Below, piece after piece: positions 1 through 64,000 of a stretch of DNA of 64,000 nt. The DNA is from Anaerotruncus massiliensis (ex Togo et al. 2026). GTDB taxonomy: Bacteria; Bacillota; Clostridia; Oscillospirales; Ruminococcaceae. Every line of letters starts with the position of its first letter. Position 1 is the first letter of the stretch. Below the pieces are notes generated by a model that was given only the letters and a program-made list of their open reading frames with translations, searched no databases and was not told where the DNA came from. The stretch is from positions 1 to 64,000 of the forward strand of contig NZ_LT962686.1 in assembly GCF_900199635.1 (NCBI RefSeq). Reading direction: 5' to 3'. The position numbers and the translations under genes were made by a program.

Positions 1-100
1 CCCCACGGACAATACCCGGAGGTGAGGGCGCGCGCCCGCCTGAACCGCCCCCGCGCCGCGCCCCGCCTCACGGTCAACACCCGGGGGTGAGGGCACGCGC

Positions 101-224
101 CTGCCTGAACCAAAGTTTTTGGGGGGTCTCGGGGGGGCTTTTTTCAAAAATCCCCCCCGAGCCCTGCCTGAACCAAGGCTTTTTGGGGGCCCCGGGGGGC
201 TTTTTTCAAAAAGTCCCCCGGGAG
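101..224. repeat. Two tandem hairpin units, period 63 bp
   Basis: Two adjacent units begin with CTGCCTGAACCAA at 101 and 164. Each holds a long G-run, a T-run, an A-run and a C-run that fold into one hairpin (129-162 and about 190-222), with the T/A runs pairing at the tip. A related but less regular unit lies at about 17-100, with GGTGAGGGC motifs at 21 and 86. The T-runs sit inside the stems, so these are not simple terminators. The stretch before the first gene (1-284) holds nothing else I recognise. Confidence 0.7.
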
Positions 225-284
225 TTGCGTTTTTCTGCAACTTTTGCATTCTTTCGCGAGACGGGTGAAGGGATGTGAAAAAGG

Positions 285-1637
285 ATGACAAACGGGGCAA
301 AATTTGATATGATACAGAGAGAACTTAACGGGCGGCGGGTGATCCTGCTGCCCGGTCATGAGGTGATACGGATGCCCTCCGCCGGATTCAAAACGCCCGC
401 GCCCGCCGATTACACGGGCGCGCTTTCCGAGCTGCTGCCGCAGCTCATCGAAAAATACGGCCGCGCGGCGGTCGCGGAACAGATGAACACCTGCAGCGAC
501 CGGCTCGCGCGGGTGCAGGCGTGCAACGAGCGGCTGACCGATCCGTCCGCGGCCGCGGACGACCAGACGGAGGCGCTGCAGGAGGTCGTGGCCGCGACGA
601 GCGACTATTACGCCTTCCTCGCGGGGCTGGCGGAGGACATGCGGCGCTTTTTGATCCTCATGGGCGGGGTCACGGGCGACGAGATCGACGGGCTGCTGTC
701 GATCGAGCCGGAGGTGGGGGAGGAGATCTCCCTGCTCGCGTCGGTCGCGCCCGCCATCCAGGCGATCCGGCCGAAAAACTACGTCATGCCGATCGACCCG
801 ATCACCAACAAGCTCGCCCAGCTCCGGGAATTCAACGAGATCACCGTCGCGCGCCGCCGCAACCTGACGATCCAGACGGCGGTGACGATCGATTGCCCCG
901 AGCACATGAAGATCGACGGCAACTTCCAGCTCACCAACTATGACAAATCAATCATCAACGGGGTGGTCTCGATCCTCGAGAGCGGCAATTCGAGCTTTAC
1001 GGTGCCGATGCTCTACCACGCGATGACCGGCAAGGAGAACCCCACCGTCGACGACGGGCTGATGGAGGAGATCAAGGCCAAGCTGGACACCATGCGGCGG
1101 CTGTCGATCAACATCGACCTGACCGAGGAGATCAAGGCGCATATGATCGACCGGCGGATGGAGGGCGCGGGGGAGGTGGACTCCTTCACGATCGAGGGCT
1201 ACCTGCTGCCGCTCAACAAGTATATCGGCGTGGTCAACGGCAAGCGCAGCGAGATGTACCAGATCATCGACACCCCGCCGCTGCACAGCTATGCCAAGAT
1301 GAAAAACCAGATTACGACGGTGTCGATCGACCTGCTCAAGGCGCCCTTAAACAACAACGCCACCACCATCCCGCTCAAGACCTATCTCTTAAGCCGGATC
1401 GAGGGGATGAAGAACCAGCACAACAAGCTCACCCGCGACAAGATCCTCTTTGAATCGATCTACCGGGAGCTGGGCGACCTCGATTCGGACAAGAAGCGCA
1501 AAAAGCGCATCCGCGACTACACCGAGATCGTCCTGACCCATTTCATCTCGATGAAGTACATCACCCGTTACGAGATGGTCAAGGAGGGCCGCACAATCAC
1601 CGGGGTGCGCATCTTCTGGAACGAAAAATCCGCCTAA
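285..1637 (+). CDS. Uncharacterised protein with possible C-terminal winged helix
   Basis: I do not recognise this 450-aa soluble protein with certainty. It has no signal peptide or membrane segment. Residues 1-190 look helical and acidic. Residues about 215-260 (LTNYDKSIINGVVSILESG, then a MLYHAMTGK segment) and the Lys/Arg-rich C-terminus (about 360-445, with KKRKKRIRDYTEIVLTH) resemble helix-turn-helix regions of plasmid or mobile-element replication initiators. That is an inference from sequence feel, not a demonstrated match. The ATG at 285 follows GAAGGGA by about 11 bases; an in-frame ATG at 309 is an alternative. The gene lies 12 bp before a DUF218 gene and follows tandem hairpins. 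No partition, relaxase or integrase gene is nearby, so plasmid origin is unsupported. Confidence 0.6.
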   Translation: MTNGAKFDMIQRELNGRRVILLPGHEVIRMPSAGFKTPAPADYTGALSELLPQLIEKYGRAAVAEQMNTCSDRLARVQACNERLTDPSAAADDQTEALQEVVAATSDYYAFLAGLAEDMRRFLILMGGVTGDEIDGLLSIEPEVGEEISLLASVAPAIQAIRPKNYVMPIDPITNKLAQLREFNEITVARRRNLTIQTAVTIDCPEHMKIDGNFQLTNYDKSIINGVVSILESGNSSFTVPMLYHAMTGKENPTVDDGLMEEIKAKLDTMRRLSINIDLTEEIKAHMIDRRMEGAGEVDSFTIEGYLLPLNKYIGVVNGKRSEMYQIIDTPPLHSYAKMKNQITTVSIDLLKAPLNNNATTIPLKTYLLSRIEGMKNQHNKLTRDKILFESIYRELGDLDSDKKRKKRIRDYTEIVLTHFISMKYITRYEMVKEGRTITGVRIFWNEKSA

Positions 1638-1649
1638 AAGGAGACCTCT

Positions 1650-2468
1650 ATGAAACGAATCTTCCGCGCCGTATGCGCGTTTGCCGGGCTGCTGGCGCTC
1701 GCCTTCGGGGGCGCGCCGGTTCTCTTCGGCGTCCTCAACGCCGGCTGCCTGGCGCTGCTCGGCTTCGGGGCGCTGCTCTTTGCCCTCGCCGTCCTGTGGG
1801 ACGCCTTCCGCCTGGACGCCGGCAACCAGATCGTCCGCAGCTTCCACACGATGTGGGACCGCCGGCCCCCGGCCGCCCGCCCCGCCGCATGGTGGCGGCG
1901 GCTGCGCGCCGCCGCGGCCCTCCTGCTCGCGGCGGGCTTCCTGATCGGCGCGGCCGTGTCCGTCCCGATGGCGCGGCAGGCCTATTTCACCCCGCCGGGG
2001 GAGGAGCCCCGCACCGCGCTCGTGCTCGGTTGCCAGGTGGAGCGGGAGGGACCCTCCCTCATGCTCGCGCGCAGGCTCGAGGCGGCGCGCCGCTACCTCG
2101 AGGCGCACCCCGACGCGCCGGTCGTGGTGTCGGGCGGCTATGAGGAGCGCGCCGGGACCTCGGAGGCGGCGGTCATGGCCGCATGGCTCGTCGAGCGGGG
2201 GATCGACCCCGCGCGCATCCACCTCGAGGACCATTCCCACTCGACCGAGGAGAACCTCGCCTTCTCGGCGGAGATCATCGGGCGGGAGGGGCTGCCCCGC
2301 GCGCTCGCGGTGGCGACCGACGGGTTTCACCAGTACCGCGCCGCCATCTACGCCCGGAAGAACGGGCTGGCCGCGGCGGCGCTGCCGGCGGGCACCCCGT
2401 GGGGGCTGTTCCCCTCCTATTGGGTGCGGGACATCTTCGGGAACCTCAAGGCGCTGATCCTCGACTGA
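1650..2468 (+). CDS. DUF218 (ElyC/SanA/YdcF) family membrane protein
   Basis: 272 aa. Two or three N-terminal hydrophobic helices (roughly residues 5-50 and 88-112) are followed by an extracytoplasmic DUF218 domain. Family motifs visible are TALVLGCQ at about residue 124, VVSGGYEE at about 155, and DHSHSTEENLAFSAEII further on; the S-T-E-N box is a hallmark of the family. ElyC and SanA of Escherichia coli act in envelope integrity, but the reaction of the family is not settled. A strong AAGGAG precedes the ATG by 7 bases. The gene sits 12 bp after the 450-aa unknown, probably on the same transcript, and ends at a hairpin terminator. Confidence 0.85.
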   Translation: MKRIFRAVCAFAGLLALAFGGAPVLFGVLNAGCLALLGFGALLFALAVLWDAFRLDAGNQIVRSFHTMWDRRPPAARPAAWWRRLRAAAALLLAAGFLIGAAVSVPMARQAYFTPPGEEPRTALVLGCQVEREGPSLMLARRLEAARRYLEAHPDAPVVVSGGYEERAGTSEAAVMAAWLVERGIDPARIHLEDHSHSTEENLAFSAEIIGREGLPRALAVATDGFHQYRAAIYARKNGLAAAALPAGTPWGLFPSYWVRDIFGNLKALILD

Positions 2469-2480
2469 AATACCGGCCAA

Positions 2481-2513
2481 GGCCGTCGCAGCTTCGCTGC
2501 GGCGGCCTTTTTG
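2481..2513 (+). terminator. Rho-independent terminator
   Basis: A 12-bp stem with one G-T pair (GGCCGTCGCAGC against GCTGCGGCGGCC) and a TTC loop is followed by TTTTT, 12 bp after the DUF218 gene. Confidence 0.85.
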
Positions 2514-2609
2514 CGCGCCCGGGAGGTTTGGCGGCGGGGCGCGGTTTGTGTCGAATGTACAATTTGAACAACTATTTTTATCAGTTGCACTGAAATTCTG
2601 TCCTCATGG

Positions 2610-2662
2610 TTGACTTATCATTTAGGACGGCTCTATAATGATTTCATAATGATAAGCCATTG
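2610..2662 (+). promoter_or_regulatory. SigmaA promoter with inverted-repeat operator
   Basis: TTGACT (2610-2615), an 18-bp spacer and TATAAT (2634-2639) form a near-consensus promoter. CTTATCATT (2614-2622) and its exact reverse complement AATGATAAG (2648-2656) flank the -10 box, the place where a GntR dimer would block polymerase. The second arm is part of a 15-bp word, AATGATAAGCCATTG (2648-2662), repeated exactly at 3461-3475 inside the gene. Autoregulation by the encoded GntR protein is inferred. Confidence 0.75.
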
Positions 2663-2686
2663 ATGACGGGACGGGAGGTTGACGGG

Positions 2687-4285
2687 ATGCAGCAGGGAAA
2701 AGGACAATCCGCTTACATGAAGATCTTCCTGGAAATCGCGGACGACATCGCCAACGGCATCTATAAGGTGGGGGACGTCATCCCCACCCAGCTCGAGCTC
2801 GCGAGCGCCTACCAGGTGAGCCGGGTCACCGTGCGGGAGGCGATCAAGGAGCTGACCCGCCGCGGGGTCGTCGCGACCCAGAAGGGGAAGGGCACCGTCG
2901 TGATCGGCAACCTCTTCCGCGCGGTGGATTACCAGCGGGTGGAGGGCTTTTCCAAGGTCGACGCGCCCGAGGAGGGGCCCCAGCCCCGCCCCGAGTCCCG
3001 CCTCGTCGAAAACCGCCTCGTCCCCGCCACGGAGGCCGTCTCCCGGCACCTCAAGGTGCCGCCGGGCACGATGCTGCGCAAGATCGAGCGCGTCCGCAGC
3101 CTCAACGGCATGATCCATTCGATCGAATGCGCCTACCTGCTCAACAGCGAGGTGTCCGGCGTGGACTTTGAGCACGCGGACATGGAGAAGGGCTCCCTCT
3201 ACGAGCTGCTGCGCCGCGAGGCCGGGATCGTCTTCGACTATATCACCGAGCAGTTCAAGGCGATCCTCTGCCCTGAGCGGGAGGCGGAGCTGCTGGGGGT
3301 GAAACGGGACGAGCCGGTCCTCTACATCCGCCGGGTCACCTGCGCGGGGGACCGCGGCCCCATCGAATACGTCGATATCCACAGCCGCAGCGACCTCTTC
3401 TACGCGACCATCCACTCGCAGCGGCTTCCCACGCGGGCGGCGCACACCGCCCCACGGATAAATGATAAGCCATTGTCCTGCCTCGTCGGCTCCGTGCTCG
3501 GAGGGCTGGCGGATGCGCCGGGCGCCCCGCTCGCGGAGGGGGCCGACCCCGCCGGGGCGTGGAAGCGGTATTACGGCGCGCTCGGGGAGGACCCCGCCGC
3601 CTTCGAACGCGCCTCCGGCGTGCTCCGGACCGCCTGCTACGCCGCGCGCCGCTTTTCCGGGCGCGCGCCGGGGGAGGCGTACCTCCAGCGGGAGGCGGAA
3701 TACGGCGAGGCGGCGATGCCCTTCGTGGTCTATTCCGCGCTGGCCGGGCTTTCCGCCGGGGCGCGCGCCGACCTTTCCGAGCTGGCGCGGAGCCTCCCGG
3801 ACAACTGGCGGGGGACGCCGCTGATGCCCGCCGGCTGCGCGATCGCGGCGGCCTGCGCCCGCGCCGCGTCGGGCGCGGGGACGGCCGAGGCCCTGCACGC
3901 GGGCCTGGAGGCCGCGCGCCTCGCGGAATCCGGCGCGCCGGAGTCTCCCTCGGTGGCCGCGCGGATCGAATACGCGCTTTCCGCCGCCGGGCGGCTGCCC
4001 GACCCCGGCCAGCTCGAACGGGAGCTTGCCGGGCTGATCGGGAACGGCCCGTCCGCCGCCGAGGCGGTCCCCTTCGCCTTCGGGCTGGCGGCCTGCGGCG
4101 ACCTGCCGGGGCTGCTCCGCCGCACCGTGTTCGCAAAGCGCCCCTCCGCGTCCGCCCCGGCGGCGGGCTGCCTGGCCGGGCTCTTCGGCGGGCTGGCGCT
4201 CTTTCCGGAGGGCTGCCTCGCGGACCTCGATGCCCTGAGCGGCTGCCCGCTCGAACAGCTCGCGGAGGAAACGGCCGCGCGTTAA
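2687..4285 (+). CDS. GntR/UTRA regulator fused to a degenerate ADP-ribosylglycohydrolase domain
   Basis: 532 aa from the ATG at 2687, chosen because GGGAGG lies 8 bases upstream; in-frame TTG/ATG at 2660/2663 lack a ribosome site and lie in the operator. Residues about 5-75 are a GntR winged helix (QLASAYQVSRVTVREAIKEL-like helix, then GKGT wing). Residues 80-245 are a UTRA ligand domain. The rest (about 262-530) aligns by eye with the ADP-ribosylglycohydrolase encoded at 11740-12765: VGSVLGGLADAPGAP matches LGSLLGGAIGDAMGA, AGCAIAAACA matches GGCAIAAAVS, and AEAVPFAFGL matches SEAVPCVFGL. All metal/catalytic motifs of the enzyme (VTDD, HDND, GNDTDT) are lost; the last reads AKRPSAS. I infer a DNA-binding repressor sensing the operon's metabolites through UTRA and/or a dead enzyme fold. 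Confidence 0.85.
   Translation: MQQGKGQSAYMKIFLEIADDIANGIYKVGDVIPTQLELASAYQVSRVTVREAIKELTRRGVVATQKGKGTVVIGNLFRAVDYQRVEGFSKVDAPEEGPQPRPESRLVENRLVPATEAVSRHLKVPPGTMLRKIERVRSLNGMIHSIECAYLLNSEVSGVDFEHADMEKGSLYELLRREAGIVFDYITEQFKAILCPEREAELLGVKRDEPVLYIRRVTCAGDRGPIEYVDIHSRSDLFYATIHSQRLPTRAAHTAPRINDKPLSCLVGSVLGGLADAPGAPLAEGADPAGAWKRYYGALGEDPAAFERASGVLRTACYAARRFSGRAPGEAYLQREAEYGEAAMPFVVYSALAGLSAGARADLSELARSLPDNWRGTPLMPAGCAIAAACARAASGAGTAEALHAGLEAARLAESGAPESPSVAARIEYALSAAGRLPDPGQLERELAGLIGNGPSAAEAVPFAFGLAACGDLPGLLRRTVFAKRPSASAPAAGCLAGLFGGLALFPEGCLADLDALSGCPLEQLAEETAAR
3461..3475 (+). repeat. In-gene copy of the operator word
   Basis: AATGATAAGCCATTG repeats 2648-2662 exactly. It falls at the codons joining the UTRA and ADP-ribosylglycohydrolase-like domains, in an AT-rich patch of an otherwise GC-rich gene. 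Confidence 0.6.
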
Positions 4286-4349
4286 CCGTCGGTTTTCCGC
4301 CCCAACGGGCGAAAGAGATAGAAACCATCTGATTATGGGAGGAAACATG

Positions 4350-5378
4350 ATGAAAAAGATCTGGAAGTCCACATTCGCCCTGTTGATGGCCCTCACGCTC
4401 CTGGTGAGCCTCGCGGCGTGCGGCGGAAGCCCAGCCTCCGCCCCGTCGGGAGACGCGGCCCCGCAGGCGGCGGCGCCGGCGGACGACGGCAAAAAGCCGC
4501 TGACCTGCCTGATCACCGAGGTGCCCAAGGGCGCGCCCTTCACCGACCTGACCTGGCTCGGCTTTGAAAAGCTCGAGGCCGAGGAAGGCATGGACATCAA
4601 GATGGTCGAGGCGATGGACAAGGCGGAGTACCCCGAGCAGATCCGCGCGATGGCGCAGCTCGGCGCGAACCCGATCTACGCGATGTTCGACACGGTCAAC
4701 GAGGTCGTGCTCGACGTGGCGGACGAGTTCCCCGACACCAAGTTCTACCTGATCGACTGCGAGATGGAAAACAGCGAGCCCAACTGCGCCAACCTCATCG
4801 TGGACCCGTATGAGGCCTCCTTCATCGCGGGCTTCGTCGCGGCGAAGACCACCGAGACGGGCAAGCTCGGCTGGATCGGCCACACCGACCACCCGACCAT
4901 CACCCGGTTCCGCGACGGCTACACCGCCGGCGCCAGATACGCCAACCCCGACATCGTCGTGGAGTCCGCTTTCACCGGCGACCCGAGCGACCCCGTCAAG
5001 GGCCAGGAGACCGCCAAGATCATCATTGACCGCGGCGTGGACGTGATCTTCCAGTCGGCCAACCAGTCGGGCATGGGCGTCATCAAGGCGTGCGGCGAGG
5101 CCGGCATCAAGTGCATCGGCGTCGACGAGTGGCAGGGCGACGTGGACCCCTGCGTCTTCTGGAGCGCGCTCAAGGACATCGACGGCGCGATCTACAAGAC
5201 CGGCAAGGACTTCCTCGCCGGCAACTTCACGGCGGGCCGCGTGGAATTCGGCATCAAGACCGACTCCCGCGTCTACGACCAGCGCGACTTCGACAAGCTC
5301 CCCGCGGAGCTCCAGACCGAGGTCTCCCAGCTCGTGGAGGACATCAAGACGGGCAAGGTGGACGTTTTCTCCAAATAG
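4350..5378 (+). CDS. BMP-family nucleoside-binding lipoprotein
   Basis: 342 aa. The signal peptide (KK, hydrophobic core, LAAC lipobox) is followed by an Ala/Ser/Pro-rich linker, then a type I periplasmic-binding fold of the basic membrane protein (PnrA/BmpA/Med) family. Visible family segments are FTDLTWLGFEKLE, MAQLGANPIYAMFD, DPYEASFIAGFVA, LGWIGHTDHPTI and DVIFQSANQSGMGV. BMP proteins bind purine nucleosides or similar ribosides and feed ABC importers. The ATG at 4350 lies 7 bases after GGGAGG; ATGs at 4335 and 4347 are too close to it. It begins the transport block of the operon, directly before its ATPase and two permeases. The exact ligand cannot be read from sequence. Confidence 0.9.
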   Translation: MKKIWKSTFALLMALTLLVSLAACGGSPASAPSGDAAPQAAAPADDGKKPLTCLITEVPKGAPFTDLTWLGFEKLEAEEGMDIKMVEAMDKAEYPEQIRAMAQLGANPIYAMFDTVNEVVLDVADEFPDTKFYLIDCEMENSEPNCANLIVDPYEASFIAGFVAAKTTETGKLGWIGHTDHPTITRFRDGYTAGARYANPDIVVESAFTGDPSDPVKGQETAKIIIDRGVDVIFQSANQSGMGVIKACGEAGIKCIGVDEWQGDVDPCVFWSALKDIDGAIYKTGKDFLAGNFTAGRVEFGIKTDSRVYDQRDFDKLPAELQTEVSQLVEDIKTGKVDVFSK

Positions 5379-5438
5379 TCTGAATGAGGCGATCGCCGGG
5401 AGGGGAAACCCTCCCGGCTGCTGACCGGAGGTGGAACA

Positions 5439-6992
5439 GTGAAATCGGAGCAGCCAGTCGTATTGGAGCTGCGGGGCATCTGCAAGAATTTCGGAGCCCT
5501 CGCCGCGAATAAGAACATCGACCTCAAGGTGCGGCGCGGGACGGTCCATGCGATCATCGGGGAGAACGGCGCCGGCAAAAGCACCCTGATGAACATCATC
5601 TCCGACATCTACCAGGCGGACGCCGGCGACATCCTTCTCAACGGCGAGAAGGTTGTTTTCAAGGGCCCGATGGACGCCTGCGCCCACGGCATCGGCATGG
5701 TCTACCAGGAGTTCATGCTCTTTCCCGACCTGACGGTGCTAGACAACATCATGATGGGCTTTGAAAAGCGCCGGGGCGGCATCTTCATCGACCGCAAAAA
5801 GACCCGCGCGGCCATCGAGGAGATCTGCCGCACCTACCATTTCAACATCCCGCTCGACGAGAAGGTCAAGGGCCTCGCGGTCGCGGTGCTCCAGCAGGTG
5901 GAGATCGTCAAGGTCCTCTATAAGGGCGCGGACATCATCATCCTCGACGAGCCGACCTCCGTTTTGACCCCGCAGGGGATCGAGGGGCTCTTCGACGCGA
6001 TCCGCTTTCTCGTGGGGACCGGCAAGACGGTCCTCTTCATCACCCATAAGCTTAAGGAGGTCATGGAGATCTCCGACTACATCACCGTCCTCAAAAACGG
6101 GGAGGTCACCGGCAACGTTCGCCCCGACGAGGTGGACGAGGCCGCGCTCGCCAGCCTGATGGTCGGCCGGGAGGTCATCCTCACCGCCCAGAAGGTGGAA
6201 AAGCAGGTGGCGGCCCCCGTGCTCGAGGTGAAGGGCCTGCACGTCCGGGACAACGACGGCAACGAGCGCGTCAAGGGGGTCGACCTCGCGGTGCGCGCCG
6301 GGGAGATCGTCGGCGTGGCGGGCGTGGCCGGCTCGGGACAGAAGGAGCTGGTCGAGGCGCTCTTCGGCCTGCGCGAGGCGCAGGAGGGGCGGGTGCTCTT
6401 CGAGGGCGCGGACATCACATCGAAAAGCTGCCGCGAGCGCCGCTGCCTCGGCGTGGGCTACGTGCCGCAGGACCGCCTGGGCGAGGGCGCGAATGTGGAG
6501 GGCAGCATCTGGCAGAACGCCATCATGGGCTACCACATCGCCCACGGCTTCAAGCGCAAGCTCCTGCTCGACCGCAGGGAGATCGACGCCTTTTCCGGGC
6601 AGGTGGTCAAGCAGTTCGCCGTCAAGACCCCGACGCTGGAGACGAGGGTGCGCACCCTCTCGGGCGGCAACATCCAGAAGCTGATCGTCGGGCGGGAATT
6701 CTTACAGAAAAACAAGCTGCTGATCGTCGAGGACCCCACCCGCGGGATCGACATCGGCGCCATCGAGTTCATCTGGAAAAAGATCATCGAGCTGGCGTCC
6801 GAAGGGGTCGGCATCCTGCTCGTGAGCCACGAGCTCAACGAGGTCATGGAGCTTTCCGACCGGATCGTCGTCATGTACGACGGCAAGCTCTTCGACGGCG
6901 GGAACGCGGGCGAACTGACCGAGCAGGAGATCGGCCTGCTCATGGCGGGAGGAGGGACTGCGGATGAAAGCGGCCGCAAGCGCGGCGCTTAG
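5439..6992 (+). CDS. Nucleoside ABC transporter ATPase, tandem domain (NupO/RbsA type)
   Basis: 517 aa with two nucleotide-binding domains. The first has a canonical Walker A (GENGAGKST, about residue 46), Walker B with DEPTSVLTP and a relaxed signature (GLAVAVLQQVEIVK). The second has the degenerate Walker A usual for this class (GVAGSGQKE) but a good signature (LSGGNIQKLIVGRE) and EDPTRGIDIG. It energises import of the ligand delivered by the BMP lipoprotein. GTG start at 5439 after GGAGGTGG. It overlaps the next gene by 29 bp, indicating translational coupling. Confidence 0.93.
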   Translation: MKSEQPVVLELRGICKNFGALAANKNIDLKVRRGTVHAIIGENGAGKSTLMNIISDIYQADAGDILLNGEKVVFKGPMDACAHGIGMVYQEFMLFPDLTVLDNIMMGFEKRRGGIFIDRKKTRAAIEEICRTYHFNIPLDEKVKGLAVAVLQQVEIVKVLYKGADIIILDEPTSVLTPQGIEGLFDAIRFLVGTGKTVLFITHKLKEVMEISDYITVLKNGEVTGNVRPDEVDEAALASLMVGREVILTAQKVEKQVAAPVLEVKGLHVRDNDGNERVKGVDLAVRAGEIVGVAGVAGSGQKELVEALFGLREAQEGRVLFEGADITSKSCRERRCLGVGYVPQDRLGEGANVEGSIWQNAIMGYHIAHGFKRKLLLDRREIDAFSGQVVKQFAVKTPTLETRVRTLSGGNIQKLIVGREFLQKNKLLIVEDPTRGIDIGAIEFIWKKIIELASEGVGILLVSHELNEVMELSDRIVVMYDGKLFDGGNAGELTEQEIGLLMAGGGTADESGRKRGA

Positions 6993-8064
6993 GGCGTTCG
7001 CGGACAAGAAATCGGAGATCGTCAAATACCTGCTCGCCTTCGCGGCGGTCATGCTGATCGGCGCGGGGCTCATCTCCTTCCAGGGGGAGGACCCGGTCCG
7101 GGCGCTGTCGGCCATCTGGTCGGGCGCGCTGGGCGGGCGCATCGAAATCGGGAATACCATCCGCTGGATCATCCCCTGCGTCATGACGGGGATGGCCGCG
7201 GTCGTCGCCTTCAAGTCGGGCGTCAACAACCTCGGCATTGAGGGGCAGATCTATTTCGGCGGCTTCGCCGCCGCCATGGCGGGCTTTCTGGTCCAGCTCC
7301 CGCCGGTCGTCCACGTGCTCTTCTGCCTGCTGGTGGGGGGGCTCTGCGGGCTGCTTTACGCGCTCATCCCGGCGGTGCTCAAGCTCTTCTTCCGCATCGA
7401 CGAGATGATCACAACCCTGATGCTCAACTACATCGCCATCCTGCTGACCGAGTATTTCACCGTGCTGGTGATCGGCGCCTCGTCGAGCACCGCCTCCAAC
7501 GCCTTACAGACCCCGCCCGTCTACGAGACGGCCAAGCTGCCGGTGCTCATCAAGGGCACCTACGCCAACGCGGGCATCTTCGTGGCGGTCGCGGTGGTGG
7601 TCGTGGTGGCGTTCATCTACCGCTACACGATCAAGGGGTACGAGTTGCGGCAGGTGGGCGAAAACCTGCGCTTTTCCAAGGTAGGAGGCGTCAACGTCGT
7701 GCGCACCTTCCTGTCGATCTTTCTCATTTCCGGGTTCGTCGCGGGGCTGTGCGGCGGCGTGGAGGTGCTCGGCTCGCACGGGCGGTTCGTCTCCCGCTTC
7801 AGCAACAACCTCGGCTGGGACGGCATCATGATCTCGATGATCGCGAAGAACAGCCCCTTCGGCGTGCTCTTCGTCTCGATCCTCTGGGGCGTCCTGAAGG
7901 CGGGCGCGCTGCACATGGAGCGCGTCACCAACACCAACCGCCTGACGGTCGTGCTGATTCAGGCGCTCTTCGTCCTCTTCGTCACGATCGACTACAAGAA
8001 GATCTATGCCTTTTTCCGCGGGCGCTTCGGGCGCCGCGCCGTACAGAAGGGGGGCGCCGTCTGA
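6964..8064 (+). CDS. Nucleoside ABC transporter permease 1 (NupP type)
   Basis: 366 aa with about nine or ten hydrophobic segments, belonging to the BPD_transp_2 permease family paired with BMP-type systems. Conserved features are GVNNLGIEGQIYFGGF (residues about 82-97), the LFFRIDEMITTLMLNYIA segment, and the EAA-like VGGVNVVRTFLSIF loop. SD GGAGGAGGG precedes the ATG inside the end of the ATPase gene. The stop codon overlaps the ATG of the second permease (ATGA-type junction). It would form the membrane channel as a heterodimer with permease 2. Confidence 0.92.
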   Translation: MKAAASAALRAFADKKSEIVKYLLAFAAVMLIGAGLISFQGEDPVRALSAIWSGALGGRIEIGNTIRWIIPCVMTGMAAVVAFKSGVNNLGIEGQIYFGGFAAAMAGFLVQLPPVVHVLFCLLVGGLCGLLYALIPAVLKLFFRIDEMITTLMLNYIAILLTEYFTVLVIGASSSTASNALQTPPVYETAKLPVLIKGTYANAGIFVAVAVVVVVAFIYRYTIKGYELRQVGENLRFSKVGGVNVVRTFLSIFLISGFVAGLCGGVEVLGSHGRFVSRFSNNLGWDGIMISMIAKNSPFGVLFVSILWGVLKAGALHMERVTNTNRLTVVLIQALFVLFVTIDYKKIYAFFRGRFGRRAVQKGGAV

Positions 8065-8972
8065 TGCTCCAGGTCATGTTCAGCACCGTGACGCTCGCCG
8101 CCATGTTCCGGCTGGCGACCCCCCTCATCCTCGCGGCGGTGGGCGGCTCCTTCGGGGACCGCGCCGGCGTCTTCAACATCGCGCTCGAGAGCTTCATGCT
8201 CAGCGCCGCCTTTTTCGCGACGCTCGGCAGCTACCTCACCCGCAGCCCCTACGTGGGGGCGCTCGCCGGGATCCTGACGGGGCTCGTCTTCTCGGCGGTG
8301 TTCGGGTTCTTCGTCTTCCACCTCGGCTCCAACGGACTTGTCGTGAGCATCGCGCTCAACAGCGGCGCGTGGGGCTTTACGACGCTGCTGCTGACAACCG
8401 TCTTCGGCACGCGCGGGGCGTTCATCGACAACAACATCCAGAGCTTTCCCGCGCTGGACATCCCCTTCCTGCGGCTGCCCTACCTCGACGCGGTCCTCAA
8501 CCACCAGAACGTGCTCGTCTATTTCGCGCTCGTCTTTGTGGCGGCGGCGGCCGTCGTCATGTACAAGACCCCCTTCGGCCTGCGGGTGCGCGGGGTCGGC
8601 ATCAACGAGAAGGCGTCCCAGACCGCGGGCGTGAACGTGCTCGGCTACCGCTGGATCGCCACCCTCATCACGGGGGTGTTCGTGGGGCTGGCGGGGGCGT
8701 TCCTGCCGCTGTGCGGCGTATCGATGTTCGCGGAGAACATGTCGGCCGGGCGGGGCTTCCTCGCGGTGGCGGCGATCATGGTGGGCAAGGGCAACCCCGT
8801 GAAGGTCGCGCTCTCCTGCCTGCTCTTCGCCTACGCGGACGCGCTGACCATCGGGTTCCAGAACATGGGCGTGCCCTCCCAGATCGTCATGACGCTGCCC
8901 TACGCGGCGACGATCCTGGTGCTCTTCGTGGCGAACATCAAAAAAGCAAAACATGCGGATATCGACGCGTAG
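8064..8972 (+). CDS. Nucleoside ABC transporter permease 2 (NupQ type)
   Basis: 302 aa, about eight membrane segments. LAAVGGSFGDRAGVFNIALE near the N-terminus is the family signature (usually G-x-NIGLEG). AAIMVGKGNP near residue 230 is also typical. The start at 8064 shares bases with the stop of permease 1 (TGATG). The four transport genes are in the order lipoprotein, ATPase, permease, permease, as in NupNOPQ/BmpDEFG guanosine-type importers. Specificity for a nucleoside is inferred from family and from downstream PfkB and ADP-ribosylglycohydrolase genes. Confidence 0.92.
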   Translation: MLQVMFSTVTLAAMFRLATPLILAAVGGSFGDRAGVFNIALESFMLSAAFFATLGSYLTRSPYVGALAGILTGLVFSAVFGFFVFHLGSNGLVVSIALNSGAWGFTTLLLTTVFGTRGAFIDNNIQSFPALDIPFLRLPYLDAVLNHQNVLVYFALVFVAAAAVVMYKTPFGLRVRGVGINEKASQTAGVNVLGYRWIATLITGVFVGLAGAFLPLCGVSMFAENMSAGRGFLAVAAIMVGKGNPVKVALSCLLFAYADALTIGFQNMGVPSQIVMTLPYAATILVLFVANIKKAKHADIDA

Positions 8973-8997
8973 GCGCCGGTATCGGACGGAGGTAAGA

Positions 8998-9984
8998 ATG
9001 GATAACAGAGCGGAGCGCCTGCGGGAATGGCTGTCCCCGGAGGGCGCGGAACATTTTGACGACATCGTGCTGACCCGCAAGCTGGGCGCGAGCCCGAACA
9101 TCTACGGGATCGGCCGGATGTACCGGGATCTGGCGGAGAACGCCCCGGCCCGCGGGCTCGATTCGGCGGAGCTGGTGGCGCGGGTGAAGGAGCTCTCCGG
9201 CTTTTTCGGGGAGCTGCGCGGGGAGTCGAGCCACGCGATTTTGACCGCCATGCGGATCATGACGAAGGGGCTGGACGCCTATGCGTCCGAGCCGCTGGAG
9301 CGGACGCGGGAATTCCTCCTGAAGGCGCACGGGAACTATGAGGCGATGTCGGCCGGCTGGATCGAAAAGATCAAGGAATACGGCTGGAACGTGCTGGAGG
9401 ACCTCTCCTCGATGCTCGTCTTCGACTATTCGAGCACGGTCAACGCGATGATGGAGACGGCCGCCGAGCACGGCAAAAAGATGACCGTCTACGTCCCCGA
9501 GAGCCGCGCGCTCGACGGGGGCCGCCCCTTCGTGGTGAACGCGCTGAAGCTGGGGCACAGCCCCGTCTTCTTCCCCGACGCGGCGCTGGCCGCCTTCACC
9601 CGGAAGGCGGACGTGGCGTTCATCGGGGCGGAGACCTTCTTCCCCGACGGCAGCGCCGCCAACACGGTGGGCTCCGACCTCGTCGCCATCCTCTGCGCCC
9701 GCTTCGGCAAGCCCCTCTATGTGCCGACCGCGATGATCAAGGTCAACATGCGGGGAATCGAAGGGCGGCGCAAGAAGGAGCTCGGCCGCGACCTCGCGCG
9801 GTACCTCGCGGCCGCCTGGCCGGAGGAGATGCGGGCGGCGACCGACTTCTGCTGCCCCGACCTCGCGATCGTCGGGCCGGCGGAGATCACCGGGTACATC
9901 ACCGAGCTGGGGGTCATCCCGCCGGCGGCGATGTTCGGCATGAGCCTGAGGTACATCGCGAAGATCGAAGGGGAGGACGAATGA
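8998..9984 (+). CDS. eIF2B alpha/beta/delta-like protein
   Basis: 328 aa from the ATG at 8998, 4 bases after GGAGGTAA; an upstream in-frame ATG at 8953 lies inside the permease gene. The C-terminal half has the Rossmann-like fold motifs of the eIF2B/ribose-1,5-bisphosphate isomerase/MtnA superfamily: VYVPESRALDGGR (about 168-180), AFIGAETFFPDGSAANTVGS (about 215-234) and GKPLYVPTA. The catalytic Cys and Asp of the isomerases seem replaced: the position read as GAD in isomerases is GAE, as in eIF2B alpha, and the Cys region reads FDYSSTVNA. Isomerase activity is therefore doubtful, though a sugar-phosphate-binding role in the operon is reasonable. Its stop overlaps the next start. Confidence 0.75.
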   Translation: MDNRAERLREWLSPEGAEHFDDIVLTRKLGASPNIYGIGRMYRDLAENAPARGLDSAELVARVKELSGFFGELRGESSHAILTAMRIMTKGLDAYASEPLERTREFLLKAHGNYEAMSAGWIEKIKEYGWNVLEDLSSMLVFDYSSTVNAMMETAAEHGKKMTVYVPESRALDGGRPFVVNALKLGHSPVFFPDAALAAFTRKADVAFIGAETFFPDGSAANTVGSDLVAILCARFGKPLYVPTAMIKVNMRGIEGRRKKELGRDLARYLAAAWPEEMRAATDFCCPDLAIVGPAEITGYITELGVIPPAAMFGMSLRYIAKIEGEDE

Positions 9985-10769
9985 TGTTCCGCGGAAAAGA
10001 GAAGATCGCCATCGGCATGGCGCAGCCGCTCGCCCTGCCGGGCAGCTTCCGCCACGGCGGCGAGAGCATCGGCACGATCACCGAAAAGCTGCTAGAGGAG
10101 GTCGCGGTCTACGACCGTTACGGCTACGACGGCGTGATCCTCCAGAACTTTAACGACATCCCCGTGCTGGAGGCGTCCTCCATCGAGGCGGTGGCCTACA
10201 TGACCCACCTCGCGGGCGCGATCCGGCGGGAATTCCCGGACCAGATCCTCGGCGTGCTGATGATCTGGGACGGCTGCGCCTCCCTCGCGGTGGCGGAGGC
10301 GGCGGGCGCGGACTTCGTCCGCGTCGAACACGCCTACGTCGGCGCGGAGGTCACCTCCGCGGGCATTTTGCAGGGGCAGTGCGCGAAAATCACCCAGCTC
10401 AAGCGCAAGCTTGGCTCCAAAATGCCCGTCTACGCGGACGTCTACGAGCCGCACGCGGTGCAGATCTGCCCCAAGCCGGTGGAGGACGCGGCGTTTGACG
10501 CAGTCTGCCAGTGCTTCGCGGACGGGCTCTTCCTCTGCGGCAAAAACGCGCGGGAGAGCCTCGAGATGGTCGCGCGGACGCGCCCGAAGGTGGGGGACGC
10601 CCCCATCATTCTCGGCGGCGGGTCGACGGGCGACAACGTCTACGAGCTGCTCCAGCAGTTCGACGGGGTGTGCGTGGGCGCGTGGATCAAGGACGGCGAC
10701 CTGCTCAACCCCGTGAACCCCGACCGCGCGCGCCGCTACATGGAGCAGGTCGAGCGGGCGCGGGCATAG
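9981..10769 (+). CDS. BtpA/SgcQ family TIM-barrel protein
   Basis: 262 aa. Beta-strand motifs of a TIM barrel recur: YGYDGVILQNFNDIP (about residues 47-61), ILGVLMIWD, ADFVRVEHAYVGAEVTSAG (about 111-129), VYADVYEPHA and ILGGGSTGDNV (about 208-218, a phosphate-binding-like loop). BtpA was linked to photosystem I biogenesis in cyanobacteria, and SgcQ lies in an E. coli sugar operon; the reaction is unknown. The phosphate-type loop and position between an eIF2B-like gene and a PfkB kinase suggest a sugar-phosphate enzyme here. Translation is coupled (ATGATG overlap). Confidence 0.82.
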   Translation: MMFRGKEKIAIGMAQPLALPGSFRHGGESIGTITEKLLEEVAVYDRYGYDGVILQNFNDIPVLEASSIEAVAYMTHLAGAIRREFPDQILGVLMIWDGCASLAVAEAAGADFVRVEHAYVGAEVTSAGILQGQCAKITQLKRKLGSKMPVYADVYEPHAVQICPKPVEDAAFDAVCQCFADGLFLCGKNARESLEMVARTRPKVGDAPIILGGGSTGDNVYELLQQFDGVCVGAWIKDGDLLNPVNPDRARRYMEQVERARA

Positions 10770-10788
10770 ACGGAAAGGAGGCGGCGGC

Positions 10789-11721
10789 ATGTTCGACATC
10801 ATCGGCGTCGGCGACGCGGATATCGATATCATGCTCAAGGTGGACCACATCCCCGGGCACGATGAGAAGGTGCTCGGCCAGATGCTCGGGAAGTTCCCCG
10901 GCGGCATGGTCGCAAACTACCTCTCGGCGGCGGCGGCCTTCGGCGCGAAGTGCGGCGCGGTCGTCTCGGTGGGGGAGGACGACTTCGGCCGGCTCACCCT
11001 CGGGGACCTGGAAAAACGGGGCGTGGATATTTCCCACAGCATCGTGCGGCCGGGGGAGGACACCTATTTCACCGTGACCAACCTCGACGCGAGCGGGGAA
11101 AAATCCATGTCCATCTGCCAGACGGCGGCGATCTCCCCCTATCCGGAGGAGGTGGACTTCGACTATCTGGCCGAGGCAAAATACGTGCACATGATCGGCA
11201 CCTACCCGCACCTTGTGCTGCCGGTGGGGCGCGAGGCGAAAAAGCGCGGGGTGCGCGTCTCCCTCGACTTCGAGCCGGAGTCGGACCGGATGACCCCCGA
11301 GCAGAAGGCGGAGACGCTTTCCCTCGCCTACATCGTCTTCCCCAACGAGGAGGGCCTCGCCTGCTACGTCGGGCACCGGGACCTTGAGCGCGGGGCAAGG
11401 GAGATGCTCGCCCAGGGCCCCGAGATCGTCGTTGTGACGCGGGGCGCGGCGGGCTGCGAGGTCTTCACGAAGGAGGCGCATTTCGCGGTCCCGGCGTTCC
11501 AGGTGCCGGTGCGGGACACCACCGGGGCGGGGGACACCTTCAACGCGGTGTTCGTCTCCTGCCTTGCGAGGGAATACCCCCTCGAGCGGTGCGCATGGCT
11601 CGCCACGGCCGCCGCGGCGATTCAGATCCAGCAGGTGGGCTCCCGGACGGGGCTCGCGGACGAAGCGGCGGCAAAACGGCTCCTGCGCGCGCAGGGTATC
11701 CGTTTTTCAGATCAGGACTAG
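10789..11721 (+). CDS. PfkB-family sugar or nucleoside kinase
   Basis: 310 aa. The N-terminal PfkB signature region reads GKFPGGMVANYLSAAAAFGA (about 38-57). The C-terminal signature DTTGAGDTFNA (about 243-253) carries the GAGD anion hole and catalytic Asp. ATP-dependent phosphorylation of a ribosyl substrate is the likely role. In E. coli the yegTUVW group pairs a nucleoside permease, an ADP-ribosylglycohydrolase homologue, a PfkB kinase and a GntR regulator, the same combination as here. SD AAAGGAGGCGG precedes the ATG. The gene ends 18 bp before the ADP-ribosylglycohydrolase. Confidence 0.9.
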   Translation: MFDIIGVGDADIDIMLKVDHIPGHDEKVLGQMLGKFPGGMVANYLSAAAAFGAKCGAVVSVGEDDFGRLTLGDLEKRGVDISHSIVRPGEDTYFTVTNLDASGEKSMSICQTAAISPYPEEVDFDYLAEAKYVHMIGTYPHLVLPVGREAKKRGVRVSLDFEPESDRMTPEQKAETLSLAYIVFPNEEGLACYVGHRDLERGAREMLAQGPEIVVVTRGAAGCEVFTKEAHFAVPAFQVPVRDTTGAGDTFNAVFVSCLAREYPLERCAWLATAAAAIQIQQVGSRTGLADEAAAKRLLRAQGIRFSDQD

Positions 11722-11739
11722 ATGGAAGGAGTGCGACAA

Positions 11740-12765
11740 ATGACATTGGAAGAGAGAATTTTGGGCTCGCTGCTCGGCGGCGCGATCGGAGACGCGATGG
11801 GCGCCGCGACCGAGACCCGCACCCCCGAACTGATCAGGGAGAAATTCGGCGGCTACGTGCGGGAATTCCGCCAGGCGCCGGAGGATACCTTCGCGCGCGG
11901 GGCCGTGGCTGGTTACGTCACCGACGACTTTTCCCTCGCCTACTACACGGCGCGGGAGATCGTCAAAAACGGCGGGAAGATCGACCGGGGGGTGGCCGAG
12001 CGTTCGGTGCTGACCTGGTCGGAGCACCCCGAGTACTTTGACAACTACGCGGGCCCGACCACCCGCGCGGGCATCGCCCGCCTCAAGGGGGAGACGCCCG
12101 CCGAGGGCTACAGCTTCCTCGCCTGCGACAACGCCAAGGCGACCAACGGCGCGGGCATGAAGATCGGCCCGGTCGGGATGCTCCATCCGGGGGACCTCGA
12201 CCGCGCGGTGGCGGACGCGGTGACGATCATCCGCGTCACCCACGACAACGACCTGGCCATCTCGGGCGGCTGCGCGATCGCGGCCGCGGTGAGCTGCGCG
12301 ATGGTCGAGGGCAGGAACGCCGTCGACATCGTGAACGCGGGCCTCTACGGCGCGCGGGAGGGGATGCGGCTGGCGCGCGGCTTCGCGAAGAAGCTGGCGG
12401 GCCCGTCGGTTGAAAAGCGCATCTCCCTCGCGGCGGAGATCGGCCTGCGCCACTGCGGCGACTATGAGCGCGCGATGCTTGAACTGGGCGACGTGGTCGG
12501 CGCGGGCCTGCACGTCTCCGAGGCGGTGCCCTGCGTGTTCGGGCTGGTCATGTCCACCAACGGCCACCCGCTCGAGACGATCTTCTCGGCGGTCAACATC
12601 GGCAACGACACCGACACGGTGGCGGCGATGGCGGGCTATATCGTCGGGGCGCTCAACGGCGCGCCGGCCTACGACTCCTATTATTATGACACGATCGAGG
12701 CGGCCAACCATTTCGACCTGCGGTCGCTCGCACATGAGATGGCGGCCTGCGCCGCCCGGAATTGA
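11740..12765 (+). CDS. ADP-ribosylglycohydrolase family protein
   Basis: 341 aa from the ATG at 11740, 8 bases after GGAAGGAG; the in-frame ATG at 11722 lies before that site. Family architecture is complete: RILGSLLGGAIGDAMGA at the N-terminus, VTDDFSLA (residues about 63-70) for the first metal-binding pair, a THDND segment (about 166-170), and GNDTDT (about 287-292) for the second. Enzymes of this family cleave N- or O-glycosidic bonds to ADP-ribose; some homologues near nucleoside transporters may use nucleosides or other N-ribosides. Given the importer and kinase beside it, I infer cleavage of an imported riboside, not protein de-ADP-ribosylation. A degenerate relative is fused to the operon's regulator. 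Confidence 0.9.
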   Translation: MTLEERILGSLLGGAIGDAMGAATETRTPELIREKFGGYVREFRQAPEDTFARGAVAGYVTDDFSLAYYTAREIVKNGGKIDRGVAERSVLTWSEHPEYFDNYAGPTTRAGIARLKGETPAEGYSFLACDNAKATNGAGMKIGPVGMLHPGDLDRAVADAVTIIRVTHDNDLAISGGCAIAAAVSCAMVEGRNAVDIVNAGLYGAREGMRLARGFAKKLAGPSVEKRISLAAEIGLRHCGDYERAMLELGDVVGAGLHVSEAVPCVFGLVMSTNGHPLETIFSAVNIGNDTDTVAAMAGYIVGALNGAPAYDSYYYDTIEAANHFDLRSLAHEMAACAARN

Positions 12766-12777
12766 GGAGGCGGAAGG

Positions 12778-13527
12778 ATGGAAAAGATGGATGCGCAGGC
12801 GGCGCGCCCGCTGATCTGGGAGGAGCTGCGCAAGGTGGCCCGCCCCGATTCCCGCTTCAGCTGGAAGTTCAGCGAGTTCATCGCGGACTATGAGGGAAGC
12901 GATCTCTGCGCGGAGAACCTCTGCGCGACGGAGATTTATAGGAACAGCGAGGTCGTCTTCATCACGCCCGACAACAATCTGGAGACCTTCCGGGAGCGGG
13001 CGATCCGCGACAAAAAGACGATCCTCATGACCAACTACGGCATCGAGCGGGGGGTCTTCCTCATCGCGCCGGGCAGCGTGCCCGAGGGCAAGGAGGAGCT
13101 CGCCTCCACCCTCGACGGCGTGCAGCGGTACTGGAAGTTCATCACCCTCCGGGAGATCGCCGAAAAGATTAAGCACATCGACATGCTCGTGACGGGCGCG
13201 TCGGCCATCACGCCGAGCGGCATCCGCTTCGGCAAGGGGCACGGCTACTTCGACCTCGAATGGGCGATGTTCTACACCAAGGGGGTCGTGGACACCGACA
13301 CCCCCGTCTTCGCGGTCGGGCACGACTGCCAGGTCGTCGACGTGGACGTCGAGGTGCGCGTCTACGACACGGCGATCGACTACATCGTCACCCCCACCCG
13401 CGTCATCAAGACCCGCAACGAATTCCCCAAGCCCACCAGGGGGATCCTCTGGAGTCTGCTCGCGCCCGGTATGCGGGAGAAGATCCCGCCCATCCAGGAG
13501 CTCTGGTGCGAAATCCACTGCAAATAG
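12778..13527 (+). CDS. 5-formyltetrahydrofolate cyclo-ligase-like protein
   Basis: 249 aa, related to the 5-FTHF cyclo-ligase/MTHFSD fold. The GIRFGKGHGYFDLE box (about residues 142-155) corresponds to the phosphate-binding G-x-G-x-G-[YF]-[YF]-D motif. The N-terminal substrate region differs from the true folate enzyme, and the protein is longer than the usual 180-200 aa. It is the last gene of the operon, with GGAGGCGGAAGG upstream. Its part in riboside catabolism is unknown; it may act on a one-carbon-bearing purine fragment or be a phosphate-ligand enzyme of another kind. Confidence 0.75.
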   Translation: MEKMDAQAARPLIWEELRKVARPDSRFSWKFSEFIADYEGSDLCAENLCATEIYRNSEVVFITPDNNLETFRERAIRDKKTILMTNYGIERGVFLIAPGSVPEGKEELASTLDGVQRYWKFITLREIAEKIKHIDMLVTGASAITPSGIRFGKGHGYFDLEWAMFYTKGVVDTDTPVFAVGHDCQVVDVDVEVRVYDTAIDYIVTPTRVIKTRNEFPKPTRGILWSLLAPGMREKIPPIQELWCEIHCK

Positions 13528-13564
13528 CCCCGCCGCCTCCTCGGGCGGGGCGCCAGCATCGAAA

Positions 13565-13594
13565 GGGGCGACCGCTAAAAGCGGCCGCCCCTTC
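13565..13594 (+). terminator. Probable terminator hairpin of the riboside operon
   Basis: GGGGCGACCGCT pairs with AGCGGCCGCCCC (one mismatch) around an AAA loop. Only TT follows, so termination may be weak. Confidence 0.5.
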
Positions 13595-13634
13595 CATCTG
13601 CCCGGGGGATTTTGCACCGGATTCGGAAAGCGGG

Positions 13635-13663
13635 TTGTCACCGGGGAGATTTTCGTTTATACT
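13635..13663 (+). promoter_or_regulatory. SigmaA promoter
   Basis: TTGTCA (13635-13640), 17-bp spacer, TATACT (13658-13663), upstream of the small membrane protein at 13740. Confidence 0.75.
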
Positions 13664-13739
13664 GGAAGTGATTCGCGGCGGGACGCCGCGGGAAAACCGC
13701 GGGCGCGCCCGCGGCAAACAAAGGAAAAGGGGAAACACA

Positions 13740-14036
13740 ATGGCTTGGGTCGATTATGCGCTCTACCTTGTTTTCGGAGGGGTGGCGTTCATCCTGCTGG
13801 CATTCGCGGCGAATCTCGTCATCACGGCCAAGACGGGGAAGTCCTCCCTGCTGCTCAGCCGGATCTACTACATCGCGGCGATCGTGACGGTGCTCGTCAA
13901 CCTGGTGCGCTCGGTCGCGGTCTACAACTGGGGCATCTGGCTCGCGAACCTGCTGGTGCTCGCCTGCGTGGGGGTCGCCTTCCGGCGCAACGAGCGGGAC
14001 GCCAAGAGCACGGAGGAGCAGGGACGCGGCAGGTAG
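13740..14036 (+). CDS. Small membrane protein, unknown function
   Basis: 98 aa with three predicted membrane segments (about residues 7-29, 40-60 and 65-82) and a charged, hydrophilic tail (RRNERDAKSTEEQGRGR). No family recognised. It has its own consensus-like promoter and an AAGGAAAAGGGG ribosome site, and codon use matches neighbours, so it is probably real. An antisense terminator follows it. Confidence 0.7.
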   Translation: MAWVDYALYLVFGGVAFILLAFAANLVITAKTGKSSLLLSRIYYIAAIVTVLVNLVRSVAVYNWGIWLANLLVLACVGVAFRRNERDAKSTEEQGRGR

Positions 14037-14049
14037 CTCTGCGGTGACG

Positions 14050-14080
14050 CAAAAAATCCGCGCCGCCGTGCGGCGCGGAT
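14050..14080 (-). terminator. Terminator of the minus-strand membrane gene
   Basis: ATCCGCGCCGC pairs with GCGGCGCGGAT (14056-14080). Read on the minus strand it is followed by TTTTTT (complement of 14051-14056). Confidence 0.8.
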
Positions 14081-14096
14081 CATGCCGCGCGGAGAA

Positions 14097-14738
14097 TTAT
14101 TCCCGCGGGGGCTCCCCGGCGGGGGCCTGCGCGTCCGCCGGCCCGCCGGCGTTCGCGCCGCCCTGGAGGTCCTTGAGGAGCGCGGCGAGCTCCTCGGTGG
14201 AGAGCTGCCCCCGCAGGCTGTCGATCGTCTTTTGCAGGTCCTTCTGCGCGCCCTTCGCGCCCGCCTTCGCCCACTCGGCGCTCTGGCGCTGGGCGGCGGT
14301 CATGAGGCGGTCGGCGTATTCGCGCCCGTCGGGCGCGGGCGCGACCGGCATGGCGGCGATGACGCCCGCCAGCACGATGAAGAGCTTGAGCGCCACGAGC
14401 GCGGGGCCGAGGCTCTCATAGGACGAGTCGGAGGAAGTCATGTTGAAGGCGGCGAACTGCCGGATGTTGACGACGTTGAAGACGGCGTAGAGCGCAAAGC
14501 CCGCGAGCGCGGCGGCGCAGCGCTTTTTCCCGCCCAGCCCGCGCGGGCGTGCGGTGAGCAGGGCGAGCGCCAGGATCACGGCCAGGAAGGCCAGCTCGAC
14601 GTAAAGGACGGGCGGCTGTCCGGCGAGGGACCCGCCGAAGAGCAGTTTGCGCCAAAACCAGACCTGCCCCAGGACGGCCGCGAGAAAGAGCGCGGTGGAG
14701 ACGACGGGCCGGGAACGGGTGCCGCTGACGTTTTTCAT
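14097..14738 (-). CDS. Membrane protein, unknown function
   Basis: 213 aa from the ATG at 14738, with AAGGAG 9-10 bases upstream on the minus strand. Four hydrophobic segments (roughly residues 13-32, 43-60, 70-88, 112-132) are followed by a soluble C-terminal tail with a helical, Gln/Lys-rich stretch and a Pro/Ala-rich end. No family recognised. It is a single-gene unit with its own promoter and terminator. Confidence 0.65.
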   Translation of the reverse strand: MKNVSGTRSRPVVSTALFLAAVLGQVWFWRKLLFGGSLAGQPPVLYVELAFLAVILALALLTARPRGLGGKKRCAAALAGFALYAVFNVVNIRQFAAFNMTSSDSSYESLGPALVALKLFIVLAGVIAAMPVAPAPDGREYADRLMTAAQRQSAEWAKAGAKGAQKDLQKTIDSLRGQLSTEELAALLKDLQGGANAGGPADAQAPAGEPPRE

Positions 14739-14789
14739 GGAAGGACCACTCCTTATCCGGCCGGGAGGCCCGGCCGCGTTGCTTCCAAA

Positions 14790-14818
14790 AGCATACCACA
14801 CCCGCCGGGGTTGCGCAA
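14790..14818 (-). promoter_or_regulatory. SigmaA promoter, minus strand
   Basis: On the minus strand, TTGCGC (14818-14813), a 17-bp spacer and TATGCT (14795-14790), about 50 bp before the ATG at 14738. Confidence 0.6.
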
Positions 14819-14872
14819 GTCCCGGGCAGGCCCGCGGGGGCCCAACGACGAATTGATTTGAGGGGATACAGC

Positions 14873-15487
14873 ATGGAAATTTTCATCCGGATCGGCTATA
14901 TCGTCATGATCGCGGCGATCGTCCTCTGCTTCTATTTCAGCAGAAAGCAGCAGCACGGCCTGCGCGAAGCGGTGGACAGGTTCGCGTTCGCCTACGTAAA
15001 GATCTCCAACCACGTCTCCGCGCGGCCGCCCGCCGCGGAGCTCGCGGTCGAGCGCGGGGAGGGGGACGCGGTGCGCCCGCTCCCGCTCGGGGAGCAGCCG
15101 GAGGCGATCCGCACGGTCATCGAGCGCGCGAGCGGCGGCAAGGTGGTCAAGCTCTACGACGAGATGATGGACGCGATGCTCGAGATCGAGAACCGCTGCG
15201 GCAGGCACCGCCGGATGAACAGCCAGTTCCGCGAGCCGATCGCCGCCCTGTTCCACAAGGCGCGCACCTTTCTGACGGCGAGCGAGCATCTGGAAAACAT
15301 CCGCACCGCGGCGGACAAGCAGGCGTTCGACAGCTTCCTCCGCGACCAGGGGGACGACCGCATGGTCCTGCTGCGCCGGATCACCGGCGGGGCGGGGGAG
15401 CAGTTCTCCGGCCTCAGCAAGCACTACGACCTCGCGGCGCGCGAGGCGGCCGAGCGGGAGAAAAAGCGCCCCGCCCGCGGCAGATAG
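14873..15487 (+). CDS. Single-pass membrane protein, unknown function
   Basis: 204 aa. One N-terminal membrane helix (about residues 5-24: IGYIVMIAAIVLCFYF) and a cytoplasmic helical domain rich in Arg and Glu. The ATG at 14873 follows GAGGGG. It precedes the PAS/AAA+ regulator by 21 bp on the same strand and may be co-transcribed with it. No family recognised. Confidence 0.65.
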   Translation: MEIFIRIGYIVMIAAIVLCFYFSRKQQHGLREAVDRFAFAYVKISNHVSARPPAAELAVERGEGDAVRPLPLGEQPEAIRTVIERASGGKVVKLYDEMMDAMLEIENRCGRHRRMNSQFREPIAALFHKARTFLTASEHLENIRTAADKQAFDSFLRDQGDDRMVLLRRITGGAGEQFSGLSKHYDLAAREAAEREKKRPARGR

Positions 15488-15508
15488 CACAGAGGGGAGG
15501 AGACCGGC

Positions 15509-16927
15509 TTGTCACGGCGGGAAAAAACCTATCTGATCCCATCGCACCGCCCCGAGGGGGACGACCCGCGCGACATCCTCATGGAGCGCGACCGGCTCGA
15601 GGCGATCATCGAATCCTCCTTCGACGGCATCTACATCACCGACGGCAGCGCGGTGACCCTCATGATCAACAAGAGCTACGAGGCGATCAGCGGCCTGCGC
15701 CGCGAGGAGGTGCTCGGCAAGGACATGCGCACCCTCGAGACGACGGGGGTCATCTCCCGCTCGGGCACCCTGCTCGCGATCGAGGCGGGCACCTCGGTGA
15801 CGCTCGAGCAGACCTTCAAGACGGGCCGGCGCGCGATCATCACCTCGACACCGACCTTCGACCAGGACAACAACATCGTGATGGTCGTCACCAACGTGCG
15901 CGACGTCACCGAGATGTACGCCCTCAAGGGCCAGCTCGAGGAGAGCTGGGCGCAGTCCAAGCAGTACCGGGACGAGCTGGAGGCGATGCGCCGCCGGCTG
16001 GGCAGCCGCCCGGACCTGATCGCCGTCGACGCGGCGACGATCGCGACGATCCGCACGGCGGACAAGCTCGCGCCGCTCGACGCGACGGTGCTCATCGTGG
16101 GGGAGCGCGGGGTCGGCAAAAGCACGGTCGCCAAATACATCCACTCCAAGTCCGCCCGCAAGAAGGGGAAGTTCGTCACCGTGAGCTGCGGGGCGATCCC
16201 GCCCGAGACGATGAACGAGGAGCTCTTCGGGGTCGCGCGCGACGGCGAGGTGCGCCCCGGCCTCTTCGAGACGGGCAGCGGCGGCACGATCTTTTTGAAC
16301 GAGGTGGGCGAGCTGCCCCCCGACATCCAGATGAAGGTCTGCCGCCTCATCCACGAAAAGACGATCACCCGGGTGGGCTCGCCCGACCCGGTCCGGGTCG
16401 ACGCGCGCGTGCTCGCGTCGACCTCCCACGACCTCGAGCAGCTGACCGCCGAAAAGAAGCTGCAGGAGGAGTTCTACTACTGCCTCAACGCCCTTCCGGT
16501 CGAGGTGCCGCCGCTGCGCAGGCGGCGGGAGGACATCATCCCCTTCGTGCAGTTCTTCGCGTCGGAGCTCAACAAGAAATACAATATGAAGAAGAAGTTC
16601 TCCCAGACCGCGCTGCTCGGGCTCAAGAGCTACGACTGGCCGGGCAACGTGCGGGAGCTGCACAACGTCGTCGAACGGACGATCGTGCTCAGCGGGCGCA
16701 ACCCGATCGAGCTGGAGGACCTTCCGATCTCGGACGAGATCCGGCTGGAGGAGGAGGACCTGGCCGAGCTGACCGAGCCGGTCGACCTGCGCGCGATCCT
16801 GCGGCAGGTGGAGCGCAGCTACCTCGACCGGGCCTACGCGCGGTTCGGCAACGTCCGGGACGCGGCCAAAAGCCTGGGACTCGACCCCTCCACCTTCGTC
16901 CGCAGGCGCAAGCGGGACGCGCAATGA
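15509..16927 (+). CDS. PAS-AAA+-HTH regulator lacking the Sigma54 contact loop (TyrR-like)
   Basis: 472 aa. PAS domain (about 25-140), AAA+ domain of the NtrC family (about 165-400; Walker A GERGVGKST at about 197; FLNEVGELP in the Walker B position; DWPGNVRELHN near 385) and a Fis/TyrR-type HTH (NVRDAAKSLGLDPSTFVRRR). Where Sigma54 activators have GAFTGA, this protein reads ELFGVARDGEVRPGLFE: the loop is absent. The Walker B Asp is Asn. By analogy with TyrR, it probably regulates SigmaA promoters in response to a ligand bound by PAS. TTG start, 8 bases after GGGGAGG. It likely controls the 4-hydroxybutyrate operon downstream. Confidence 0.87.
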   Translation: MSRREKTYLIPSHRPEGDDPRDILMERDRLEAIIESSFDGIYITDGSAVTLMINKSYEAISGLRREEVLGKDMRTLETTGVISRSGTLLAIEAGTSVTLEQTFKTGRRAIITSTPTFDQDNNIVMVVTNVRDVTEMYALKGQLEESWAQSKQYRDELEAMRRRLGSRPDLIAVDAATIATIRTADKLAPLDATVLIVGERGVGKSTVAKYIHSKSARKKGKFVTVSCGAIPPETMNEELFGVARDGEVRPGLFETGSGGTIFLNEVGELPPDIQMKVCRLIHEKTITRVGSPDPVRVDARVLASTSHDLEQLTAEKKLQEEFYYCLNALPVEVPPLRRRREDIIPFVQFFASELNKKYNMKKKFSQTALLGLKSYDWPGNVRELHNVVERTIVLSGRNPIELEDLPISDEIRLEEEDLAELTEPVDLRAILRQVERSYLDRAYARFGNVRDAAKSLGLDPSTFVRRRKRDAQ

Positions 16928-16928
16928 A

Positions 16929-17030
16929 TTGTTGCAGTTTTGATTGATGTTTCGTTTTTGCAACAAAATTTCCGGGAAATAGGGCTTGTTTCCCCCTGCG
17001 AAATCCCCCAATCTGTTGCTAAATTGCAAC
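16929..17030. promoter_or_regulatory. GTTGC/GCAAC palindromes, candidate regulator boxes
   Basis: TTGTTGCA (16929-16936) and TGCAACAA (16959-16966) are exact inverted repeats; a second palindrome, GTTGC-N6-GCAAC (17014-17030), has the same six-base spacing as TyrR boxes. They lie between the regulator gene and the permease promoter. Confidence 0.45.
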
Positions 17031-17047
17031 GGACTGGGGGATTTTCA
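17001..17047 (+). terminator. Terminator of the regulator gene
   Basis: AAATCCCCCA (17001-17010) pairs exactly with TGGGGGATTT (17035-17044), enclosing the GTTGC/GCAAC palindrome as an inner helix; TT follows. It could overlap regulator binding. Confidence 0.7.
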
Positions 17048-17077
17048 TATATATCAGACGATAATTGCCACAATTCT

Positions 17078-17097
17078 TTGTTAAAAACGCACAACAA
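17078..17097. promoter_or_regulatory. Weak Rex-like operator
   Basis: TTGTTAA and ACAACAA face each other across 6 bases in the AT-rich stretch 17041-17170. This resembles the Rex consensus TTGTTAA-N6-TTAACAA imperfectly. Rex controls butyrate and hydroxybutyrate genes in several Clostridia. Confidence 0.3.
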
Positions 17098-17166
17098 AAA
17101 TGCATAAAATAACGTGTTAAAAATAAAACAACATTCACAATCTTTTCATAAACAGGACTTTTTTTA

Positions 17167-17195
17167 TTTACTTTCGGGTTCAAAGCCGATATAAT
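17167..17195 (+). promoter_or_regulatory. SigmaA promoter of the 4-hydroxybutyrate operon
   Basis: TTTACT (17167-17172), 17-bp spacer, TATAAT (17190-17195). It leaves a leader of about 130 bases before the GTG at 17329. I see no -24/-12 Sigma54 element nearby. Confidence 0.75.
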
Positions 17196-17328
17196 AAGCG
17201 TGAAAAGACAGGCGCACAGCGGCAAGATTGTGCGAGGCTGTTTTGTGTCCAATGTTGGGCGCCCGGGGCCGGAAACGCGCGCACCGGCCCGGCGGCGACC
17301 CGAAAGAGACAAAAGGAGGAGATTGTCA

Positions 17329-18810
17329 GTGACCGAGACAACTGAGAAGACCAACGTTGTCCCAGAGGGCTTCATGACCGAAAAGTTCCCGCTTAAAAAA
17401 CGCGGCTATGGTGAGGAACAGCCCGGAATCAAGTTTGGCCCGTTCAAAATCCGTATTCCCCTGATCCACCACGAGTGGCAGTGGACCGAGTGTGCCGCCG
17501 CCATGTTCCTCGGCGTCGCCTGCCTGGGCGCGGGCGTCACCACCACGATGACCACCTTCGGCCTCAACGAGCCGGCGAACATCGCCGCCCTGGGCCTCAC
17601 CGAGAACGGCGCGTTCCTGATGGCGCTGACCTTCGGCGTTCTCAACGCGGTCTGCTACTACCTGCCCTCCCTGCTGGGCGACCCCGTGGTCCCCGGCTGG
17701 ATCACCCCGGCGCTTCCGCTGACGCTGAAGTTCCTCGAGCAGTGGAGCATCCCCGACTACGCCACCGGCAACGTCGATCGAATTAAGGCAATGATTGCGC
17801 TGCAAATGCTTGTCGCCCTCTGCTTCCTGATCATGGGCGCGACCGGCATCGGCCGGAAACTGGTGGAATGCGTCCCGATGTCCATCAAAGCGGGCATCGT
17901 GCTCGGCGCCGGCATCACGGCGGGCGTCAACGTCTTCCAGGCCCGTATGCCCGCAGCCCCCTGGACGGTCGCGATCGCCTGCCTGCTGTCCTACCTGTTC
18001 CTGTTCAACCCCTCCTTCGAGCGCAAGGCAAGGACCTCGAACTTCTGGAGGCTGGTTCGTAACCAGGGCGTCGTCCCGGCACAGCTCTTCGCGATCATCC
18101 TGGCGCCCATCCTGCTGCGTGAAATTCCGATGCCCCAGATCCAGTGGGGACTCACCCCGCTCAGCTTCGGCTTCGTGATGGAGCACTTCACCATCTTCGG
18201 AATCGGCTTCCCCGAGATGAGCTTCTTCCTTGCGGCGATTCCGTCGGCGCTGACCACCTACATCATCGCGTTCTCCGACTTCGTCCTCGCGAAAGAGGTC
18301 GTCGCGGAGGCCACGGCGGCCCGTCCGGACGAAGTCGTCATCTTCGACGCCGGCCGTTCCAACCTCGTCAGCTTCCTGCGTAACGGCATCATGTCCGTGT
18401 TCGCCCCCTGGGTCCCGATGTGCGGCCCGCTGTGGGCTTCCGGCCTGCTGACCATCACCGAGCGCTACAAACGCGGCTACAAGACCATGCGTACATACTG
18501 GGGCGGCGTCTGCACCTTCCGCGCGTCCACTGTGATCGCGGTTATGATCCTGCCGCTCGTCACCCTCATCAAGCCGGCGTTCGCCATCTTCTTCGGCATC
18601 ACGATGGCGGTCCAGTGCTTCGCCTGCGGCAACATCGGCATGCGTATGGCCACCACCGCCAACGAGCGCGGCATCGCCTGCGTCATCGCCGCGGCGCTGA
18701 CCTTCTTCACCCCCGCGCAGGCGCTTCTCGTCGGCATCATCGTCTGGGCTGTCGTCGAAGGCAGCGAGTCGGTCGTCCGCTTCAAAAACAGAAAGGCTAC
18801 GGCGGCGTAA
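17329..18810 (+). CDS. Multi-pass permease, NCS2/BenE-like
   Basis: 493 aa from the GTG at 17329, 8 bases after AAAGGAGGAG. About 12 hydrophobic segments start at residue 50. Segments such as GAGVTTTMTTFGLNE, LLGDPVVPGWITPALPLTL, SIKAGIVLGAGITAGVNVF and ACGNIGMRMATT suggest the xanthine/uracil/benzoate (UraA/SLC26-fold) superfamily, but I cannot name the family firmly. As first gene of an operon encoding 4-hydroxybutyrate oxidation and activation, it probably imports 4-hydroxybutyrate or a related small carboxylate, or exports an end product. Codon use here is less GC-biased than in neighbours (more CGT, GTT), typical of a highly expressed gene. Confidence 0.7.
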   Translation: MTETTEKTNVVPEGFMTEKFPLKKRGYGEEQPGIKFGPFKIRIPLIHHEWQWTECAAAMFLGVACLGAGVTTTMTTFGLNEPANIAALGLTENGAFLMALTFGVLNAVCYYLPSLLGDPVVPGWITPALPLTLKFLEQWSIPDYATGNVDRIKAMIALQMLVALCFLIMGATGIGRKLVECVPMSIKAGIVLGAGITAGVNVFQARMPAAPWTVAIACLLSYLFLFNPSFERKARTSNFWRLVRNQGVVPAQLFAIILAPILLREIPMPQIQWGLTPLSFGFVMEHFTIFGIGFPEMSFFLAAIPSALTTYIIAFSDFVLAKEVVAEATAARPDEVVIFDAGRSNLVSFLRNGIMSVFAPWVPMCGPLWASGLLTITERYKRGYKTMRTYWGGVCTFRASTVIAVMILPLVTLIKPAFAIFFGITMAVQCFACGNIGMRMATTANERGIACVIAAALTFFTPAQALLVGIIVWAVVEGSESVVRFKNRKATAA

Positions 18811-18849
18811 CATCCCTTAACGGGATACCGCATCTTTCGTCGGCCACAC

Positions 18850-18891
18850 GGGAAAACAGGGCTGAACTGAAAAGATCGGCTCTGTTTTCCC
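18850..18891 (+). other. Intercistronic hairpin
   Basis: GGGAAAACAG (18850-18859) pairs with CTGTTTTCCC (18882-18891), extended by GC pairs. It lies between the permease and dehydrogenase genes with no long U-tract. RNA processing or partial attenuation is likely. Confidence 0.5.
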
Positions 18892-18926
18892 TCGTTATCC
18901 GTAAAATGGAAAAGGAGCGCACAAGT

Positions 18927-20042
18927 ATGAAATTGATTATCGTGAAACCGGAGCTGCACAAGTTCGCAAGCTGCGCGGAATTCGCGGAGGCGTTCAAGCT
19001 GGGCGAAAACGACCTCGTGCTCACAAACGAGTACATCTTCAACCCCTACTTCGGGAAGCTGAACCTGCCGGTACATACGATCTTCCAGGAGAAATACGGC
19101 GCCGGCGAGCCGACCGACGTCATGGTCGACGCGATCGCGGCGGACGCGGTGAAGACGGGCTGCAAGCGGATCATCGCGATCGGCGGCGGCACGGTCATCG
19201 ACATCGCGAAGGTGCTGGCGGTTTCGGACGGCGGCCCCGTCGACGCGCTGTACGACAACGTCGCGAACCTCGAAAAGCGCCATGAGCTGGTCATCGTCCC
19301 GACGACCTGCGGCACGGGCAGCGAGGTCACCAATATTTCGATCATCAACCGCACCCGCATCGGCACCAAGATGGGCCTGGCGAGCGAGAAGATGTTCGCG
19401 GACGCGGCGGTGCTTGTGCCCGAGCTCCTGAGCAGCCTGCCGTTCGGCGTGTTCGCCACCAGCTCGATCGACGCGCTCGTGCACGCGGTCGAGTCGAGCC
19501 TGTCGCCCAAGGCGACCGCCTACACCAAGCTCTTCGGCTACAAGGCGATCGAGATGATCATCCGCAGCTACCAGAAGCTGGTGAAGGAGGGCCGCGAGGT
19601 CCTCGGCGGCCTGATGGAGGACTTCCTGATCGCCTCCAACTACGCGGGCCTCGCGTTCGGGACCGCCGGCTGCGCCGCGGTGCACGCGATGAGCTATCCG
19701 CTCGGCGGCACCTACCACGTCCCCCACGGCGAGAGCAACTACGCGATGTTCACCGGCGTGCTGAAAAACTACATGGAGATCAAGCAGGACGGCGAGATCG
19801 CGGTGATGAACGGCTACCTGGCGGACCTGCTCGGCTGCGGCGTGGGCGAGGTGTACGACAAGCTCGAGGAGCTCTTAAACCAGGTGCTGCCCAAGAAGGC
19901 GCTGCATGAGTACGGCGTGACGGTGCAGGACCTCGACACCTTCACCGAAGCAGTCATGACCACGCAGGGCCGCCTGATGGGCAACAACTTCGTGCCGCTC
20001 GACGCGGAACGGGTTCGCAAAATTTACGGGGAGCTTTATTGA
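18927..20042 (+). CDS. 4hbD: 4-hydroxybutyrate dehydrogenase
   Basis: 371 aa, iron-containing alcohol dehydrogenase family. It resembles the Clostridium kluyveri 4HbD sequence as I remember it across its length: KFASCAEFAEAFKLGENDLVLTNE-type N-terminus, VFQEKYG-like FQEKYGAGEPTDVM, GGGTVIDIAK (NAD-binding loop), PTTCGTGSEVTN, HAMSYPLGGTYHVPHGESN (metal ligands). It interconverts succinate semialdehyde and 4-hydroxybutyrate with NAD(H). The ATG follows AAAGGAGCG. It is followed 28 bp later by the dehydratase. No succinate-semialdehyde dehydrogenase or GABA transaminase gene is in the window. Confidence 0.92.
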   Translation: MKLIIVKPELHKFASCAEFAEAFKLGENDLVLTNEYIFNPYFGKLNLPVHTIFQEKYGAGEPTDVMVDAIAADAVKTGCKRIIAIGGGTVIDIAKVLAVSDGGPVDALYDNVANLEKRHELVIVPTTCGTGSEVTNISIINRTRIGTKMGLASEKMFADAAVLVPELLSSLPFGVFATSSIDALVHAVESSLSPKATAYTKLFGYKAIEMIIRSYQKLVKEGREVLGGLMEDFLIASNYAGLAFGTAGCAAVHAMSYPLGGTYHVPHGESNYAMFTGVLKNYMEIKQDGEIAVMNGYLADLLGCGVGEVYDKLEELLNQVLPKKALHEYGVTVQDLDTFTEAVMTTQGRLMGNNFVPLDAERVRKIYGELY

Positions 20043-20070
20043 GCTTTGAAAAAAGGGAGGAACTAGGGCA

Positions 20071-21522
20071 ATGGCACTCATGACGGGCGAAGAATATATC
20101 GAGAGTATCCGCAAACTCAATATGGAGATCTACATGTTCGGCAAACGGGTGGAGAATCCGGTGGACGACCCCATCCTGCGCCCCTCCCTCAACTCGGTGC
20201 GCATGACCTACGATCTTGCGCAGATGCCCGAGTATGAGGACATCATGACGGCGGTATCCCCCGAGACGGGCAAGCGCATCAACCGCTTCACCCACATCCA
20301 CCGCAGCACCGAGGACCTCATTAAGAAGGTCAAGATGCAGCGTCTGCTCGGCCAGCAGACCGCGGCCTGCTTCCAGCGCTGCGTGGGTATGGACGCGTTC
20401 AACGCCGAGTACTCCACCACCTATGAGATGGACCAGAAGTACGGCACCCACTATTTCGAGAACTTCAAGAACTTCATGTTCTACTGCCAGGAGAACGACC
20501 TGACGGTGGACGGCGCGATGACCGACCCGAAGGGCGACCGCGGGCTTGCGCCGCACGCGCAGGCCGATCCCGACATGTACCTGCACATCGTCGAGCGCCG
20601 TCCGGACGGCATCGTCGTGCGCGGCGCCAAGGCCCACCAGACGGGCATCATCAACTCCCACGAAGTCATCGTCATGCCGACCTGCTCGATGGGCCCGGAC
20701 GACAGCGACTACGCGGTTTCCTTCGCGGTGCCGGTGGACACCAAGGGCATCTTCATGGTCATCGGCCGCCAGAGCTGCGACACCCGTAAGCGGGAGGGCA
20801 GCGAGATGGACGTCGGCAACGCCGAGTTCGGCGGCGTCGAGGCGCTCGTCGTGTTCGACAACGTCTTCGTCCCCAACGACCGCATCTTCATGTGCGGCGA
20901 GGCGGAGTACGCGGGCATGCTCGTCGAGCGGTTCGCGGGCTACCACCGCCAGAGCTACGGCGGCTGCAAGGTCGGCGTGGGCGACGTGCTCATCGGCGCG
21001 GCGGCGGTCGCGGCCGACTACAACGGCGCGGCGCGCGCCAGCCACATCAAGGATAAGCTCATCGAGATGACCCACCTCAACGAGACCCTCTACTGCTGCG
21101 GCATCGCCTGCTCGGCCGAGGGCCACCCGACCGAGAGCGGCAACTATATCATCGACCTGCTGCTCGCCAACGTCTGCAAGCAGAACGTCACCCGCTTCCC
21201 CTATGAGATCGTGCGGCTGGCGGAGGACATCGCGGGCGGGCTCATGGTCACCGCGCCCAGCGAGGCGGACTTCCGCGACGGTAAGCTCGGACCCTATGTG
21301 GACAAATACCTGCGCGGCGTGGCGGACGTTTCGACCGAGAACCGCCTGCGCATCCTGCGGCTCATCGAGAACCTCTCGCTCGGCACGGCGGCCGTCGGCT
21401 ACCGCACCGAGTCGATGCACGGCGCGGGCTCGCCGCAGGCGCAGCGCATCATGATTTCGCGCCAGGGCAACCTCGCGATGAAGAAGAAGCTGGCGAAGAA
21501 GATCGCCCATATCACCGAATAA
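20071..21522 (+). CDS. abfD: 4-hydroxybutyryl-CoA dehydratase / vinylacetyl-CoA delta-isomerase
   Basis: 483 aa, matching the length of the Clostridium aminobutyricum enzyme. The [4Fe-4S] ligands are present: C100 and C104 in TAACFQRCVGMDAF, and H292 and C299 in AGYHRQSYGGCK. The flavin-binding acyl-CoA dehydrogenase-like fold follows (GRQSCDTRK, VPNDRIFMCGE). It dehydrates 4-hydroxybutyryl-CoA to crotonyl-CoA by a ketyl-radical route and is oxygen sensitive, consistent with a strict anaerobe. It acts after the CoA-transferase at 22116. SD GGGAGGAA lies 10 bases before the ATG. Confidence 0.95.
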   Translation: MALMTGEEYIESIRKLNMEIYMFGKRVENPVDDPILRPSLNSVRMTYDLAQMPEYEDIMTAVSPETGKRINRFTHIHRSTEDLIKKVKMQRLLGQQTAACFQRCVGMDAFNAEYSTTYEMDQKYGTHYFENFKNFMFYCQENDLTVDGAMTDPKGDRGLAPHAQADPDMYLHIVERRPDGIVVRGAKAHQTGIINSHEVIVMPTCSMGPDDSDYAVSFAVPVDTKGIFMVIGRQSCDTRKREGSEMDVGNAEFGGVEALVVFDNVFVPNDRIFMCGEAEYAGMLVERFAGYHRQSYGGCKVGVGDVLIGAAAVAADYNGAARASHIKDKLIEMTHLNETLYCCGIACSAEGHPTESGNYIIDLLLANVCKQNVTRFPYEIVRLAEDIAGGLMVTAPSEADFRDGKLGPYVDKYLRGVADVSTENRLRILRLIENLSLGTAAVGYRTESMHGAGSPQAQRIMISRQGNLAMKKKLAKKIAHITE

Positions 21523-21532
21523 TGGACCGGTC

Positions 21533-21841
21533 ATGCTGGGGGAACGGCGTATGGAGCTTGTAAACAGGATCGAACGGGTCCTTGACGAACGGGTGCGCCC
21601 GCAATTGGCGCTGCACCAGGGGGACATCGAGCTGGTGGACTGCGACGGGGAGGGCGTGCTGCGCGTGCGCCTCATCGGGCAGTGCGCCGGCTGCCCCTCG
21701 GCGTCGCTGACGGCGCAGATGCTCGTGGCGGAGGAGGTGCGCGCCCAGGTCCCGGAGGTCAGCCAGGTGCTGCTTCTGGGCGGCGTGAGCGACGGGCTTC
21801 TGGCCGAGGCGCGGGAGCTGCTGGCGCGCAGGCACGGATGA
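21533..21841 (+). CDS. NifU C-terminal-domain-like Fe-S scaffold
   Basis: 102 aa (or 96 from the ATG at 21551). It is a single NifU-like domain: a helical start, then GVLRVRLIGQCAGCPSAS with the paired cysteines C51 and C54 in the C-x-x-C-P motif that carries a transferable cluster. Its place directly after the dehydratase, whose cluster is essential, suggests dedicated cluster delivery; this is an inference. Its stop codon overlaps the ATG of the following gene. Confidence 0.8.
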   Translation: MLGERRMELVNRIERVLDERVRPQLALHQGDIELVDCDGEGVLRVRLIGQCAGCPSASLTAQMLVAEEVRAQVPEVSQVLLLGGVSDGLLAEARELLARRHG

Positions 21842-22107
21842 CCGTCGCGGTGAAATACTGCGGGGGCTGCAACCCGCGCTACGAACGAACCGAATTGGCA
21901 GAGCGGCTGCGCGCCGATTTCCCCGGCGTGCGGATCGTCCGCGCGGAGGAACCGGCGGACGTGGCCGCGATCATCTGCGGGTGCCCGGCCGCGTGCGCGT
22001 CACGCGCCGGGCTTACCGCGCGGCTGGGCGCCGTCGTGCTGACGAGCCCCGCCGACTACGACAGGCTCCTGCGCCCGCTGCTCGCGGCGCAGAGTGATAA
22101 GGAGTGA
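21838..22107 (+). CDS. Small cysteine-rich protein of unknown function
   Basis: 89 aa. Cysteines occur in two groups: YCGGCNPRYER (C8, C11) and ICGCPAACASR (C47, C49, C53). The pattern suggests metal or Fe-S binding on a thioredoxin-like or ferredoxin-like scaffold. I do not recognise a named family. ATGA overlap with the NifU-like gene means the two are co-translated, and the CoA-transferase starts 8 bp after its stop. Possible roles are maturation of, or electron supply to, the dehydratase. Confidence 0.7.
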   Translation: MTVAVKYCGGCNPRYERTELAERLRADFPGVRIVRAEEPADVAAIICGCPAACASRAGLTARLGAVVLTSPADYDRLLRPLLAAQSDKE

Positions 22108-22115
22108 CACACACC

Positions 22116-23411
22116 ATGGATTGGAAGGAACTTTACAGGCAGAAGCTCACCACGGCGGACGAGGCGGTGAAGCGGATCAAATCGGGCGATCGTGTCGTCG
22201 TGACCCACGCGACGGGCGAGTCGACCCTCCTCTCCGACGCGATGGTGAGAAACGCGTCCGCCTACCGCGATGTGGAGATCGTCCACATGGTGGCCATGGG
22301 CAAGGCGGAGTACTGCCAGCCCGAATATGCCGGGAATTTCCGGCACAACAGCCTTTTCCTCGGCGGCACCACCCGCAAGGCGATCGCGGAGGGCAGGGGG
22401 GACTTCACCCCGGTCTTCTTCTCGGAGATCCCCGACCTCTTCCGCACCCGCCTGCATCCGAACGTCGTCCTGCTCCAGCTCTCCCCGCCGGATGAGCACG
22501 GCTATTGCAGCTACGGCATCTCGGTCGATTACACCAAGCCCGCGGCCGAGTGCGCCGACCTCGTGATCGCGCAGATCAACCGGAACATGCCCCGCACGCT
22601 GGGCGACAGCTTCATCCACGTGAAGGACATCGACTGCATCATCGAGGCGGACACCCCCGTCATCGAGCTGGCTCCGCCGAAGATCACCGACGTGGAGCGC
22701 GCGATCGGCGAGAACGTGGCCTCCCTCGTGCGGGACGGCGACTGCCTCCAGCTCGGCATCGGCGCGATCCCCGACGCGGTGCTGCTCTTCCTCAAGGAGA
22801 AAAACGACCTCGGCATCCACTCGGAGATGTTCTCCGACGGCGTGGTCGAGCTCGTCGAGGCGGGCGTCATCACCAATAAATGCAAGAACATCCACAGGGG
22901 CCGCAGCGTCGCCACCTTCCTGATGGGCACCCGGCGCCTCTACGACTACGTGGACAACAACCCCGAGGTCGAGATGCTGCCGGTCGACTACGTCAACGAC
23001 CCGCGCGTCATCTGCCAGAACGACAACCTCGTCTCGATCAACTCCTGCGTGCAGGTGGACCTGATGGGGCAGGTGGTCTCCACCTCGGTGGGCCTCAAGC
23101 AGATCTCGGGCGTCGGCGGCCAGGTGGACTTCGTGCGCGGCGCGAACATGTCCCGGGGCGGCCGCACGATCATGGCGATGCCCTCGACCGCCAAGGGCGG
23201 CGTGTCCAAGGTGGTCTCCTTCATCGACCACGGCGCGGCGGTCACGACCTCGCGGTACGACGTGGACTATGTCGTCACCGAGCAGGGCATCGCGCAGCTC
23301 AAGCGCAAGACCCTGCGGGAGCGGGCCCGCGAGCTGATCGGGGTGGCGCATCCCGACGCGCGGCCGGAGCTCATCGAGGAGTACGAACGCCGGTTCCACT
23401 GCAAATTCTGA
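22116..23411 (+). CDS. abfT: 4-hydroxybutyrate CoA-transferase
   Basis: 431 aa, acetyl-CoA hydrolase/transferase (Cat1/Cat2/AbfT) family. The catalytic Glu lies in GIHSEMFSDG (about residue 237). Other family boxes are QLSPPDEHGYCSYGISVD, LQLGIGAIPDAV, GVGGQVDFVRGA and VVTEQGIAQL. It activates 4-hydroxybutyrate with acetyl-CoA (or another acyl-CoA) for the dehydratase. The start at 22116 is 11 bases after AAGGAG. With 4hbD and abfD it completes the succinate semialdehyde to crotonyl-CoA route that feeds butyrate formation. Confidence 0.93.
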   Translation: MDWKELYRQKLTTADEAVKRIKSGDRVVVTHATGESTLLSDAMVRNASAYRDVEIVHMVAMGKAEYCQPEYAGNFRHNSLFLGGTTRKAIAEGRGDFTPVFFSEIPDLFRTRLHPNVVLLQLSPPDEHGYCSYGISVDYTKPAAECADLVIAQINRNMPRTLGDSFIHVKDIDCIIEADTPVIELAPPKITDVERAIGENVASLVRDGDCLQLGIGAIPDAVLLFLKEKNDLGIHSEMFSDGVVELVEAGVITNKCKNIHRGRSVATFLMGTRRLYDYVDNNPEVEMLPVDYVNDPRVICQNDNLVSINSCVQVDLMGQVVSTSVGLKQISGVGGQVDFVRGANMSRGGRTIMAMPSTAKGGVSKVVSFIDHGAAVTTSRYDVDYVVTEQGIAQLKRKTLRERARELIGVAHPDARPELIEEYERRFHCKF

Positions 23412-23412
23412 G

Positions 23413-23447
23413 AAAAAAGCCCGTATGCAGGCCATACGGGCTTTTTT
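23413..23447. terminator. Strong terminator after the CoA-transferase
   Basis: AAAAAAGCCCGTATG pairs with CATACGGGCTTTTTT. It lies only 21 bp before the ACP gene, with no separate promoter visible between. Confidence 0.92.
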
Positions 23448-23467
23448 AAAAGGGGAGGCAAACACCC

Positions 23468-23707
23468 ATGACCAATCTGGAGAAATACGACCGGGCCTTT
23501 GTGCAGGCGCTCGGCGTCAAAAAAGAGGAGCTGGGCGAATCGCTCGTCTACCGGCGTAACGAGAACTGGGATTCGGTCGGGCATATGGACCTGGTCGTCC
23601 GGCTCGAGGAGGCGTTCGACATCTCGATCTCCTCCCCCGACGTAATGGCGCTCAACACCTACGAGCGGGGCAAGGAGATTCTGGGGAAATACGGCGTCAC
23701 ATTCTGA
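23468..23707 (+). CDS. Acyl carrier protein
   Basis: 79 aa. The phosphopantetheine site is S36 in WDSVGHMDLV (classic D-S-[LM/V]). It is acidic overall, four-helix type. It is separate from fatty-acid synthesis genes and leads a block encoding acyl activation and reduction, so it is probably a dedicated carrier that holds the acyl chain made by the ligase next door. GGGGAGG lies 8 bases before its ATG. Confidence 0.9.
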   Translation: MTNLEKYDRAFVQALGVKKEELGESLVYRRNENWDSVGHMDLVVRLEEAFDISISSPDVMALNTYERGKEILGKYGVTF

Positions 23708-23723
23708 AAAAGGAGGGCGCGCC

Positions 23724-25133
23724 ATGATCTTTGGGATTGACGAAAGGCCCCCCATCCGCCCCGCGGCCTACGGGGAGGGGGGAGAGGTCTACTCCTACGG
23801 GCGGCTGTGCGCCGACGCGGCCCGCGTCGCGGCGTGTACGCCGGGGCGGCCGCTCGTCTTTTCGCTCTGCGAAAACAGCTATGGGGCGCTCTGCGGCTAC
23901 GCGGGGTTCCTGTCGGGCGGCGCGGTGCCGCTGCTGCTCGACGCGGGAATGCACCGGGAGCTGCTCGACGGCCTGCTGGAGACCTACCGGCCCGGCTTCC
24001 TCTGGCTGCCCGAGCGGATGGCCGGGGGCTTCCCCAGGACAAAGCGCCTCCTTTCGCTCGAGGGCTACGCGCTGCTCGGGAGGGGGGAGGCCCCGCCCGC
24101 CATGCACCCCGACCTCGCGCTGCTGCTGACGACCTCGGGGTCGACGGGCAGCCCCAAGCTCGTGCGCCAGAGCCGCCGCAACATCGAATCGAACGCGCGC
24201 GCGATCGTCCGCTACCTCGAAATCGGGGAGGAGGAGCGCGCGATCACGACGCTGCCGATGAACTACACCTACGGCCTTTCGATCGTCCAGAGCCACCTGC
24301 TGGCGGGCGCGTCGCTCATCCTGACCGGGCGCAGCGTCGTGGAGCCGGAATTCTGGGCGCTCTTCCGGGAGCGGGAGGCGACGAGCTTCGGCGGCGTGCC
24401 CTACACCTATGAAATTTTGAAGCGGGTCGGCTTCTTCGGCATGGAGCTGCCGAGCCTGCGCTATTTCACCCAGGCGGGCGGCAAGCTGCCGCCCGAGCTG
24501 CACGAGACCTGCGCGCGCTATGCCGACGCGCATGGCAAGCGGTTCTACGTCATGTACGGGCAGACCGAGGCGACCGCGCGGATGGGCTACCTGCCCTGGG
24601 AGCGCGCGCTTGAAAAGCGCGGCTGCATGGGGATCGCGATCCCCGGCGGGAGGTTCACCCTGCTCGACGTGGACGGCGCCGCGATCGATTCGCCCGGCGA
24701 GGTGGGGGAGCTTCGCTACGAGGGGGACAACGTGACGATGGGTTACGCCGAGTGCGCCGCCGACCTCGCGAAGGGGGACGAGCGGCGGGGCGTGCTGCTG
24801 ACCGGCGACATGGCCGCCCGTGACGAGGAGGGCTTCTATACGATCGTGGGGCGCAAAAAGCGGTTTATCAAGCTCTTCGGAAGCCGGGTGAGCCTCGACG
24901 GGTGCGAACGGCTCGTGAAGGAGCAGTTTCCCGGCGTGGACTGCGCCTGCTTCGGGAAGGACGACGCGCTCTGCGTCTGCCTGACCGACCCCGCGCTGCC
25001 CGCGCGGGCGGCGGACCGGCTCGCGGAGCTTCTGGGGGTGCGGCGGCGGGCGGTCAGCGCGCGGTATGTGCGGGAGATCCCGCGCAGCGGCGCGGGCAAA
25101 ATCCTCTACCGCGAGCTGGAGGAGGCGCCGTGA
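23724..25133 (+). CDS. AMP-dependent acyl (carrier protein) ligase
   Basis: 469 aa, ANL superfamily. A3 motif LLLTTSGSTGSPKLV (residues about 133-147), A5 YGQTEATARM, A7/A8 LTGDMAARDEEGFYTIVGRKKRFIK, and the C-terminal catalytic Lys in PRSGAGKILYRE. It would adenylate a carboxylate and load it onto the adjacent ACP. The N-terminal part is short compared with long-chain acyl-CoA synthetases, more like stand-alone ACP-loading enzymes. Its stop overlaps the GTG of the LuxE-like gene. Confidence 0.85.
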   Translation: MIFGIDERPPIRPAAYGEGGEVYSYGRLCADAARVAACTPGRPLVFSLCENSYGALCGYAGFLSGGAVPLLLDAGMHRELLDGLLETYRPGFLWLPERMAGGFPRTKRLLSLEGYALLGRGEAPPAMHPDLALLLTTSGSTGSPKLVRQSRRNIESNARAIVRYLEIGEEERAITTLPMNYTYGLSIVQSHLLAGASLILTGRSVVEPEFWALFREREATSFGGVPYTYEILKRVGFFGMELPSLRYFTQAGGKLPPELHETCARYADAHGKRFYVMYGQTEATARMGYLPWERALEKRGCMGIAIPGGRFTLLDVDGAAIDSPGEVGELRYEGDNVTMGYAECAADLAKGDERRGVLLTGDMAARDEEGFYTIVGRKKRFIKLFGSRVSLDGCERLVKEQFPGVDCACFGKDDALCVCLTDPALPARAADRLAELLGVRRRAVSARYVREIPRSGAGKILYRELEEAP

Positions 25134-26209
25134 GCGCGGCGGACCGGCTGTGGGAGGACCCGCCCTTTGGGCTCGCACCGGATGAAAAGGAAAAATGCTT
25201 TACAGAGGCGCTCGCCGATCTGACCGCCTCCCACCGGAGGCGGTGTCCGCCCTATCGGAACATCCTCGGCGCGCTCGGCTTCGATCCCGCGTCGGCGCGC
25301 GCGCCGGAGGAGTTTCCATTCCTGCCGGTGGGGCTCTTCAAGACCCTCGAGCTTTGCAGCGTGCCGCCCGGGGAGGTGGCGCGGGTCGTGACCTCGTCGG
25401 GGACCTCGGGGCAGGTCCCCTCGAAAATTTATCTCGACGGGCCGACCGCCGACGGCCAGCGCCGCGCGCTGGCGGCGATCGTTTCCGACTTCATCGGGCC
25501 CGACCGCCTGCCGATGCTCGTGATCGACTGCCCGTCGGTGCTGCGCGGCGGCCGGTTCACGGCGCGCGCGGCGGGGGTGGCGGGGTTCGCCAGCTTCGGG
25601 CGCGGCCGGACGTGGGCGCTTGGGGACGACATGCGCCCCGACCTTGACGCGGTGTCCGCGTTCCTCGAAACATATGGCGGGAAACCGTTTCTGCTCTTCG
25701 GCTTTACCTTTCTCGTCTGGCAGTTCTTCGAGGCGCTCGCGGCAAGCGGCCGCGCCTGGGACTTCCAAAACGGCGTGCTGATCCACGGCGGCGGCTGGAA
25801 GACGCTCGCCGACCGCGCGGTCGGCCCGGGGGAATTCCGCCGCCGGCTGGCGGAGGGGTTCGGGCTGCGCCGGGCGCACGACTACTACGGCATGGCGGAA
25901 CAGACCGGGTCGATCTTCATGGCGTGCGAGCGGGGACACCTGCATGTGAGCGCCTTTTCCGACCTGTTTGTGCGCCGCGCGTCCGACTTCTCCCTCTGCG
26001 AAACGGGGGAGGAGGGGATTTTGCAGGTGCAGTCGATCCTGCCGGAATCCTACCCGGGGCACAGCCTGCTCACCGAGGACCGGGGGGTGCTGCTCGGGGA
26101 GGACGGCTGCCCCTGCGGGCGGCGGGGCAAATATTTTGCGGTGCTCGGACGGCTGAAAGCCGCCGAACTGAGGGGGTGCAGCGATACCTATGCAGCTGAA
26201 CACGGCTGA
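25130..26209 (+). CDS. LuxE-like acyl-protein synthetase
   Basis: 359 aa from the GTG overlapping the previous stop. It matches the LuxE family: LPVGLFKTLEL, VTSSGTSGQVPSKIYLD (ATP-binding loop, about residues 85-101), FGFTFLVWQFF, GVLIHGGGWKTLAD, YGMAEQTGSIFM, and a C-terminal CPCGRRGKY segment. LuxE activates fatty acid as acyl-AMP, holds it on a Cys and hands it to LuxC. Here an ACP and a second ligase are also present, unlike the luminescence operon. It overlaps LuxC by 20 bp. Confidence 0.88.
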   Translation: MSAADRLWEDPPFGLAPDEKEKCFTEALADLTASHRRRCPPYRNILGALGFDPASARAPEEFPFLPVGLFKTLELCSVPPGEVARVVTSSGTSGQVPSKIYLDGPTADGQRRALAAIVSDFIGPDRLPMLVIDCPSVLRGGRFTARAAGVAGFASFGRGRTWALGDDMRPDLDAVSAFLETYGGKPFLLFGFTFLVWQFFEALAASGRAWDFQNGVLIHGGGWKTLADRAVGPGEFRRRLAEGFGLRRAHDYYGMAEQTGSIFMACERGHLHVSAFSDLFVRRASDFSLCETGEEGILQVQSILPESYPGHSLLTEDRGVLLGEDGCPCGRRGKYFAVLGRLKAAELRGCSDTYAAEHG

Positions 26210-27410
26210 CGCGGCGTTCCTTGTGGGGGACGCGGCGGCGCTTGCGGCGATGCCCGGGACGCCGCCGCTCGAACCCTTTTCGCCCCGCGTCCTCGACCTC
26301 TTCGACGCGCTCTCGAAGGCGCTGCTCTCCCGCCCGGATGTCCGGCGGTTTCCCGATCTCGCCGCGCTCGCCTTCTGGTGCCGGCGCGCGGCCATGGAGG
26401 AGCGCCGAAAGCCCTACCTTGACGGGGAATTCCGCCTGGGGAGGGGAATGGCGTTCCACATCGCGCCGGGCAACGTGCCCCTCAACTTCGCCTATTCGCT
26501 GGCGGCCGGGCTGCTTGCGGGCAACGCGAACGCGGTGCGGCTGCCCTCCGAGCCCTTCCCGCAGGCGGCGCTCGTCTGCGCCGCGCTGGAGGAGCTTCTC
26601 GCCGGCGCGTTTTCCGACCTGCGGCCCTACGCCGCCTGCCTGCGCTATCCGCGCGAAAGCGGCCTCACCGAGGCGCTTTCCGCCCTCTGCGACGCGCGGA
26701 TCATCTGGGGCGGGGACGAGACGGTCAGGCGGGTGCGCGCCTTCCCGCTGAAGCCGCGCGCGGCGGAGATCTGCTTTGCCGACCGCTGGTCCGCCTGCGT
26801 CATCGATAGCGGCGCCTACCTCGCCCACGCGGACCGGGACGCGCTCGCCCGGGACTTCTACAACGACACCTATTTGAACGACCAGCGCTCCTGCGCCGCC
26901 CCGCGTGCGGTATTATGGCTCGGGGAGCGGGAAGGGGAGGCCCGGGCGGACTTCTGGCCACGCGTCGAGGCGATCGCGGCTACGGAATACGACTGGCCCG
27001 CCGCGCTCGCCGTCGCGAAGCGGGAGGCGTTCTGCCGCATCGCGGCGGACTGCCCCGGCGCGCGGCTGCTCACGAGGGGGAACCTGCTTGTGCGGGTGGA
27101 GCTGCCCGCGCTCACGCCCGCCGCGATGGAACTCCATCCGGGCGGCGGCTTCTTCCTCGAGACGGCGGCGGCTTCCCTTGGCGCGCTCCTTCCCGTCTGC
27201 GGCGAAAAGTGCCAGACGGTCACCCACTACGGTGTAAAGCGGGAAGCCTTTCATGCCTTCCTGCAGACGCACCGCCCCAGGGGAGCGGACCGGATGGTCC
27301 CGATCGGACGCGCGCTGGAATTTTCCCTCACGTGGGACGGGGTGGACCTCATCCGCAGGCTCTCCCGCGCCGCCGTGTGCGAAGCATCTGTAAAGGAGGA
27401 CCCCACATGA
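26190..27410 (+). CDS. LuxC-like acyl reductase
   Basis: 406 aa, LuxC family of the aldehyde dehydrogenase superfamily. HIAPGNVPLNFAYSLAAGLL (residues 90-109) is the nucleotide-binding start, NANAVRLPS follows, and the acyl-accepting Cys is C235 in NDQRSCAAPRA. It would reduce the activated acyl group (from LuxE or ACP) to an aldehyde with NAD(P)H. It is shorter than the 480-aa luminescence enzymes. The start lies within the end of LuxE and the stop overlaps the next ATG. Confidence 0.88.
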   Translation: MQLNTADAAFLVGDAAALAAMPGTPPLEPFSPRVLDLFDALSKALLSRPDVRRFPDLAALAFWCRRAAMEERRKPYLDGEFRLGRGMAFHIAPGNVPLNFAYSLAAGLLAGNANAVRLPSEPFPQAALVCAALEELLAGAFSDLRPYAACLRYPRESGLTEALSALCDARIIWGGDETVRRVRAFPLKPRAAEICFADRWSACVIDSGAYLAHADRDALARDFYNDTYLNDQRSCAAPRAVLWLGEREGEARADFWPRVEAIAATEYDWPAALAVAKREAFCRIAADCPGARLLTRGNLLVRVELPALTPAAMELHPGGGFFLETAAASLGALLPVCGEKCQTVTHYGVKREAFHAFLQTHRPRGADRMVPIGRALEFSLTWDGVDLIRRLSRAAVCEASVKEDPT

Positions 27411-27883
27411 AATTTTACGATAAGAAGCCCCGCGAACTGGAGCAGAACCCCTTCACCCTCCCCGACAATCCGGCGGTCATCGCCGCCGGGGAAAACGGCG
27501 ACGCCGTTTCCGCCCCGCAGGGGGCGTTCGGCGTCTTCGCGGGCAGGCCGTGCGCCTTCCTCTTCCTGCCGCGGGATTCGCGGGTGTGCGCGCTGCTCGA
27601 GGCGGGCAAGCCCTGCTCGATCAGCTTTTTTGACACCCCCGCCTTCCGGGACAGCCTCAACGCCCTCGCCAGATACGGGACGCTCGACGCGGTCGGCCTG
27701 ACCGCCGCCCGGGAGGGGGAGACCCCCTACTGCGAGGAGGCGGACACCGTCTTCCTCTGCCGCAGCGTGTGCATGCGCGGAGCGGAGGAACCGGAAAAGG
27801 AGACCGTCCTCTTCTTCTGCGAGATCACCAGGACGCTGCGCAAGCGGCCGGGCTTTAAGGACCGGCTGGTCGGCTGCTGCTGA
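27407..27883 (+). CDS. Flavin-reductase-like (FMN-binding split-barrel) protein
   Basis: 158 aa. The order NPFTL, PAVIAAGENGDAVSAP, GAFGVFAGRPCAFLFLPRDSR, CSISFFDTPAFRDSLNALARYGT, TPYCEEADTVFLCR follows the flavin reductase-like family (usually N-x-M-T-A-S-W, here less conserved). It would bind FMN and may deliver electrons or sense redox state. ATGA overlap with LuxC and SD AAAGGAGGA make it the last gene of the ACP-ligase-LuxE-LuxC operon. A luminescence operon also uses a flavin reductase, but no luciferase (LuxA/LuxB) is present. Confidence 0.72.
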   Translation: MKFYDKKPRELEQNPFTLPDNPAVIAAGENGDAVSAPQGAFGVFAGRPCAFLFLPRDSRVCALLEAGKPCSISFFDTPAFRDSLNALARYGTLDAVGLTAAREGETPYCEEADTVFLCRSVCMRGAEEPEKETVLFFCEITRTLRKRPGFKDRLVGCC

Positions 27884-27925
27884 CGCCTTCCATTTGACCA
27901 ACCTCACAGCCATGTGTCTTCCTGC

Positions 27926-27962
27926 AAGGAAAAAGGCCGCCCATTTGGGCGGCCTTTTCCTT
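27926..27962. terminator. Bidirectional terminator
   Basis: AAGGAAAAGGCCGCCC-type stem facing GGGCGGCCTTTTCCTT. It serves the LuxC operon on the plus strand and the DUF6320 gene on the minus strand. Confidence 0.9.
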
Positions 27963-27983
27963 GTCCGGCGCCCCGCGGGCGGC

Positions 27984-28643
27984 TTACAGGTGCATCCGTT
28001 TTTTCCATTCCGCGCGCATGCGTTCCCCCTCAAAGGAGAGGATCGCGGCGAGCGAAAGCAGGCTGCAGGCGACGCAGACGACCGAGGGGTAGACGACGGT
28101 GACCCACCGGAAGAGCAGAAACAGGATGGGGATGACGCCGAACAGCCCGTCGATGATCAGGTAGATGAAGAAATCCTCGACGCGCAGATGGAGCACGCGG
28201 GCGATCACGGCCATCCCGGCCATGGCAAAGACGCAGAGGCTGGGGACGACGTAGTTGAGCGACCAGCGGTGCCAGCCGGTAAAAACGTCCCAGAGCACGG
28301 CGAGCAGCGACAGCCAGAAGACGAGCCAGAGGATGTTCTTGGGGATGTTGTTGCGCTGGCGGATGACCGACCAGAGGCAGACCCACATGCAGGCGATGCC
28401 CGCCGCGACAAAGAGGGCCCACCACGAGCTGGAGGGGACGATCGCGTTGATGGCAAAGCAGATGACCACCGCCGCGATCGACAGGAAGACCATGCCGCGG
28501 ATGAGCAGGTGGTAGGGCGGGTGATCGTCGGGCAGGCTGGGGAAGACGCAGGGCTCCGGCTCGCCCGAGAGGGGCCCCTGGCAGAGCGGGCAGTCCTCCC
28601 GGCTGTCGCGGACCGTGACCCGGCATTTTTCACAGTAACGCAT
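27984..28643 (-). CDS. DUF6320 zinc-ribbon membrane protein
   Basis: 219 aa. An N-terminal zinc ribbon (C4, C7, then DCPLC) is followed by about six membrane segments and a charged C-terminal end. It matches the DUF6320 pattern, which I recall beside condensation-type acyltransferases and alpha/beta hydrolases in Clostridia. Function unknown. It is the last of three minus-strand genes, 6 bp after the acyltransferase. Confidence 0.78.
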   Translation of the reverse strand: MRYCEKCRVTVRDSREDCPLCQGPLSGEPEPCVFPSLPDDHPPYHLLIRGMVFLSIAAVVICFAINAIVPSSSWWALFVAAGIACMWVCLWSVIRQRNNIPKNILWLVFWLSLLAVLWDVFTGWHRWSLNYVVPSLCVFAMAGMAVIARVLHLRVEDFFIYLIIDGLFGVIPILFLLFRWVTVVYPSVVCVACSLLSLAAILSFEGERMRAEWKKRMHL

Positions 28644-28649
28644 GGAAGC

Positions 28650-29918
28650 TCACTCCTCGCTGACGGGATTGGAACTGATCTCGACCGGCAGCCCCATGCC
28701 GGTGAGGATCCGGAAGAAGCGCTTGGGCACGTCGGTGCTCAAAAAGGGGGAGGTGAGGCTCAGCATGAGCCGGTCCCCGTAGGAGCACATGCACATCTGG
28801 AGCCGCCGCGCGCTGATGAACACGTCAAAGGCGCGGATGAAGGGCGCGCAGGCGGAGGGCATCGTGATCCGCCCGAGGTTGGAAAGGGAGGTCGTCTCCC
28901 CGCGCGCGGCGATCCAGCCGGACAGCCGCAGCACCGGGTCCTTGACCGCCAGCGGCATCACGCGGATGACGGGGTTATGTTCGAGCGCGGCCAGCCGGTT
29001 CATGCGGCGGGCGAGCCGGTCGGCGGTGAGTTCCCGCGCGAAGGACGCCTTCACCGCGGCGAGCACCTCGTCAAAGGCCCAGCCGTTCTGGAAGTGGTAC
29101 CCGGCGGTAAAGACCCCGAAGAAGTTGCGGACCGACTCCGACTCGAAGTAATTGCGCAGGTTGACGGGCACCGCGGCCACGACCGGCCGGCGGCTGCGTT
29201 CCCGCGCGGGCATCTCGCCCGCGACGGCGGTAAGCAGCACCGCCGTCAAAAAGACGGTCATGCTCACCCCCAGCTCCTTCGCCTTGGCGGCGGCCGCCCC
29301 GACGGGCAGCGACCCCTCCACGACCCGGATGCGGCCCCCCGGCAGCAGCGCGCCCTTCATGTGGTAGGCGCGCGGGGCCTTTTCCCCGCGGCCCTTCCGC
29401 TCCGGGACGTAGTGCTTGCGGAAGCTGTCGTCCTCCCGTTCCGAGCGGGAGGCGTCGAAGTCGAGCGCGGACGGGCTGTGCGTAAAGGCGTCCGGATGGC
29501 GCAGCAGCAGGTAGTCATAGACGAGCGCGCGCAAAAATTGCAGCGCGCCCGAACCGTCGGTCAGCGCGTGGTAGACCTCCAGGTTGATGCGGCAGCGGTA
29601 ATAGGTGACCGCGAAGAGCAGCCCCCGCCGCCGCGGGTTATAGAGGGGGGAGCAGGGGGGACTGCTTTCCTCCGACACCTCGGGCACAAGATCGCTCTGC
29701 TCGAGGAAATACCAGAAGAGCCCCCGCCGCAGCACCGAACGAAACGGCGGGAACTTTTCAAGGGTGCGGCCGAGCGCGCGCCGGAGGACCTCCGGATCGA
29801 CCGGCTCGCAGAGCTCGCAGGCAAAGCGGAAGACCTTGGGGTCCTGCTTGCTGCTCGTCGAGGGGAATATTTTGGCCGCGTTGTCCAGGCGGCTCCATTT
29901 TAAGGATTGTCTTGACAT
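28650..29918 (-). CDS. Condensation/alcohol acyltransferase-superfamily protein
   Basis: 422 aa, BAHD/condensation-type fold. The catalytic HxxxDG box is YHALTDGSGA (about residue 116), and the second-half elements (VPVNLRNYFES, FFGVFTAGY, SLSNLGRITMP) fit WS/DGAT- or alcohol acetyltransferase-like enzymes. It would transfer an acyl group to an alcohol or amine acceptor. It overlaps the hydrolase by 19 bp. With the LuxC operon converging on it, ester formation from a reduced acyl chain is possible, but co-function across strands is an inference. Confidence 0.8.
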   Translation of the reverse strand: MSRQSLKWSRLDNAAKIFPSTSSKQDPKVFRFACELCEPVDPEVLRRALGRTLEKFPPFRSVLRRGLFWYFLEQSDLVPEVSEESSPPCSPLYNPRRRGLLFAVTYYRCRINLEVYHALTDGSGALQFLRALVYDYLLLRHPDAFTHSPSALDFDASRSEREDDSFRKHYVPERKGRGEKAPRAYHMKGALLPGGRIRVVEGSLPVGAAAAKAKELGVSMTVFLTAVLLTAVAGEMPARERSRRPVVAAVPVNLRNYFESESVRNFFGVFTAGYHFQNGWAFDEVLAAVKASFARELTADRLARRMNRLAALEHNPVIRVMPLAVKDPVLRLSGWIAARGETTSLSNLGRITMPSACAPFIRAFDVFISARRLQMCMCSYGDRLMLSLTSPFLSTDVPKRFFRILTGMGLPVEISSNPVSEE

Positions 29919-30844
29919 GCCGGATGGCTCACCTCGTCTAAAAAGCGGTTGATGTAACCGTAGGCCTTCTGCACCTGCGCGAAGCGGGGCGGCAGGGAGA
30001 AAAAGCCGTGGAGCGCGTCGGGGATGCGGTGCATCTCCACCGGGACGCCCGCGCGCTTGAGGGCCTCGCCGTACGCCTCCCCCTCGTCCCGCAGCGGGTC
30101 GTATTCGGCCGTGAGGATGAGGGTCTGCGGCTGGTTGGAGAAGTCCTCCGCCGCCAGCGGCGCAAAATAGGGGTTTTCACAGTCCTCCGGGCCGCTCTGG
30201 TAGAGCTCCATATATTCGCAGATGCGCTTGGAGGTCAACAGATAGTCGGTACCGTTTTCACGCACCGATGGAAAGGGGGAATTTTCCGTATGGTCGGCCG
30301 CCGTGGCGGGATAGATAAGGATCTGGCTGCGCGGCAGGAATTCCCCCCGGTCGCGCGCCATCAGCGAGACCGCCGCCGCGAGGTTCGCCCCGGCGCTGTC
30401 CCCGATCAGCGTGATCTGGTCGGCCCGCATCCCAAAGAGGCTCAGATCGAGGAAGATTTCCCGCGCGACCGCATAGCAGTCCTCGGGCGCGGCGGGGAAG
30501 CGGTATTCGGGCGCGAGGCGGTAATCGACCGACACGACCGAACGGTCGGTCAGCTTCGCCATATTGCGGCAGACCTTGTCGTAGCTGTCGATGTTGCCCG
30601 TCACCCAGCCGCCCCCGTGGAAAAAGAGCAGGATGGCGTGCTCCCCCTCCGTCTCGGGGGAGAAGATGCGCACCGGAATGTCGTGGTCGCCGTAATGCAC
30701 CACGTGGTCCCACGGCTTATAGAAGAGAACGGGCCTGCCCGCCGCCGTCCGAAGCGCCCGCTCGATCGGGTAGGTCTTGCGGATGTCGATGTCCGGATAG
30801 GAGAGGGCTTTGAGCGCGGCGCGCATGGCCTTGTTGATTGCGAT
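29900..30844 (-). CDS. Alpha/beta hydrolase, HSL-type esterase/lipase
   Basis: 308 aa from the ATG at 30826, or 314 from an in-frame ATC at 30844. Oxyanion box HGGGWVTGN (about residue 69), nucleophile elbow GDSAGANLAAA (about 142), YDPLRDEGEAY (acid) and DALHGF (His) are all in place for a GDXG-family carboxylesterase. The only good ribosome site (AAAAGGAGGA, complement of 30851-30860) lies 6 bases before the ATC and 24 before the ATG, so the start is unusual. First gene of the minus-strand trio. Confidence 0.88.
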   Translation of the reverse strand: MAINKAMRAALKALSYPDIDIRKTYPIERALRTAAGRPVLFYKPWDHVVHYGDHDIPVRIFSPETEGEHAILLFFHGGGWVTGNIDSYDKVCRNMAKLTDRSVVSVDYRLAPEYRFPAAPEDCYAVAREIFLDLSLFGMRADQITLIGDSAGANLAAAVSLMARDRGEFLPRSQILIYPATAADHTENSPFPSVRENGTDYLLTSKRICEYMELYQSGPEDCENPYFAPLAAEDFSNQPQTLILTAEYDPLRDEGEAYGEALKRAGVPVEMHRIPDALHGFFSLPPRFAQVQKAYGYINRFLDEVSHPACQDNP

Positions 30845-30980
30845 GGGAATTCCTCCTTTTTTGCCGCTCGGGGAGCGGCGGAGCTTCTTCTTTGATATCC
30901 TGCTCAGAGCGCTTCAGATTTGCCGCACTGCGCCCGGCGGGGCTTCTTCTTAGATGTTCCGCCCGGGGGGGCGGAAGGCT

Positions 30981-31797
30981 TTTTTCGCGCCCCTCCGGGG
31001 CGCTTCAGATGTGCCGCCTTCGGCGGCGGGGATTGCCGGGTCCCGCCCCGGCAGGCGGGCCGACTTCTTGCGCGCCCAAGAAGTCGGCGGAAGAAGGGCG
31101 CTCAAGGGGGGCTTCAAGCGGCCTGCCCGGGCTACGCCCGGAGCGCGCTACGCGCGACGGCCGCTCAAAGGGCCTCGCCGGCCCTTTGGAACCCGCTTTG
31201 AGCCGCCTACGGCGGAATCTTTTGTAAGGAAGCGGGGCGCAAAGCTCGCCCCCCTTGAGAATCCCCCCGCCGCTCACGTCCAGCCAGCCGCGGGTAGAAG
31301 GCTAGTACCGCTGCGCCCAACATCCGGTTGTCGGAAGGCTCGCCGGGGACGCACGGCGGAAAACAACGCCCGTTCCGGGCGTTCGCGCGCTCCGCGCGCG
31401 TGCGCGGCGTAGCCGCGCAGTTTTCCGCCTCCCCGTGGGCGCTGCGCGCCACGCAAAAGCGGCCGTGCCTCCCCGGGCGCACTTCCGGTACGGTTCCGGA
31501 GACTCTCGGGCAGAGGCATTGCGCCCGCGGCGCGGCGGCTGGCGGGATGCTGTAGGCTCGTTCGCTCATCCGTGGCGGGGCGCCGCCGACTTTGGCCGAA
31601 GGCCAACCGGAGGCGGCGCGGGGGTCAAGGGGGCACGGCCCCCTGCGGCTTCTTTCCCCCATTTCTTGTCCGTACAAGAAATGGGGCCGCCCGCCGGGGC
31701 GGGACCCGGCAGCTCCGCCGCTTCATGAGCGGCAAATCCAAAACCGCCGTCGGTCGGCCACCGACAAACTCCGCCGCTCCCTGAGCGGCACATCCAA
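30981..31797. repeat. Mosaic GC-rich hairpin repeat, copy 1
   Basis: The gap 30845-31978 has no credible gene; its reading frames are Arg/Pro/Gly-rich by-products of GC-rich palindromes. It shares blocks with 43850-44923 and 61424-61807. An 18-bp word (31035-31052) recurs inverted at 31693-31710, each beside a hairpin with TTCTTG/CAAGAA arms (31063-31084 and 31660-31681) and a GCCGC/GCGGC hairpin, so the ends form complex terminal inverted repeats. The block 31118-31166 recurs inverted at 44712-44760. A second end block with CCGACAAACTC lies at 31749-31797. No transposase is encoded; a non-autonomous mobile or structured-RNA element is possible. Confidence 0.8.
31355..31429. other. Perfect four-way junction, copy 1
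   Basis: GGCGGAAAAC (31355-31364) pairs with GTTTTCCGCC (31420-31429). Between them three hairpins follow without a spare base: AACGCCCG-TTC-CGGGCGTT (31365-31383), CGCGCGC-TCC-GCGCGCG (31384-31400), TGCGCGGC-GTA-GCCGCGCA (31401-31419). The homologous structure at 44341-44415 keeps the fold with a different third arm, so pairing is conserved. It may be a structured RNA or a cruciform; transcription is not shown. Confidence 0.75.
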
Positions 31798-31898
31798 CCT
31801 CATTATGATCAGTATACCACAAAGCGGAGGGGTTTGAACAGGAATCCGCGCGTAAAATCTCACAAGCGCGTACAGAGGGCACGGCTGGCGGTTTTCCC

Positions 31899-31927
31899 TT
31901 GTAAACAGGGGGCGGATGTGATAAAAT
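31899..31927 (+). promoter_or_regulatory. SigmaA promoter
   Basis: TTGTAA (31899-31904), 17-bp spacer, TAAAAT (31922-31927), 51 bp before the ATG at 31979. Confidence 0.6.
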
Positions 31928-31978
31928 TGCGGCAGAAGCGTCGCCCGGCGGCGGGCGTGTGGAGGAGGAGTGCGGCAA

Positions 31979-32530
31979 ATGGCGAACATGGCGACCTGCC
32001 CCAACTGCGGACGCCCGGTGAGCGGGCGGGCGCGGCGGTGCGGCTACTGCGGCGAATCGCTGCTTGAGGACTATTTCAGCGCGCCGGGCATGGAGCTCGG
32101 CGGGGAAGAGGGCCCCAGCGCGGGCGCGACCGCCGCGACGGTGCTCGGCTCCTTCGGCGCGGTCGCGCTGATCGTGGCGCTCGTCTTCCAGCTGCTCGTG
32201 CTCTTCGGGTTTGGGCCGGAGGCGCTCGTCCCGTCCCTCGACCTGGCCTGGTGGCTGCGCACCCTCGCGATGACCGTCCTTCCGGTCGTCTATCTCGTGC
32301 AGCAGCTGCTGCTCGGCGGGCACCGCAAATCGCTGGTGTTTGACGCGGTCTGGCTCTTTCTCGGCATGTGCGGACTGACGACCACGCTGCTCTGCTACCT
32401 CGACCGGGGAAGCGCGGCCTTCTACGGCATGACCGCGATCCCATACCTTCTGGTGGTCGGCTGCGCGCTCGTCACTGTGGCCTGCGTCACCGCGATCCTC
32501 GCCTACCGGCGGGAGGAGGCGGACATATGA
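31979..32530 (+). CDS. Zinc-ribbon membrane protein
   Basis: 183 aa from the ATG at 31979, 8 bases after GGAGGAGGAG. An N-terminal zinc ribbon (CPNCGRPVSGRARRCGYCG) is followed by four membrane helices (about residues 55-80, 90-108, 118-138, 150-175). No specific family recognised. It is translationally coupled (ATGA) to pantothenate kinase; whether it serves CoA metabolism is unclear. Confidence 0.72.
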   Translation: MANMATCPNCGRPVSGRARRCGYCGESLLEDYFSAPGMELGGEEGPSAGATAATVLGSFGAVALIVALVFQLLVLFGFGPEALVPSLDLAWWLRTLAMTVLPVVYLVQQLLLGGHRKSLVFDAVWLFLGMCGLTTTLLCYLDRGSAAFYGMTAIPYLLVVGCALVTVACVTAILAYRREEADI

Positions 32531-33294
32531 TCCTTTCCGTCGACGTGGGCAACACCAACATCTCCATCGGCGCTTACGAGGCGAAAAACCGCCTCTTCGT
32601 CTGCCATATCCTCACCGAGCCGGACAAAACCGAGGTGGAATACGCGATGCTCTTCCACCACATCCTCCACCTGCACCGCCAGAGCGAGCAGGATCTCGAG
32701 GGTGCGATCATCTCCTCGGTGGTGCCGCCGCTTTCGCCCGTGCTCAAGGCGGCCCTCCAGCTCTGCGGGGCCGAACGGGTGCTCCAGGTGGGGCCGGGCA
32801 TCAGGACGGGGCTCAACATCCGCATCGACAATCCCGCGCAGCTCGGCGCGGACTTCGTGGCCGCGGCCATCGGCGCGATGGACCGCTATCCGCTGCCCGC
32901 CATCATCGTCGACCTCGGAACAGCGACGAAAATTTCGGTGGTGGACCGCTCCCGCACCTTTATCGGCGGCTCGATCATGCCGGGGGTGAAGGTGTCGCTC
33001 GACGCGCTCAGCAACCGGGCGGCGCAGCTTCCCCACATCAGCCTCGAGGGGCCGGTGCCGGTCATCGGCACCAACACGGTCGACAGCATGAAGTCGGGCG
33101 TGCTGCTGGGCGCCGCAAGCATGATCGACGGGATGATCGCGCGGTACGAGGAGGCCGCCGGCCCGGCGGCCTCGGTCGTCGCGTGCGGCGCGCTGGCCGA
33201 CGTGGTCGTGCCGCTCTGCCGGCGGGAAATCACCGTCGACAGCACCCTGCGCATCGACGGCCTCTATGCCGCCTGGCGCAAAAACAGCGTCTGA
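32527..33294 (+). CDS. coaX: Type III pantothenate kinase
   Basis: 255 aa, ASKHA fold. DVGNTNISIG (residues 5-14) is the phosphate-1 loop, GADFVAAAIGAM (about 102) and DLGTATKISVV (about 125-135) hold the catalytic Asp and phosphate-2 loop, GGSIMPGVKVSLDAL follows. It phosphorylates pantothenate, the first committed step of CoA synthesis; type III enzymes are insensitive to CoA feedback. The ATG overlaps the upstream stop. An ECF S-component two genes later may import its substrate. Confidence 0.95.
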   Translation: MILSVDVGNTNISIGAYEAKNRLFVCHILTEPDKTEVEYAMLFHHILHLHRQSEQDLEGAIISSVVPPLSPVLKAALQLCGAERVLQVGPGIRTGLNIRIDNPAQLGADFVAAAIGAMDRYPLPAIIVDLGTATKISVVDRSRTFIGGSIMPGVKVSLDALSNRAAQLPHISLEGPVPVIGTNTVDSMKSGVLLGAASMIDGMIARYEEAAGPAASVVACGALADVVVPLCRREITVDSTLRIDGLYAAWRKNSV

Positions 33295-33320
33295 TCCGCG
33301 AGAAGAAAGGAACCGCCGCG

Positions 33321-33752
33321 ATGAATAAAATCACCTGCATCTGCCTCGGGGTCCGGGATATGGCCGCCGCCGTCCGTTTTTACAGGGACGGCCTGGGCTT
33401 CCGGACCGACTGCACGGAGGACTGTCCCGAGGTCATTTTTTTTGATACGCCGGGCACCAAATTCGAGCTCTACCCGCTGGACCTTCTGGCAAAGGACATC
33501 TCCGGAACGGCCCCGCCTCCGGTCACGGACGGCTTCGCGGGGATCACACTGGCTTACAATGTGGAGACGCGCGAACAGGTCGACGAGACTGCCGCGCTGG
33601 TGGAACAGGCGGGCGGCAGGATCGTAAAGCCGCCCCAGGAGGTCTTTTGGGGCGGTTACCACGCCTATTTTGCCGATTTGGACGGCTACTACTGGGAGGT
33701 TGCATGGGGCCCGAATTTCCGCTATGACGAAAACGGGCTCCTGAAATTCTAG
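33321..33752 (+). CDS. VOC (glyoxalase/dioxygenase superfamily) protein
   Basis: 143 aa. Two beta-alpha-beta-beta-beta modules: MNKITCICLGVRDMAAAVRF and DTPGTKFELYPL first, then a second module with GGYHAYFADLDGYYWEVAWG. Residues resembling VOC metal ligands (the Glu pairs in FELY and WEVAW, His in YHAYF) are present. Substrate unknown; candidates are glyoxalase-like or antibiotic-resistance-like functions. Co-directional with coaX, 26 bp downstream. Confidence 0.82.
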   Translation: MNKITCICLGVRDMAAAVRFYRDGLGFRTDCTEDCPEVIFFDTPGTKFELYPLDLLAKDISGTAPPPVTDGFAGITLAYNVETREQVDETAALVEQAGGRIVKPPQEVFWGGYHAYFADLDGYYWEVAWGPNFRYDENGLLKF

Positions 33753-33845
33753 CCCGGTCCGGATTTTGCTATTTATTGCGCTGCAATAGATAAATACAAC
33801 ATGCGCTGCATCCCATCCGGGAGCAGCAGCAAGGAGCGAATGACA

Positions 33846-34433
33846 ATGTCCCAGACGACCCGGAAGACCGCACGGCTCGTGCAGTATGCGCTGCTGATGG
33901 CACTGCTGGCGGTACTTGGCTTCACACCCCTTGGATTCATCATGGTCCCGCCGGTGTCCATCACGATCCTGCACATCCCCGTCATCCTCGGGGCGGTGCT
34001 CTTCGGACCCGGCTGCGGCGCGCTGCTCGGGCTCGAGTTCGGGCTCATCAGCATGGTCCGCGCCATCATGGCCCCGACCCCGCCGATCGACATGCTCTTT
34101 TCCCCGGCCGCCAGCGGCGCGCCGGTCCAGTCGATCGTCATGTGCATCCTTCCGCGCGTCCTGCTCGGCGTGATCGCGGGCGCGCTCTTCCTCGCGCTCA
34201 AAAAGCTCCTCCGGAAGGAATCGCTTGCCGCGGGGATCTCGGCGGCGGCCGCCGCCGTCTGCCACACGGTCGGGGTGCTCGGCTGCCTGTGGTTTTTCTT
34301 CAAGGCCCTGCCGCTGCGCCAGGTCTTTTTGGCCATCGTGGGCGTCAACGGCCTGCTCGAATTGGCCGCCGCCATCCTTTTGACGGCGCTCATCTGCCCG
34401 CCGCTGCGGAAATTCCTCAAATCGGGGAGGTAA
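33846..34433 (+). CDS. ECF transporter S-component, possibly for pantothenate
   Basis: 195 aa from the ATG at 33846, 9 bases after AAGGAG (an ATG at 33840 is too close). Five or six membrane helices, with the group-II S-component hallmark ALLMALLAVLGFTP (A-x-x-x-A region) near the N-terminus, and a soluble-face GPGCGALLGLEFGLISM loop. ECF S-components bind vitamins and use a shared energising module, not encoded here. Linkage to coaX suggests pantothenate or another CoA precursor; this is inferred from position only. Confidence 0.75.
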   Translation: MSQTTRKTARLVQYALLMALLAVLGFTPLGFIMVPPVSITILHIPVILGAVLFGPGCGALLGLEFGLISMVRAIMAPTPPIDMLFSPAASGAPVQSIVMCILPRVLLGVIAGALFLALKKLLRKESLAAGISAAAAAVCHTVGVLGCLWFFFKALPLRQVFLAIVGVNGLLELAAAILLTALICPPLRKFLKSGR

Positions 34434-34438
34434 GCCCT

Positions 34439-35404
34439 GTGAAGGAAATTGCCATTACAGAGATCGAAAACCTCAAGATCGGCTGCGCGCAGGACCCCGA
34501 GGCCGCGACCGGCTGCACCGTGATCCTCTGCGAGCGGGGCGCGCCCGCGGGCGTGGACGTGCGCGGCGGCGGCCCCGCCTCCCGCGAAAGCCAGCTTTTA
34601 CAGCCCACCGCCGCCGCCGAGGGCATCCACGCGGTGCTCCTGTCGGGGGGCAGCGCGTTCGGACTGGGCGCGGCGGACGGCGTGATGCGCTATCTCGCCG
34701 GGCGCGGCGTCGGCGTGGATACCGGCGTCCGCCCGGTGCCCCTCGTCTGCGAGAGCTGCCTCTTCGACCTCGGGGTCGGCTCGCCCGACGCGCACCCCGA
34801 CGCGGAGATGGCCTATGCCGCCTGTCTCGACGCGGAGAAAAACGCCCCGCGCGAGGGGAATTTCGGCGCGGGCACGGGCGCGACGGTCGGCAAGCTCGGC
34901 GGGCCCGCCCGGATGATGAAGTCGGGGCAGGGCTTTTACGCCGTGCGGCTCGGGGAGCTGAAGGTCGGGGCGGTCGCCGCGGTCAACGCCCTGGGGGACG
35001 TCTTCGACCCCGACAGCGGCAGAAAGCTCGCGGGCCTGCTCGCCCCGGACAAAAGCGCCTTCGCGGACAGCGAGGAGGCGCTCTTTGCCGACTATTCGAG
35101 CAAACAGAACTTCTTCACCGGCAACACGACGCTCGGGTGCGTCGTCACGAACGGGAAATTTGGGAAAGCGCAGATGGCGAAGATCGCGGCGATGGCCCAG
35201 AACGGCTACGCGCGCGCCATCCGGCCGGTGCACACGACCGCCGACGGGGACAGCGTCTACGCCCTCTCGGTCGGGGAGGTCGACGCGGACGTCAACGTGG
35301 TGGGCACGCTGGCCGCGCGCGTCATGGCGCGCGCCGTCGCCCGCGCCGTGCTGGCCGCCGCGCCCGCCTGCGGGCTTCCGGCCGCGCGCGGCTTTATGCC
35401 CTAA
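34439..35404 (+). CDS. P1-family (S58/DmpA-like) peptidase
   Basis: 321 aa from the GTG at 34439, 8 bases after GGGGAGG. NtnN-type fold motifs: LLSGGSAFGLGAADGVMRYL (about 64-83), GAGTGATVGKL, VGAVAAVNALGDVFD and GNTTLGCVVTN (about 233-243), the site of the self-processing nucleophile region. Relatives are beta-aminopeptidases and L-aminopeptidase/D-esterases. In the coaX neighbourhood it could release beta-alanine or pantothenate-like units from peptides, but no direct evidence exists. It ends the operon before a terminator. Confidence 0.85.
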   Translation: MKEIAITEIENLKIGCAQDPEAATGCTVILCERGAPAGVDVRGGGPASRESQLLQPTAAAEGIHAVLLSGGSAFGLGAADGVMRYLAGRGVGVDTGVRPVPLVCESCLFDLGVGSPDAHPDAEMAYAACLDAEKNAPREGNFGAGTGATVGKLGGPARMMKSGQGFYAVRLGELKVGAVAAVNALGDVFDPDSGRKLAGLLAPDKSAFADSEEALFADYSSKQNFFTGNTTLGCVVTNGKFGKAQMAKIAAMAQNGYARAIRPVHTTADGDSVYALSVGEVDADVNVVGTLAARVMARAVARAVLAAAPACGLPAARGFMP

Positions 35405-35447
35405 AGGCGTTCATCCCCGCAAAGCCAAAAAGGCCGTGGGTGGGAAA

Positions 35448-35481
35448 AGGCCCGGCGTTCCGTGGAGCGCCGGGCCTTTTT
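35448..35481 (+). terminator. Rho-independent terminator
   Basis: AGGCCCGGCG pairs with CGCCGGGCCT around a 10-base loop, then TTTT. Confidence 0.9.
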
Positions 35482-35560
35482 GCGGGCGCCGGGCCCTGCT
35501 TCAGGCGCATTTTATCTTTGCCGCTTTTATTTTGCAGGAGAAAAAGAACGCGGATTTTGT

Positions 35561-35593
35561 CGGATTGACAATCCGAAGGGAAGCGGATAAGAT
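35561..35593 (+). promoter_or_regulatory. SigmaA promoter with palindrome over the -35
   Basis: TTGACA (35565-35570), 17-bp spacer, TAAGAT (35588-35593). CGGATT-GAC-AATCCG (35561-35575) is a perfect palindrome centred on the -35 box, a candidate operator for the two-component operon. Confidence 0.75.
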
Positions 35594-35639
35594 AAACTTG
35601 GTATGAAATGGAATTGCGGTTTTGGGGGAGGACAAGCGT

Positions 35640-37256
35640 ATGATGAAGGTCATCGTTGCGGACGACGAGGCGAAGGTCTGCCAGCTCATTTGCAGCCTGG
35701 TGGACTGGGCGTCGCTCGACATGGAGGTCGCCGGGGTGGCGCACAACGGGATCGAGGCGCTCGAACTCGTGGAAACGCTGCGCCCCGACCTGATCATCAC
35801 CGACATCCGGATGCCCGGATACGACGGGCTCGAGCTCATCAGCCGCGCCAAGGCGGCCAAGCCCGACCTCGATTTCATCATCGTGAGCGGCTACCGGCAC
35901 TTTGAATACGCGCAGAGCGCGATCAAATACGGGGTGAGCGACTACCTGCTTAAGCCGATCAAAAAGGCGGACCTCATCGAGACGCTCTTGCGCACGCGGG
36001 AAAAATACCTGCGCCGCACCGAGCAGCTCACGAGCGCCGAACAGCTCAAGATGACCATCCAGAGCGACATCGACAAATTGCGCGCCGGGCTCTTCGCGAA
36101 CCTGCTCCTACAGGGGGGCGCGGTCTCGCCCGACGCGGACATCGCGCGGATCAACGCGGACTACCACTTCCACTTCGCGCCCGGGTGCTTCCAGATGTTC
36201 GTGGCCAAGCTCGACTGCCCGGCGGACGCCCTCTGCCAGGACGGCATGAAGCTGCTGACCGAACGGCTGGAAAAGGCGCTGCGCGACGCGCTTCAGGAAC
36301 GCTGCGCCGACCTGGAGATCTGCACGCAGGGCTGCCGCGCCTACGGGATCCTGAACTTCCCCGAGGAGGAGCGCAAGACGGTGCGCAAGCAGCTCAAAAA
36401 CGCGCTCGACGAGCTGCTGCTCCAGCAGGCGCTCTTCGGCGGCGCGCGGCTCACGATCGGGCTGGGCGCGCCCGCCGCGGAGATCGGCGGCATCGGGGAA
36501 TCGCTCGCGTCGGCCCAGCGGGCCGCCGCGCAGCGGCTGGTCGAGGGGACCGGCAAGCTGATCGAGGGCGGCGCGCAGGAGGCGGAAACGCTCGACCGCG
36601 ACGCGTTGCTCGCCGAGTTCAGCAAGAATTTCGAGGCCGCGCTCGAGGTGCTCGACGCCGACGGGGCCGCCGCCGCGATCGCCGCGCTGCGCACCCGCGC
36701 GTTCGGCGCGCCGGGGGCTTCGGGACAGGAGCTCTTCCGCCTCGCGGCGGACGCGTGCAGCGTCTACCTCATGCTGCTGCGCAACCACCGGCTCACCGAG
36801 GGGGACACGCAGGCCTTCTACGAGCGGTTCACCAGCGAGGCGGACCTCTGCCCCGACGCGGGCACCCTCTTCGACACCCTCTCGCGGATGGTCGGGGAGT
36901 CGCTCGAGGCGGTCGTCCGCGACCGCAGGCAGGCCGACCGCCGCCCCATCCGCGCCGCCAAGCAGTACATCCAGCAGAACTACCGGAGCCCGCTGAGCCT
37001 CGAGGAGGTGAGCGGGGTGGTCGGCTTCAGCGCCGCGTATTTTTCCTCCCTCTTCAAAAAGGAGAGCGGCCAGAACTTTCTCGAATACCTCTCGGAGGTG
37101 CGGATGAACAAGGCCAAGGAGCTGCTCAAGGAGACGAGCCTCAGCGTCGCGGCGGTATGCGAGCAGGTCGGCTACAACGACCTCAAGCACTTCACCCAGA
37201 GCTTCAAGAAGTTTACCGGCCTCAAGCCCAACGAGTTCCGCAAGCTCTATTCCTGA
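35640..37256 (+). CDS. YesN/AraC-type response regulator
   Basis: 538 aa. Receiver domain residues 1-120 (acidic pair DDE near residue 9, phospho-acceptor Asp in DLIITDIRMPGYDG, Lys in LLKPIKK). A long middle region (about 130-420) is typical of YesN-type proteins. The AraC DNA-binding domain is at the end (about 435-538), with two HTHs: VSGVVGFSAAYFSSLFKKE and EQVGYNDLKHFTQSFKK. The start at 35640 follows GGGGGAGGA. It is phosphorylated presumably by the kinase 15 bp downstream and likely activates the sugar ABC genes after 40 kb. Confidence 0.92.
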   Translation: MMKVIVADDEAKVCQLICSLVDWASLDMEVAGVAHNGIEALELVETLRPDLIITDIRMPGYDGLELISRAKAAKPDLDFIIVSGYRHFEYAQSAIKYGVSDYLLKPIKKADLIETLLRTREKYLRRTEQLTSAEQLKMTIQSDIDKLRAGLFANLLLQGGAVSPDADIARINADYHFHFAPGCFQMFVAKLDCPADALCQDGMKLLTERLEKALRDALQERCADLEICTQGCRAYGILNFPEEERKTVRKQLKNALDELLLQQALFGGARLTIGLGAPAAEIGGIGESLASAQRAAAQRLVEGTGKLIEGGAQEAETLDRDALLAEFSKNFEAALEVLDADGAAAAIAALRTRAFGAPGASGQELFRLAADACSVYLMLLRNHRLTEGDTQAFYERFTSEADLCPDAGTLFDTLSRMVGESLEAVVRDRRQADRRPIRAAKQYIQQNYRSPLSLEEVSGVVGFSAAYFSSLFKKESGQNFLEYLSEVRMNKAKELLKETSLSVAAVCEQVGYNDLKHFTQSFKKFTGLKPNEFRKLYS

Positions 37257-37271
37257 GGCGGGGGGACCGAT

Positions 37272-38306
37272 ATGAAAAAGAAATTCAACCGCTACCTCTC
37301 CCACCGCGTCCTCCTGCTCACCCTCGCGGCGGCGGCGTTCTTCGGCTGCTTTCTGATCGCGGCGGCGGTCTATGCGGTGCGGGACGGCGCCCACGCGCTG
37401 CTCGCCGCCGTCGGCGCGGCCGGGTTCGCCGCGCTCTGCTACGCGGCCTTCAAATGGGTGTTCCTGCCCTATCAGGAGACGAAAAAGATCCTCCAGCTCT
37501 TTGTGGGCGGCTATACGATGCAGGGCATCTACGACCTGCGCTACCCGCTCAGCCCCGAGATGGAGGACGCGGTGCTCCGCCTGCGCGCCCAGCTCAACAC
37601 CAACGAGCTGATCTCCGCCACCAAAAAGCAGGCCCAGTACCTCGCGCTGCAAAACCAGATCAACCCCCACTTCCTCTACAACACCCTCGAGGGCATCCGC
37701 GGCGAGGCGCTCGCGGCGGGGCTGACGAACGTCGCGGAGATGACCGAGGCGCTCGCCACCTTCTTCCGCTACACGATCTCCAACGTCGAGCACCTCGTCA
37801 CGCTTGAGGACGAGCTCGACAACATCGAAAGCTACTACATCATCCAGCAGTACCGCTTCGGCGAGCGGCTGAGTCTGACCGTCGACTGCGGGGACGAGGA
37901 CCGCGAGGTGCTCTACAACTACCGCCTGCCCAAGCTGACCCTCCAGCCGATCGTGGAAAACGCCATCTTCCACGGCATCGAGCGCAAGGTGGGGAAGGGG
38001 AGCATCCGCATCAAGGTGGAGGCGACCGAAATGCGCCTCATCATCACCGTGTCGGACGACGGGCTCGGCATCGAGCCCGAGCGGCTGCGGGAGCTCACCG
38101 AAAAGCTCGGCAAGCCCGCCTTCGACTATGTCAAGCCGGACGGGGAGAAGAAGGGCGGCATCGCGATCGTCAACGTCAACAACCGCATCCGCCTGCTCTT
38201 CGGGGAGGAGTACGGCATCAACATCTTCAGCACGGTCGGCATCGGCACCGACGTGGAGATCAACCTGCCGCGCATCACCCACGACGTGAAGATCAAAGGG
38301 GCGTAG
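37272..38306 (+). CDS. YesM-type sensor histidine kinase without an external sensor domain
   Basis: 344 aa. Two membrane helices (about residues 12-35 and 39-62) separated by only a few residues leave no room for an extracytoplasmic sensor. A linker follows, then His_kinase (QNQINPHFLYNTLEGIRGE, His near residue 136) and HATPase_c (PIVENAIFHGIERK, DDGLGI, GIAIVNVNNRI). YesM relatives normally have a 200-250-aa external sensor plus HAMP. The input may come from a partner such as the ABC-like protein encoded 2 bp downstream. Confidence 0.9.
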   Translation: MKKKFNRYLSHRVLLLTLAAAAFFGCFLIAAAVYAVRDGAHALLAAVGAAGFAALCYAAFKWVFLPYQETKKILQLFVGGYTMQGIYDLRYPLSPEMEDAVLRLRAQLNTNELISATKKQAQYLALQNQINPHFLYNTLEGIRGEALAAGLTNVAEMTEALATFFRYTISNVEHLVTLEDELDNIESYYIIQQYRFGERLSLTVDCGDEDREVLYNYRLPKLTLQPIVENAIFHGIERKVGKGSIRIKVEATEMRLIITVSDDGLGIEPERLRELTEKLGKPAFDYVKPDGEKKGGIAIVNVNNRIRLLFGEEYGINIFSTVGIGTDVEINLPRITHDVKIKGA

Positions 38307-38308
38307 CC

Positions 38309-39760
38309 ATGAAACAGGAAATCCTGCGGCTCGAGCGGGTGACCCGCATCACCGACGGCGTTACGCAATTGGACAATATGAACCTCCACATCTTCCAGGG
38401 GGAGATCATGGGGCTGGTGTGCATCAACTCCCACGGCAAGGAGGCGCTCGTCCGGCTGATCTGCCAGAACCTGCCCATCCACTACGGCTACGTCTACTTC
38501 CAGGAGCAGCTCGTCAACAACTACGAGCACAGCTCGATGGGAATGAACCGCGTGTCGGTCATCGAGCAGCGCAGCCGGCTGGTGGAGGATCTGACCGTCG
38601 CGGACAACATCTTCGTGCTCCGCCGCGGCTTCAAAAAATACCTGATCGAGCCGCGCGTGCTCGAACGGCAGCTCCGCCGGTTCACCGACGACTTCGGCGT
38701 CGAGATCGACGCGGGAGCGCCCGTCTCCCAGCTCTCCTTCTTTGAAAAATGCGTCGTCGAGCTGCTGCGCGCCGTCGTGACCGGGGTGAAGCTCGTCGTC
38801 ATCCGCGACATCAGCAACTTCATCTCCGCCGCCGACCTCGTCAAAATCCACCGCCTGCTCCGCCACTGCGCAGCGCAGGGGATGAGCTTCCTCTACATCT
38901 GCAACCACCACGAGGAGGCGTTCACCATCTGCGACCGCGTCACCCTCATGGAGGACGGCAAGGCGCTCAAGGTGCTCGACCGCCCCGACTTCCGCGACGA
39001 GACGGTGCTCCAGTTCTCCTGCGAGTTCTTCCGCGGCAGCGGCGCGGGCGGTCACGGGGAGGCCCCCCGCGACGGCGCGCTCTCCCTTTCGGGGGTGGTC
39101 ACCGACCAGATGCGCGGCATGAGCTTCACCGCCGGCAGGGGGGAGTGCGTCGTGCTGCTCGACATGAACAACACCGTGCTCTCCGACCTCGTGCGCCTGC
39201 TCAGCCGGGGGGCGCAGCCGCAGGAGGGGGAGATCCTCGTGGGCGGCGAGAGCTGGGCGCGCAACGCCCGCAGGCTCAAAAAACAGCTCGGCTTTGTCGG
39301 GGAGGACCCCATCCACACCTCCCTCTTCCGCGAGATGAGCTACCTGGACAACCTCTGCTTCTGGCTCGACCGGCGGGAGCCGGCCCTCTGGCTCAACTCC
39401 GCCATCCGCAAGAGCATTGTGCGGGAGTACGAGCCGCTGGTCGGGGAGGACATCCACGCCCCCGACATCACCGGCCTTTCGCCCGCCTCCCTCTACAGCC
39501 TCGTCTACTACCGCGCCCACCTGCTCCACCCGCGGGTGCTCTTCTGCGTGCAGCCCTTTTCGGGCGCGGACATGTACCTGCGCCGCCACATCATCGACCT
39601 GATCGGCCAGGTCAAGGCGCGCGGTACCGCCGTGGTGCTGCTCGCGGTGAGCATCTCCGACTGCCTGTCGGTCGCCGACCGCCTGCTCGTCGTCGAGCAG
39701 GGGCGGCTCAAACGGGAGTATCTCAGCAGTGAATTCCCGCTCTTCCGGGCGGGGCAATAA
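38309..39760 (+). CDS. Catalytically degenerate tandem ABC ATPase-like protein
   Basis: 483 aa, same two-domain layout as RbsA/MglA ATPases but with all catalytic motifs eroded. First Walker A reads GLVCINSHGKEAL (about 35-47, canonical GENGAGKST); signature reads VSQLSFFEKCVVEL (about 138-151); Walker B reads LVVIRDISNF (canonical DEPT), without the Glu. The second half has LLDMNNTVLSDL in place of Walker A and VLFCVQPFSGADM in place of DEPTRGID. Overall fold segments (NHHEEAFTICDRVTLMEDGK, SISDCLSVADRLLVVEQGR) are intact, so it is a maintained pseudo-enzyme and not a decayed gene. Being in one operon with the regulator and kinase, it may relay transporter state to the kinase. Confidence 0.87.
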   Translation: MKQEILRLERVTRITDGVTQLDNMNLHIFQGEIMGLVCINSHGKEALVRLICQNLPIHYGYVYFQEQLVNNYEHSSMGMNRVSVIEQRSRLVEDLTVADNIFVLRRGFKKYLIEPRVLERQLRRFTDDFGVEIDAGAPVSQLSFFEKCVVELLRAVVTGVKLVVIRDISNFISAADLVKIHRLLRHCAAQGMSFLYICNHHEEAFTICDRVTLMEDGKALKVLDRPDFRDETVLQFSCEFFRGSGAGGHGEAPRDGALSLSGVVTDQMRGMSFTAGRGECVVLLDMNNTVLSDLVRLLSRGAQPQEGEILVGGESWARNARRLKKQLGFVGEDPIHTSLFREMSYLDNLCFWLDRREPALWLNSAIRKSIVREYEPLVGEDIHAPDITGLSPASLYSLVYYRAHLLHPRVLFCVQPFSGADMYLRRHIIDLIGQVKARGTAVVLLAVSISDCLSVADRLLVVEQGRLKREYLSSEFPLFRAGQ

Positions 39761-39772
39761 CCCCGGCGCTTC

Positions 39773-39801
39773 GGCGGCCGCCCATCCGGGCGGCCGCCTT
39801 T
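39773..39801 (+). terminator. Rho-independent terminator
   Basis: GGCGGCCGCCC pairs with GGGCGGCCGCC around ATCC, followed by TTT. It closes the two-component operon. The rest of 39802-39999 holds nothing I recognise. Confidence 0.75.
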
Positions 39802-39999
39802 CGTTCTCCGGGAACTCCCGCCGCGCCCCGGAAAACGGCCCGCCGCCCGGACAAAACCTGCGCCGGATGCGTAAAGGGTCCCCCCGCGTGTGAGCGTCTT
39901 TGTCAGACTGCACAAAAATGAATCGACTGATTTATTGGATATGGACATGAGGCATAAAAACTTCAAAAAATCCCCCCCATAAGACCAAAACCGCCCCCC

Positions 40000-40028
40000 T
40001 TACCGTCCGCGGCGGGGGGTGCTATACT
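40000..40028 (+). promoter_or_regulatory. Promoter of the sugar ABC operon (poor -35)
   Basis: TATACT (40023-40028) with TTACCG 17 bp upstream, inside a C-rich patch. A weak -35 is what an AraC-type activator would need. Confidence 0.5.
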
Positions 40029-40073
40029 GAAACCGTAACAAGGGCCCGGACATGGGAAAGATAGGTGGATTGG

Positions 40074-41600
40074 ATGCAGGATTATATCGTTGAGATGGAA
40101 CATATCAACAAGACCTTCCCCGGCGTCAAGGCGCTGGACGACGTCTCCTTCAACCTGCGCGCGGGCGAGGTGATGGCCCTGCTCGGGGAAAACGGCGCGG
40201 GAAAGTCCACGCTCATGAAGGTCCTGAGCGGCGTCTACACCCGCGACAGCGGCACGATGAAGCTCTTCGGCCAGGAGATCACCACGGACCTCACCCCCAA
40301 AAAGGCGCAGGAGATGGGCGTGGCGATCATCCACCAGGAGCTGAACATGTGCCAGCACCTGACGGTCGCCGAAAACATCTTCCTCGGACGCGAGCGCACC
40401 AAATCGGGCGTGCTCTCCGAGCGGGAGATGAAGCGGGAGGCGGGGGCGATCCTCGGCCGCCTGAACATCGACATCGACCCGGACATGGTGGTCGGGGACC
40501 TGGCGGTCTCCAAGCAGCAGATGGTCGAGATCGCCAAGGCGCTCTCCACCAACGCGCGGGTGCTCATTATGGATGAGCCGACCTCGGCGCTCACCTCCAA
40601 GGAGATCGACGACCTCTTCGTCATCATCCACAAGCTCAGGGACGAGGGATGCGGCATCGTCTACATCTCCCACCGGCTGGAGGAGCTGCAGCACATCGTC
40701 GACCGCGTGACGATCATGCGGGACGGCAAATTCATCACAAGCGTCAACTTCGCGGACACCAACATGGAGGAGATCATCGCCAACATGGTCGGCCGCGAGA
40801 TCAAGGAGAAGTTCCCCAAGGTCCGCTGCGAGCGGGGGAAGAAGATCTTCGAGGTCAGGAACCTCAACGCGGGCCGGATGGTCCGCGACGTGAGCTTCGA
40901 CATCTACGAGGGCGAGATCGTCGGCATCGCCGGGCTGATGGGCGCGGGACGCACCGAGACCACCCGGGCGATCTTCGGGGTGGACCCGAAGGAGGGCGGG
41001 GAGGTCCTCCTCGACGGAAAGCCCCTCGACATCAAATGCCCGATGGACGCGATCAGGGCGGGAATCGTGCTCGCGCCCGAGGACCGCAAAAAGGACGGGC
41101 TGTGCACCAAGCTGTCGATCCGTGAGAACATCGCGCTGCCGAACCTGGATATCCTCTGCAACGGCGCGGGCGTGGTGAACGCGAAGAAGGAGCGGGAGAT
41201 GGTCGACCGGACGGTCAGGAACCTGACCATCAAGCTCCCGAACGCGGAGGTCAACGCGGCGAGCCTGTCGGGCGGCAACCAGCAGAAGGTGGTTGTCGGC
41301 AAGTGGCTGGCGCGCAACTCCCGGGTCGTCATGTTCGACGAGCCGACGCGCGGCATCGACGTCGCCGCGAAGGTGGAGATCTACAACCTCATGAACGAGC
41401 TCAAGCAGAACGGCATCGGCGTCTTCTTCGTCTCGTCGGAGATGCCCGAGATCATGGGGTTCGCGGACCGCATCATCGTGATGTGCGACGGCAGGGTCAC
41501 CGGGGAGCTGATGGTCGGGGAGGCCACCCAGGAAAAGGTCCTCGAATATGCGACCCGCTTTGAAAACAAGCTGCAAAAGGACCGCGCGGCCACCGCGTGA
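40074..41600 (+). CDS. Sugar ABC transporter ATPase (RbsA/MglA type)
   Basis: 508 aa. First domain intact: GENGAGKSTLMKVLSG, IIHQELNM, LAVSKQQMVEIAKAL, MDEPTSALT. Second domain: GLMGAGRTETTRA, LSGGNQQKVVVGKWL, DEPTRGIDV. This is a functional enzyme and contrasts with the degenerate relative just upstream. It powers a CUT2-type monosaccharide importer with the permease at 41627 and the binding protein at 42713. ATG at 40074, 5 bases after AGGTGG. Confidence 0.94.
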   Translation: MQDYIVEMEHINKTFPGVKALDDVSFNLRAGEVMALLGENGAGKSTLMKVLSGVYTRDSGTMKLFGQEITTDLTPKKAQEMGVAIIHQELNMCQHLTVAENIFLGRERTKSGVLSEREMKREAGAILGRLNIDIDPDMVVGDLAVSKQQMVEIAKALSTNARVLIMDEPTSALTSKEIDDLFVIIHKLRDEGCGIVYISHRLEELQHIVDRVTIMRDGKFITSVNFADTNMEEIIANMVGREIKEKFPKVRCERGKKIFEVRNLNAGRMVRDVSFDIYEGEIVGIAGLMGAGRTETTRAIFGVDPKEGGEVLLDGKPLDIKCPMDAIRAGIVLAPEDRKKDGLCTKLSIRENIALPNLDILCNGAGVVNAKKEREMVDRTVRNLTIKLPNAEVNAASLSGGNQQKVVVGKWLARNSRVVMFDEPTRGIDVAAKVEIYNLMNELKQNGIGVFFVSSEMPEIMGFADRIIVMCDGRVTGELMVGEATQEKVLEYATRFENKLQKDRAATA

Positions 41601-41626
41601 CGAAAGAATAGTTGGGAGCGTTCGAT

Positions 41627-42646
41627 ATGGAAAGAAAGCAGAGTCCTCTGAAAAAACTCTTCGCGATCCGCGGAATGGGGCAGGTCGTTACCGTCACCGT
41701 CGGCCTCGTCATCCTGTGCATCGTCTTCGGCATCCTCAACCCCATGTTCTTCTCGGGGAAGAACGTCGGCAACCTGCTCCGGCAGATCGCGCCGATCCTG
41801 ATGATCGGCATCGGGCAGTCCTACGTGCTCATCACCGGCAACATCGACCTTTCGATCGGCTCGGTCGTCGGCATGAGCTGCATGATCTCCGCCACCCTCA
41901 TGACCAAGGGGGTCAACCCGTGGGCGGCGGTCGTCATCACCTTCGTCTGCTGCATCGCGGTCGGCATCCTCAACGGACAGCTCGTCGCAAACTGCAAGCT
42001 GCCCCCCTTCATCGCCACGCTGGGCACCATGACCATCGCGCGCGGCATCGCGCAGATCGTCAACAACAACTATAACACCGACTCGATCGGCGAGGGCGCG
42101 CAGGGCTTCCGCGACTTCTTCTACTACGGCAAGCTCGCGGGCGTCTACAACACCATCTGGATCGCCATCGTGCTGTGGCTCGTCTTCAACTTCGTCCTCA
42201 GCAAAACCCGTACCGGCCGCCACATCTACGCGGTCGGCAGCAATATCGAGGCGGCGCGCCTGTCGGGCGTCAACGTCATCACCTCCACCACCAAGGCCTA
42301 CGTCGTCAGTTCGATCTGCGCCTGCGTGGTCGGCCTCGTGACCTGCGCCACCAGCGGCATGGGCACGATGGACGCCGGCAACATGTATGAGATGTACGCG
42401 GTCGCCGCGTCGGTCATCGGCGGCGTCTCCACCCTCGGCGGCCAGGGCATCCTGCTCGGCACCGTCATCGGCGCGTCGATCTGGGGCGTGCTCCAGAACG
42501 GACTGCAATTCGCGGGCGCGCCGGTCGCCATCCGCAACATCGTCATCGGCATCATCGTCGTGGTCTCCGTCCTGCTCGACGTCGTCGTGCGCAGCGGCCG
42601 CAAGCCCCGCCGCAAAAAGGAACCCGCCGCCGCAAAGGCCGCCTGA
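41627..42646 (+). CDS. Sugar ABC transporter permease (RbsC type)
   Basis: 339 aa, about eight to ten membrane helices. Typical boxes: ITGNIDLSIGSVVGMS (about residue 68), PFIATLGTMTIARG, TRTGRHIYAVGSNIEAARLSGVNV (cytoplasmic EAA-like loop) and GGVSTLGGQGILLGTVIG. It forms the channel of a CUT2 pentose/hexose importer. The C-terminus is Lys/Arg-rich. SD GGGAG lies 8 bases before the ATG. Confidence 0.94.
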   Translation: MERKQSPLKKLFAIRGMGQVVTVTVGLVILCIVFGILNPMFFSGKNVGNLLRQIAPILMIGIGQSYVLITGNIDLSIGSVVGMSCMISATLMTKGVNPWAAVVITFVCCIAVGILNGQLVANCKLPPFIATLGTMTIARGIAQIVNNNYNTDSIGEGAQGFRDFFYYGKLAGVYNTIWIAIVLWLVFNFVLSKTRTGRHIYAVGSNIEAARLSGVNVITSTTKAYVVSSICACVVGLVTCATSGMGTMDAGNMYEMYAVAASVIGGVSTLGGQGILLGTVIGASIWGVLQNGLQFAGAPVAIRNIVIGIIVVVSVLLDVVVRSGRKPRRKKEPAAAKAA

Positions 42647-42712
42647 AACCCGAATTAAAGCGGAACTGCTTTAAGGATAAACTGGGACAAAACGTTAGGA
42701 GGAATTCGAGAA

Positions 42713-43702
42713 ATGAAAACCAGAATTACCGCGCTGCTCCTGTGCTTCGTCGTTGCGCTGGGCCTGATGGCCGGCTGCTCGAGTGAGAAACCCGCCGCCG
42801 AACCCGCGGCTCCCGCCAGCACCGCCGAACCGGCCCCCGCCGATGCCGCCGAGCCCGCAGCGCCTGCCGGCAACTACAAGGTCACCCTGATCACCATGGA
42901 CCAGATGGACCAGCACTGGGTCAACGTCGACAAGGGCTGCAAAGAGGCCGTCGCCGAGCTGGGCAACGTTGATTACAACTGGCTCGCTCCCGACGTCAAG
43001 GACGACGCCAAGCAGATCGAGTGCATCAACAACGCCGTCGCGGGCGGCGCGCAGGCCATCCTGCTCGCGGCCAACGGCCCCGACGCGGTCACCGCTTCCC
43101 TGAAAGAGGCTGAGGCCGCCGGCGTGAAGATCGTCTATGTCGACTCCGCCGCCGATTATCCGGGCGTCGCGACGCTGGCCACCGACAACAAGGCCGCCGG
43201 CACCACCGCGGGCAACGAGATGATCAAGGCCCTGGAAGCCGCCGGCATCACCGAGGGCAAGATCGGCATCGTCAACGTCAACGCCGCCACCGCTTCCACC
43301 GTCGCCCGTGAAGAGGGCTTCCGCGCCGCCTTTGAGGGCACCAAGTTTGAGATCCTCGAGACCCAGTACGGCGACGGCGACGCCGCGAAATCCAAGGATA
43401 TCGCCGCGAACTACATCACCCAGGGCTGCGTCGGCATCTTCGGCGCGAACGAGGGCTCCACAGTCGGCACCGGCAACGCCATCCAGGAGGCCGGCGGCAC
43501 CGTCATCGGCGTCGGCTTCGACAAATCCGACACGATCCTCGGCCTCATCAAGAACGGCTTCCTGCTCTGCACCATGGCGCAGAATCCGGACGTCATGGGC
43601 CGTGAAGGCGTCAAGGTCGCCGTCAAGGCGCTCTCCGGAGAGACCATCGACCAGACCAACGTCGACACCGGCGTTTCGGTCCTCAACAAAGACACCATCT
43701 AA
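42713..43702 (+). CDS. Sugar-binding lipoprotein (RbsB type)
   Basis: 329 aa. Signal peptide with lipobox LMAGC, a long Ala/Pro/Glu linker, then a Peripla_BP_4 domain: TLITMDQMDQHWVNVDKGCKEA, IECINNAVAGGAQAILLA, GKIGIVNVNAATAS, VGIFGANEGSTVGTGNAI, VGFDKSDTILGLI. It captures a monosaccharide for the Rbs-type importer. Ligand unknown; downstream kinases and isomerases suggest a hexose or heptose. Its codons are richer in optimal GCC/GAC/AAG than those of its neighbours, as expected for an abundant protein. Confidence 0.94.
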   Translation: MKTRITALLLCFVVALGLMAGCSSEKPAAEPAAPASTAEPAPADAAEPAAPAGNYKVTLITMDQMDQHWVNVDKGCKEAVAELGNVDYNWLAPDVKDDAKQIECINNAVAGGAQAILLAANGPDAVTASLKEAEAAGVKIVYVDSAADYPGVATLATDNKAAGTTAGNEMIKALEAAGITEGKIGIVNVNAATASTVAREEGFRAAFEGTKFEILETQYGDGDAAKSKDIAANYITQGCVGIFGANEGSTVGTGNAIQEAGGTVIGVGFDKSDTILGLIKNGFLLCTMAQNPDVMGREGVKVAVKALSGETIDQTNVDTGVSVLNKDTI

Positions 43703-43716
43703 TCTCCCAATTCTCT

Positions 43717-43744
43717 CCCTGCGCGCGGTTTTCCGCGCGCAGGG
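43717..43744. other. Perfect hairpin without U-tract
   Basis: CCCTGCGCGCGG-TTTT-CCGCGCGCAGGG, a 12-bp perfect stem 15 bp after the binding-protein gene, followed by AAACCC. It may protect the 3' end of the abundant binding-protein mRNA. Confidence 0.6.
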
Positions 43745-43849
43745 AAACCCATCCCCGGACGGAAGGTTTCCCATCTGACGCCGGGGCCGGAAACGGGCGG
43801 CTTCCGCTGGTCGGGGGCCGCCCATGGATTTTTTCCGCCCTGCGGGCGG

Positions 43850-44130
43850 TTCTGGATTTGCCGCGCTGCGCCCGGCTGGGCTATCACGGGAATTGCCGCT
43901 TAAAAAGCGGCAAGAATCACGAGCGCGTTTTGCCGCGCGGCGGTTTTCGATTTCCCGCCCAGCGGTCGGAGCCTTTTTCGCGCCCCTCCGGGGCACTCCA
44001 GATGTGCCGCCTTCGGCGGCGGAGATTGCCGGGTCCCGCCCCGGCGGTGGTTCTGGATTTGCCGCGCTGCGCCCGGCGGGGCTATCGCGGGAATTGCCGC
44101 TTAAAAAGCGGCAAGAATTACGAGCGCGTT
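43850..44130. repeat. Two direct 80-bp repeats, period 201 bp
   Basis: 43850-43929 and 44051-44130 are nearly identical, each with a TTGCCGCTT/AAGCGGCAA hairpin. Between them lies a block (about 43971-44045) shared with 30981-31052 of copy 1. Confidence 0.8.
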
Positions 44131-44923
44131 CCGCCGCGCGCCACGGGTTCCTTTTCGGACGGACGAAAAGGAACCAAAAGTCCGCCTAAGGGGGCTCCAC
44201 CGCCCCCTTAGGGATCCCCTGGAGTACCTTGCCATAACCCGCAGACTACCGCCGCTCCCCACGGGTACACCAGCTGAGGGCTCAATTCAGGTTGCGGGCG
44301 CTCCCAACGACCGAAGCCAGCGGGCTCGCCGGGAACACCCGGCGGAAAACAACGCCCGTTCCGGGCGTTCGCGCGCTTTGCGCGCGCGGGCGGCTGTACC
44401 GCCCGGTTTTCCGCCTCCCCATGGGCGCTGCGCGCCACGCAAAAGCGGCCGTGCCTCCACGAATGCACTTTCGGTACTGCTCCGGAGACTCTCGGGCAGA
44501 GGCATTGCGCCCGCGGCGCGGCGCCAGGCGGGATGCTGGACACCCGCCAATTGATCCGTGACAGGGCGCCGCCGACTTTGGCTGAAGGCCAACCAGAGGC
44601 GGCGCTGGGGTCGCAGGGATTTGGCCGCAGGCCATCCTGATAGAGAATCCGGCCCGCAGGGCCGGGTCCGCGCAGCGGACTCAAGCCGGGGCCGCGGGGC
44701 GGAGCGCCCGCGAGCGGCCGTCGCGCGTAGCGCGCTCCGGGCGCAGCCCGGGCAGGCCGCCTAAGCCCCTCGTGCCCTTCTTTGGTTCCTTTCTTGGGCA
44801 CGCAAGAAAGGAACTCGCTGTCGGTCGACTACCGACAAACTCTACCGCTCGATGAGCGGATAATCTCAAACCACAGTCGGGGCGGGACCCGGCAACTCCG
44901 CCGCTCCATGAGCGGCAAATCGA
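43971..44923. repeat. Mosaic GC-rich hairpin repeat, copy 2
   Basis: The gap 43703-44936 contains no credible gene. The 18-bp end word at 44028-44045 recurs inverted (16 bp) at 44878-44893. Compared with copy 1, the CCGACAAACTC block (44820-44866) now lies before, not after, the right-end block (44877-44923), and the block 44712-44760 is inverted. A TTTCTTG/CAAGAAA hairpin lies at 44788-44816. It separates the sugar importer from the sugar-phosphate operon. Confidence 0.8.
44341..44415. other. Perfect four-way junction, copy 2
   Basis: GGCGGAAAAC (44341-44350) pairs with GTTTTCCGCC (44406-44415). Arms: AACGCCCG-TTC-CGGGCGTT, CGCGCGC-TTT-GCGCGCG, CGGGCGG-CTGTA-CCGCCCG (44387-44405), contiguous with no unpaired joints. 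Arms 1 and 2 keep the stem sequence of copy 1; arm 3 differs on both strands yet still pairs. Confidence 0.75.
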
Positions 44924-44936
44924 AAGGAGAGCACAG

Positions 44937-45926
44937 ATGTATCTAGCCGGTGTCGACATCGGCGGCACCAAATGCGCCGCCTGCATTGGCCGGGCGGACG
45001 GCGAGCAGGTGGAGGTGCTCTGCCGCGCCGTTCCCCGCGCCACACGGGAATATACCCCCGCCGGGATGCTCGAGGCCCTCGCGGGGGACCTCCGCGACTG
45101 CCTTGCCGCGCTGCCCGCGTGGGAGCGCGCCGAAGGGATCGGCATCAGCTGCGGCGGCCCGCTCGACAGCCGCGCGGGAATCGTGCTCTCGCCGCCCAAC
45201 CTGCCCGGCTGGGACGCGGTGCCCGCCGCAAAAATCCTGTCGGAGCGCACCGGCCTGCCCGCCTGGCTCTGCAACGACGCCAACGCGGGCGCGCTGGCCG
45301 AATGGCAGTACGGCGCGGGGCGGGGCTGCCGCGACCTGGTCTTTCTTACCTTCGGGACGGGGCTCGGCGCGGGCCTCATCCTGGGCGGCAGGCTCTACGA
45401 GGGCGCGTCGGGCATGGCGGGGGAGCTCGGCCACATCCGCCTCGAGGCGCACGGGCCCGTCGGCTACGGCAAGGCGGGCTCCTTTGAGGGCTTTTGCAGC
45501 GGCGGGGGGATCGCCCAGCTCGCGCGGGCATTTGCGCTCGAGGAGCTCCAGGCGGGGAAAAGCCCCGCCCTCTGTCCCGACATGGCGGCGCTTGCCGCGC
45601 TCGACGCGCGCAGGGTGGGGGAGGCTGCCGCCGCGGGCGACCCGCTCGCCCGAAAGATCCTGCGCGAAGCGGGGACCCAGCTCGGGCGGGGGCTTTCCAT
45701 CATAATCGACATGATGAATCCCAAAAAAATCGTGATTGGCAGCATTTTCGCAAGATGTTATAATGAGATATGGCCGGCAGCGCGGGAGGTCCTCGAACGG
45801 GAGGCGCTGCCCGCCGCCCGCGCGGTGTGCGAGGTGCTGCCCAGCGCGCTTTCCGAATCGGTGGGGGATATCGCCGCCCTCTCGGTCGCGCGCTACCACA
45901 TCGAAACCGCGGAGGAACCGGTATGA
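44937..45926 (+). CDS. ROK-family sugar kinase lacking the zinc cluster
   Basis: 329 aa. ATP-binding start GVDIGGTKCAA, catalytic region LCNDANAGALAEW (about residue 112-124), GTGLGAGLILGG, GELGHIRLE. The Cys-rich zinc motif of typical ROK proteins is replaced by YGKAGSFEGFCSGGG. No N-terminal HTH, so an enzyme and not a repressor. MNPKKIVIGSIF is the C-terminal family box. It would phosphorylate a monosaccharide; stop overlaps the SIS gene start. Confidence 0.87.
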   Translation: MYLAGVDIGGTKCAACIGRADGEQVEVLCRAVPRATREYTPAGMLEALAGDLRDCLAALPAWERAEGIGISCGGPLDSRAGIVLSPPNLPGWDAVPAAKILSERTGLPAWLCNDANAGALAEWQYGAGRGCRDLVFLTFGTGLGAGLILGGRLYEGASGMAGELGHIRLEAHGPVGYGKAGSFEGFCSGGGIAQLARAFALEELQAGKSPALCPDMAALAALDARRVGEAAAAGDPLARKILREAGTQLGRGLSIIIDMMNPKKIVIGSIFARCYNEIWPAAREVLEREALPAARAVCEVLPSALSESVGDIAALSVARYHIETAEEPV

Positions 45927-46570
45927 AAGAACGCACCAGCCGGCTGACGGACGGCTTTTTCGCGCGCCATGAAGCATTCGGCGCGATCAAAACGGAGATT
46001 CTGGGCGCCTGCGGGCTGCTGCTCGACGCCTTCCGGCAGGGCGGCAAGCTGCTCGCCTGTGGGAACGGCGGTTCCTGCGCGGACGCCGATCACATCGTGG
46101 GCGAGCTGATGAAGGGCTTTCTGCTCCGCCGCCCGCTGCCCGAGGCGGAACGCGCCGCCTTCGCCGAACGGTTCGGCGGGGAGGGGGCGGCGATCGCCGC
46201 AAAGCTCCAGGGCGGGCTGCCCGCCGTCTCCCTCTGCGCGCACGCGGCGCTCATGAGCGCCTTTGAAAACGACGTCGACCCGGCGCTCGTCTACGCACAG
46301 CAGGCATACGCCTACGCACGGCCGGGGGACGTGTTCCTCGGCCTCAGCACGTCGGGCAACGCGGAAAACGTCCGCGCGGCCGCCATGGCGGCAAAAATCC
46401 GGGGCGCAAAGGTGATCGCCTTGACAGGCGAAGGGGGCGGAAAGCTCGCCCCGCTCGCCGACTGCGCGGTCCGCGCGCCCGAACGGGAGACCTACCGCGT
46501 GCAGGAATGCCATCTGGCAATCTATCATTTCCTCTGCGCGTATGTGGAATCGGAACTATTTGACGAATGA
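45923..46570 (+). CDS. SIS-domain sugar-phosphate isomerase (GmhA-like)
   Basis: 215 aa. GNGGSCADADHIVGELMKGF (about residues 52-71) and LGLSTSGNAENVRAA (about 142) match D-sedoheptulose-7-phosphate isomerase-type SIS proteins, and HLAIYHFLCAYVE near the end supplies the usual His. The insert between them (RRPLPEAERAAF and following) is typical of this subgroup. No other heptose genes are present, so another ketose/aldose phosphate may be the substrate. Confidence 0.85.
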   Translation: MKERTSRLTDGFFARHEAFGAIKTEILGACGLLLDAFRQGGKLLACGNGGSCADADHIVGELMKGFLLRRPLPEAERAAFAERFGGEGAAIAAKLQGGLPAVSLCAHAALMSAFENDVDPALVYAQQAYAYARPGDVFLGLSTSGNAENVRAAAMAAKIRGAKVIALTGEGGGKLAPLADCAVRAPERETYRVQECHLAIYHFLCAYVESELFDE

Positions 46571-46582
46571 GGGGGTATCGCC

Positions 46583-47542
46583 ATGCAGCCTTTTCGGCTG
46601 ACGCCCGCCTGTAAGGACTACCTGTGGGGCGGGACCCGGTTGAAGACAGCCTACGGCAAGCGCACCGCGCTGCCGGTCCTGGCCGAGAGCTGGGAGCTTT
46701 CGGCCCACCCCGACGGCGACGGCGTGATCGCCTGCGGGGAATTCGCGGGGACGCCCTTTTCCCGGTTTGCCGCGGAGCATCCGGAGGCGCTCGGCGGAAA
46801 CTGTGCGGGCGCGAAGGAGTTCCCGATCCTGATCAAGCTGATCGACGCGGCGCAGTTTTTGTCAATCCAGGTGCACCCGGACGACGGCTACGCCCGCCGC
46901 GTCGAGGGGGGGCGCGGCAAGACCGAGATGTGGTATGTCGTCGACTGCGAGCCGGATGCCTTCCTCTATTTTGGGTTTGAGCGGGAAATTTCGGCGGAGG
47001 AGATGCGCCGGAGGATCGCGGACCACACGATCACCGAGGCGCTCCACAGGGCCCCCGTGCACAAGGGGGACGTCTTCTTCATCGGCGCGGGCACGATCCA
47101 CGCGATCGGCGCGGGCATCCTGCTCGCGGAGATCCAGCAGAACTCCAACACGACCTACCGCGTCTACGACTTCGGGCGGGTCGGGGCGGACGGGAAGCCG
47201 CGGGAGCTGCATGTGGACAAGGCGCTCGACGTGACCCTGCGCGCGCCCGCTCCCGCGGGCGCGCCCGGCGCGGAAATGCTTGCGGAAACGGCGGATTTCC
47301 GCCTCAGGCGCCTTGCAAAGTGCGATTACTTTACAGTGGATGCACTGGCTCTTTCGGGCAATTACCGCCGCGAAATGACGGGCGATTCCTTCGTTTCGGT
47401 GCTCTGCACCGAAGGGGGGGCGGCGCTCTCCTGCGGCGGGGAGGAATTCCCGCTGCGCGCGGGGGAGAGCCTCTTTGTCCCGGCGGACGCGCCGGGCTTC
47501 GCCCTCGCCGGGAACGGCGAGCTGCTGCTCACAACGGTATAG
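46583..47542 (+). CDS. manA: Mannose-6-phosphate isomerase, class I
   Basis: 319 aa, short cupin form seen in Firmicutes. Zinc ligands: QVHPDD (about residue 95), E of KTEMWYV, and H of GTIHAIGAG. Also DYLWGGTRL and QQNSNTTYRVYDFGR. It interconverts mannose-6-P and fructose-6-P. It sits between two ROK kinases, fitting conversion of a phosphorylated hexose into glycolysis. Confidence 0.92.
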   Translation: MQPFRLTPACKDYLWGGTRLKTAYGKRTALPVLAESWELSAHPDGDGVIACGEFAGTPFSRFAAEHPEALGGNCAGAKEFPILIKLIDAAQFLSIQVHPDDGYARRVEGGRGKTEMWYVVDCEPDAFLYFGFEREISAEEMRRRIADHTITEALHRAPVHKGDVFFIGAGTIHAIGAGILLAEIQQNSNTTYRVYDFGRVGADGKPRELHVDKALDVTLRAPAPAGAPGAEMLAETADFRLRRLAKCDYFTVDALALSGNYRREMTGDSFVSVLCTEGGAALSCGGEEFPLRAGESLFVPADAPGFALAGNGELLLTTV

Positions 47543-47553
47543 GAGGAAATGCG

Positions 47554-48510
47554 ATGTATTACATAGGCGTCGATCTGGGCGGGACCAACATCAAGGTGGG
47601 GATCGTGGATGCGGAGAGCTGCGCCATCCTCGGGGAGGGGAGCCTGCCGACCGCGCTGCCCCGTCCCGCGGACGAGGTGTGCGCCGACATCGTCCGGGCC
47701 GCCGGGGACGCGCTCCATGCGGCCGGGCTGGACCTTTCGCAGGTGCGGGGGATCGGCGTGGGCTGTCCCGGCACCATCAACCCCGAAACCGGCGTCGTGG
47801 AGTACTCCAACAACCTCGGCTGGCGCGATTACCCGATGCGCCGCTACCTCAGCGAGGCGCTGGGACTGCCCGTCGCGATGGGCAACGACGCAAACGTCGC
47901 CGCCCTCGGCGAGGTGTGCGCCGGCAGTGCCAGGGGCGCTTCCAGCGCGGTCATCGTCACGCTCGGTACCGGCGTGGGCTGCGGGGTGGTGCTCGCGGGC
48001 GAGATCCTCACCGGCTACAACTACGCCGCCTCCGAGCTCGGGCACATGGTCATCCGGTACGGCGGACGGCTGTGCACCTGCGGGCGGCACGGCTGCCTTG
48101 AGGCCTACGCCTCCGCCACCGGGCTCATCAACCTGACCAACGAGGCGGCCGCCGCCCATCCGGACAGCCGGCTTGCCGCGCGCGCCGCCGCAAACGGCGG
48201 CGCGGACGGGCGCACCGCCTTCCTCGCCGCAAAGGAGGGGGACGCCGCCGGACAGGCGGTCGTCGACGAGTACATCGGCTACCTCGCCTGCGGCGTGACC
48301 AACATCATCAACATCTTCGAGCCGGAGGTCATCAGCCTCGGCGGCGGCATCGCCAAGGAGGGGGAAACCCTGCTCGCGCCGCTGCGGGAGCGCGCCTACG
48401 CCGAAATCTTCGGCGGGCGCGGGGAGAAGTACACCCGCATCACCGCCTGCACCCTCGGCTACAAGGCCGGGATCATCGGCGCGGCCATGCTGGCGCACAA
48501 GGACGCCTGA
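47554..48510 (+). CDS. glcK: ROK-family glucokinase
   Basis: 318 aa from the ATG at 47554 after AGGAGG. GVDLGGTNIKVGIVD (ATP), GNDANVAALGE (catalytic Asp), GTGVGCGVVL, ELGHMVI and the zinc cluster CTCGRHGCLEAYAS (Cys at about 168, 170, 175) define a bacterial glucokinase-type ROK. It is followed by a strong terminator. Together with the ROK kinase, SIS isomerase and ManA it forms a four-gene sugar-phosphate operon. Confidence 0.92.
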   Translation: MYYIGVDLGGTNIKVGIVDAESCAILGEGSLPTALPRPADEVCADIVRAAGDALHAAGLDLSQVRGIGVGCPGTINPETGVVEYSNNLGWRDYPMRRYLSEALGLPVAMGNDANVAALGEVCAGSARGASSAVIVTLGTGVGCGVVLAGEILTGYNYAASELGHMVIRYGGRLCTCGRHGCLEAYASATGLINLTNEAAAAHPDSRLAARAAANGGADGRTAFLAAKEGDAAGQAVVDEYIGYLACGVTNIINIFEPEVISLGGGIAKEGETLLAPLRERAYAEIFGGRGEKYTRITACTLGYKAGIIGAAMLAHKDA

Positions 48511-48531
48511 TACCAGAGAACAATTTCATTG

Positions 48532-48582
48532 ACAACCGGGCAGCTGTGACAGAGATCGCGGCCGCCCGGTTGTTTTCTTTTT
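48532..48582 (+). terminator. Rho-independent terminator after glcK
   Basis: ACAACCGGGC (48532-48541) pairs with GCCCGGTTGT (48564-48573), then TTTCTTTTT. Confidence 0.85.
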
Positions 48583-48939
48583 CCGCGCCTGGGGCAAACT
48601 GCCGAAAGAGCCCGGCGGAAATTTTGGCAGTTTGCCGGGCGGCGGGGAAAAGCCCGGTCAAAACCGCAAAGAATCCAGCTGCATTTTTAGCTGGAATGGA
48701 AAAACTGCGCGCGTTTATGGGTTTTCGACAAGAAAAAGGGGCGAAAAAGGGCAAAACGGATAAGTTTTTTCGTTTTTGCCCACCTCTTCGGAATGGAAAT
48801 TTGGACGATCCCACAAAAATGTGGAAAGATGTCGAGCGGTTTGACGGAGAAACCAGGAAAATGCTTGTGGACTCCTACGAATTGCCTTCCAGAAGATTAT
48901 GGACATTGCAAGAAAATTCGTCATATAGCCCAAACCTTA

Positions 48940-48967
48940 TTGTAAATTTTAGATAACATGCTATAAT
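48940..48967 (+). promoter_or_regulatory. SigmaA promoter of the TAXI-TRAP operon
   Basis: TTGTAA (48940-48945), 16-bp spacer, TATAAT (48962-48967), with a leader of about 120 bases before the ATG. Confidence 0.6.
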
Positions 48968-49095
48968 CGAGCTAAATAAAAAAGATTGCTTCTATGCAAG
49001 GTGCATATATTCCGGCCAATCTTTTTTACATGCTTGCAAGCAGCAGCCGAATGATCCCGTTGATTTCCGATTTGAAAAAAGGAGGAGCTTTTTCC

Positions 49096-50124
49096 ATGAA
49101 ACGCATCCTTTCCATCCTCTTGTCCGTTACGCTGGTCTGCCTGCTGGCCGCCTGCGGCGCGCCCGCGCAGCAGGGCGGCGACGCCCCGCAGGCGGACGCG
49201 GTGCCCATGCGGGCGCTGCGCCTCGGCACCGGCTCGGTGGGCGGCACCGACAACGTCGCGATCGAGGCGATGTCCTCGGTGGTCAACCGCAACTCCGACA
49301 TCAAAACCTCCACCGTCACGACAACCGGCGCGGTCGAAATCATCAACCTGCTTGATTCCCGCGAGCTCGAGGGCGGCTACACCGGCTCGATCAACCTTGT
49401 GCAGGCGCTGCGCGGCGAGGAGCCCTTCCAGAAGGAGATCCCCGCCAGCTCGATGCTCCAGGCGTTCGGGTTCGTCTCCTGGCGGCTACCGGTGCTGACC
49501 GTCGCGGGCAGCGGCATCGAGAGCTACGAGGACCTGCGCGGCAAAAAAATGGCCTTCCCCGACGTGGGCTCCGCCTCGACCGAGGTGCTCAAGATCGTCC
49601 TGCGGGAAGCGGGCGTCCTCGACGACGTGAACATCGAATATTTCACCTGGAGCGACGGCTTCTCCGCGCTCAAGGACGGCCGCGTCGACGCGTGCGTCGG
49701 CACCTGGGGCAACGGCGTGCCGCCGGCGGGCATCATCGAGCTGCTCACCGTGCGCGACATCAACATCCTCTCCCTCCCGCCCGAGGTCGGCGCTAAAATC
49801 CACGAGATCAACCCCGGCATCATGGCGCAGGATCTGACCCACGCGGAGTGCAACATCATCCCCGAGGGCGATCCCAGGCTCTCCCCGGTCAATGCGGGCG
49901 TCATGATCTTCCACGCCGACGTGCCGGAGGAATCGGTCTATGAGTTCACCAGGGCGTGCATCTCCAACATTGAGGAGCTGGGCAAGATCACCCAGGACCT
50001 GAAGCCTCTCAAGGACTACGTCACGAGCGTCTGCGTCGAGGACGTGCCCTTCCACCCGGGCGCCGCGCGCGCGCTCAAGGAAGCGGGGCTGTGGGACGAC
50101 CGCTTCACCGTCTACGGCGAATAA
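49096..50124 (+). CDS. TAXI-family TRAP transporter solute-binding lipoprotein
   Basis: 342 aa. Signal peptide with LLAAC lipobox, then a TAXI domain: LRLGTGSVGGTDNVAIEAM, TVTTTGAVEIINLLDSRELEGGYTG, YEDLRGKKMAFPDVGSASTEV, FSALKDGRVDACVG. TAXI proteins bind carboxylates or small amino acids (glutamate, 2-oxo acids) for ion-driven import. ATG at 49096 after AAAGGAGGAG. Partner of the fused permease that follows. Confidence 0.92.
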   Translation: MKRILSILLSVTLVCLLAACGAPAQQGGDAPQADAVPMRALRLGTGSVGGTDNVAIEAMSSVVNRNSDIKTSTVTTTGAVEIINLLDSRELEGGYTGSINLVQALRGEEPFQKEIPASSMLQAFGFVSWRLPVLTVAGSGIESYEDLRGKKMAFPDVGSASTEVLKIVLREAGVLDDVNIEYFTWSDGFSALKDGRVDACVGTWGNGVPPAGIIELLTVRDINILSLPPEVGAKIHEINPGIMAQDLTHAECNIIPEGDPRLSPVNAGVMIFHADVPEESVYEFTRACISNIEELGKITQDLKPLKDYVTSVCVEDVPFHPGAARALKEAGLWDDRFTVYGE

Positions 50125-50136
50125 CCGAACCACGAC

Positions 50137-50162
50137 CCGCCGCCCGGAGGACCGGGCGGCGG
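50137..50162. other. Intercistronic hairpin
   Basis: CCGCCGCCCGG-AGGA-CCGGGCGGCGG, a perfect 11-bp stem between the binding-protein and permease genes, with no U-tract. Probably stabilises the upstream mRNA so that more binding protein than permease is made. Confidence 0.65.
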
Positions 50163-50232
50163 AGCGGGCGGGCTCGTACCGCGCTGTGGAAGAGGGCCGG
50201 AAGGCCCGCCCGCAAGGAAAAAGGAGGCATCC

Positions 50233-52167
50233 ATGCAACAGCGTAACCTGCCCGGCGATTACAGCCGGCGCAACCGTACGATCGACCGGCTGACCACCGC
50301 CACGGCCATCCTGATGAGCGTCTACCACTTCGTCTCGGCGCAGAAGCTGCTGGTCTTTTCGGACATCCATGTGGCGATCCACATCTGCTTCGCGCTGGTG
50401 ATCGTCTTTTTGCAGAAGATGAAGCTCGACGACAGGCGCCACCCGGTCGAAAATTCACTGCTCGCCGCGCTCGCGCTGGCGAGCGTGGGCGTGACCATCT
50501 TTATCGCCGCCAACTACGAGGCCTTCAAAACCTCGATGGGGCAGAACCCGCCGGGCAAGGTGCTCTCGGGCGCCATCCTGCTCGCCGTGCTGATGATCGG
50601 CACCTACCTCACCTGGGGCAAAACGATCCCCATCATCGTGCTGATCGCGCTGGCCTACGGCTATTTCGGCCCCTATATGCCCGGGTTCCTCTACCACGGG
50701 GGACTCAGCCTCGACCGGGTCATCACCTATTCCACCACCAATTTTACCGGCGTGTTCGGCATGCTGGGGACCATCTCGGCCAACACGATCGTGCTCTTTT
50801 CGATCTTCGCGGGGCTCATGCAGGCGTTCGGCGCGCTCGACGCGATCATGAACGTCGCCATGGCCGCGAGCGGCAAGGTCCGTTCGGGCGCGGCGCAGGT
50901 CGCCGTGCTCAGCAGCGGGCTGGTCGGCTCGGTGACGGGCAGCGTCGCCGCCAATATCTCGATGACGGGCGCGGTGTCCATCCCGCTCATGAAGAAGCGC
51001 GGCTACCCGCCCGAGTTCGCGGGAGCGTGCGAGGCGGCCGCCTCCACCGGCGGCGCGATCCTGCCGCCCGTCATGAACGCGGCGGCCTTCATCATCGCCT
51101 CGTGGACGAGCACCCCCTACATCAAGATCGCGCTGATCGGCGTGGCGCCCGCGCTGCTCTACTACTTCGGCATCTCGCTGAGCATCTACATCAAGGCGAT
51201 CAAGCTGGGGGACAAAAAGAACGAGGACGACGCGCTCCCGCACTTTAAAAAGGCGTTTCTGGAGTTCGTGATCTACATCATCCCGCTCATCGTCCTGGTC
51301 GTCTTCCTCGTCAAGATGTATTCCCCGCAGGTCTCCCTCTTCTACGCGATCCTCGCGCTGCTGCTCGTCGGGCTGATCCAGCAGGTGCGCGGGAGCGGGC
51401 TTGCCGGCTGCGTCCGCGGGTTCGTCCGCAAGACGCTCGACGGGCTGGCGATCGGCTCCAAGTCGATGGCGATGATCGCGGTGGTCATGGCGATCATGGG
51501 CGTGGTCGTCCAGATCCTGACCGCCACCGGCCTGCCCTCCAAGATCTCGCAGTTCGTCATCACGCTGGCGGGGGACAACCTCTTCCTGCTCGCGCTCTTC
51601 GTCGCGATCACCTGCCTCATCTTCGGCATGGGCATGCCCGCCGCGCCCGCCTATATCCTCGCGGCGCTGCTCGGCGCGCCCGCGCTGACCGCCTTCGGGG
51701 TCCCGCTGCTTGCGGCGCATTTCTTTGTCTTCTACTACGGCGAGCTCTCCGCGGTGACGCCGCCCGTCGCGATCGGCGCGCTCGTGGCCTCGGGGCTCGC
51801 AAAGGGCGACTTCATGAAAACCAGCCTCATCTCCATGCGGCTGGCGGTCTGCGGCTTCGCCATCCCCTTCATGTTCATCTTCCGGCCGGAGATCCTGCTG
51901 ATGGGCACCCTGTGGGAATTCGTCTGGAGCATCCTAATGGTCATGGTCTTTGCGTTCGCCTGCGTGATCTTCTTTGAAAACTTCTTCCTGGAGAAGCTGA
52001 TCCTGCCCGAACGCATCGGCGCGGCGGCCGCCGCCTTCTGCTGCATCTGGCCGCATTTCGCCTTCGATTTCGTCGGCCTGGCGCTTATCGCGCTGGTCGT
52101 CGCGTCCCACCTCTGCCGGCACCGGCGCGCAGCCCGCGCACAGGGCGCGGAAGGACCGGCCGCCTGA
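50233..52167 (+). CDS. TRAP transporter fused permease (DctQM type)
   Basis: 644 aa with about 16-17 membrane segments. The N-terminal four-helix DctQ-like part is fused to a DctM part, as usual for TAXI systems. Family boxes: GYFGPYMPGFLYHGG, VALLSSG-like VAVLSSGLVGSVTGSVAANISMTG, GGAILPPVMNAAAFIIA, GMGMPAAPAYILAA and GELSAVTPPVAIGALVAS. It imports the TAXI ligand using an ion gradient. The C-terminal extension is Arg/Ala-rich. Confidence 0.93.
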   Translation: MQQRNLPGDYSRRNRTIDRLTTATAILMSVYHFVSAQKLLVFSDIHVAIHICFALVIVFLQKMKLDDRRHPVENSLLAALALASVGVTIFIAANYEAFKTSMGQNPPGKVLSGAILLAVLMIGTYLTWGKTIPIIVLIALAYGYFGPYMPGFLYHGGLSLDRVITYSTTNFTGVFGMLGTISANTIVLFSIFAGLMQAFGALDAIMNVAMAASGKVRSGAAQVAVLSSGLVGSVTGSVAANISMTGAVSIPLMKKRGYPPEFAGACEAAASTGGAILPPVMNAAAFIIASWTSTPYIKIALIGVAPALLYYFGISLSIYIKAIKLGDKKNEDDALPHFKKAFLEFVIYIIPLIVLVVFLVKMYSPQVSLFYAILALLLVGLIQQVRGSGLAGCVRGFVRKTLDGLAIGSKSMAMIAVVMAIMGVVVQILTATGLPSKISQFVITLAGDNLFLLALFVAITCLIFGMGMPAAPAYILAALLGAPALTAFGVPLLAAHFFVFYYGELSAVTPPVAIGALVASGLAKGDFMKTSLISMRLAVCGFAIPFMFIFRPEILLMGTLWEFVWSILMVMVFAFACVIFFENFFLEKLILPERIGAAAAAFCCIWPHFAFDFVGLALIALVVASHLCRHRRAARAQGAEGPAA

Positions 52168-52211
52168 CCGGGCGGCCCGGAAAATATTGGGGAAAGGCGG
52201 AAATCTACCGG

Positions 52212-53462
52212 ATGGACGCACACAAAAAGATCGTAATCTGTTCCACCCTCGACACCAAGGGGGAGGAGACCCTCTACCTCAAGGCGCAGCTCGAGGAGCG
52301 CGGCGCGCAGGTGAGCATCATCGACATCGGGCTCAAGCGCACGGCGCGCAGCTTCCCGGTCCAGTTCACGCAGGACCAGGTCGCGGAGAGCGCGGGCAGC
52401 TCGTTTACCTCGGTGGAAAACATCCTCTCCCGGTTCGAGGCGTCGAAAATCATGATGGAGGGGCTCTTGAGCATCACCCAGAAGCTCTGCCGCGAGGGCA
52501 ACCTCGACGGGATGATGTCGCTGGGCGGCTCGGGGGGCACCACCATCGCGAGCTACGCGATGCAGAACCTGCCGCTGGGCATCCCGAAGATCATCGTCGG
52601 CACGATGGCCTCGGGCAACACGGTGCCCTACGTGCAGGGCCAGGACATCCTGCTCATCAACTCGGTGGCGGACATCCAGAGCATCAACTTTTTGACCGAA
52701 TACATCCTCGGGCAGGCGGCCGCCGTGATGTGCGCGATGATCGACGGGCCCAAGATCGCCCGCCACAAGAAAAAGGCGATCGGCATCACCGGGTTCGGCG
52801 TGACCACCCCCTGCGTCCAGCGCTGCAAGGAGCTGCTCGAGGAGATGGGGTATGAAATCGTGATCTTCCACGCGCGGGGCGTCTCGGGCGGAAAGATCAT
52901 GGAGAAGATGATCCGCGAACGGTTTTTCGCGGGGGTGCTCGACATCACGACCACCGAGCTCGCGGACGAGGTCGGCGGGGGCGCCTACGCGATCGGCCCG
53001 GAGCGGCTGCGGGGCGGGGTGGAGACGAACATCCCCTACATTGTGGTGCCGGGCGCGCTCGAAATGATCAACATCGGCCCGGAGGAGCAGCTGCGCCCCG
53101 AGCAGGCGGACAAGGTCCGCTACTATCACAATCCGAGCCTTCTCAAGATCCGCGCCGACAAGCGGGACATGCGGGCGCTGGCCGAGCTCTTCGTCCACAG
53201 GCTCGGGGACGCGGCGGGCAACACCCGGCTGGTCATCCCCACGCAGGGATTTTCCGAGATCGACAAGGCGGGCAACGTCTTCTACGACCCGGAGACCGAC
53301 GCGGTCTTCACCAGCGAGGTCAAGGCGAAGATGCCCCCGCAGGTCCCTGTCATAACAAAGGACTGCCATCTCAACGACCCCGCCTTCGCCGAACTGCTTG
53401 TGCGGGAGCTCATCCGCATGATCGACTGGGACGCGGTCCGCAGGGGAGAGGCGCACGCCTGA
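52212..53462 (+). CDS. UPF0261 (Tm-1-like ATP-binding) protein
   Basis: 416 aa, UPF0261/Tm-1-like family: IVICSTLDTKGEE at the N-terminus, MSLGGSGGTTIASYAM (about 98-113), GTMASGNTVPYVQGQDI, GFGVTTPCVQRC, FHARGVSGGKIMEKMI and ITTTELADEVGGG. In the tomato resistance protein Tm-1 this domain is fused to the TIM-barrel domain encoded by the next gene here. Bacterial function is unknown; its place after a carboxylate importer suggests catabolism of the imported acid. Confidence 0.88.
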   Translation: MDAHKKIVICSTLDTKGEETLYLKAQLEERGAQVSIIDIGLKRTARSFPVQFTQDQVAESAGSSFTSVENILSRFEASKIMMEGLLSITQKLCREGNLDGMMSLGGSGGTTIASYAMQNLPLGIPKIIVGTMASGNTVPYVQGQDILLINSVADIQSINFLTEYILGQAAAVMCAMIDGPKIARHKKKAIGITGFGVTTPCVQRCKELLEEMGYEIVIFHARGVSGGKIMEKMIRERFFAGVLDITTTELADEVGGGAYAIGPERLRGGVETNIPYIVVPGALEMINIGPEEQLRPEQADKVRYYHNPSLLKIRADKRDMRALAELFVHRLGDAAGNTRLVIPTQGFSEIDKAGNVFYDPETDAVFTSEVKAKMPPQVPVITKDCHLNDPAFAELLVRELIRMIDWDAVRRGEAHA

Positions 53463-53499
53463 CCCCGCCGCGGTCCCGGAACTGTAAGGAGATTTGCCA

Positions 53500-54357
53500 A
53501 TGCAAAAAACGAAAATCAACCGCGACACCATCCTCGAAAACCTGCGCGCCGAGATCGCCGCGGGCCGCCCGATCATCGGGAGCGGCGCGGGCGTCGGGCT
53601 GATCGGCCGGATCGTCGACCGCGCGGGCATCGACCTGATCGTCGTCTATAACTCGGGACATTTCCGCATGAACGGCTACAGCTCGATTCTGGGGAACCTC
53701 CCGGTCGGGGACGCCAACGCAATGGTGCTCGAGATGGGGGAGGAACTCATCATCAACGCCGTCCGCCGCGCGCCGGTCGTCGGCGGCATCTTCGGCGTCG
53801 ACCCCACCCGCGACATGCGCCGCTTCCTCGAGCGGATGGCCGACGTCGGGTACTCGGGGGTCATCAACTACCCCACCGTCGGCAAGATGAACGGCCGCCT
53901 GCGCTACGAGCTGGAACACGTCGGGCTCGGGCTCGACCGGGAGATCGCCACCATGCGCATGGCCGCCGACATGGGCTTTCTGACGCTCGCCTATGTCTTC
54001 TGCCCCGAGGACGCCCGGCGCTACGCCGCGGCGGGCGCGGACGTGCTCGTCTCCCACGCGGGGCTGACGCAGGGCGGGGACATCGGGCTCCAGTCGGACG
54101 GCACCCTCGAGGAATCGATGGAAAAGACCGAGGCGATCCTGCGGGCCGGGCTCGAAGAGAACCCCGGCATCATCCCCCTCTGCCACGGCGGCGCGATCAT
54201 CTCGCCCGACGACGCCCGCGCCGTCTTCCGCCAGACCTCCGCGGTCGGGTTCATCGGCGCGTCGAGCATCGAACGCATCCCGGTGGAGCAGATCGTCTCC
54301 CGGACGGTCGAGAGCTTCAAAAGCCTGCCGCTGGACGAGGCGGCGGACCCGGCATAA
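53500..54357 (+). CDS. Phosphoenolpyruvate hydrolase-like TIM-barrel protein
   Basis: 285 aa from the ATG at 53500, 8 bases after AAGGAG. PF09370-type TIM barrel: RPIIGSGAGVGLIGRIVDRAG-like start, LIVVYNSGHFRMNGYSS (about 50-66), GIFGVDPTRDM, GVINYPTVGKMNGRLR, LCHGGAIISPDDA and FIGASSIERIPVE. It is the second half of a Tm-1-like protein, separated from the first by 37 bp. The reaction is unproven despite the family name. Confidence 0.87.
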   Translation: MQKTKINRDTILENLRAEIAAGRPIIGSGAGVGLIGRIVDRAGIDLIVVYNSGHFRMNGYSSILGNLPVGDANAMVLEMGEELIINAVRRAPVVGGIFGVDPTRDMRRFLERMADVGYSGVINYPTVGKMNGRLRYELEHVGLGLDREIATMRMAADMGFLTLAYVFCPEDARRYAAAGADVLVSHAGLTQGGDIGLQSDGTLEESMEKTEAILRAGLEENPGIIPLCHGGAIISPDDARAVFRQTSAVGFIGASSIERIPVEQIVSRTVESFKSLPLDEAADPA

Positions 54358-54366
54358 AAACACATC

Positions 54367-54409
54367 AAAAAAGGGGAGGCCCGCCAAACCGGCGGGCCTC
54401 CCCTTTTGC
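54367..54409. terminator. Strong bidirectional terminator
   Basis: AAAAGGGGAGGCCCGCC faces GGCGGGCCTCCCCTTTT with a 5-base loop. It ends the TRAP operon and the convergent YtaF gene. Confidence 0.93.
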
Positions 54410-54452
54410 CTTTCCGCTGTGGAAATCCGTATGGGAATGTGGTATCATGGGG

Positions 54453-55085
54453 TTACACCACAAGCCGCGCGGCGCCGAGCGCCGCGAGCAGCAGGCCCGA
54501 AAGGACGCCCAGCGCCCGTTTCGGGACAGGCAGGCGGGAGAGCCGTTTGCCCACGGCCTCGCCGAGCGCAAGGCAGGCGGTCTGCGTCACGCCGACGGCC
54601 AGCGGCAGCCAGAGGGAGCCCGCGCCCGCCAGCGCGAGCCCGATGCCCGCGCCGAGCATGTCGACCGAGAGGGAGAAGCCGAGCAGCAGCGCCTCGCCCA
54701 GGTCGATCGAGCCCGAGTTGTCGAGGTCGCCCGCCGACGGCTCCCGGACGACTAAGATCGTCAGCCCCAGCGCGTGGAACCGCTTTTGCAGCGGCGGCTT
54801 TTCCGGGGCGGGGGAGGCCTCCCGCGCGGGCAGCAGGGAACGGACCGCCGCGCCCGCGCCGAGCAGGATCAGGATGCCCGCGCCGATCCAGCGCCCGGCG
54901 CTCGGGGGGAGGAACGCCCCGAGCGCGCCGCCCGCCGTGACGGCGGCGAAGGCGAAGCCGGTCGAGAGCAGCGCGATCGCGGTTTTGGCGGCCGCGCCGA
55001 TTTTGACCCCGCGCAGGCCGAAGGAGGCGCCCGCGGCGAACCCGTCGGCGCTCAGGGCGAGCGCCGTGACAAAGACAAATAGCAT
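54453..55085 (-). CDS. ytaF: Sporulation membrane protein YtaF (MntP-like)
   Basis: 210 aa, six membrane helices. The LysE/MntP-type signature repeats: ALALSADGFAAGASFGL at the N-terminus and GFSLSVDMLGAGIGLAL in the second half. A calcium-loop-like DLDNSGSIDLGEA (about residue 119) between the halves is characteristic of YtaF. It may export a metal ion during sporulation. It is the clearest hint that the organism forms spores. Confidence 0.88.
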   Translation of the reverse strand: MLFVFVTALALSADGFAAGASFGLRGVKIGAAAKTAIALLSTGFAFAAVTAGGALGAFLPPSAGRWIGAGILILLGAGAAVRSLLPAREASPAPEKPPLQKRFHALGLTILVVREPSAGDLDNSGSIDLGEALLLGFSLSVDMLGAGIGLALAGAGSLWLPLAVGVTQTACLALGEAVGKRLSRLPVPKRALGVLSGLLLAALGAARLVV

Positions 55086-55198
55086 GGACCCAACACCACC
55101 CGTATGTACCGCGCGGGAAACCCGCGCCTAACCCATACTATGGCGCGCCGGGAATTTGGTTCGGCGGGCCGGGCCCAAAAACAAACGACAAGGCGGTT

Positions 55199-56467
55199 AT
55201 GCAGATGAACAAAACAGGCTTTTCCCCGGCGGATATTCTGATTCCGCGGGAGGCGGACATGACGCGGTGGAGCGTCGTGGCTTGCGACCAGTACACCTCC
55301 GAGCCGGAGTACTGGAAGCGGGTCGCCCGCGAGGTGGGGGACGCCCCCTCCACGCTGGACATGATCCTGCCGGAGGTCTACCTCGACGAAAAGGAGGCCG
55401 GCGCGCGCATCCCGCGCATCAACGCGGCGATGCGCCGCTATCTGGACGAGGGGCTCTTCCGCACCCTGCCCGAAAGCTACGTCTACCTCCAGCGCACCCT
55501 CGCCCCCGGCAAGGTGCGGCAGGGGCTGGTGGGCAAGCTCGACCTCGAGGAATACGAGTACGGCGCGGGCAGCCAGTCGCTCGTGCGGCCGACTGAGGGC
55601 ACGGTGGAAAGCCGCCTGCCCCCCCGCATCCGGGTGCGGGAGGACGCGCCGCTCGAAAGCCCACACATCATGGTGCTGATCGACGACCCCGGCCGCACCG
55701 TCATCGAGCCGCTGCGCGCCCGGACGGGAAGCCTGCCCCGGCTCTACGACTTCGAGCTCATGGAGGGGGGAGGACGCATCTGCGGGTGGCGGGTCACCGG
55801 CCCCGAGGCCGCGCGGGTGGACGAGGCGTTCGGCGCGCTCGCGGAAAAGCTCGGCGACTACAGCGCGCGCTTCCCCGGCAAGCGGCCGCTGCTCATCGCG
55901 GTGGGAGACGGCAACCACTCGCTGGCCACCGCCAAGGCCTGCTGGGAGCGGCTCAAAAAGACCCTCCCCGAGGAACAGCGTGAAACCCATCCCGCGCGCT
56001 ACGCGCTCGTCGAGCTCGTGAACGTCCACGACGAGGCGCTCGAATTCGAGCCGATCCACCGCATCCTCTTCGGCGTGGACCCCGACCAGGTGCTCCGCGA
56101 GCTGCAAGGCTACTACGACACCGGCGAGGACGCGGTGGGCGGGCAGTCGTTTGAATACGTCTGCGGCTCCCGGCGGAGACGGCTCTACGTCGCCAACCCC
56201 TCCTCCCAGCTCGCCGCCGGGACGCTGCAGAACTTTATCGACTGGTACCTCGGCCGGTTCGGCGGCAAGGTCGACTACATCCACGGGGAGCAGGTGGTCG
56301 GGCACCTGTGCAAAAGCCCCGGGACGATCGGCTTTCTGCTGCCGGTCATGAAGAAGTCCCAGCTCTTTCCGACCGTCCTGCTCGACGGCGCGCTGCCCCG
56401 CAAGACCTTCTCGATGGGGCACGCGCATGAAAAACGCTACTATCTGGAGTGCCGGGCGATCCGGTAA
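55199..56467 (+). CDS. DUF1015 family protein
   Basis: 422 aa, DUF1015: DILIPREADMTRWSVVACDQYTSEPEYW, RGLVGKLDLEEYEY-like segment, GDGNHSLATAKACWE (about 238-252), HYALVELVN-like RYALVELVN. Cytoplasmic; possibly in serine/phosphoserine metabolism in some species, but function is not established. Start at 55199 or 55205; only a weak AAGGCGG lies upstream. It leads a plus-strand run with adenine deaminase. Confidence 0.85.
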   Translation: MQMNKTGFSPADILIPREADMTRWSVVACDQYTSEPEYWKRVAREVGDAPSTLDMILPEVYLDEKEAGARIPRINAAMRRYLDEGLFRTLPESYVYLQRTLAPGKVRQGLVGKLDLEEYEYGAGSQSLVRPTEGTVESRLPPRIRVREDAPLESPHIMVLIDDPGRTVIEPLRARTGSLPRLYDFELMEGGGRICGWRVTGPEAARVDEAFGALAEKLGDYSARFPGKRPLLIAVGDGNHSLATAKACWERLKKTLPEEQRETHPARYALVELVNVHDEALEFEPIHRILFGVDPDQVLRELQGYYDTGEDAVGGQSFEYVCGSRRRRLYVANPSSQLAAGTLQNFIDWYLGRFGGKVDYIHGEQVVGHLCKSPGTIGFLLPVMKKSQLFPTVLLDGALPRKTFSMGHAHEKRYYLECRAIR

Positions 56468-56491
56468 ACAACAGCCTTTGGAGGTGCTTTC

Positions 56492-58192
56492 ATGAAACGG
56501 GAAATCCTCATCGCGGCGGCTCTCGGCGAACGGGAGCCCGACCTCGTGCTCAAAAACGCGCGGGTCGTCAACGTCTTTTCCGGGGAGGTCGTCCCCGGCG
56601 ACATCGCCATCGCCGACGGGATGATTGCCGGCGTCGGCAGCTATGACAGCGGAAAAAGGGTCGTCGACCTCGGCGGGAAATTCGTCGCGCCCGGCTTCAT
56701 CGACGCGCACGTGCACGTCGAGTCGTCGATGGTGTCGCCGCCCGCCTACTGCACCGAGGCGCTCGGCTGGGGCACCACCACCCTCGTCACCGACCCCCAC
56801 GAGATCGCGAACGTCGCGGGGGGCGCGGGGGTGCGGTTCATGCTCGACACCTCCGCGAAGCTGCCCGTCAACTACTATGTGCAGCTGCCCTCCTGCGTGC
56901 CTGCGACCCCCTTCGAGCACGCGGGCGAGGTGTTCACCGCCGAAAAGATGAAGCCCTTTACAGAGGAGCCGCGCGTCCTCGGGCTGGGCGAAATGATGAA
57001 CTACCCGGGCGTCGCGGGCCGCGACCCCGCCGTCATGGCCAAATTCGAGCTCTTCTCCGGGCGCGTCGTCGACGGCCACGCGCCCGGCATCACCGGCAAC
57101 GGCCTGCAGGCGTACATCGCGGCGGGCACCGGCACCGACCACGAGTCCACCTCCTGGGCCGAGGCGCACGAGAAGCTGCGCGCCGGGCTCGCGGTGCTCG
57201 TGCGGGAGGGCTCGGCCTGCAAAAACCTCGCGCCGATCATCGAGAGGGCGCTCGCCGACGGGGTGGACACCTCCCACATGGCCTTCTGCACCGACGACAA
57301 GCACCTCGCGGACATCCGCCGCGAGGGGACCATCCGCTGGAATGTGAAGCGCGCGGTCGAATGCGGCCTCGACCCCGTGAAGGCGATCCAGATGGCGACG
57401 ATCAACGCCGCGCGCATCCACCGGCTCTACGACCTCGGCGCGGTCGCCGCGGGCTACCGGGCCGACCTCGTCGTCTTTACCGACCTGCGGGAGATCGACG
57501 TGCAGGCGGTCTACAAGGACGGGAAGGAATTTGTCCGGGGCGCCTTCTCCTTCGGGCTGATCGGCAGCGCGGGGGAGGACGACCCGATCACCCATTCGGT
57601 CCACCTCGCGCCGCTGGCCGACGGCTGCCTCGCGCTGCCAAAGCGGGAGAGCTACCCGGTCATCAACGTCATGCCCGGCAACGTCACGACCACCCGCACC
57701 GATCTCCCCGCCTCCGAGGTCGATTCGCTCATCGCGGCGGGGAAGCTGCGCAGGATCGCCGTCTTTGAGCGGCACCACGCCACCGGAAATGTCGGCGTGG
57801 GCCTCATCGCGGGCTACGGGCTCACCCACGGCGCGGTGGCCACCACCGTCGCGCACGACTCCCACAACCTCATCGTCGTGGGGGACAACGAGTCCGACAT
57901 GCTCGCCGCCGTCCGGGAGATCGAGCGGGTGCAGGGCGGCTACACGATCGCCGCGGACGGCAAAATCCTCGGCACGCTACCGCTGCCCGTCGCGGGCCTC
58001 ATGAGCAACGAAACCGCCGACACCCTCATCCCCGCGCTCGACGGGATGATCGCCCTGGCGAAAAAACAGGGGGTCGCGGAGGGAATCGACCCGTTCATCA
58101 CGCTGAGCTTCATGGCGCTGCCCGTCATCGGGGACATCCGCATCACCGACATGGGGATGTTCGACGTGACGAAATTCTCCTTCATCGAATGA
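56492..58192 (+). CDS. ade: Adenine deaminase
   Basis: 566 aa, amidohydrolase superfamily. Metal site FIDAHVHVESSMVSP (about 68-82), TDPHEIANVAGG, GHAPGITG, FCTDDKH (about 268). C-terminal adenine-deaminase domain present (NVMPGNVTTTRTDL, FERHHATGNVGVGLI, AHDSHNLIVVGDNE). It converts adenine to hypoxanthine in purine salvage. Normal family length. Its stop overlaps the radical SAM start (ATGA). Confidence 0.95.
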   Translation: MKREILIAAALGEREPDLVLKNARVVNVFSGEVVPGDIAIADGMIAGVGSYDSGKRVVDLGGKFVAPGFIDAHVHVESSMVSPPAYCTEALGWGTTTLVTDPHEIANVAGGAGVRFMLDTSAKLPVNYYVQLPSCVPATPFEHAGEVFTAEKMKPFTEEPRVLGLGEMMNYPGVAGRDPAVMAKFELFSGRVVDGHAPGITGNGLQAYIAAGTGTDHESTSWAEAHEKLRAGLAVLVREGSACKNLAPIIERALADGVDTSHMAFCTDDKHLADIRREGTIRWNVKRAVECGLDPVKAIQMATINAARIHRLYDLGAVAAGYRADLVVFTDLREIDVQAVYKDGKEFVRGAFSFGLIGSAGEDDPITHSVHLAPLADGCLALPKRESYPVINVMPGNVTTTRTDLPASEVDSLIAAGKLRRIAVFERHHATGNVGVGLIAGYGLTHGAVATTVAHDSHNLIVVGDNESDMLAAVREIERVQGGYTIAADGKILGTLPLPVAGLMSNETADTLIPALDGMIALAKKQGVAEGIDPFITLSFMALPVIGDIRITDMGMFDVTKFSFIE

Positions 58193-59157
58193 AAAATCCC
58201 TTCCCGTATTCCGACAGCAACAAGCGCTACCACACCTACACCTGTTTTCTCTCCCGCCGGTTCGGCGGCAAGGTCTCCCGTGTGCCGCTGAACGCGGGCT
58301 TCACCTGCCCCAACCTCGACGGGACGAAGGGCAGGGGAGGGTGCGTCTACTGCTCCCCCGCGGGCAGCGGGGAGTTCGGCGGCGACCCGCGCCTGCCCAT
58401 CCGGGAGCAGTTCTCCCAGGTCGCCGCGCGCATGGCCGGCAAGTGGGATACCCCACGGCACATCGCCTATTTCCAGGCGCGCACCAACACCTACGCGCCC
58501 GCGGACACGCTGCGCCGCCTCTACGAGGAGGCGCTCGCCTGTCCCGGGGTGGTGGGGCTGGCGGTCGCCACCCGGCCCGACTGCCTGCCCGACGAGGTGT
58601 GCGGGCTGCTCGGGGAGCTGGCGCGGCGCACCTATCTGACCGTCGAGCTCGGGCTCCAAACCGTCCACGACGTGACGGGAGAGCGGATCAACCGCTGCCA
58701 CAGCTACGCCGACTTCCTCGAAGGGGCCGGGAAGCTGCGGGCGCGGGGCGTACCGTTCGGCGTGCACCTGATCGACGGGCTGCCCGGCGAAACGCATGAC
58801 ATGATGGTCGAGACGGCGAAACGGGTCGGCGGGCTGCGCCCGCACCTCGTCAAGATCCATCTGCTGCACCTGCTCGAGGGCACCGCGCTCGCGCGGGAGT
58901 ACCGGGAGAAGCCTTTCCCGCTGATGAGCCGCGACGAATATGTCCAAACCGTCTGCGACCAGCTCGAATGGCTGCCGTCCGAATGTGTGATCGGGCGGCT
59001 CACCGGTGACGGCGACCCCGAAACGCTCATCGGGCCCGACTGGAGCCGCAAAAAGCTCTGCGTGCTCAACGAGATCGACAAGGAGCTCGCGCGCCGGGAT
59101 TCCTGGCAGGGAAAGCGCCTCGGGAGCATGCCCGCCGGCGGCGCGGCCCCGGGCTGA
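58189..59157 (+). CDS. Radical SAM protein, TIGR01212/YtqA family
   Basis: 322 aa. The Fe-S cysteines are in FTCPNLDGTKGRGGCVYC (about residues 36-53), followed by YFQARTNTYAP, VATRPDCLPDEV, ELGLQTVHDVTGERINR and HLIDGLPGETHDMM, all typical of the YtqA-type family related to Elp3. Substrate unknown; tRNA modification has been suggested for relatives. Translationally coupled to adenine deaminase. Confidence 0.9.
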   Translation: MKNPFPYSDSNKRYHTYTCFLSRRFGGKVSRVPLNAGFTCPNLDGTKGRGGCVYCSPAGSGEFGGDPRLPIREQFSQVAARMAGKWDTPRHIAYFQARTNTYAPADTLRRLYEEALACPGVVGLAVATRPDCLPDEVCGLLGELARRTYLTVELGLQTVHDVTGERINRCHSYADFLEGAGKLRARGVPFGVHLIDGLPGETHDMMVETAKRVGGLRPHLVKIHLLHLLEGTALAREYREKPFPLMSRDEYVQTVCDQLEWLPSECVIGRLTGDGDPETLIGPDWSRKKLCVLNEIDKELARRDSWQGKRLGSMPAGGAAPG

Positions 59158-59346
59158 CGGGGCGAAGACGGCCCGGGCGGGCCTTCCGGCCGCCGGATAC
59201 CGGGGCGATATTTCGCTAAAGTCGAGTTTAACGAAATCCGGGTGGGAAGGTGGGACAGACAGCGCGCCCCGGACGGACAGCCCGCCAAACACGAACGTGG
59301 GACCGCCGCCGGACGCGGCGTGAGACAGACAAAGGAGGATACCGGT

Positions 59347-59622
59347 ATGAACCAGCTCTTCTCCGACATCTCCGGGCTTGAACGGTACAAGCTGTTCGGG
59401 GGTTACTATCTGTAGCTGGGGGATCTTTTCATCTTCGCGCTGCTGCTTGTCACGATCCTCCTGACGGCGATCGTCGTGCTGCTCATCAAGCACAACGTCG
59501 ATTATCACTACTACCACAAGCTCGAGGAGGAAAACCGCCGCCTGCACTATGAGATCATCCAGCTGAAAGCCACCGAGGCCGTCCGGAAGGAACAGGCGGC
59601 CAGCAATCAGAGGAACGAATAG
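59347..59622 (+). pseudogene. Small membrane protein gene with an in-frame amber codon
   Basis: A strong AAAGGAGG site (59332-59339) precedes an ATG at 59347. The frame runs 22 codons to TAG (59413-59415), then continues 68 codons to TAG at 59620-59622, where a terminator begins. The downstream part is a clear protein: one membrane helix (DLFIFALLLVTILLTAIVVL) and a charged coiled-coil-like tail (KLEEENRRLHYEIIQLKATE). A single C-to-T change (CAG to TAG) would explain it. Alternatives are readthrough or suppression; many genes here use TAG as a normal stop, so general reassignment is unlikely. No family recognised. Confidence 0.65.
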
Positions 59623-59645
59623 ATTTTCTATTCGTTCCTTTTTTC
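59611..59645 (+). terminator. Rho-independent terminator overlapping a stop codon
   Basis: AGGAACGAATAG pairs perfectly with CTATTCGTTCCT around ATTTT, then TTTTT. The stem includes the last codons of the amber-interrupted gene, evidence that the frame up to here was coding. Confidence 0.92.
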
Positions 59646-59650
59646 GTTCC

Positions 59651-59679
59651 TTGTGCGGCCGCCCGGATTGTAGTAGAAT
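59651..59679 (+). promoter_or_regulatory. SigmaA promoter
   Basis: TTGTGC (59651-59656), 17-bp spacer, TAGAAT (59674-59679), 29 bp before the RNase ATG. Confidence 0.6.
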
Positions 59680-59708
59680 GAAAAAAACGATATCGGGAGG
59701 TTTGGCTT

Positions 59709-61310
59709 ATGCAACTATCCTTTTTTGGCGCGGACCACGAGGTCACCGGCAGCTGCCACTATTTACAGGCGTGCGGGAAGAAAATCCTCATCGACTGCGG
59801 CATGCAGCAGGGCCCCGATGAATATGAGCATCAAGAGATCCCCTTTGCGCCGGGGGAAATCGACTATGTGCTGCTGACCCACGCGCATATCGACCACTCC
59901 GGCCGCCTTCCCCTGCTGGCAAAGCTGGGCTTCCGGGGCGCGATCTGCGCGACCGACGCGACCTGCGATCTCTGCGGCATCATGCTGCGCGACTCCGCGC
60001 ACATCCAGGAGTTTGAGGCCGAGTGGAAAAACCGCAAGGGCAAACGCGCCGGCCGCGAGGAGATCGAGCCGATGTACACCATGCGGGACGCGGAGGCGGC
60101 GATCTCCCAGCTCGAGCCATACGTCTACAACCAGGTCGAACAGCTCTGCGACGGGATCGCCATCCGGTTCATCGACGCGGGCCATCTGCTCGGGTCCGCG
60201 AGTATCGAGCTGTGGGTCACCGAGGAGGACGTCACCAAAAAGCTCGTCTTTTCGGGCGATGTGGGCAACCTCAACCAGCCCCTCATCAACGACCCGAGCT
60301 ATATCGCGGAGGCGGATTACGTCGTCGTGGAATCCACCTACGGCGACCGGCTCCACAATCCCCCGCCCGACTATGCCGAAAGCCTCGCCCAAATCATCCA
60401 GCGCACCTTCGACCGGGGCGGCAACGTCGTCATCCCCTCCTTCGCCGTCGGGCGCACGCAGGAGATGCTCTATTTCCTGCGCGACATCAAGGCGCGCGGG
60501 CTCGTCCACGGGCACAACAACTTCCCCGTCTATGTCGACAGCCCGCTGGCCGTCGAGGCGACGAGCATCTTCCAGGACAACCGCGCCGACTTCGACGAGG
60601 AGGCCACCGAGCTCATCCGCCACGGCATTAATCCCATCACCTTCCTCGGCCTGCACCTCGCCATCACGAGCGACGAATCCAAGGCCATTAACTTCGACAA
60701 CACCCCCAAGGTCATCCTCTCCGCCTCTGGCATGTGCGAGGCGGGCCGCATCAAGCACCACCTCAAGCACAACCTCTGGCGGCCGCAGTCGACCGTCGTC
60801 TTCGTCGGCTACCAGGCGGTCGGCACCCTCGGGCGCGCGCTCATGGAGGGCGCCAAATCCGTCAAGCTCTTCGGCGAGGCGATCGAAGTCGAGGCCGAGA
60901 TCGTCTCCCTCGAGGGGGTCAGCGGCCACGCCGACCAGGCCGGGCTGCTCCGCTGGCTCGACGCGTTTGAAACCCCCATTGAACGGATCTTCGTGGTGCA
61001 CGGCGAATCGGACGTGTGCGACTCCTTCGCCGCCCTGCTCGCCAAACGCTACAACGTCCCCGTCACCGCGCCCGACTACGGCGCGGGCTTCGACCTTTTG
61101 ACCAACACCATGCTCGAACCGGGCGTCAAGCGCGAGGTCATGAAACCCGCCGCCAAGCCCGAAAGCGTCTACACCGGCGTGTTCGGCCGCCTCTACGCCG
61201 CCGGGAAACGCCTCATGGCCGTCATCGAGCACAACAGGGGCGGCGCCAACAAGGACCTCGCCAAATTTGCCGACCAGGTCAATTCCCTCTGCGACAAGTG
61301 GGACAGATAA
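59709..61310 (+). CDS. Metallo-beta-lactamase/beta-CASP ribonuclease
   Basis: 533 aa, CPSF73/YsdC-like RNA-processing family. THAHIDHSGRLP (residues about 57-68) is motif 2, GHLLGSAS motif 3, FSGDVGN motif 4, then the beta-CASP insert (ESTYGDR, IPSFAVGRTQEML, SASGMCEAGRIKHHL) and VSGHADQ. A zinc-dependent RNase of mRNA decay or processing. The C-terminal part (from about 440) carries the VHGESDV and extra helical region. Own promoter. Confidence 0.92.
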   Translation: MQLSFFGADHEVTGSCHYLQACGKKILIDCGMQQGPDEYEHQEIPFAPGEIDYVLLTHAHIDHSGRLPLLAKLGFRGAICATDATCDLCGIMLRDSAHIQEFEAEWKNRKGKRAGREEIEPMYTMRDAEAAISQLEPYVYNQVEQLCDGIAIRFIDAGHLLGSASIELWVTEEDVTKKLVFSGDVGNLNQPLINDPSYIAEADYVVVESTYGDRLHNPPPDYAESLAQIIQRTFDRGGNVVIPSFAVGRTQEMLYFLRDIKARGLVHGHNNFPVYVDSPLAVEATSIFQDNRADFDEEATELIRHGINPITFLGLHLAITSDESKAINFDNTPKVILSASGMCEAGRIKHHLKHNLWRPQSTVVFVGYQAVGTLGRALMEGAKSVKLFGEAIEVEAEIVSLEGVSGHADQAGLLRWLDAFETPIERIFVVHGESDVCDSFAALLAKRYNVPVTAPDYGAGFDLLTNTMLEPGVKREVMKPAAKPESVYTGVFGRLYAAGKRLMAVIEHNRGGANKDLAKFADQVNSLCDKWDR

Positions 61311-61391
61311 GCGCGCGTCCCTTTGGGATCCCGGCCATGGGACAGGAGGGTCAACGACCCTCCCCCGTGTGCCCTGATTGACCGCATACCC

Positions 61392-61422
61392 AGGCGGCCG
61401 CCCGAATGGGCGGCCGCCTTTT
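61392..61422 (+). terminator. Rho-independent terminator
   Basis: AGGCGGCCGCCC pairs with GGGCGGCCGCCT around GAAT, then TTT. Confidence 0.85.
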
Positions 61423-61423
61423 G

Positions 61424-61807
61424 CGGGAACCGCAGTTTCCCGTCCCCGGTGCGCCGCGCACCCACCGGCAAAGGCCGTGCCTCCCCGGGAGCACTCCCAG
61501 TACGGTACCGGAGGCTCGCCGGCAAAGGCCGTGCCTCCCCCGGGAGCACTCCCGGGACGGTTCCGGAGGCTCTCAGGCAGAGGCATTGCGCCCGCGGCGC
61601 GGCGGCGGGCGGGATGCTGTCGGCTTGTCCGCTGATCCGTGAAACGGGCGCCGCCGACTTTGGCCGCAGGCCAACCGGAGGCGGCGCTGGGGGTCAAGGG
61701 GGCACAGCCCCCTGCGGCTTCTTTCCCCTATTTCTTGGGCGGCCAAGAAATAGGGCCGCCCGCCGGGGCGGGCCCCGGCAGCTCCGCCGCTTCCCGAGCG
61801 GCAACCC
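61424..61807. repeat. Mosaic GC-rich hairpin repeat, copy 3 (shortened)
   Basis: The gap 61311-61915 is non-coding apart from this element. In place of the four-way junction is a simple CGGGAA/TTCCCG hairpin (61424-61442). A 54-bp unit starting CCGGCAAAGG is tandemly repeated (61465 and 61519) with a third degenerate unit at 61574. The rest matches copy 1 up to the right-end word at 61762-61779 and the GCCGC/GCGGC hairpin at 61784-61802. The left end is absent. Confidence 0.78.
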
Positions 61808-61842
61808 CTTGGAAAGTTTTAGGCCCTCCGCAGGAGAAAAGG

Positions 61843-61871
61843 TTGACATCCCCCGCCCTCTGCTGTATTAT
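61843..61871 (+). promoter_or_regulatory. Near-consensus SigmaA promoter
   Basis: TTGACA (61843-61848), 17-bp spacer, TATTAT (61866-61871), immediately after repeat copy 3 and 45 bp before the lipoprotein ATG. Confidence 0.85.
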
Positions 61872-61915
61872 TGTATTGATAGAATAACACATATAACACA
61901 AGCGGAGGTATCTTG

Positions 61916-62677
61916 ATGAAACGTGTTTTTGCAACCGCGGCGGCGGTTCTCTTCGCCGCGCTGACGCTCGCCTCCTGCATGTTCCTCCCGCCCCATGCGG
62001 GCGGCTCTGCGGCAGGCGGAAATGCAGGCGATCCTGGCGCGGCCGCCGGACCCGCGGAGGACGGAGCGGCTTCCAGGAGCCTCTTCGGCGCAGGGGAAGC
62101 CGCCTCCGAAGCGGGCGCGGCTTCCGCCGCGCCGGGGGACGACGGCTATGTCGCCGAGGCCAACCGGATCGCGATGGAGTTTGTCGACGGCCCGACCGGC
62201 CGCTACCTGAAGGGGGAGCTCTCCGAGGACGCGTTCAAGGCCGAGGCCGCCGCCGCGCGGGACGCCCTCCTGGATAACGCGCGGGAGGCGCTCACGGCGC
62301 TCGGCTTCTCGGGCGCGGAGCTGGAGGAGCTGATGGCGGCGGAGACCGAGATGATCGGCGACGTCTATCTCTGCGTCGAGGACGTGATGAGGCCGGCCAG
62401 AGAGCTGGCCGCGCTCGAGGACACCACCTACGGGGAAGACAACCCGTTCGGCGCGTTCAAGGACGTCATGGGCCCGATCGGCGAGCTGACCGCCGCCGGA
62501 AAAAAGTGGGCGGGCGTCCTCCGTGCGGATCAGGCGGCGCTCGAGGCGCTTGAAAGCCGGTATGCCGGGCGGTTTCCCGCGGGCTACCTCATCGCGCTGA
62601 CCTCCAAGACCCAGGCCGACCAGTACGCGGACGACCTCGACATGGGGGATTTCTCCTCCCTCTTCCCGCAGGGTTGA
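61916..62677 (+). CDS. Putative lipoprotein, unknown function
   Basis: 253 aa. Signal peptide with lipobox LTLASC, a Gly/Ala-rich low-complexity linker (about residues 25-75), then an acidic helical domain (EANRIAMEFVDGPTG to the end). No known family. The ATG at 61916 follows GGAGG. Strong promoter upstream; probably co-transcribed with the second lipoprotein 59 bp downstream. Confidence 0.75.
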   Translation: MKRVFATAAAVLFAALTLASCMFLPPHAGGSAAGGNAGDPGAAAGPAEDGAASRSLFGAGEAASEAGAASAAPGDDGYVAEANRIAMEFVDGPTGRYLKGELSEDAFKAEAAAARDALLDNAREALTALGFSGAELEELMAAETEMIGDVYLCVEDVMRPARELAALEDTTYGEDNPFGAFKDVMGPIGELTAAGKKWAGVLRADQAALEALESRYAGRFPAGYLIALTSKTQADQYADDLDMGDFSSLFPQG

Positions 62678-62736
62678 CCCTTCCCCGCGTGTGACCGAAC
62701 CCAACCACCCCGCGCCACAGAATTGGAGGCTTTCCG

Positions 62737-63336
62737 ATGAAACGCGCCACTCTGCTTTTGGCCGCGGCCCTCATTGCCGCGCTCTCCCTGACCTCCTGCG
62801 CCCACCTGGGGATCTCGACGCCCCAGCCCAACCAGGAGGTCCCCTGGAAGGACGAGACCGCCGCCGCGTTCGGGGAAATCGCCGGCGGGAGCGTCACCTC
62901 CGCCGTGACCGACGGGGGGATCGGCGTGGTCACACGCGATTCAAGGGTGCACGGGCAGGCGGCGGTCCTCTACCTCGACATGAAGGAGGACGCCGGCGTG
63001 TCCGTCTCCTGCCGGATCACCGGCGCGAGCCGGGCGGTCAAGCTCTCCTACCGGGCCCCCGACGGGAGCGTGACCACGCTGGCCGGGACGAAAAAGGAGA
63101 CGGAGGCGGAGGGGGTTTCCCTCTCCCTCCAGGCGGGGCTCGGCGCGCTGGTGCTCGAGGGCAACGCCTCCTGCACCCTCCGGCTCACCGTGGCGGGGCT
63201 CGACCCCGAAACGGTCCGTTACGTCAACTCCCTCTCCCCCGGAACCCCCGGCGCGGAAAGCCTCCTCGACCGGGAACCCGGGGAGAAGCTCCCCACGCTC
63301 GACGAGCTGGCGGAGGCGCTCGAATCCCTCCCCTGA
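62737..63336 (+). CDS. Putative lipoprotein, unknown function
   Basis: 199 aa. Signal peptide with lipobox LSLTSC, then a beta-rich domain (VTSAVTDGGIGVVTRDS, VKLSYRAPDGSVTTLAGT, CTLRLTVAGLD) and an acidic C-terminal tail. No family recognised. SD TTGGAGG upstream. It pairs with the lipoprotein before it; both may be anchored on the outer face of the cell membrane. A bidirectional terminator follows. Confidence 0.75.
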   Translation: MKRATLLLAAALIAALSLTSCAHLGISTPQPNQEVPWKDETAAAFGEIAGGSVTSAVTDGGIGVVTRDSRVHGQAAVLYLDMKEDAGVSVSCRITGASRAVKLSYRAPDGSVTTLAGTKKETEAEGVSLSLQAGLGALVLEGNASCTLRLTVAGLDPETVRYVNSLSPGTPGAESLLDREPGEKLPTLDELAEALESLP

Positions 63337-63350
63337 CCGCGAAAAATCCA

Positions 63351-63386
63351 AAACAGGCCGCGTATCGCACGATACGCGGCCTGTTT
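63351..63386. terminator. Bidirectional terminator
   Basis: AAACAGGCCGCGTATCG faces CGATACGCGGCCTGTTT with a CA loop, between convergent genes. Confidence 0.92.
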
Positions 63387-63397
63387 TTCGTCCGCCG

Positions 63398-64000
63398 TCA
63401 GCCGGGGAAAACGCCGTCGATGGCCAGCTCGGTGAGGCCCTCCATGTAGTTTTCCTCGAACTCGGTGGTGAAGTGCAGCTCGGGCATGCTGCCCGTGGGG
63501 GACTCCTGCGTGAAGTGGAAGCGCGGCACCGAGTGGGCCGGGAACCGCTCCCGCACGAACGCCCGGACCGCCTCGCGGTCGACGGGGATCTGCCGGTCGT
63601 GGCTGATCACGAGGAAGCGGGGGTTGACGACCGAGATGATCGCCGCCACCTGGCTTTTGATCTGGTCGGTCAGGCTTTCCTGCGGCGGCCAGACGTTGGC
63701 GACCTCGCCCGCGAAGCCCGAGAAGCCGTTGACGATCTTACCGTCCACGATGATCCCCGAGCCGGGGCCGGTGCGGTTCTGGAAGAGGTAGGCCATGCTG
63801 TCGTTCTTGAGCGACACCTCGATATGCCGCCGGAAAAAGCCGAACGCCATCGCGTTCACGTCGTTGACCGCCTCGACCGGGAGCTGGCAGCGCTTTTCAA
63901 GCTCGCCCGCCACGTCGCTCCCCACGAGGTAAAAGTCCGCCTGGGAGATGTAGAGCAGCCGTCCGTCGAGCACGGTGCCCGACATGCCCAGCTCGATCAG
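63398..64000 (-). CDS. ROK-family protein, partial (N-terminus beyond the window)
   Basis: At least 200 aa; the frame is open to the window edge, so the N-terminus is missing. Visible ROK features are VEAVNDVNAMAFGF (the N-D-x-N-x-x catalytic region), RTGPGSGIIVDGKIVNG and GFAGEVANVWPP; the zinc Cys cluster is absent. The missing half will show whether it is a repressor with an HTH (NagC/XylR type) or a kinase. The relaxed E-x-G-H motif favours a ligand-sensing regulator. Confidence 0.75.
   Translation of the reverse strand: MIELGMSGTVLDGRLLYISQADFYLVGSDVAGELEKRCQLPVEAVNDVNAMAFGFFRRHIEVSLKNDSMAYLFQNRTGPGSGIIVDGKIVNGFSGFAGEVANVWPPQESLTDQIKSQVAAIISVVNPRFLVISHDRQIPVDREAVRAFVRERFPAHSVPRFHFTQESPTGSMPELHFTTEFEENYMEGLTELAIDGVFPG

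Follow-up and report, generated by a model that had tools for sequence, protein, structure and literature searches.

A three-armed four-way junction that recurs in intergenic spacers of one bacterial genome and in unrelated-looking sequences of its relatives

What kind of genetic element is an intergenic segment of 75 bp that closes, on either strand, into a cross of four stems? The question is raised by two copies in the window, by which we mean the whole 64-kb stretch of DNA that was analyzed (C6:1-64000 of the 3.15-Mb assembly G000). Copy 1 (31355..31429; 75 bp, assigned to neither strand) folds alike on both. The left half of its closing stem, GGCGGAAAAC (31355..31364), pairs with the right half, GTTTTCCGCC (31420..31429), and the stem is placed by the fold and by its divergence among copies. 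Between the two halves lie arms 1 (31365..31383; 8 bp, 3-nt loop), 2 (31384..31400; 7 bp, 3-nt loop), and 3 (31401..31419; 8 bp, 3-nt loop), all defined by the fold and by compensatory changes among copies. Copy 2 (44341..44415), also 75 bp and without a strand, has an arm 3 of 7 bp with a 5-nt loop when read on the plus strand.

A first-pass annotation of the sequence had described both copies as a 10-bp stem holding exactly three hairpins with no unpaired joints, and folds computed as RNA and as DNA agree with that description on either strand. As RNA, all four strands of the two copies gave z scores of -5.6 to -6.6, and none of 200 shuffles was as stable; as DNA, the three of four strands that were folded gave -7.2 to -7.8. 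The annotation was also right that arm 3 and the loop of arm 2 differ between the copies while the arms still pair. From these two copies it argued for selection on structure. The conservation of pairing holds up in a set of 14 copies (see below), but two copies alone could not make the case. Their likeness is one of common descent because both sit within a longer repeat of ~300 bp. The core of that repeat, found on the plus strand by searching the genome against itself, extends over 31332..31632 around copy 1, where an alignment of copies also defines it, and over 44323..44612 around copy 2. A third, partial repeat found in the same way on the plus strand (61527..61804) is one of several copies in the genome that consist of the right half without the four-way junction (others are L025, L032, L033, and L038).

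The first-pass annotation knew of no named element of this form, and neither do we. Rfam 15 gave no match at the gathering score in the 64-kb window, and ARAGORN predicted no tRNA in the window or in L139; a known RNA family and a tRNA or tRNA-like gene were thus rejected as identities. In the literature, which was covered mostly outside subscription journals, the available portions of the sources (including PMC3733652, PMC2267715, PMC12306157, PMC3116915, and PMC13155455) likewise describe no such element.

A family in one genome and a three-arm rule

With its halves separated by 40-70 nt, the exact closing stem GGCGGAAAAC...GTTTTCCGCC occurs 39 times in G000, compared to zero times for a reversed-pattern control. 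A covariance model, the route that the first-pass annotation had proposed for this genome and its relatives, was built from 14 diverse copies and found 50 places in G000, a count that includes the 14 training rows and comes from scoring only 150 of the 9,341 first-look candidates. The whole junction is present in 35 of the 42 aligned rows of the ~300-bp intergenic repeat; in one copy of the repeat the junction is inverted, and in another most of it is gone. At 14 places the junction stands alone. There, likeness mostly stops at the closing stem, and the arms are unlike one another and mostly fully paired, with two such copies (L058 and L063) having common flanks by eye. The element measures about 70-125 bp, and its closing stem has compensated variants in G000 (GGCGGAAAAT, GGCGAAAAAC, and GGCGGGAAAC) and in the congener G001 (GGCGGCGAAAG). 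Many further copies with failed arm pairing would, according to the first-pass annotation, have spoken against its reading. No such multitude appeared, but some copies do carry mismatches, and at least three of the 50 model places fold poorly (C7:2892561, C7:1993618, and C4:4459).

If the letters of the arms vary this freely, the architecture can be sought without them. Our scanner presupposes no particular sequence and reports any number of abutting hairpins (stem of at least 6, loop of 3-8, at most one mismatch per arm) on a closing stem of at least 8 pairs; in trials on synthetic junctions, it recovered all 200 at every arm number. In the window, it returned two three-arm junctions, which are copies 1 and 2, both when gap-free junctions were demanded and when joints of up to one base were allowed, and the gap-free scan found no two-, four-, or five-arm junctions there. 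Lax settings (stem 5, closing stem 6, joints 2) added three window matches with scores of 15-17, compared to 32-33 for the two copies. We extended the scan to two chunks of 400 kb, or 800 kb in sum, which is about a quarter of G000. The chunk C7:2600001-3000000 held 16 three-arm junctions (12 gap-free) and three weak, gapped two-arm ones, and C7:1-400000 held 11 (6 gap-free) and one, respectively; together, there were 27 three-arm junctions (18 gap-free), four weak two-arm structures, and no four- or five-arm structures. When joints were allowed to reach 3 nt and stems had to be at least 7 in the same chunks, the tallies were 13 and 9 with three arms, 1 and 2 with two arms, and none with four or five.

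Two of the 27 junctions (C7:2816017 and 177189) lie within predicted genes and are probably due to chance. Six of the remaining 25 have other closing stems (C7:2778207, 2784230, 2813475, 2896555 [125 nt], 191088, and 175936), and the stems at 191088 and 175936 look like compensated versions of the main stem. Dinucleotide shuffles amounting to 12 Mb contained no three-arm junction; their 2-Mb part, five shuffles of C7:2600001-3000000, had no junction of any kind, and the other 10 Mb had two with two arms. Three-arm junctions were also absent from 50 kb of E. coli and 300 kb of pSymA and, at standard settings, from 44 foreign contigs (322,632 bases). Lax settings produced three-arm matches in 4 of those 44 contigs (scores of 15.5-26.5) and weak ones in G001, with none in shuffles. 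The architecture of one stem and three arms is constant while the letters differ, even if the distinct arms of the GGCGGAAAAC family are only partly independent of one another. It would seem to be the shape of the cross, then, that is kept or copied.

Relatives and phages

The exact closing stem was absent from all 10 congeners. With the covariance model, one junction of unlike sequence was found in G001, where it has two single-base joints; blind scanning of 400 kb of G001 added nothing to it, and 100 kb of G004 yielded no junction. In G002, six three-arm places were found in 160 kb and five more in another 400 kb, the latter scan also returning one gap-free two-arm structure. None of these 11 places is gap-free (the unpaired bases at their joints number 1-3), and one of them falls within a predicted gene. 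In G001 and G002 taken together, most junctions have one or two such bases. Two sequence families of G002, X and Y, sit side by side, 3-7 nt apart, and are duplicated at one place. Repeated X/Y composites occur at L218:5880-6310, L234:15817-15975, and L243:11916-12074.

Across the wider family (247 genomes), the model matched in G054 and G031 at an E value of about 0.01. Both matches fold well, and both could be chance, as 2.5 such matches are expected by our own reckoning; blind scanning of 140 kb of G054 returned nothing besides the match. No junction was found in 280 kb drawn from 11 genomes of other genera and G007. An exact scan of a genome contig collection, from which our own and near genomes may be absent, returned this closing stem in 44 stretches. 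Not one of them forms three well-paired arms, the nearest being a loose three-arm fold in L103, and we rejected them as family members, taking them as chance. Similarly, two viral contigs contain the exact closing stem, neither with a junction.

Phages do carry the architecture in other letters. The G001 junction lies in a phage-like region, where it begins 11 nt past the stop codon of a major capsid gene. In a related phage with a 77% identical capsid (L167/L170), a gap-free junction of wholly different sequence also begins 11 nt past the stop (phage contig IMGVR_UViG_3300027276_000224, 11035-11111). Another phage whose capsid is 77% identical (L166/L169) has no junction there, and among ten capsid-relative loci (L169, L170, and L172-L179) a junction follows the capsid gene in L170 alone. 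Several more distant capsid relatives have a plain hairpin at this position, and others have nothing of junction form; L165 ends inside an apparent G001-type junction, and L171 ends within the capsid gene. Further down the same phage region, L167 contains a second, looser three-arm structure (7822-7909) that is visible at lax settings only. In G000, one junction lies 2 nt behind an unassigned gene that adjoins a baseplate-wedge gene and is, for that reason, probably in a prophage. For the gene lying upstream of the junction in L134, neither viral relatives nor a PHROG match were found. Taken together, three-arm junctions recur across several genomes of the genus and in a phage, in sequences that bear no evident resemblance to each other. 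Spread by copying is evident only within sequence families, because no unrelated junction is a copy of another.

DNA cross, RNA structure, or mutational by-product

The reading that we prefer, tentatively and at somewhat below even chances, is that of REPIN-like, non-autonomous dispersed intergenic DNA elements whose single strands fold into a four-way junction. The unit of function would be the junction itself, that is, an inverted terminal repeat (commonly GGCGGAAAAC...GTTTTCCGCC) closing exactly three abutting hairpins. Either strand could fold into the cross when single stranded, most likely as the lagging strand in replication. A host factor would read the ends and the four-way shape rather than the letters of the arms, and it would spread or maintain the element in intergenic spacers, as the RAYT transposase does for REPINs. 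Meanwhile, arms would drift, be swapped, and regain perfect pairing through template switching and selection. We infer the action as DNA, the mobility, and the existence of a recognizing factor from sequence; directly observed are the fold, its return in dissimilar sequences, the three-arm rule in the scanned DNA, the lower divergence of paired positions than of loops, the intergenic placement of most copies, and the lack of the element at one orthologous site in two congeners.

Four features lead us to favor DNA: the lack of a strand bias in wobble pairs, the small loops, the placements between divergent genes, and an apparent lineage-specific gain. The first-pass annotation had left a structured RNA and a DNA cross recognized by a protein side by side, and the DNA cross seems to fit somewhat better. 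Loops of three bases close 63 of 87 junction arms, compared to 90 of 252 other intergenic hairpins, and 30 of the 63 are of the GNA or TNC type, compared to 20 of the 90; in this comparison, the arms are not all independent, the stem criteria differ slightly between the sets, and six standard copies and junctions scoring below 27 are left out. Triloops of the GNA or TNC type are unusually stable in DNA, as in GCGAAGC hairpins.

The apparent gain is seen between two genes that, from their translations, we take to encode a GNAT protein and a patatin. Their spacer in G000 is 182 nt long, including a junction. The GNAT frame of G003 and of G008 runs 4 nt past the patatin start so that the genes overlap (the GNAT match reaches residue 315-318 of 319, and the G003 patatin match holds one stop), and G005 reads the same from a match to the first half of GNAT only. 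The gene order is different in G001 and G002, and G004 and G010 have no GNAT gene upstream. Absence of the element from this one orthologous site in two congeners (G003 and G008) would make its presence in G000 a lineage-specific gain. Similarly, the element was found in none of the 3' regions (220 nt each) of a gene that is presumably glmS in seven congeners.

Other evidence complicates the preferred reading. None of the G002 places is gap-free, the one gap-free structure of G002 has two arms, the G001 junction has its two single-base joints, and the GNAT-patatin spacer can have grown without insertion. A possible, though less probable, alternative is a class of elements defined by topology only: a four-way, Holliday-like junction of a stem and exactly three hairpins that abut, in most G000 cases with no unpaired joint, which would have arisen time and again from unrelated sequences in a single bacterial lineage and its phages and been kept or amplified by a factor that recognizes the junction itself.

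It is rather unlikely, in our estimation, that the junctions function as intercistronic RNA, in which case the transcript of a gene's 3' end would form a coaxially stacked four-way junction that blocks 3'-5' exonucleases or separates the expression of operon neighbors. The proximity of stand-alone copies to stop codons suits such a role too. According to a home-made gene caller, 13 of 15 evaluable stand-alone copies lie no more than 85 nt downstream of a stop codon, with one overlapping a weakly predicted gene end, and 12 are between codirectional genes, two between convergent genes, and one between divergent genes. These 15 exclude 82604 and C6:93071, which have no right neighbor, the poorly folding 2892561 and 1993618, and the two scan junctions within predicted genes. 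The RNA account is also in keeping with the common 11-nt spacing behind the capsid genes of G001 and L170 in spite of their wholly different sequences, the 2-nt distance behind the neighbor of the baseplate-wedge gene in G000, and the great stability of the fold as RNA. Furthermore, the 24 of 30 copies of the 300-bp repeat that could be placed are distributed over codirectional (12), convergent (10), and divergent (2) spacers, which make up 61%, 12%, and 27% of spacer bases, respectively, so that divergent spacers hold fewer than their share.

Against the RNA account, most of the 300-bp copies are 300-700 nt away from genes, divergent genes flank window copy 1, and of the five X/Y places in G002, two are divergent and one is 35 nt before a start. 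Single-sided changes show no strand preference (in 32 copies, 14 make a wobble pair on the plus strand, 12 on the minus strand, and 1 neither), whereas, for an RNA, G-U pairs would be acceptable on just one of the two strands. The loops are triloops and not tetraloops, and most capsid relatives lack a junction at that site. Intrinsic terminators and the stabilizing hairpins of mRNA 3' ends are placed just after stop codons, as are many of the stand-alone copies. Unlike those structures, the elements have several arms and some divergent placements, the junction at the presumed glmS gene of G000 lies beyond a separate terminator-like hairpin, and no T run follows the closing stem by eye in the stand-alone copies inspected. 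By this inspection, the elements do not have the form of an intrinsic terminator, a G+C-rich hairpin with a T run behind it.

A still less probable account is that the junctions are a by-product of mutation, with template switching homogenizing the arms of inverted repeats in a hairpin-rich genome and no function involved. Spacers of G000 are indeed rich in hairpins (252 in 67 kb), and template switching in DNA produces multiple compensatory changes and inverted loops, according to the accessible parts of two reports (PMC8794818, PMC8604942). Our alignments have both. In the alignment of 14 copies, for which the structure was written from those same sequences, 97.8% of pair cells are standard, compared to 35-51% when partners are slid, and double changes occur in 33 cells, compared to 10.4 in shuffles. 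Further pair types are not raised (15, compared to 17.2 in shuffles), so that the covariation proposed as a check by the first-pass annotation exceeds the shuffles in one measure and not in the other. The set of 32 copies, from which 3 of the 42 aligned rows were dropped for their length and 7 for lacking the whole junction, shows single-sided changes in 27 cases and double Watson-Crick changes in 10, and the doubles are not all independent of one another; we estimate that independent single changes would give fewer than 0.1 doubles. Several doubles are flips between G-C and C-G, only one of the 27 singles could represent an intermediate, and three loops read as the exact reverse complement of a form found in the family. 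Flips with few intermediates and inverted loops are footprints of template switching. Because that process makes the same pattern, the compensatory signal by itself is no proof of selection.

The contrast between stems and loops needs the same caution. In 33 of the 42 aligned rows, divergence from the consensus is 0.8% in the closing stem, 2.4% in the arm stems, and 19.5% in the loops, with 17.7% in the left flank and 8.3% in the right flank, where some blocks are conserved like stems. This contrast alone is not special, since arms of inverted repeats are generally less variable than their spacers across bacteria, as stated in the available text of PMC13155455. Nevertheless, a by-product of mutation leaves unexplained why three arms abut a closing stem when two, four, or five hardly do, and why near-invariant terminal ten bases stand beside changing arms. 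Template switching accounts for part of the compensatory signal but not for the three-arm rule.

Finally, chance assembly of GC palindromes is highly improbable: the genome is GC rich with many palindromes, the G054 and G031 matches are marginal for a search of 247 genomes, and one of the 44 same-stem foreign stretches (L103) folds loosely with three arms, but the empty 12 Mb of dinucleotide shuffles, the lack of three well-paired arms in any of those 44 stretches, and the low divergence of stems among copies already contradict it.

Comparison with known palindromic elements

Returning to the preferred reading of a DNA element, the closest counterpart is the REPIN, a doublet of REP sequences that forms a hairpin and is linked to RAYT in Pseudomonas fluorescens. 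Its ends are conserved and its middle pairs and compensates, as described in the accessible portion of PMC3116915, where a supplementary legend also names a "clover" configuration. On that description, the elements here resemble REPINs in being short, extragenic, repeated palindromic units with conserved termini and a variable middle that keeps its length and pairing and is frequently compensated. They are unlike REPINs, which form one hairpin, in making a four-way junction with three hairpins, and their architecture is common to unrelated-looking sequences. Their ends also differ, reading GGCG...CGCC and lacking the GTAG and CGTC tags by which REP families are defined in the available part of PMC3733652. 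No tag (GTAG/GGAG or CGTC) was found at the hairpin foot, where 39 copies have GGCGGAAAAC/GTTTTCCGCC. Likewise, REPs are given in that part of the text as palindromes of 20-40 bp with a tetranucleotide tag at one end; REPs and BIMEs share with our elements the intergenic, repeated, palindromic, and sometimes arrayed arrangement, as in the alternating X and Y of G002, but are shorter than these three-hairpin crosses of 70-125 bp.

We found no autonomous partner. The Y1 transposase domain (PF01797) had no match in G000, G001, or G002, and we rejected a RAYT/Y1 transposase as the mobilizer. The domain is present in 6 of 11 genomes of the genus and in 5 of 14 control genomes, and it is also absent from G003 and G010, in which no junction was found. 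Because the transposase is missing from G000, G001, and G002, we consider the elements REPIN-like in their putative working and do not assign them to the REPIN/RAYT system. One trait of MITEs, a terminal inverted repeat, is present as the 10 bp at the ends; inspection by eye of the flanks of stand-alone copies revealed no convincing target-site duplication. The double-hairpin elements of fungal and algal mitochondria look mobile and are named for their fold. In contrast to those elements, which are mitochondrial and have two hairpins by name, the ones described here have a closing stem with three arms.

To our knowledge, the palindromic repeats of bacteria form families whose members are related in sequence and based on a single hairpin. 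What is common here is the branching of three arms from a stem, across sequences without evident similarity. If that shape is recognized, a junction-binding protein or a route of single-strand mobilization awaits discovery. More generally, the case provides a test for telling structural selection from mutation by template switching.

Some smaller observations concern the surroundings of individual copies. On contig C4 of G000 (L136), the repeat at 4459 abuts the end of a gene for what we take to be an XRE-like regulator, the last codons and stop of which are inside the left part of the junction. Downstream, 4780-4960 holds about three tandem copies of a unit of ~58 bp, followed by a presumably queG-like gene. 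In the window, the spacers at 30827-31978 and 43703-44936, both longer than 1 kb by our home-made gene calls, contain numerous hairpin modules; several of these turn up at other places of the genome, arranged as a mosaic. Within the right part of the 300-bp repeat, the blocks 31510-31540 and 31580-31590 diverge by 1-2% in 33 copies amid more variable sequence and are possibly protein sites or a second structure.
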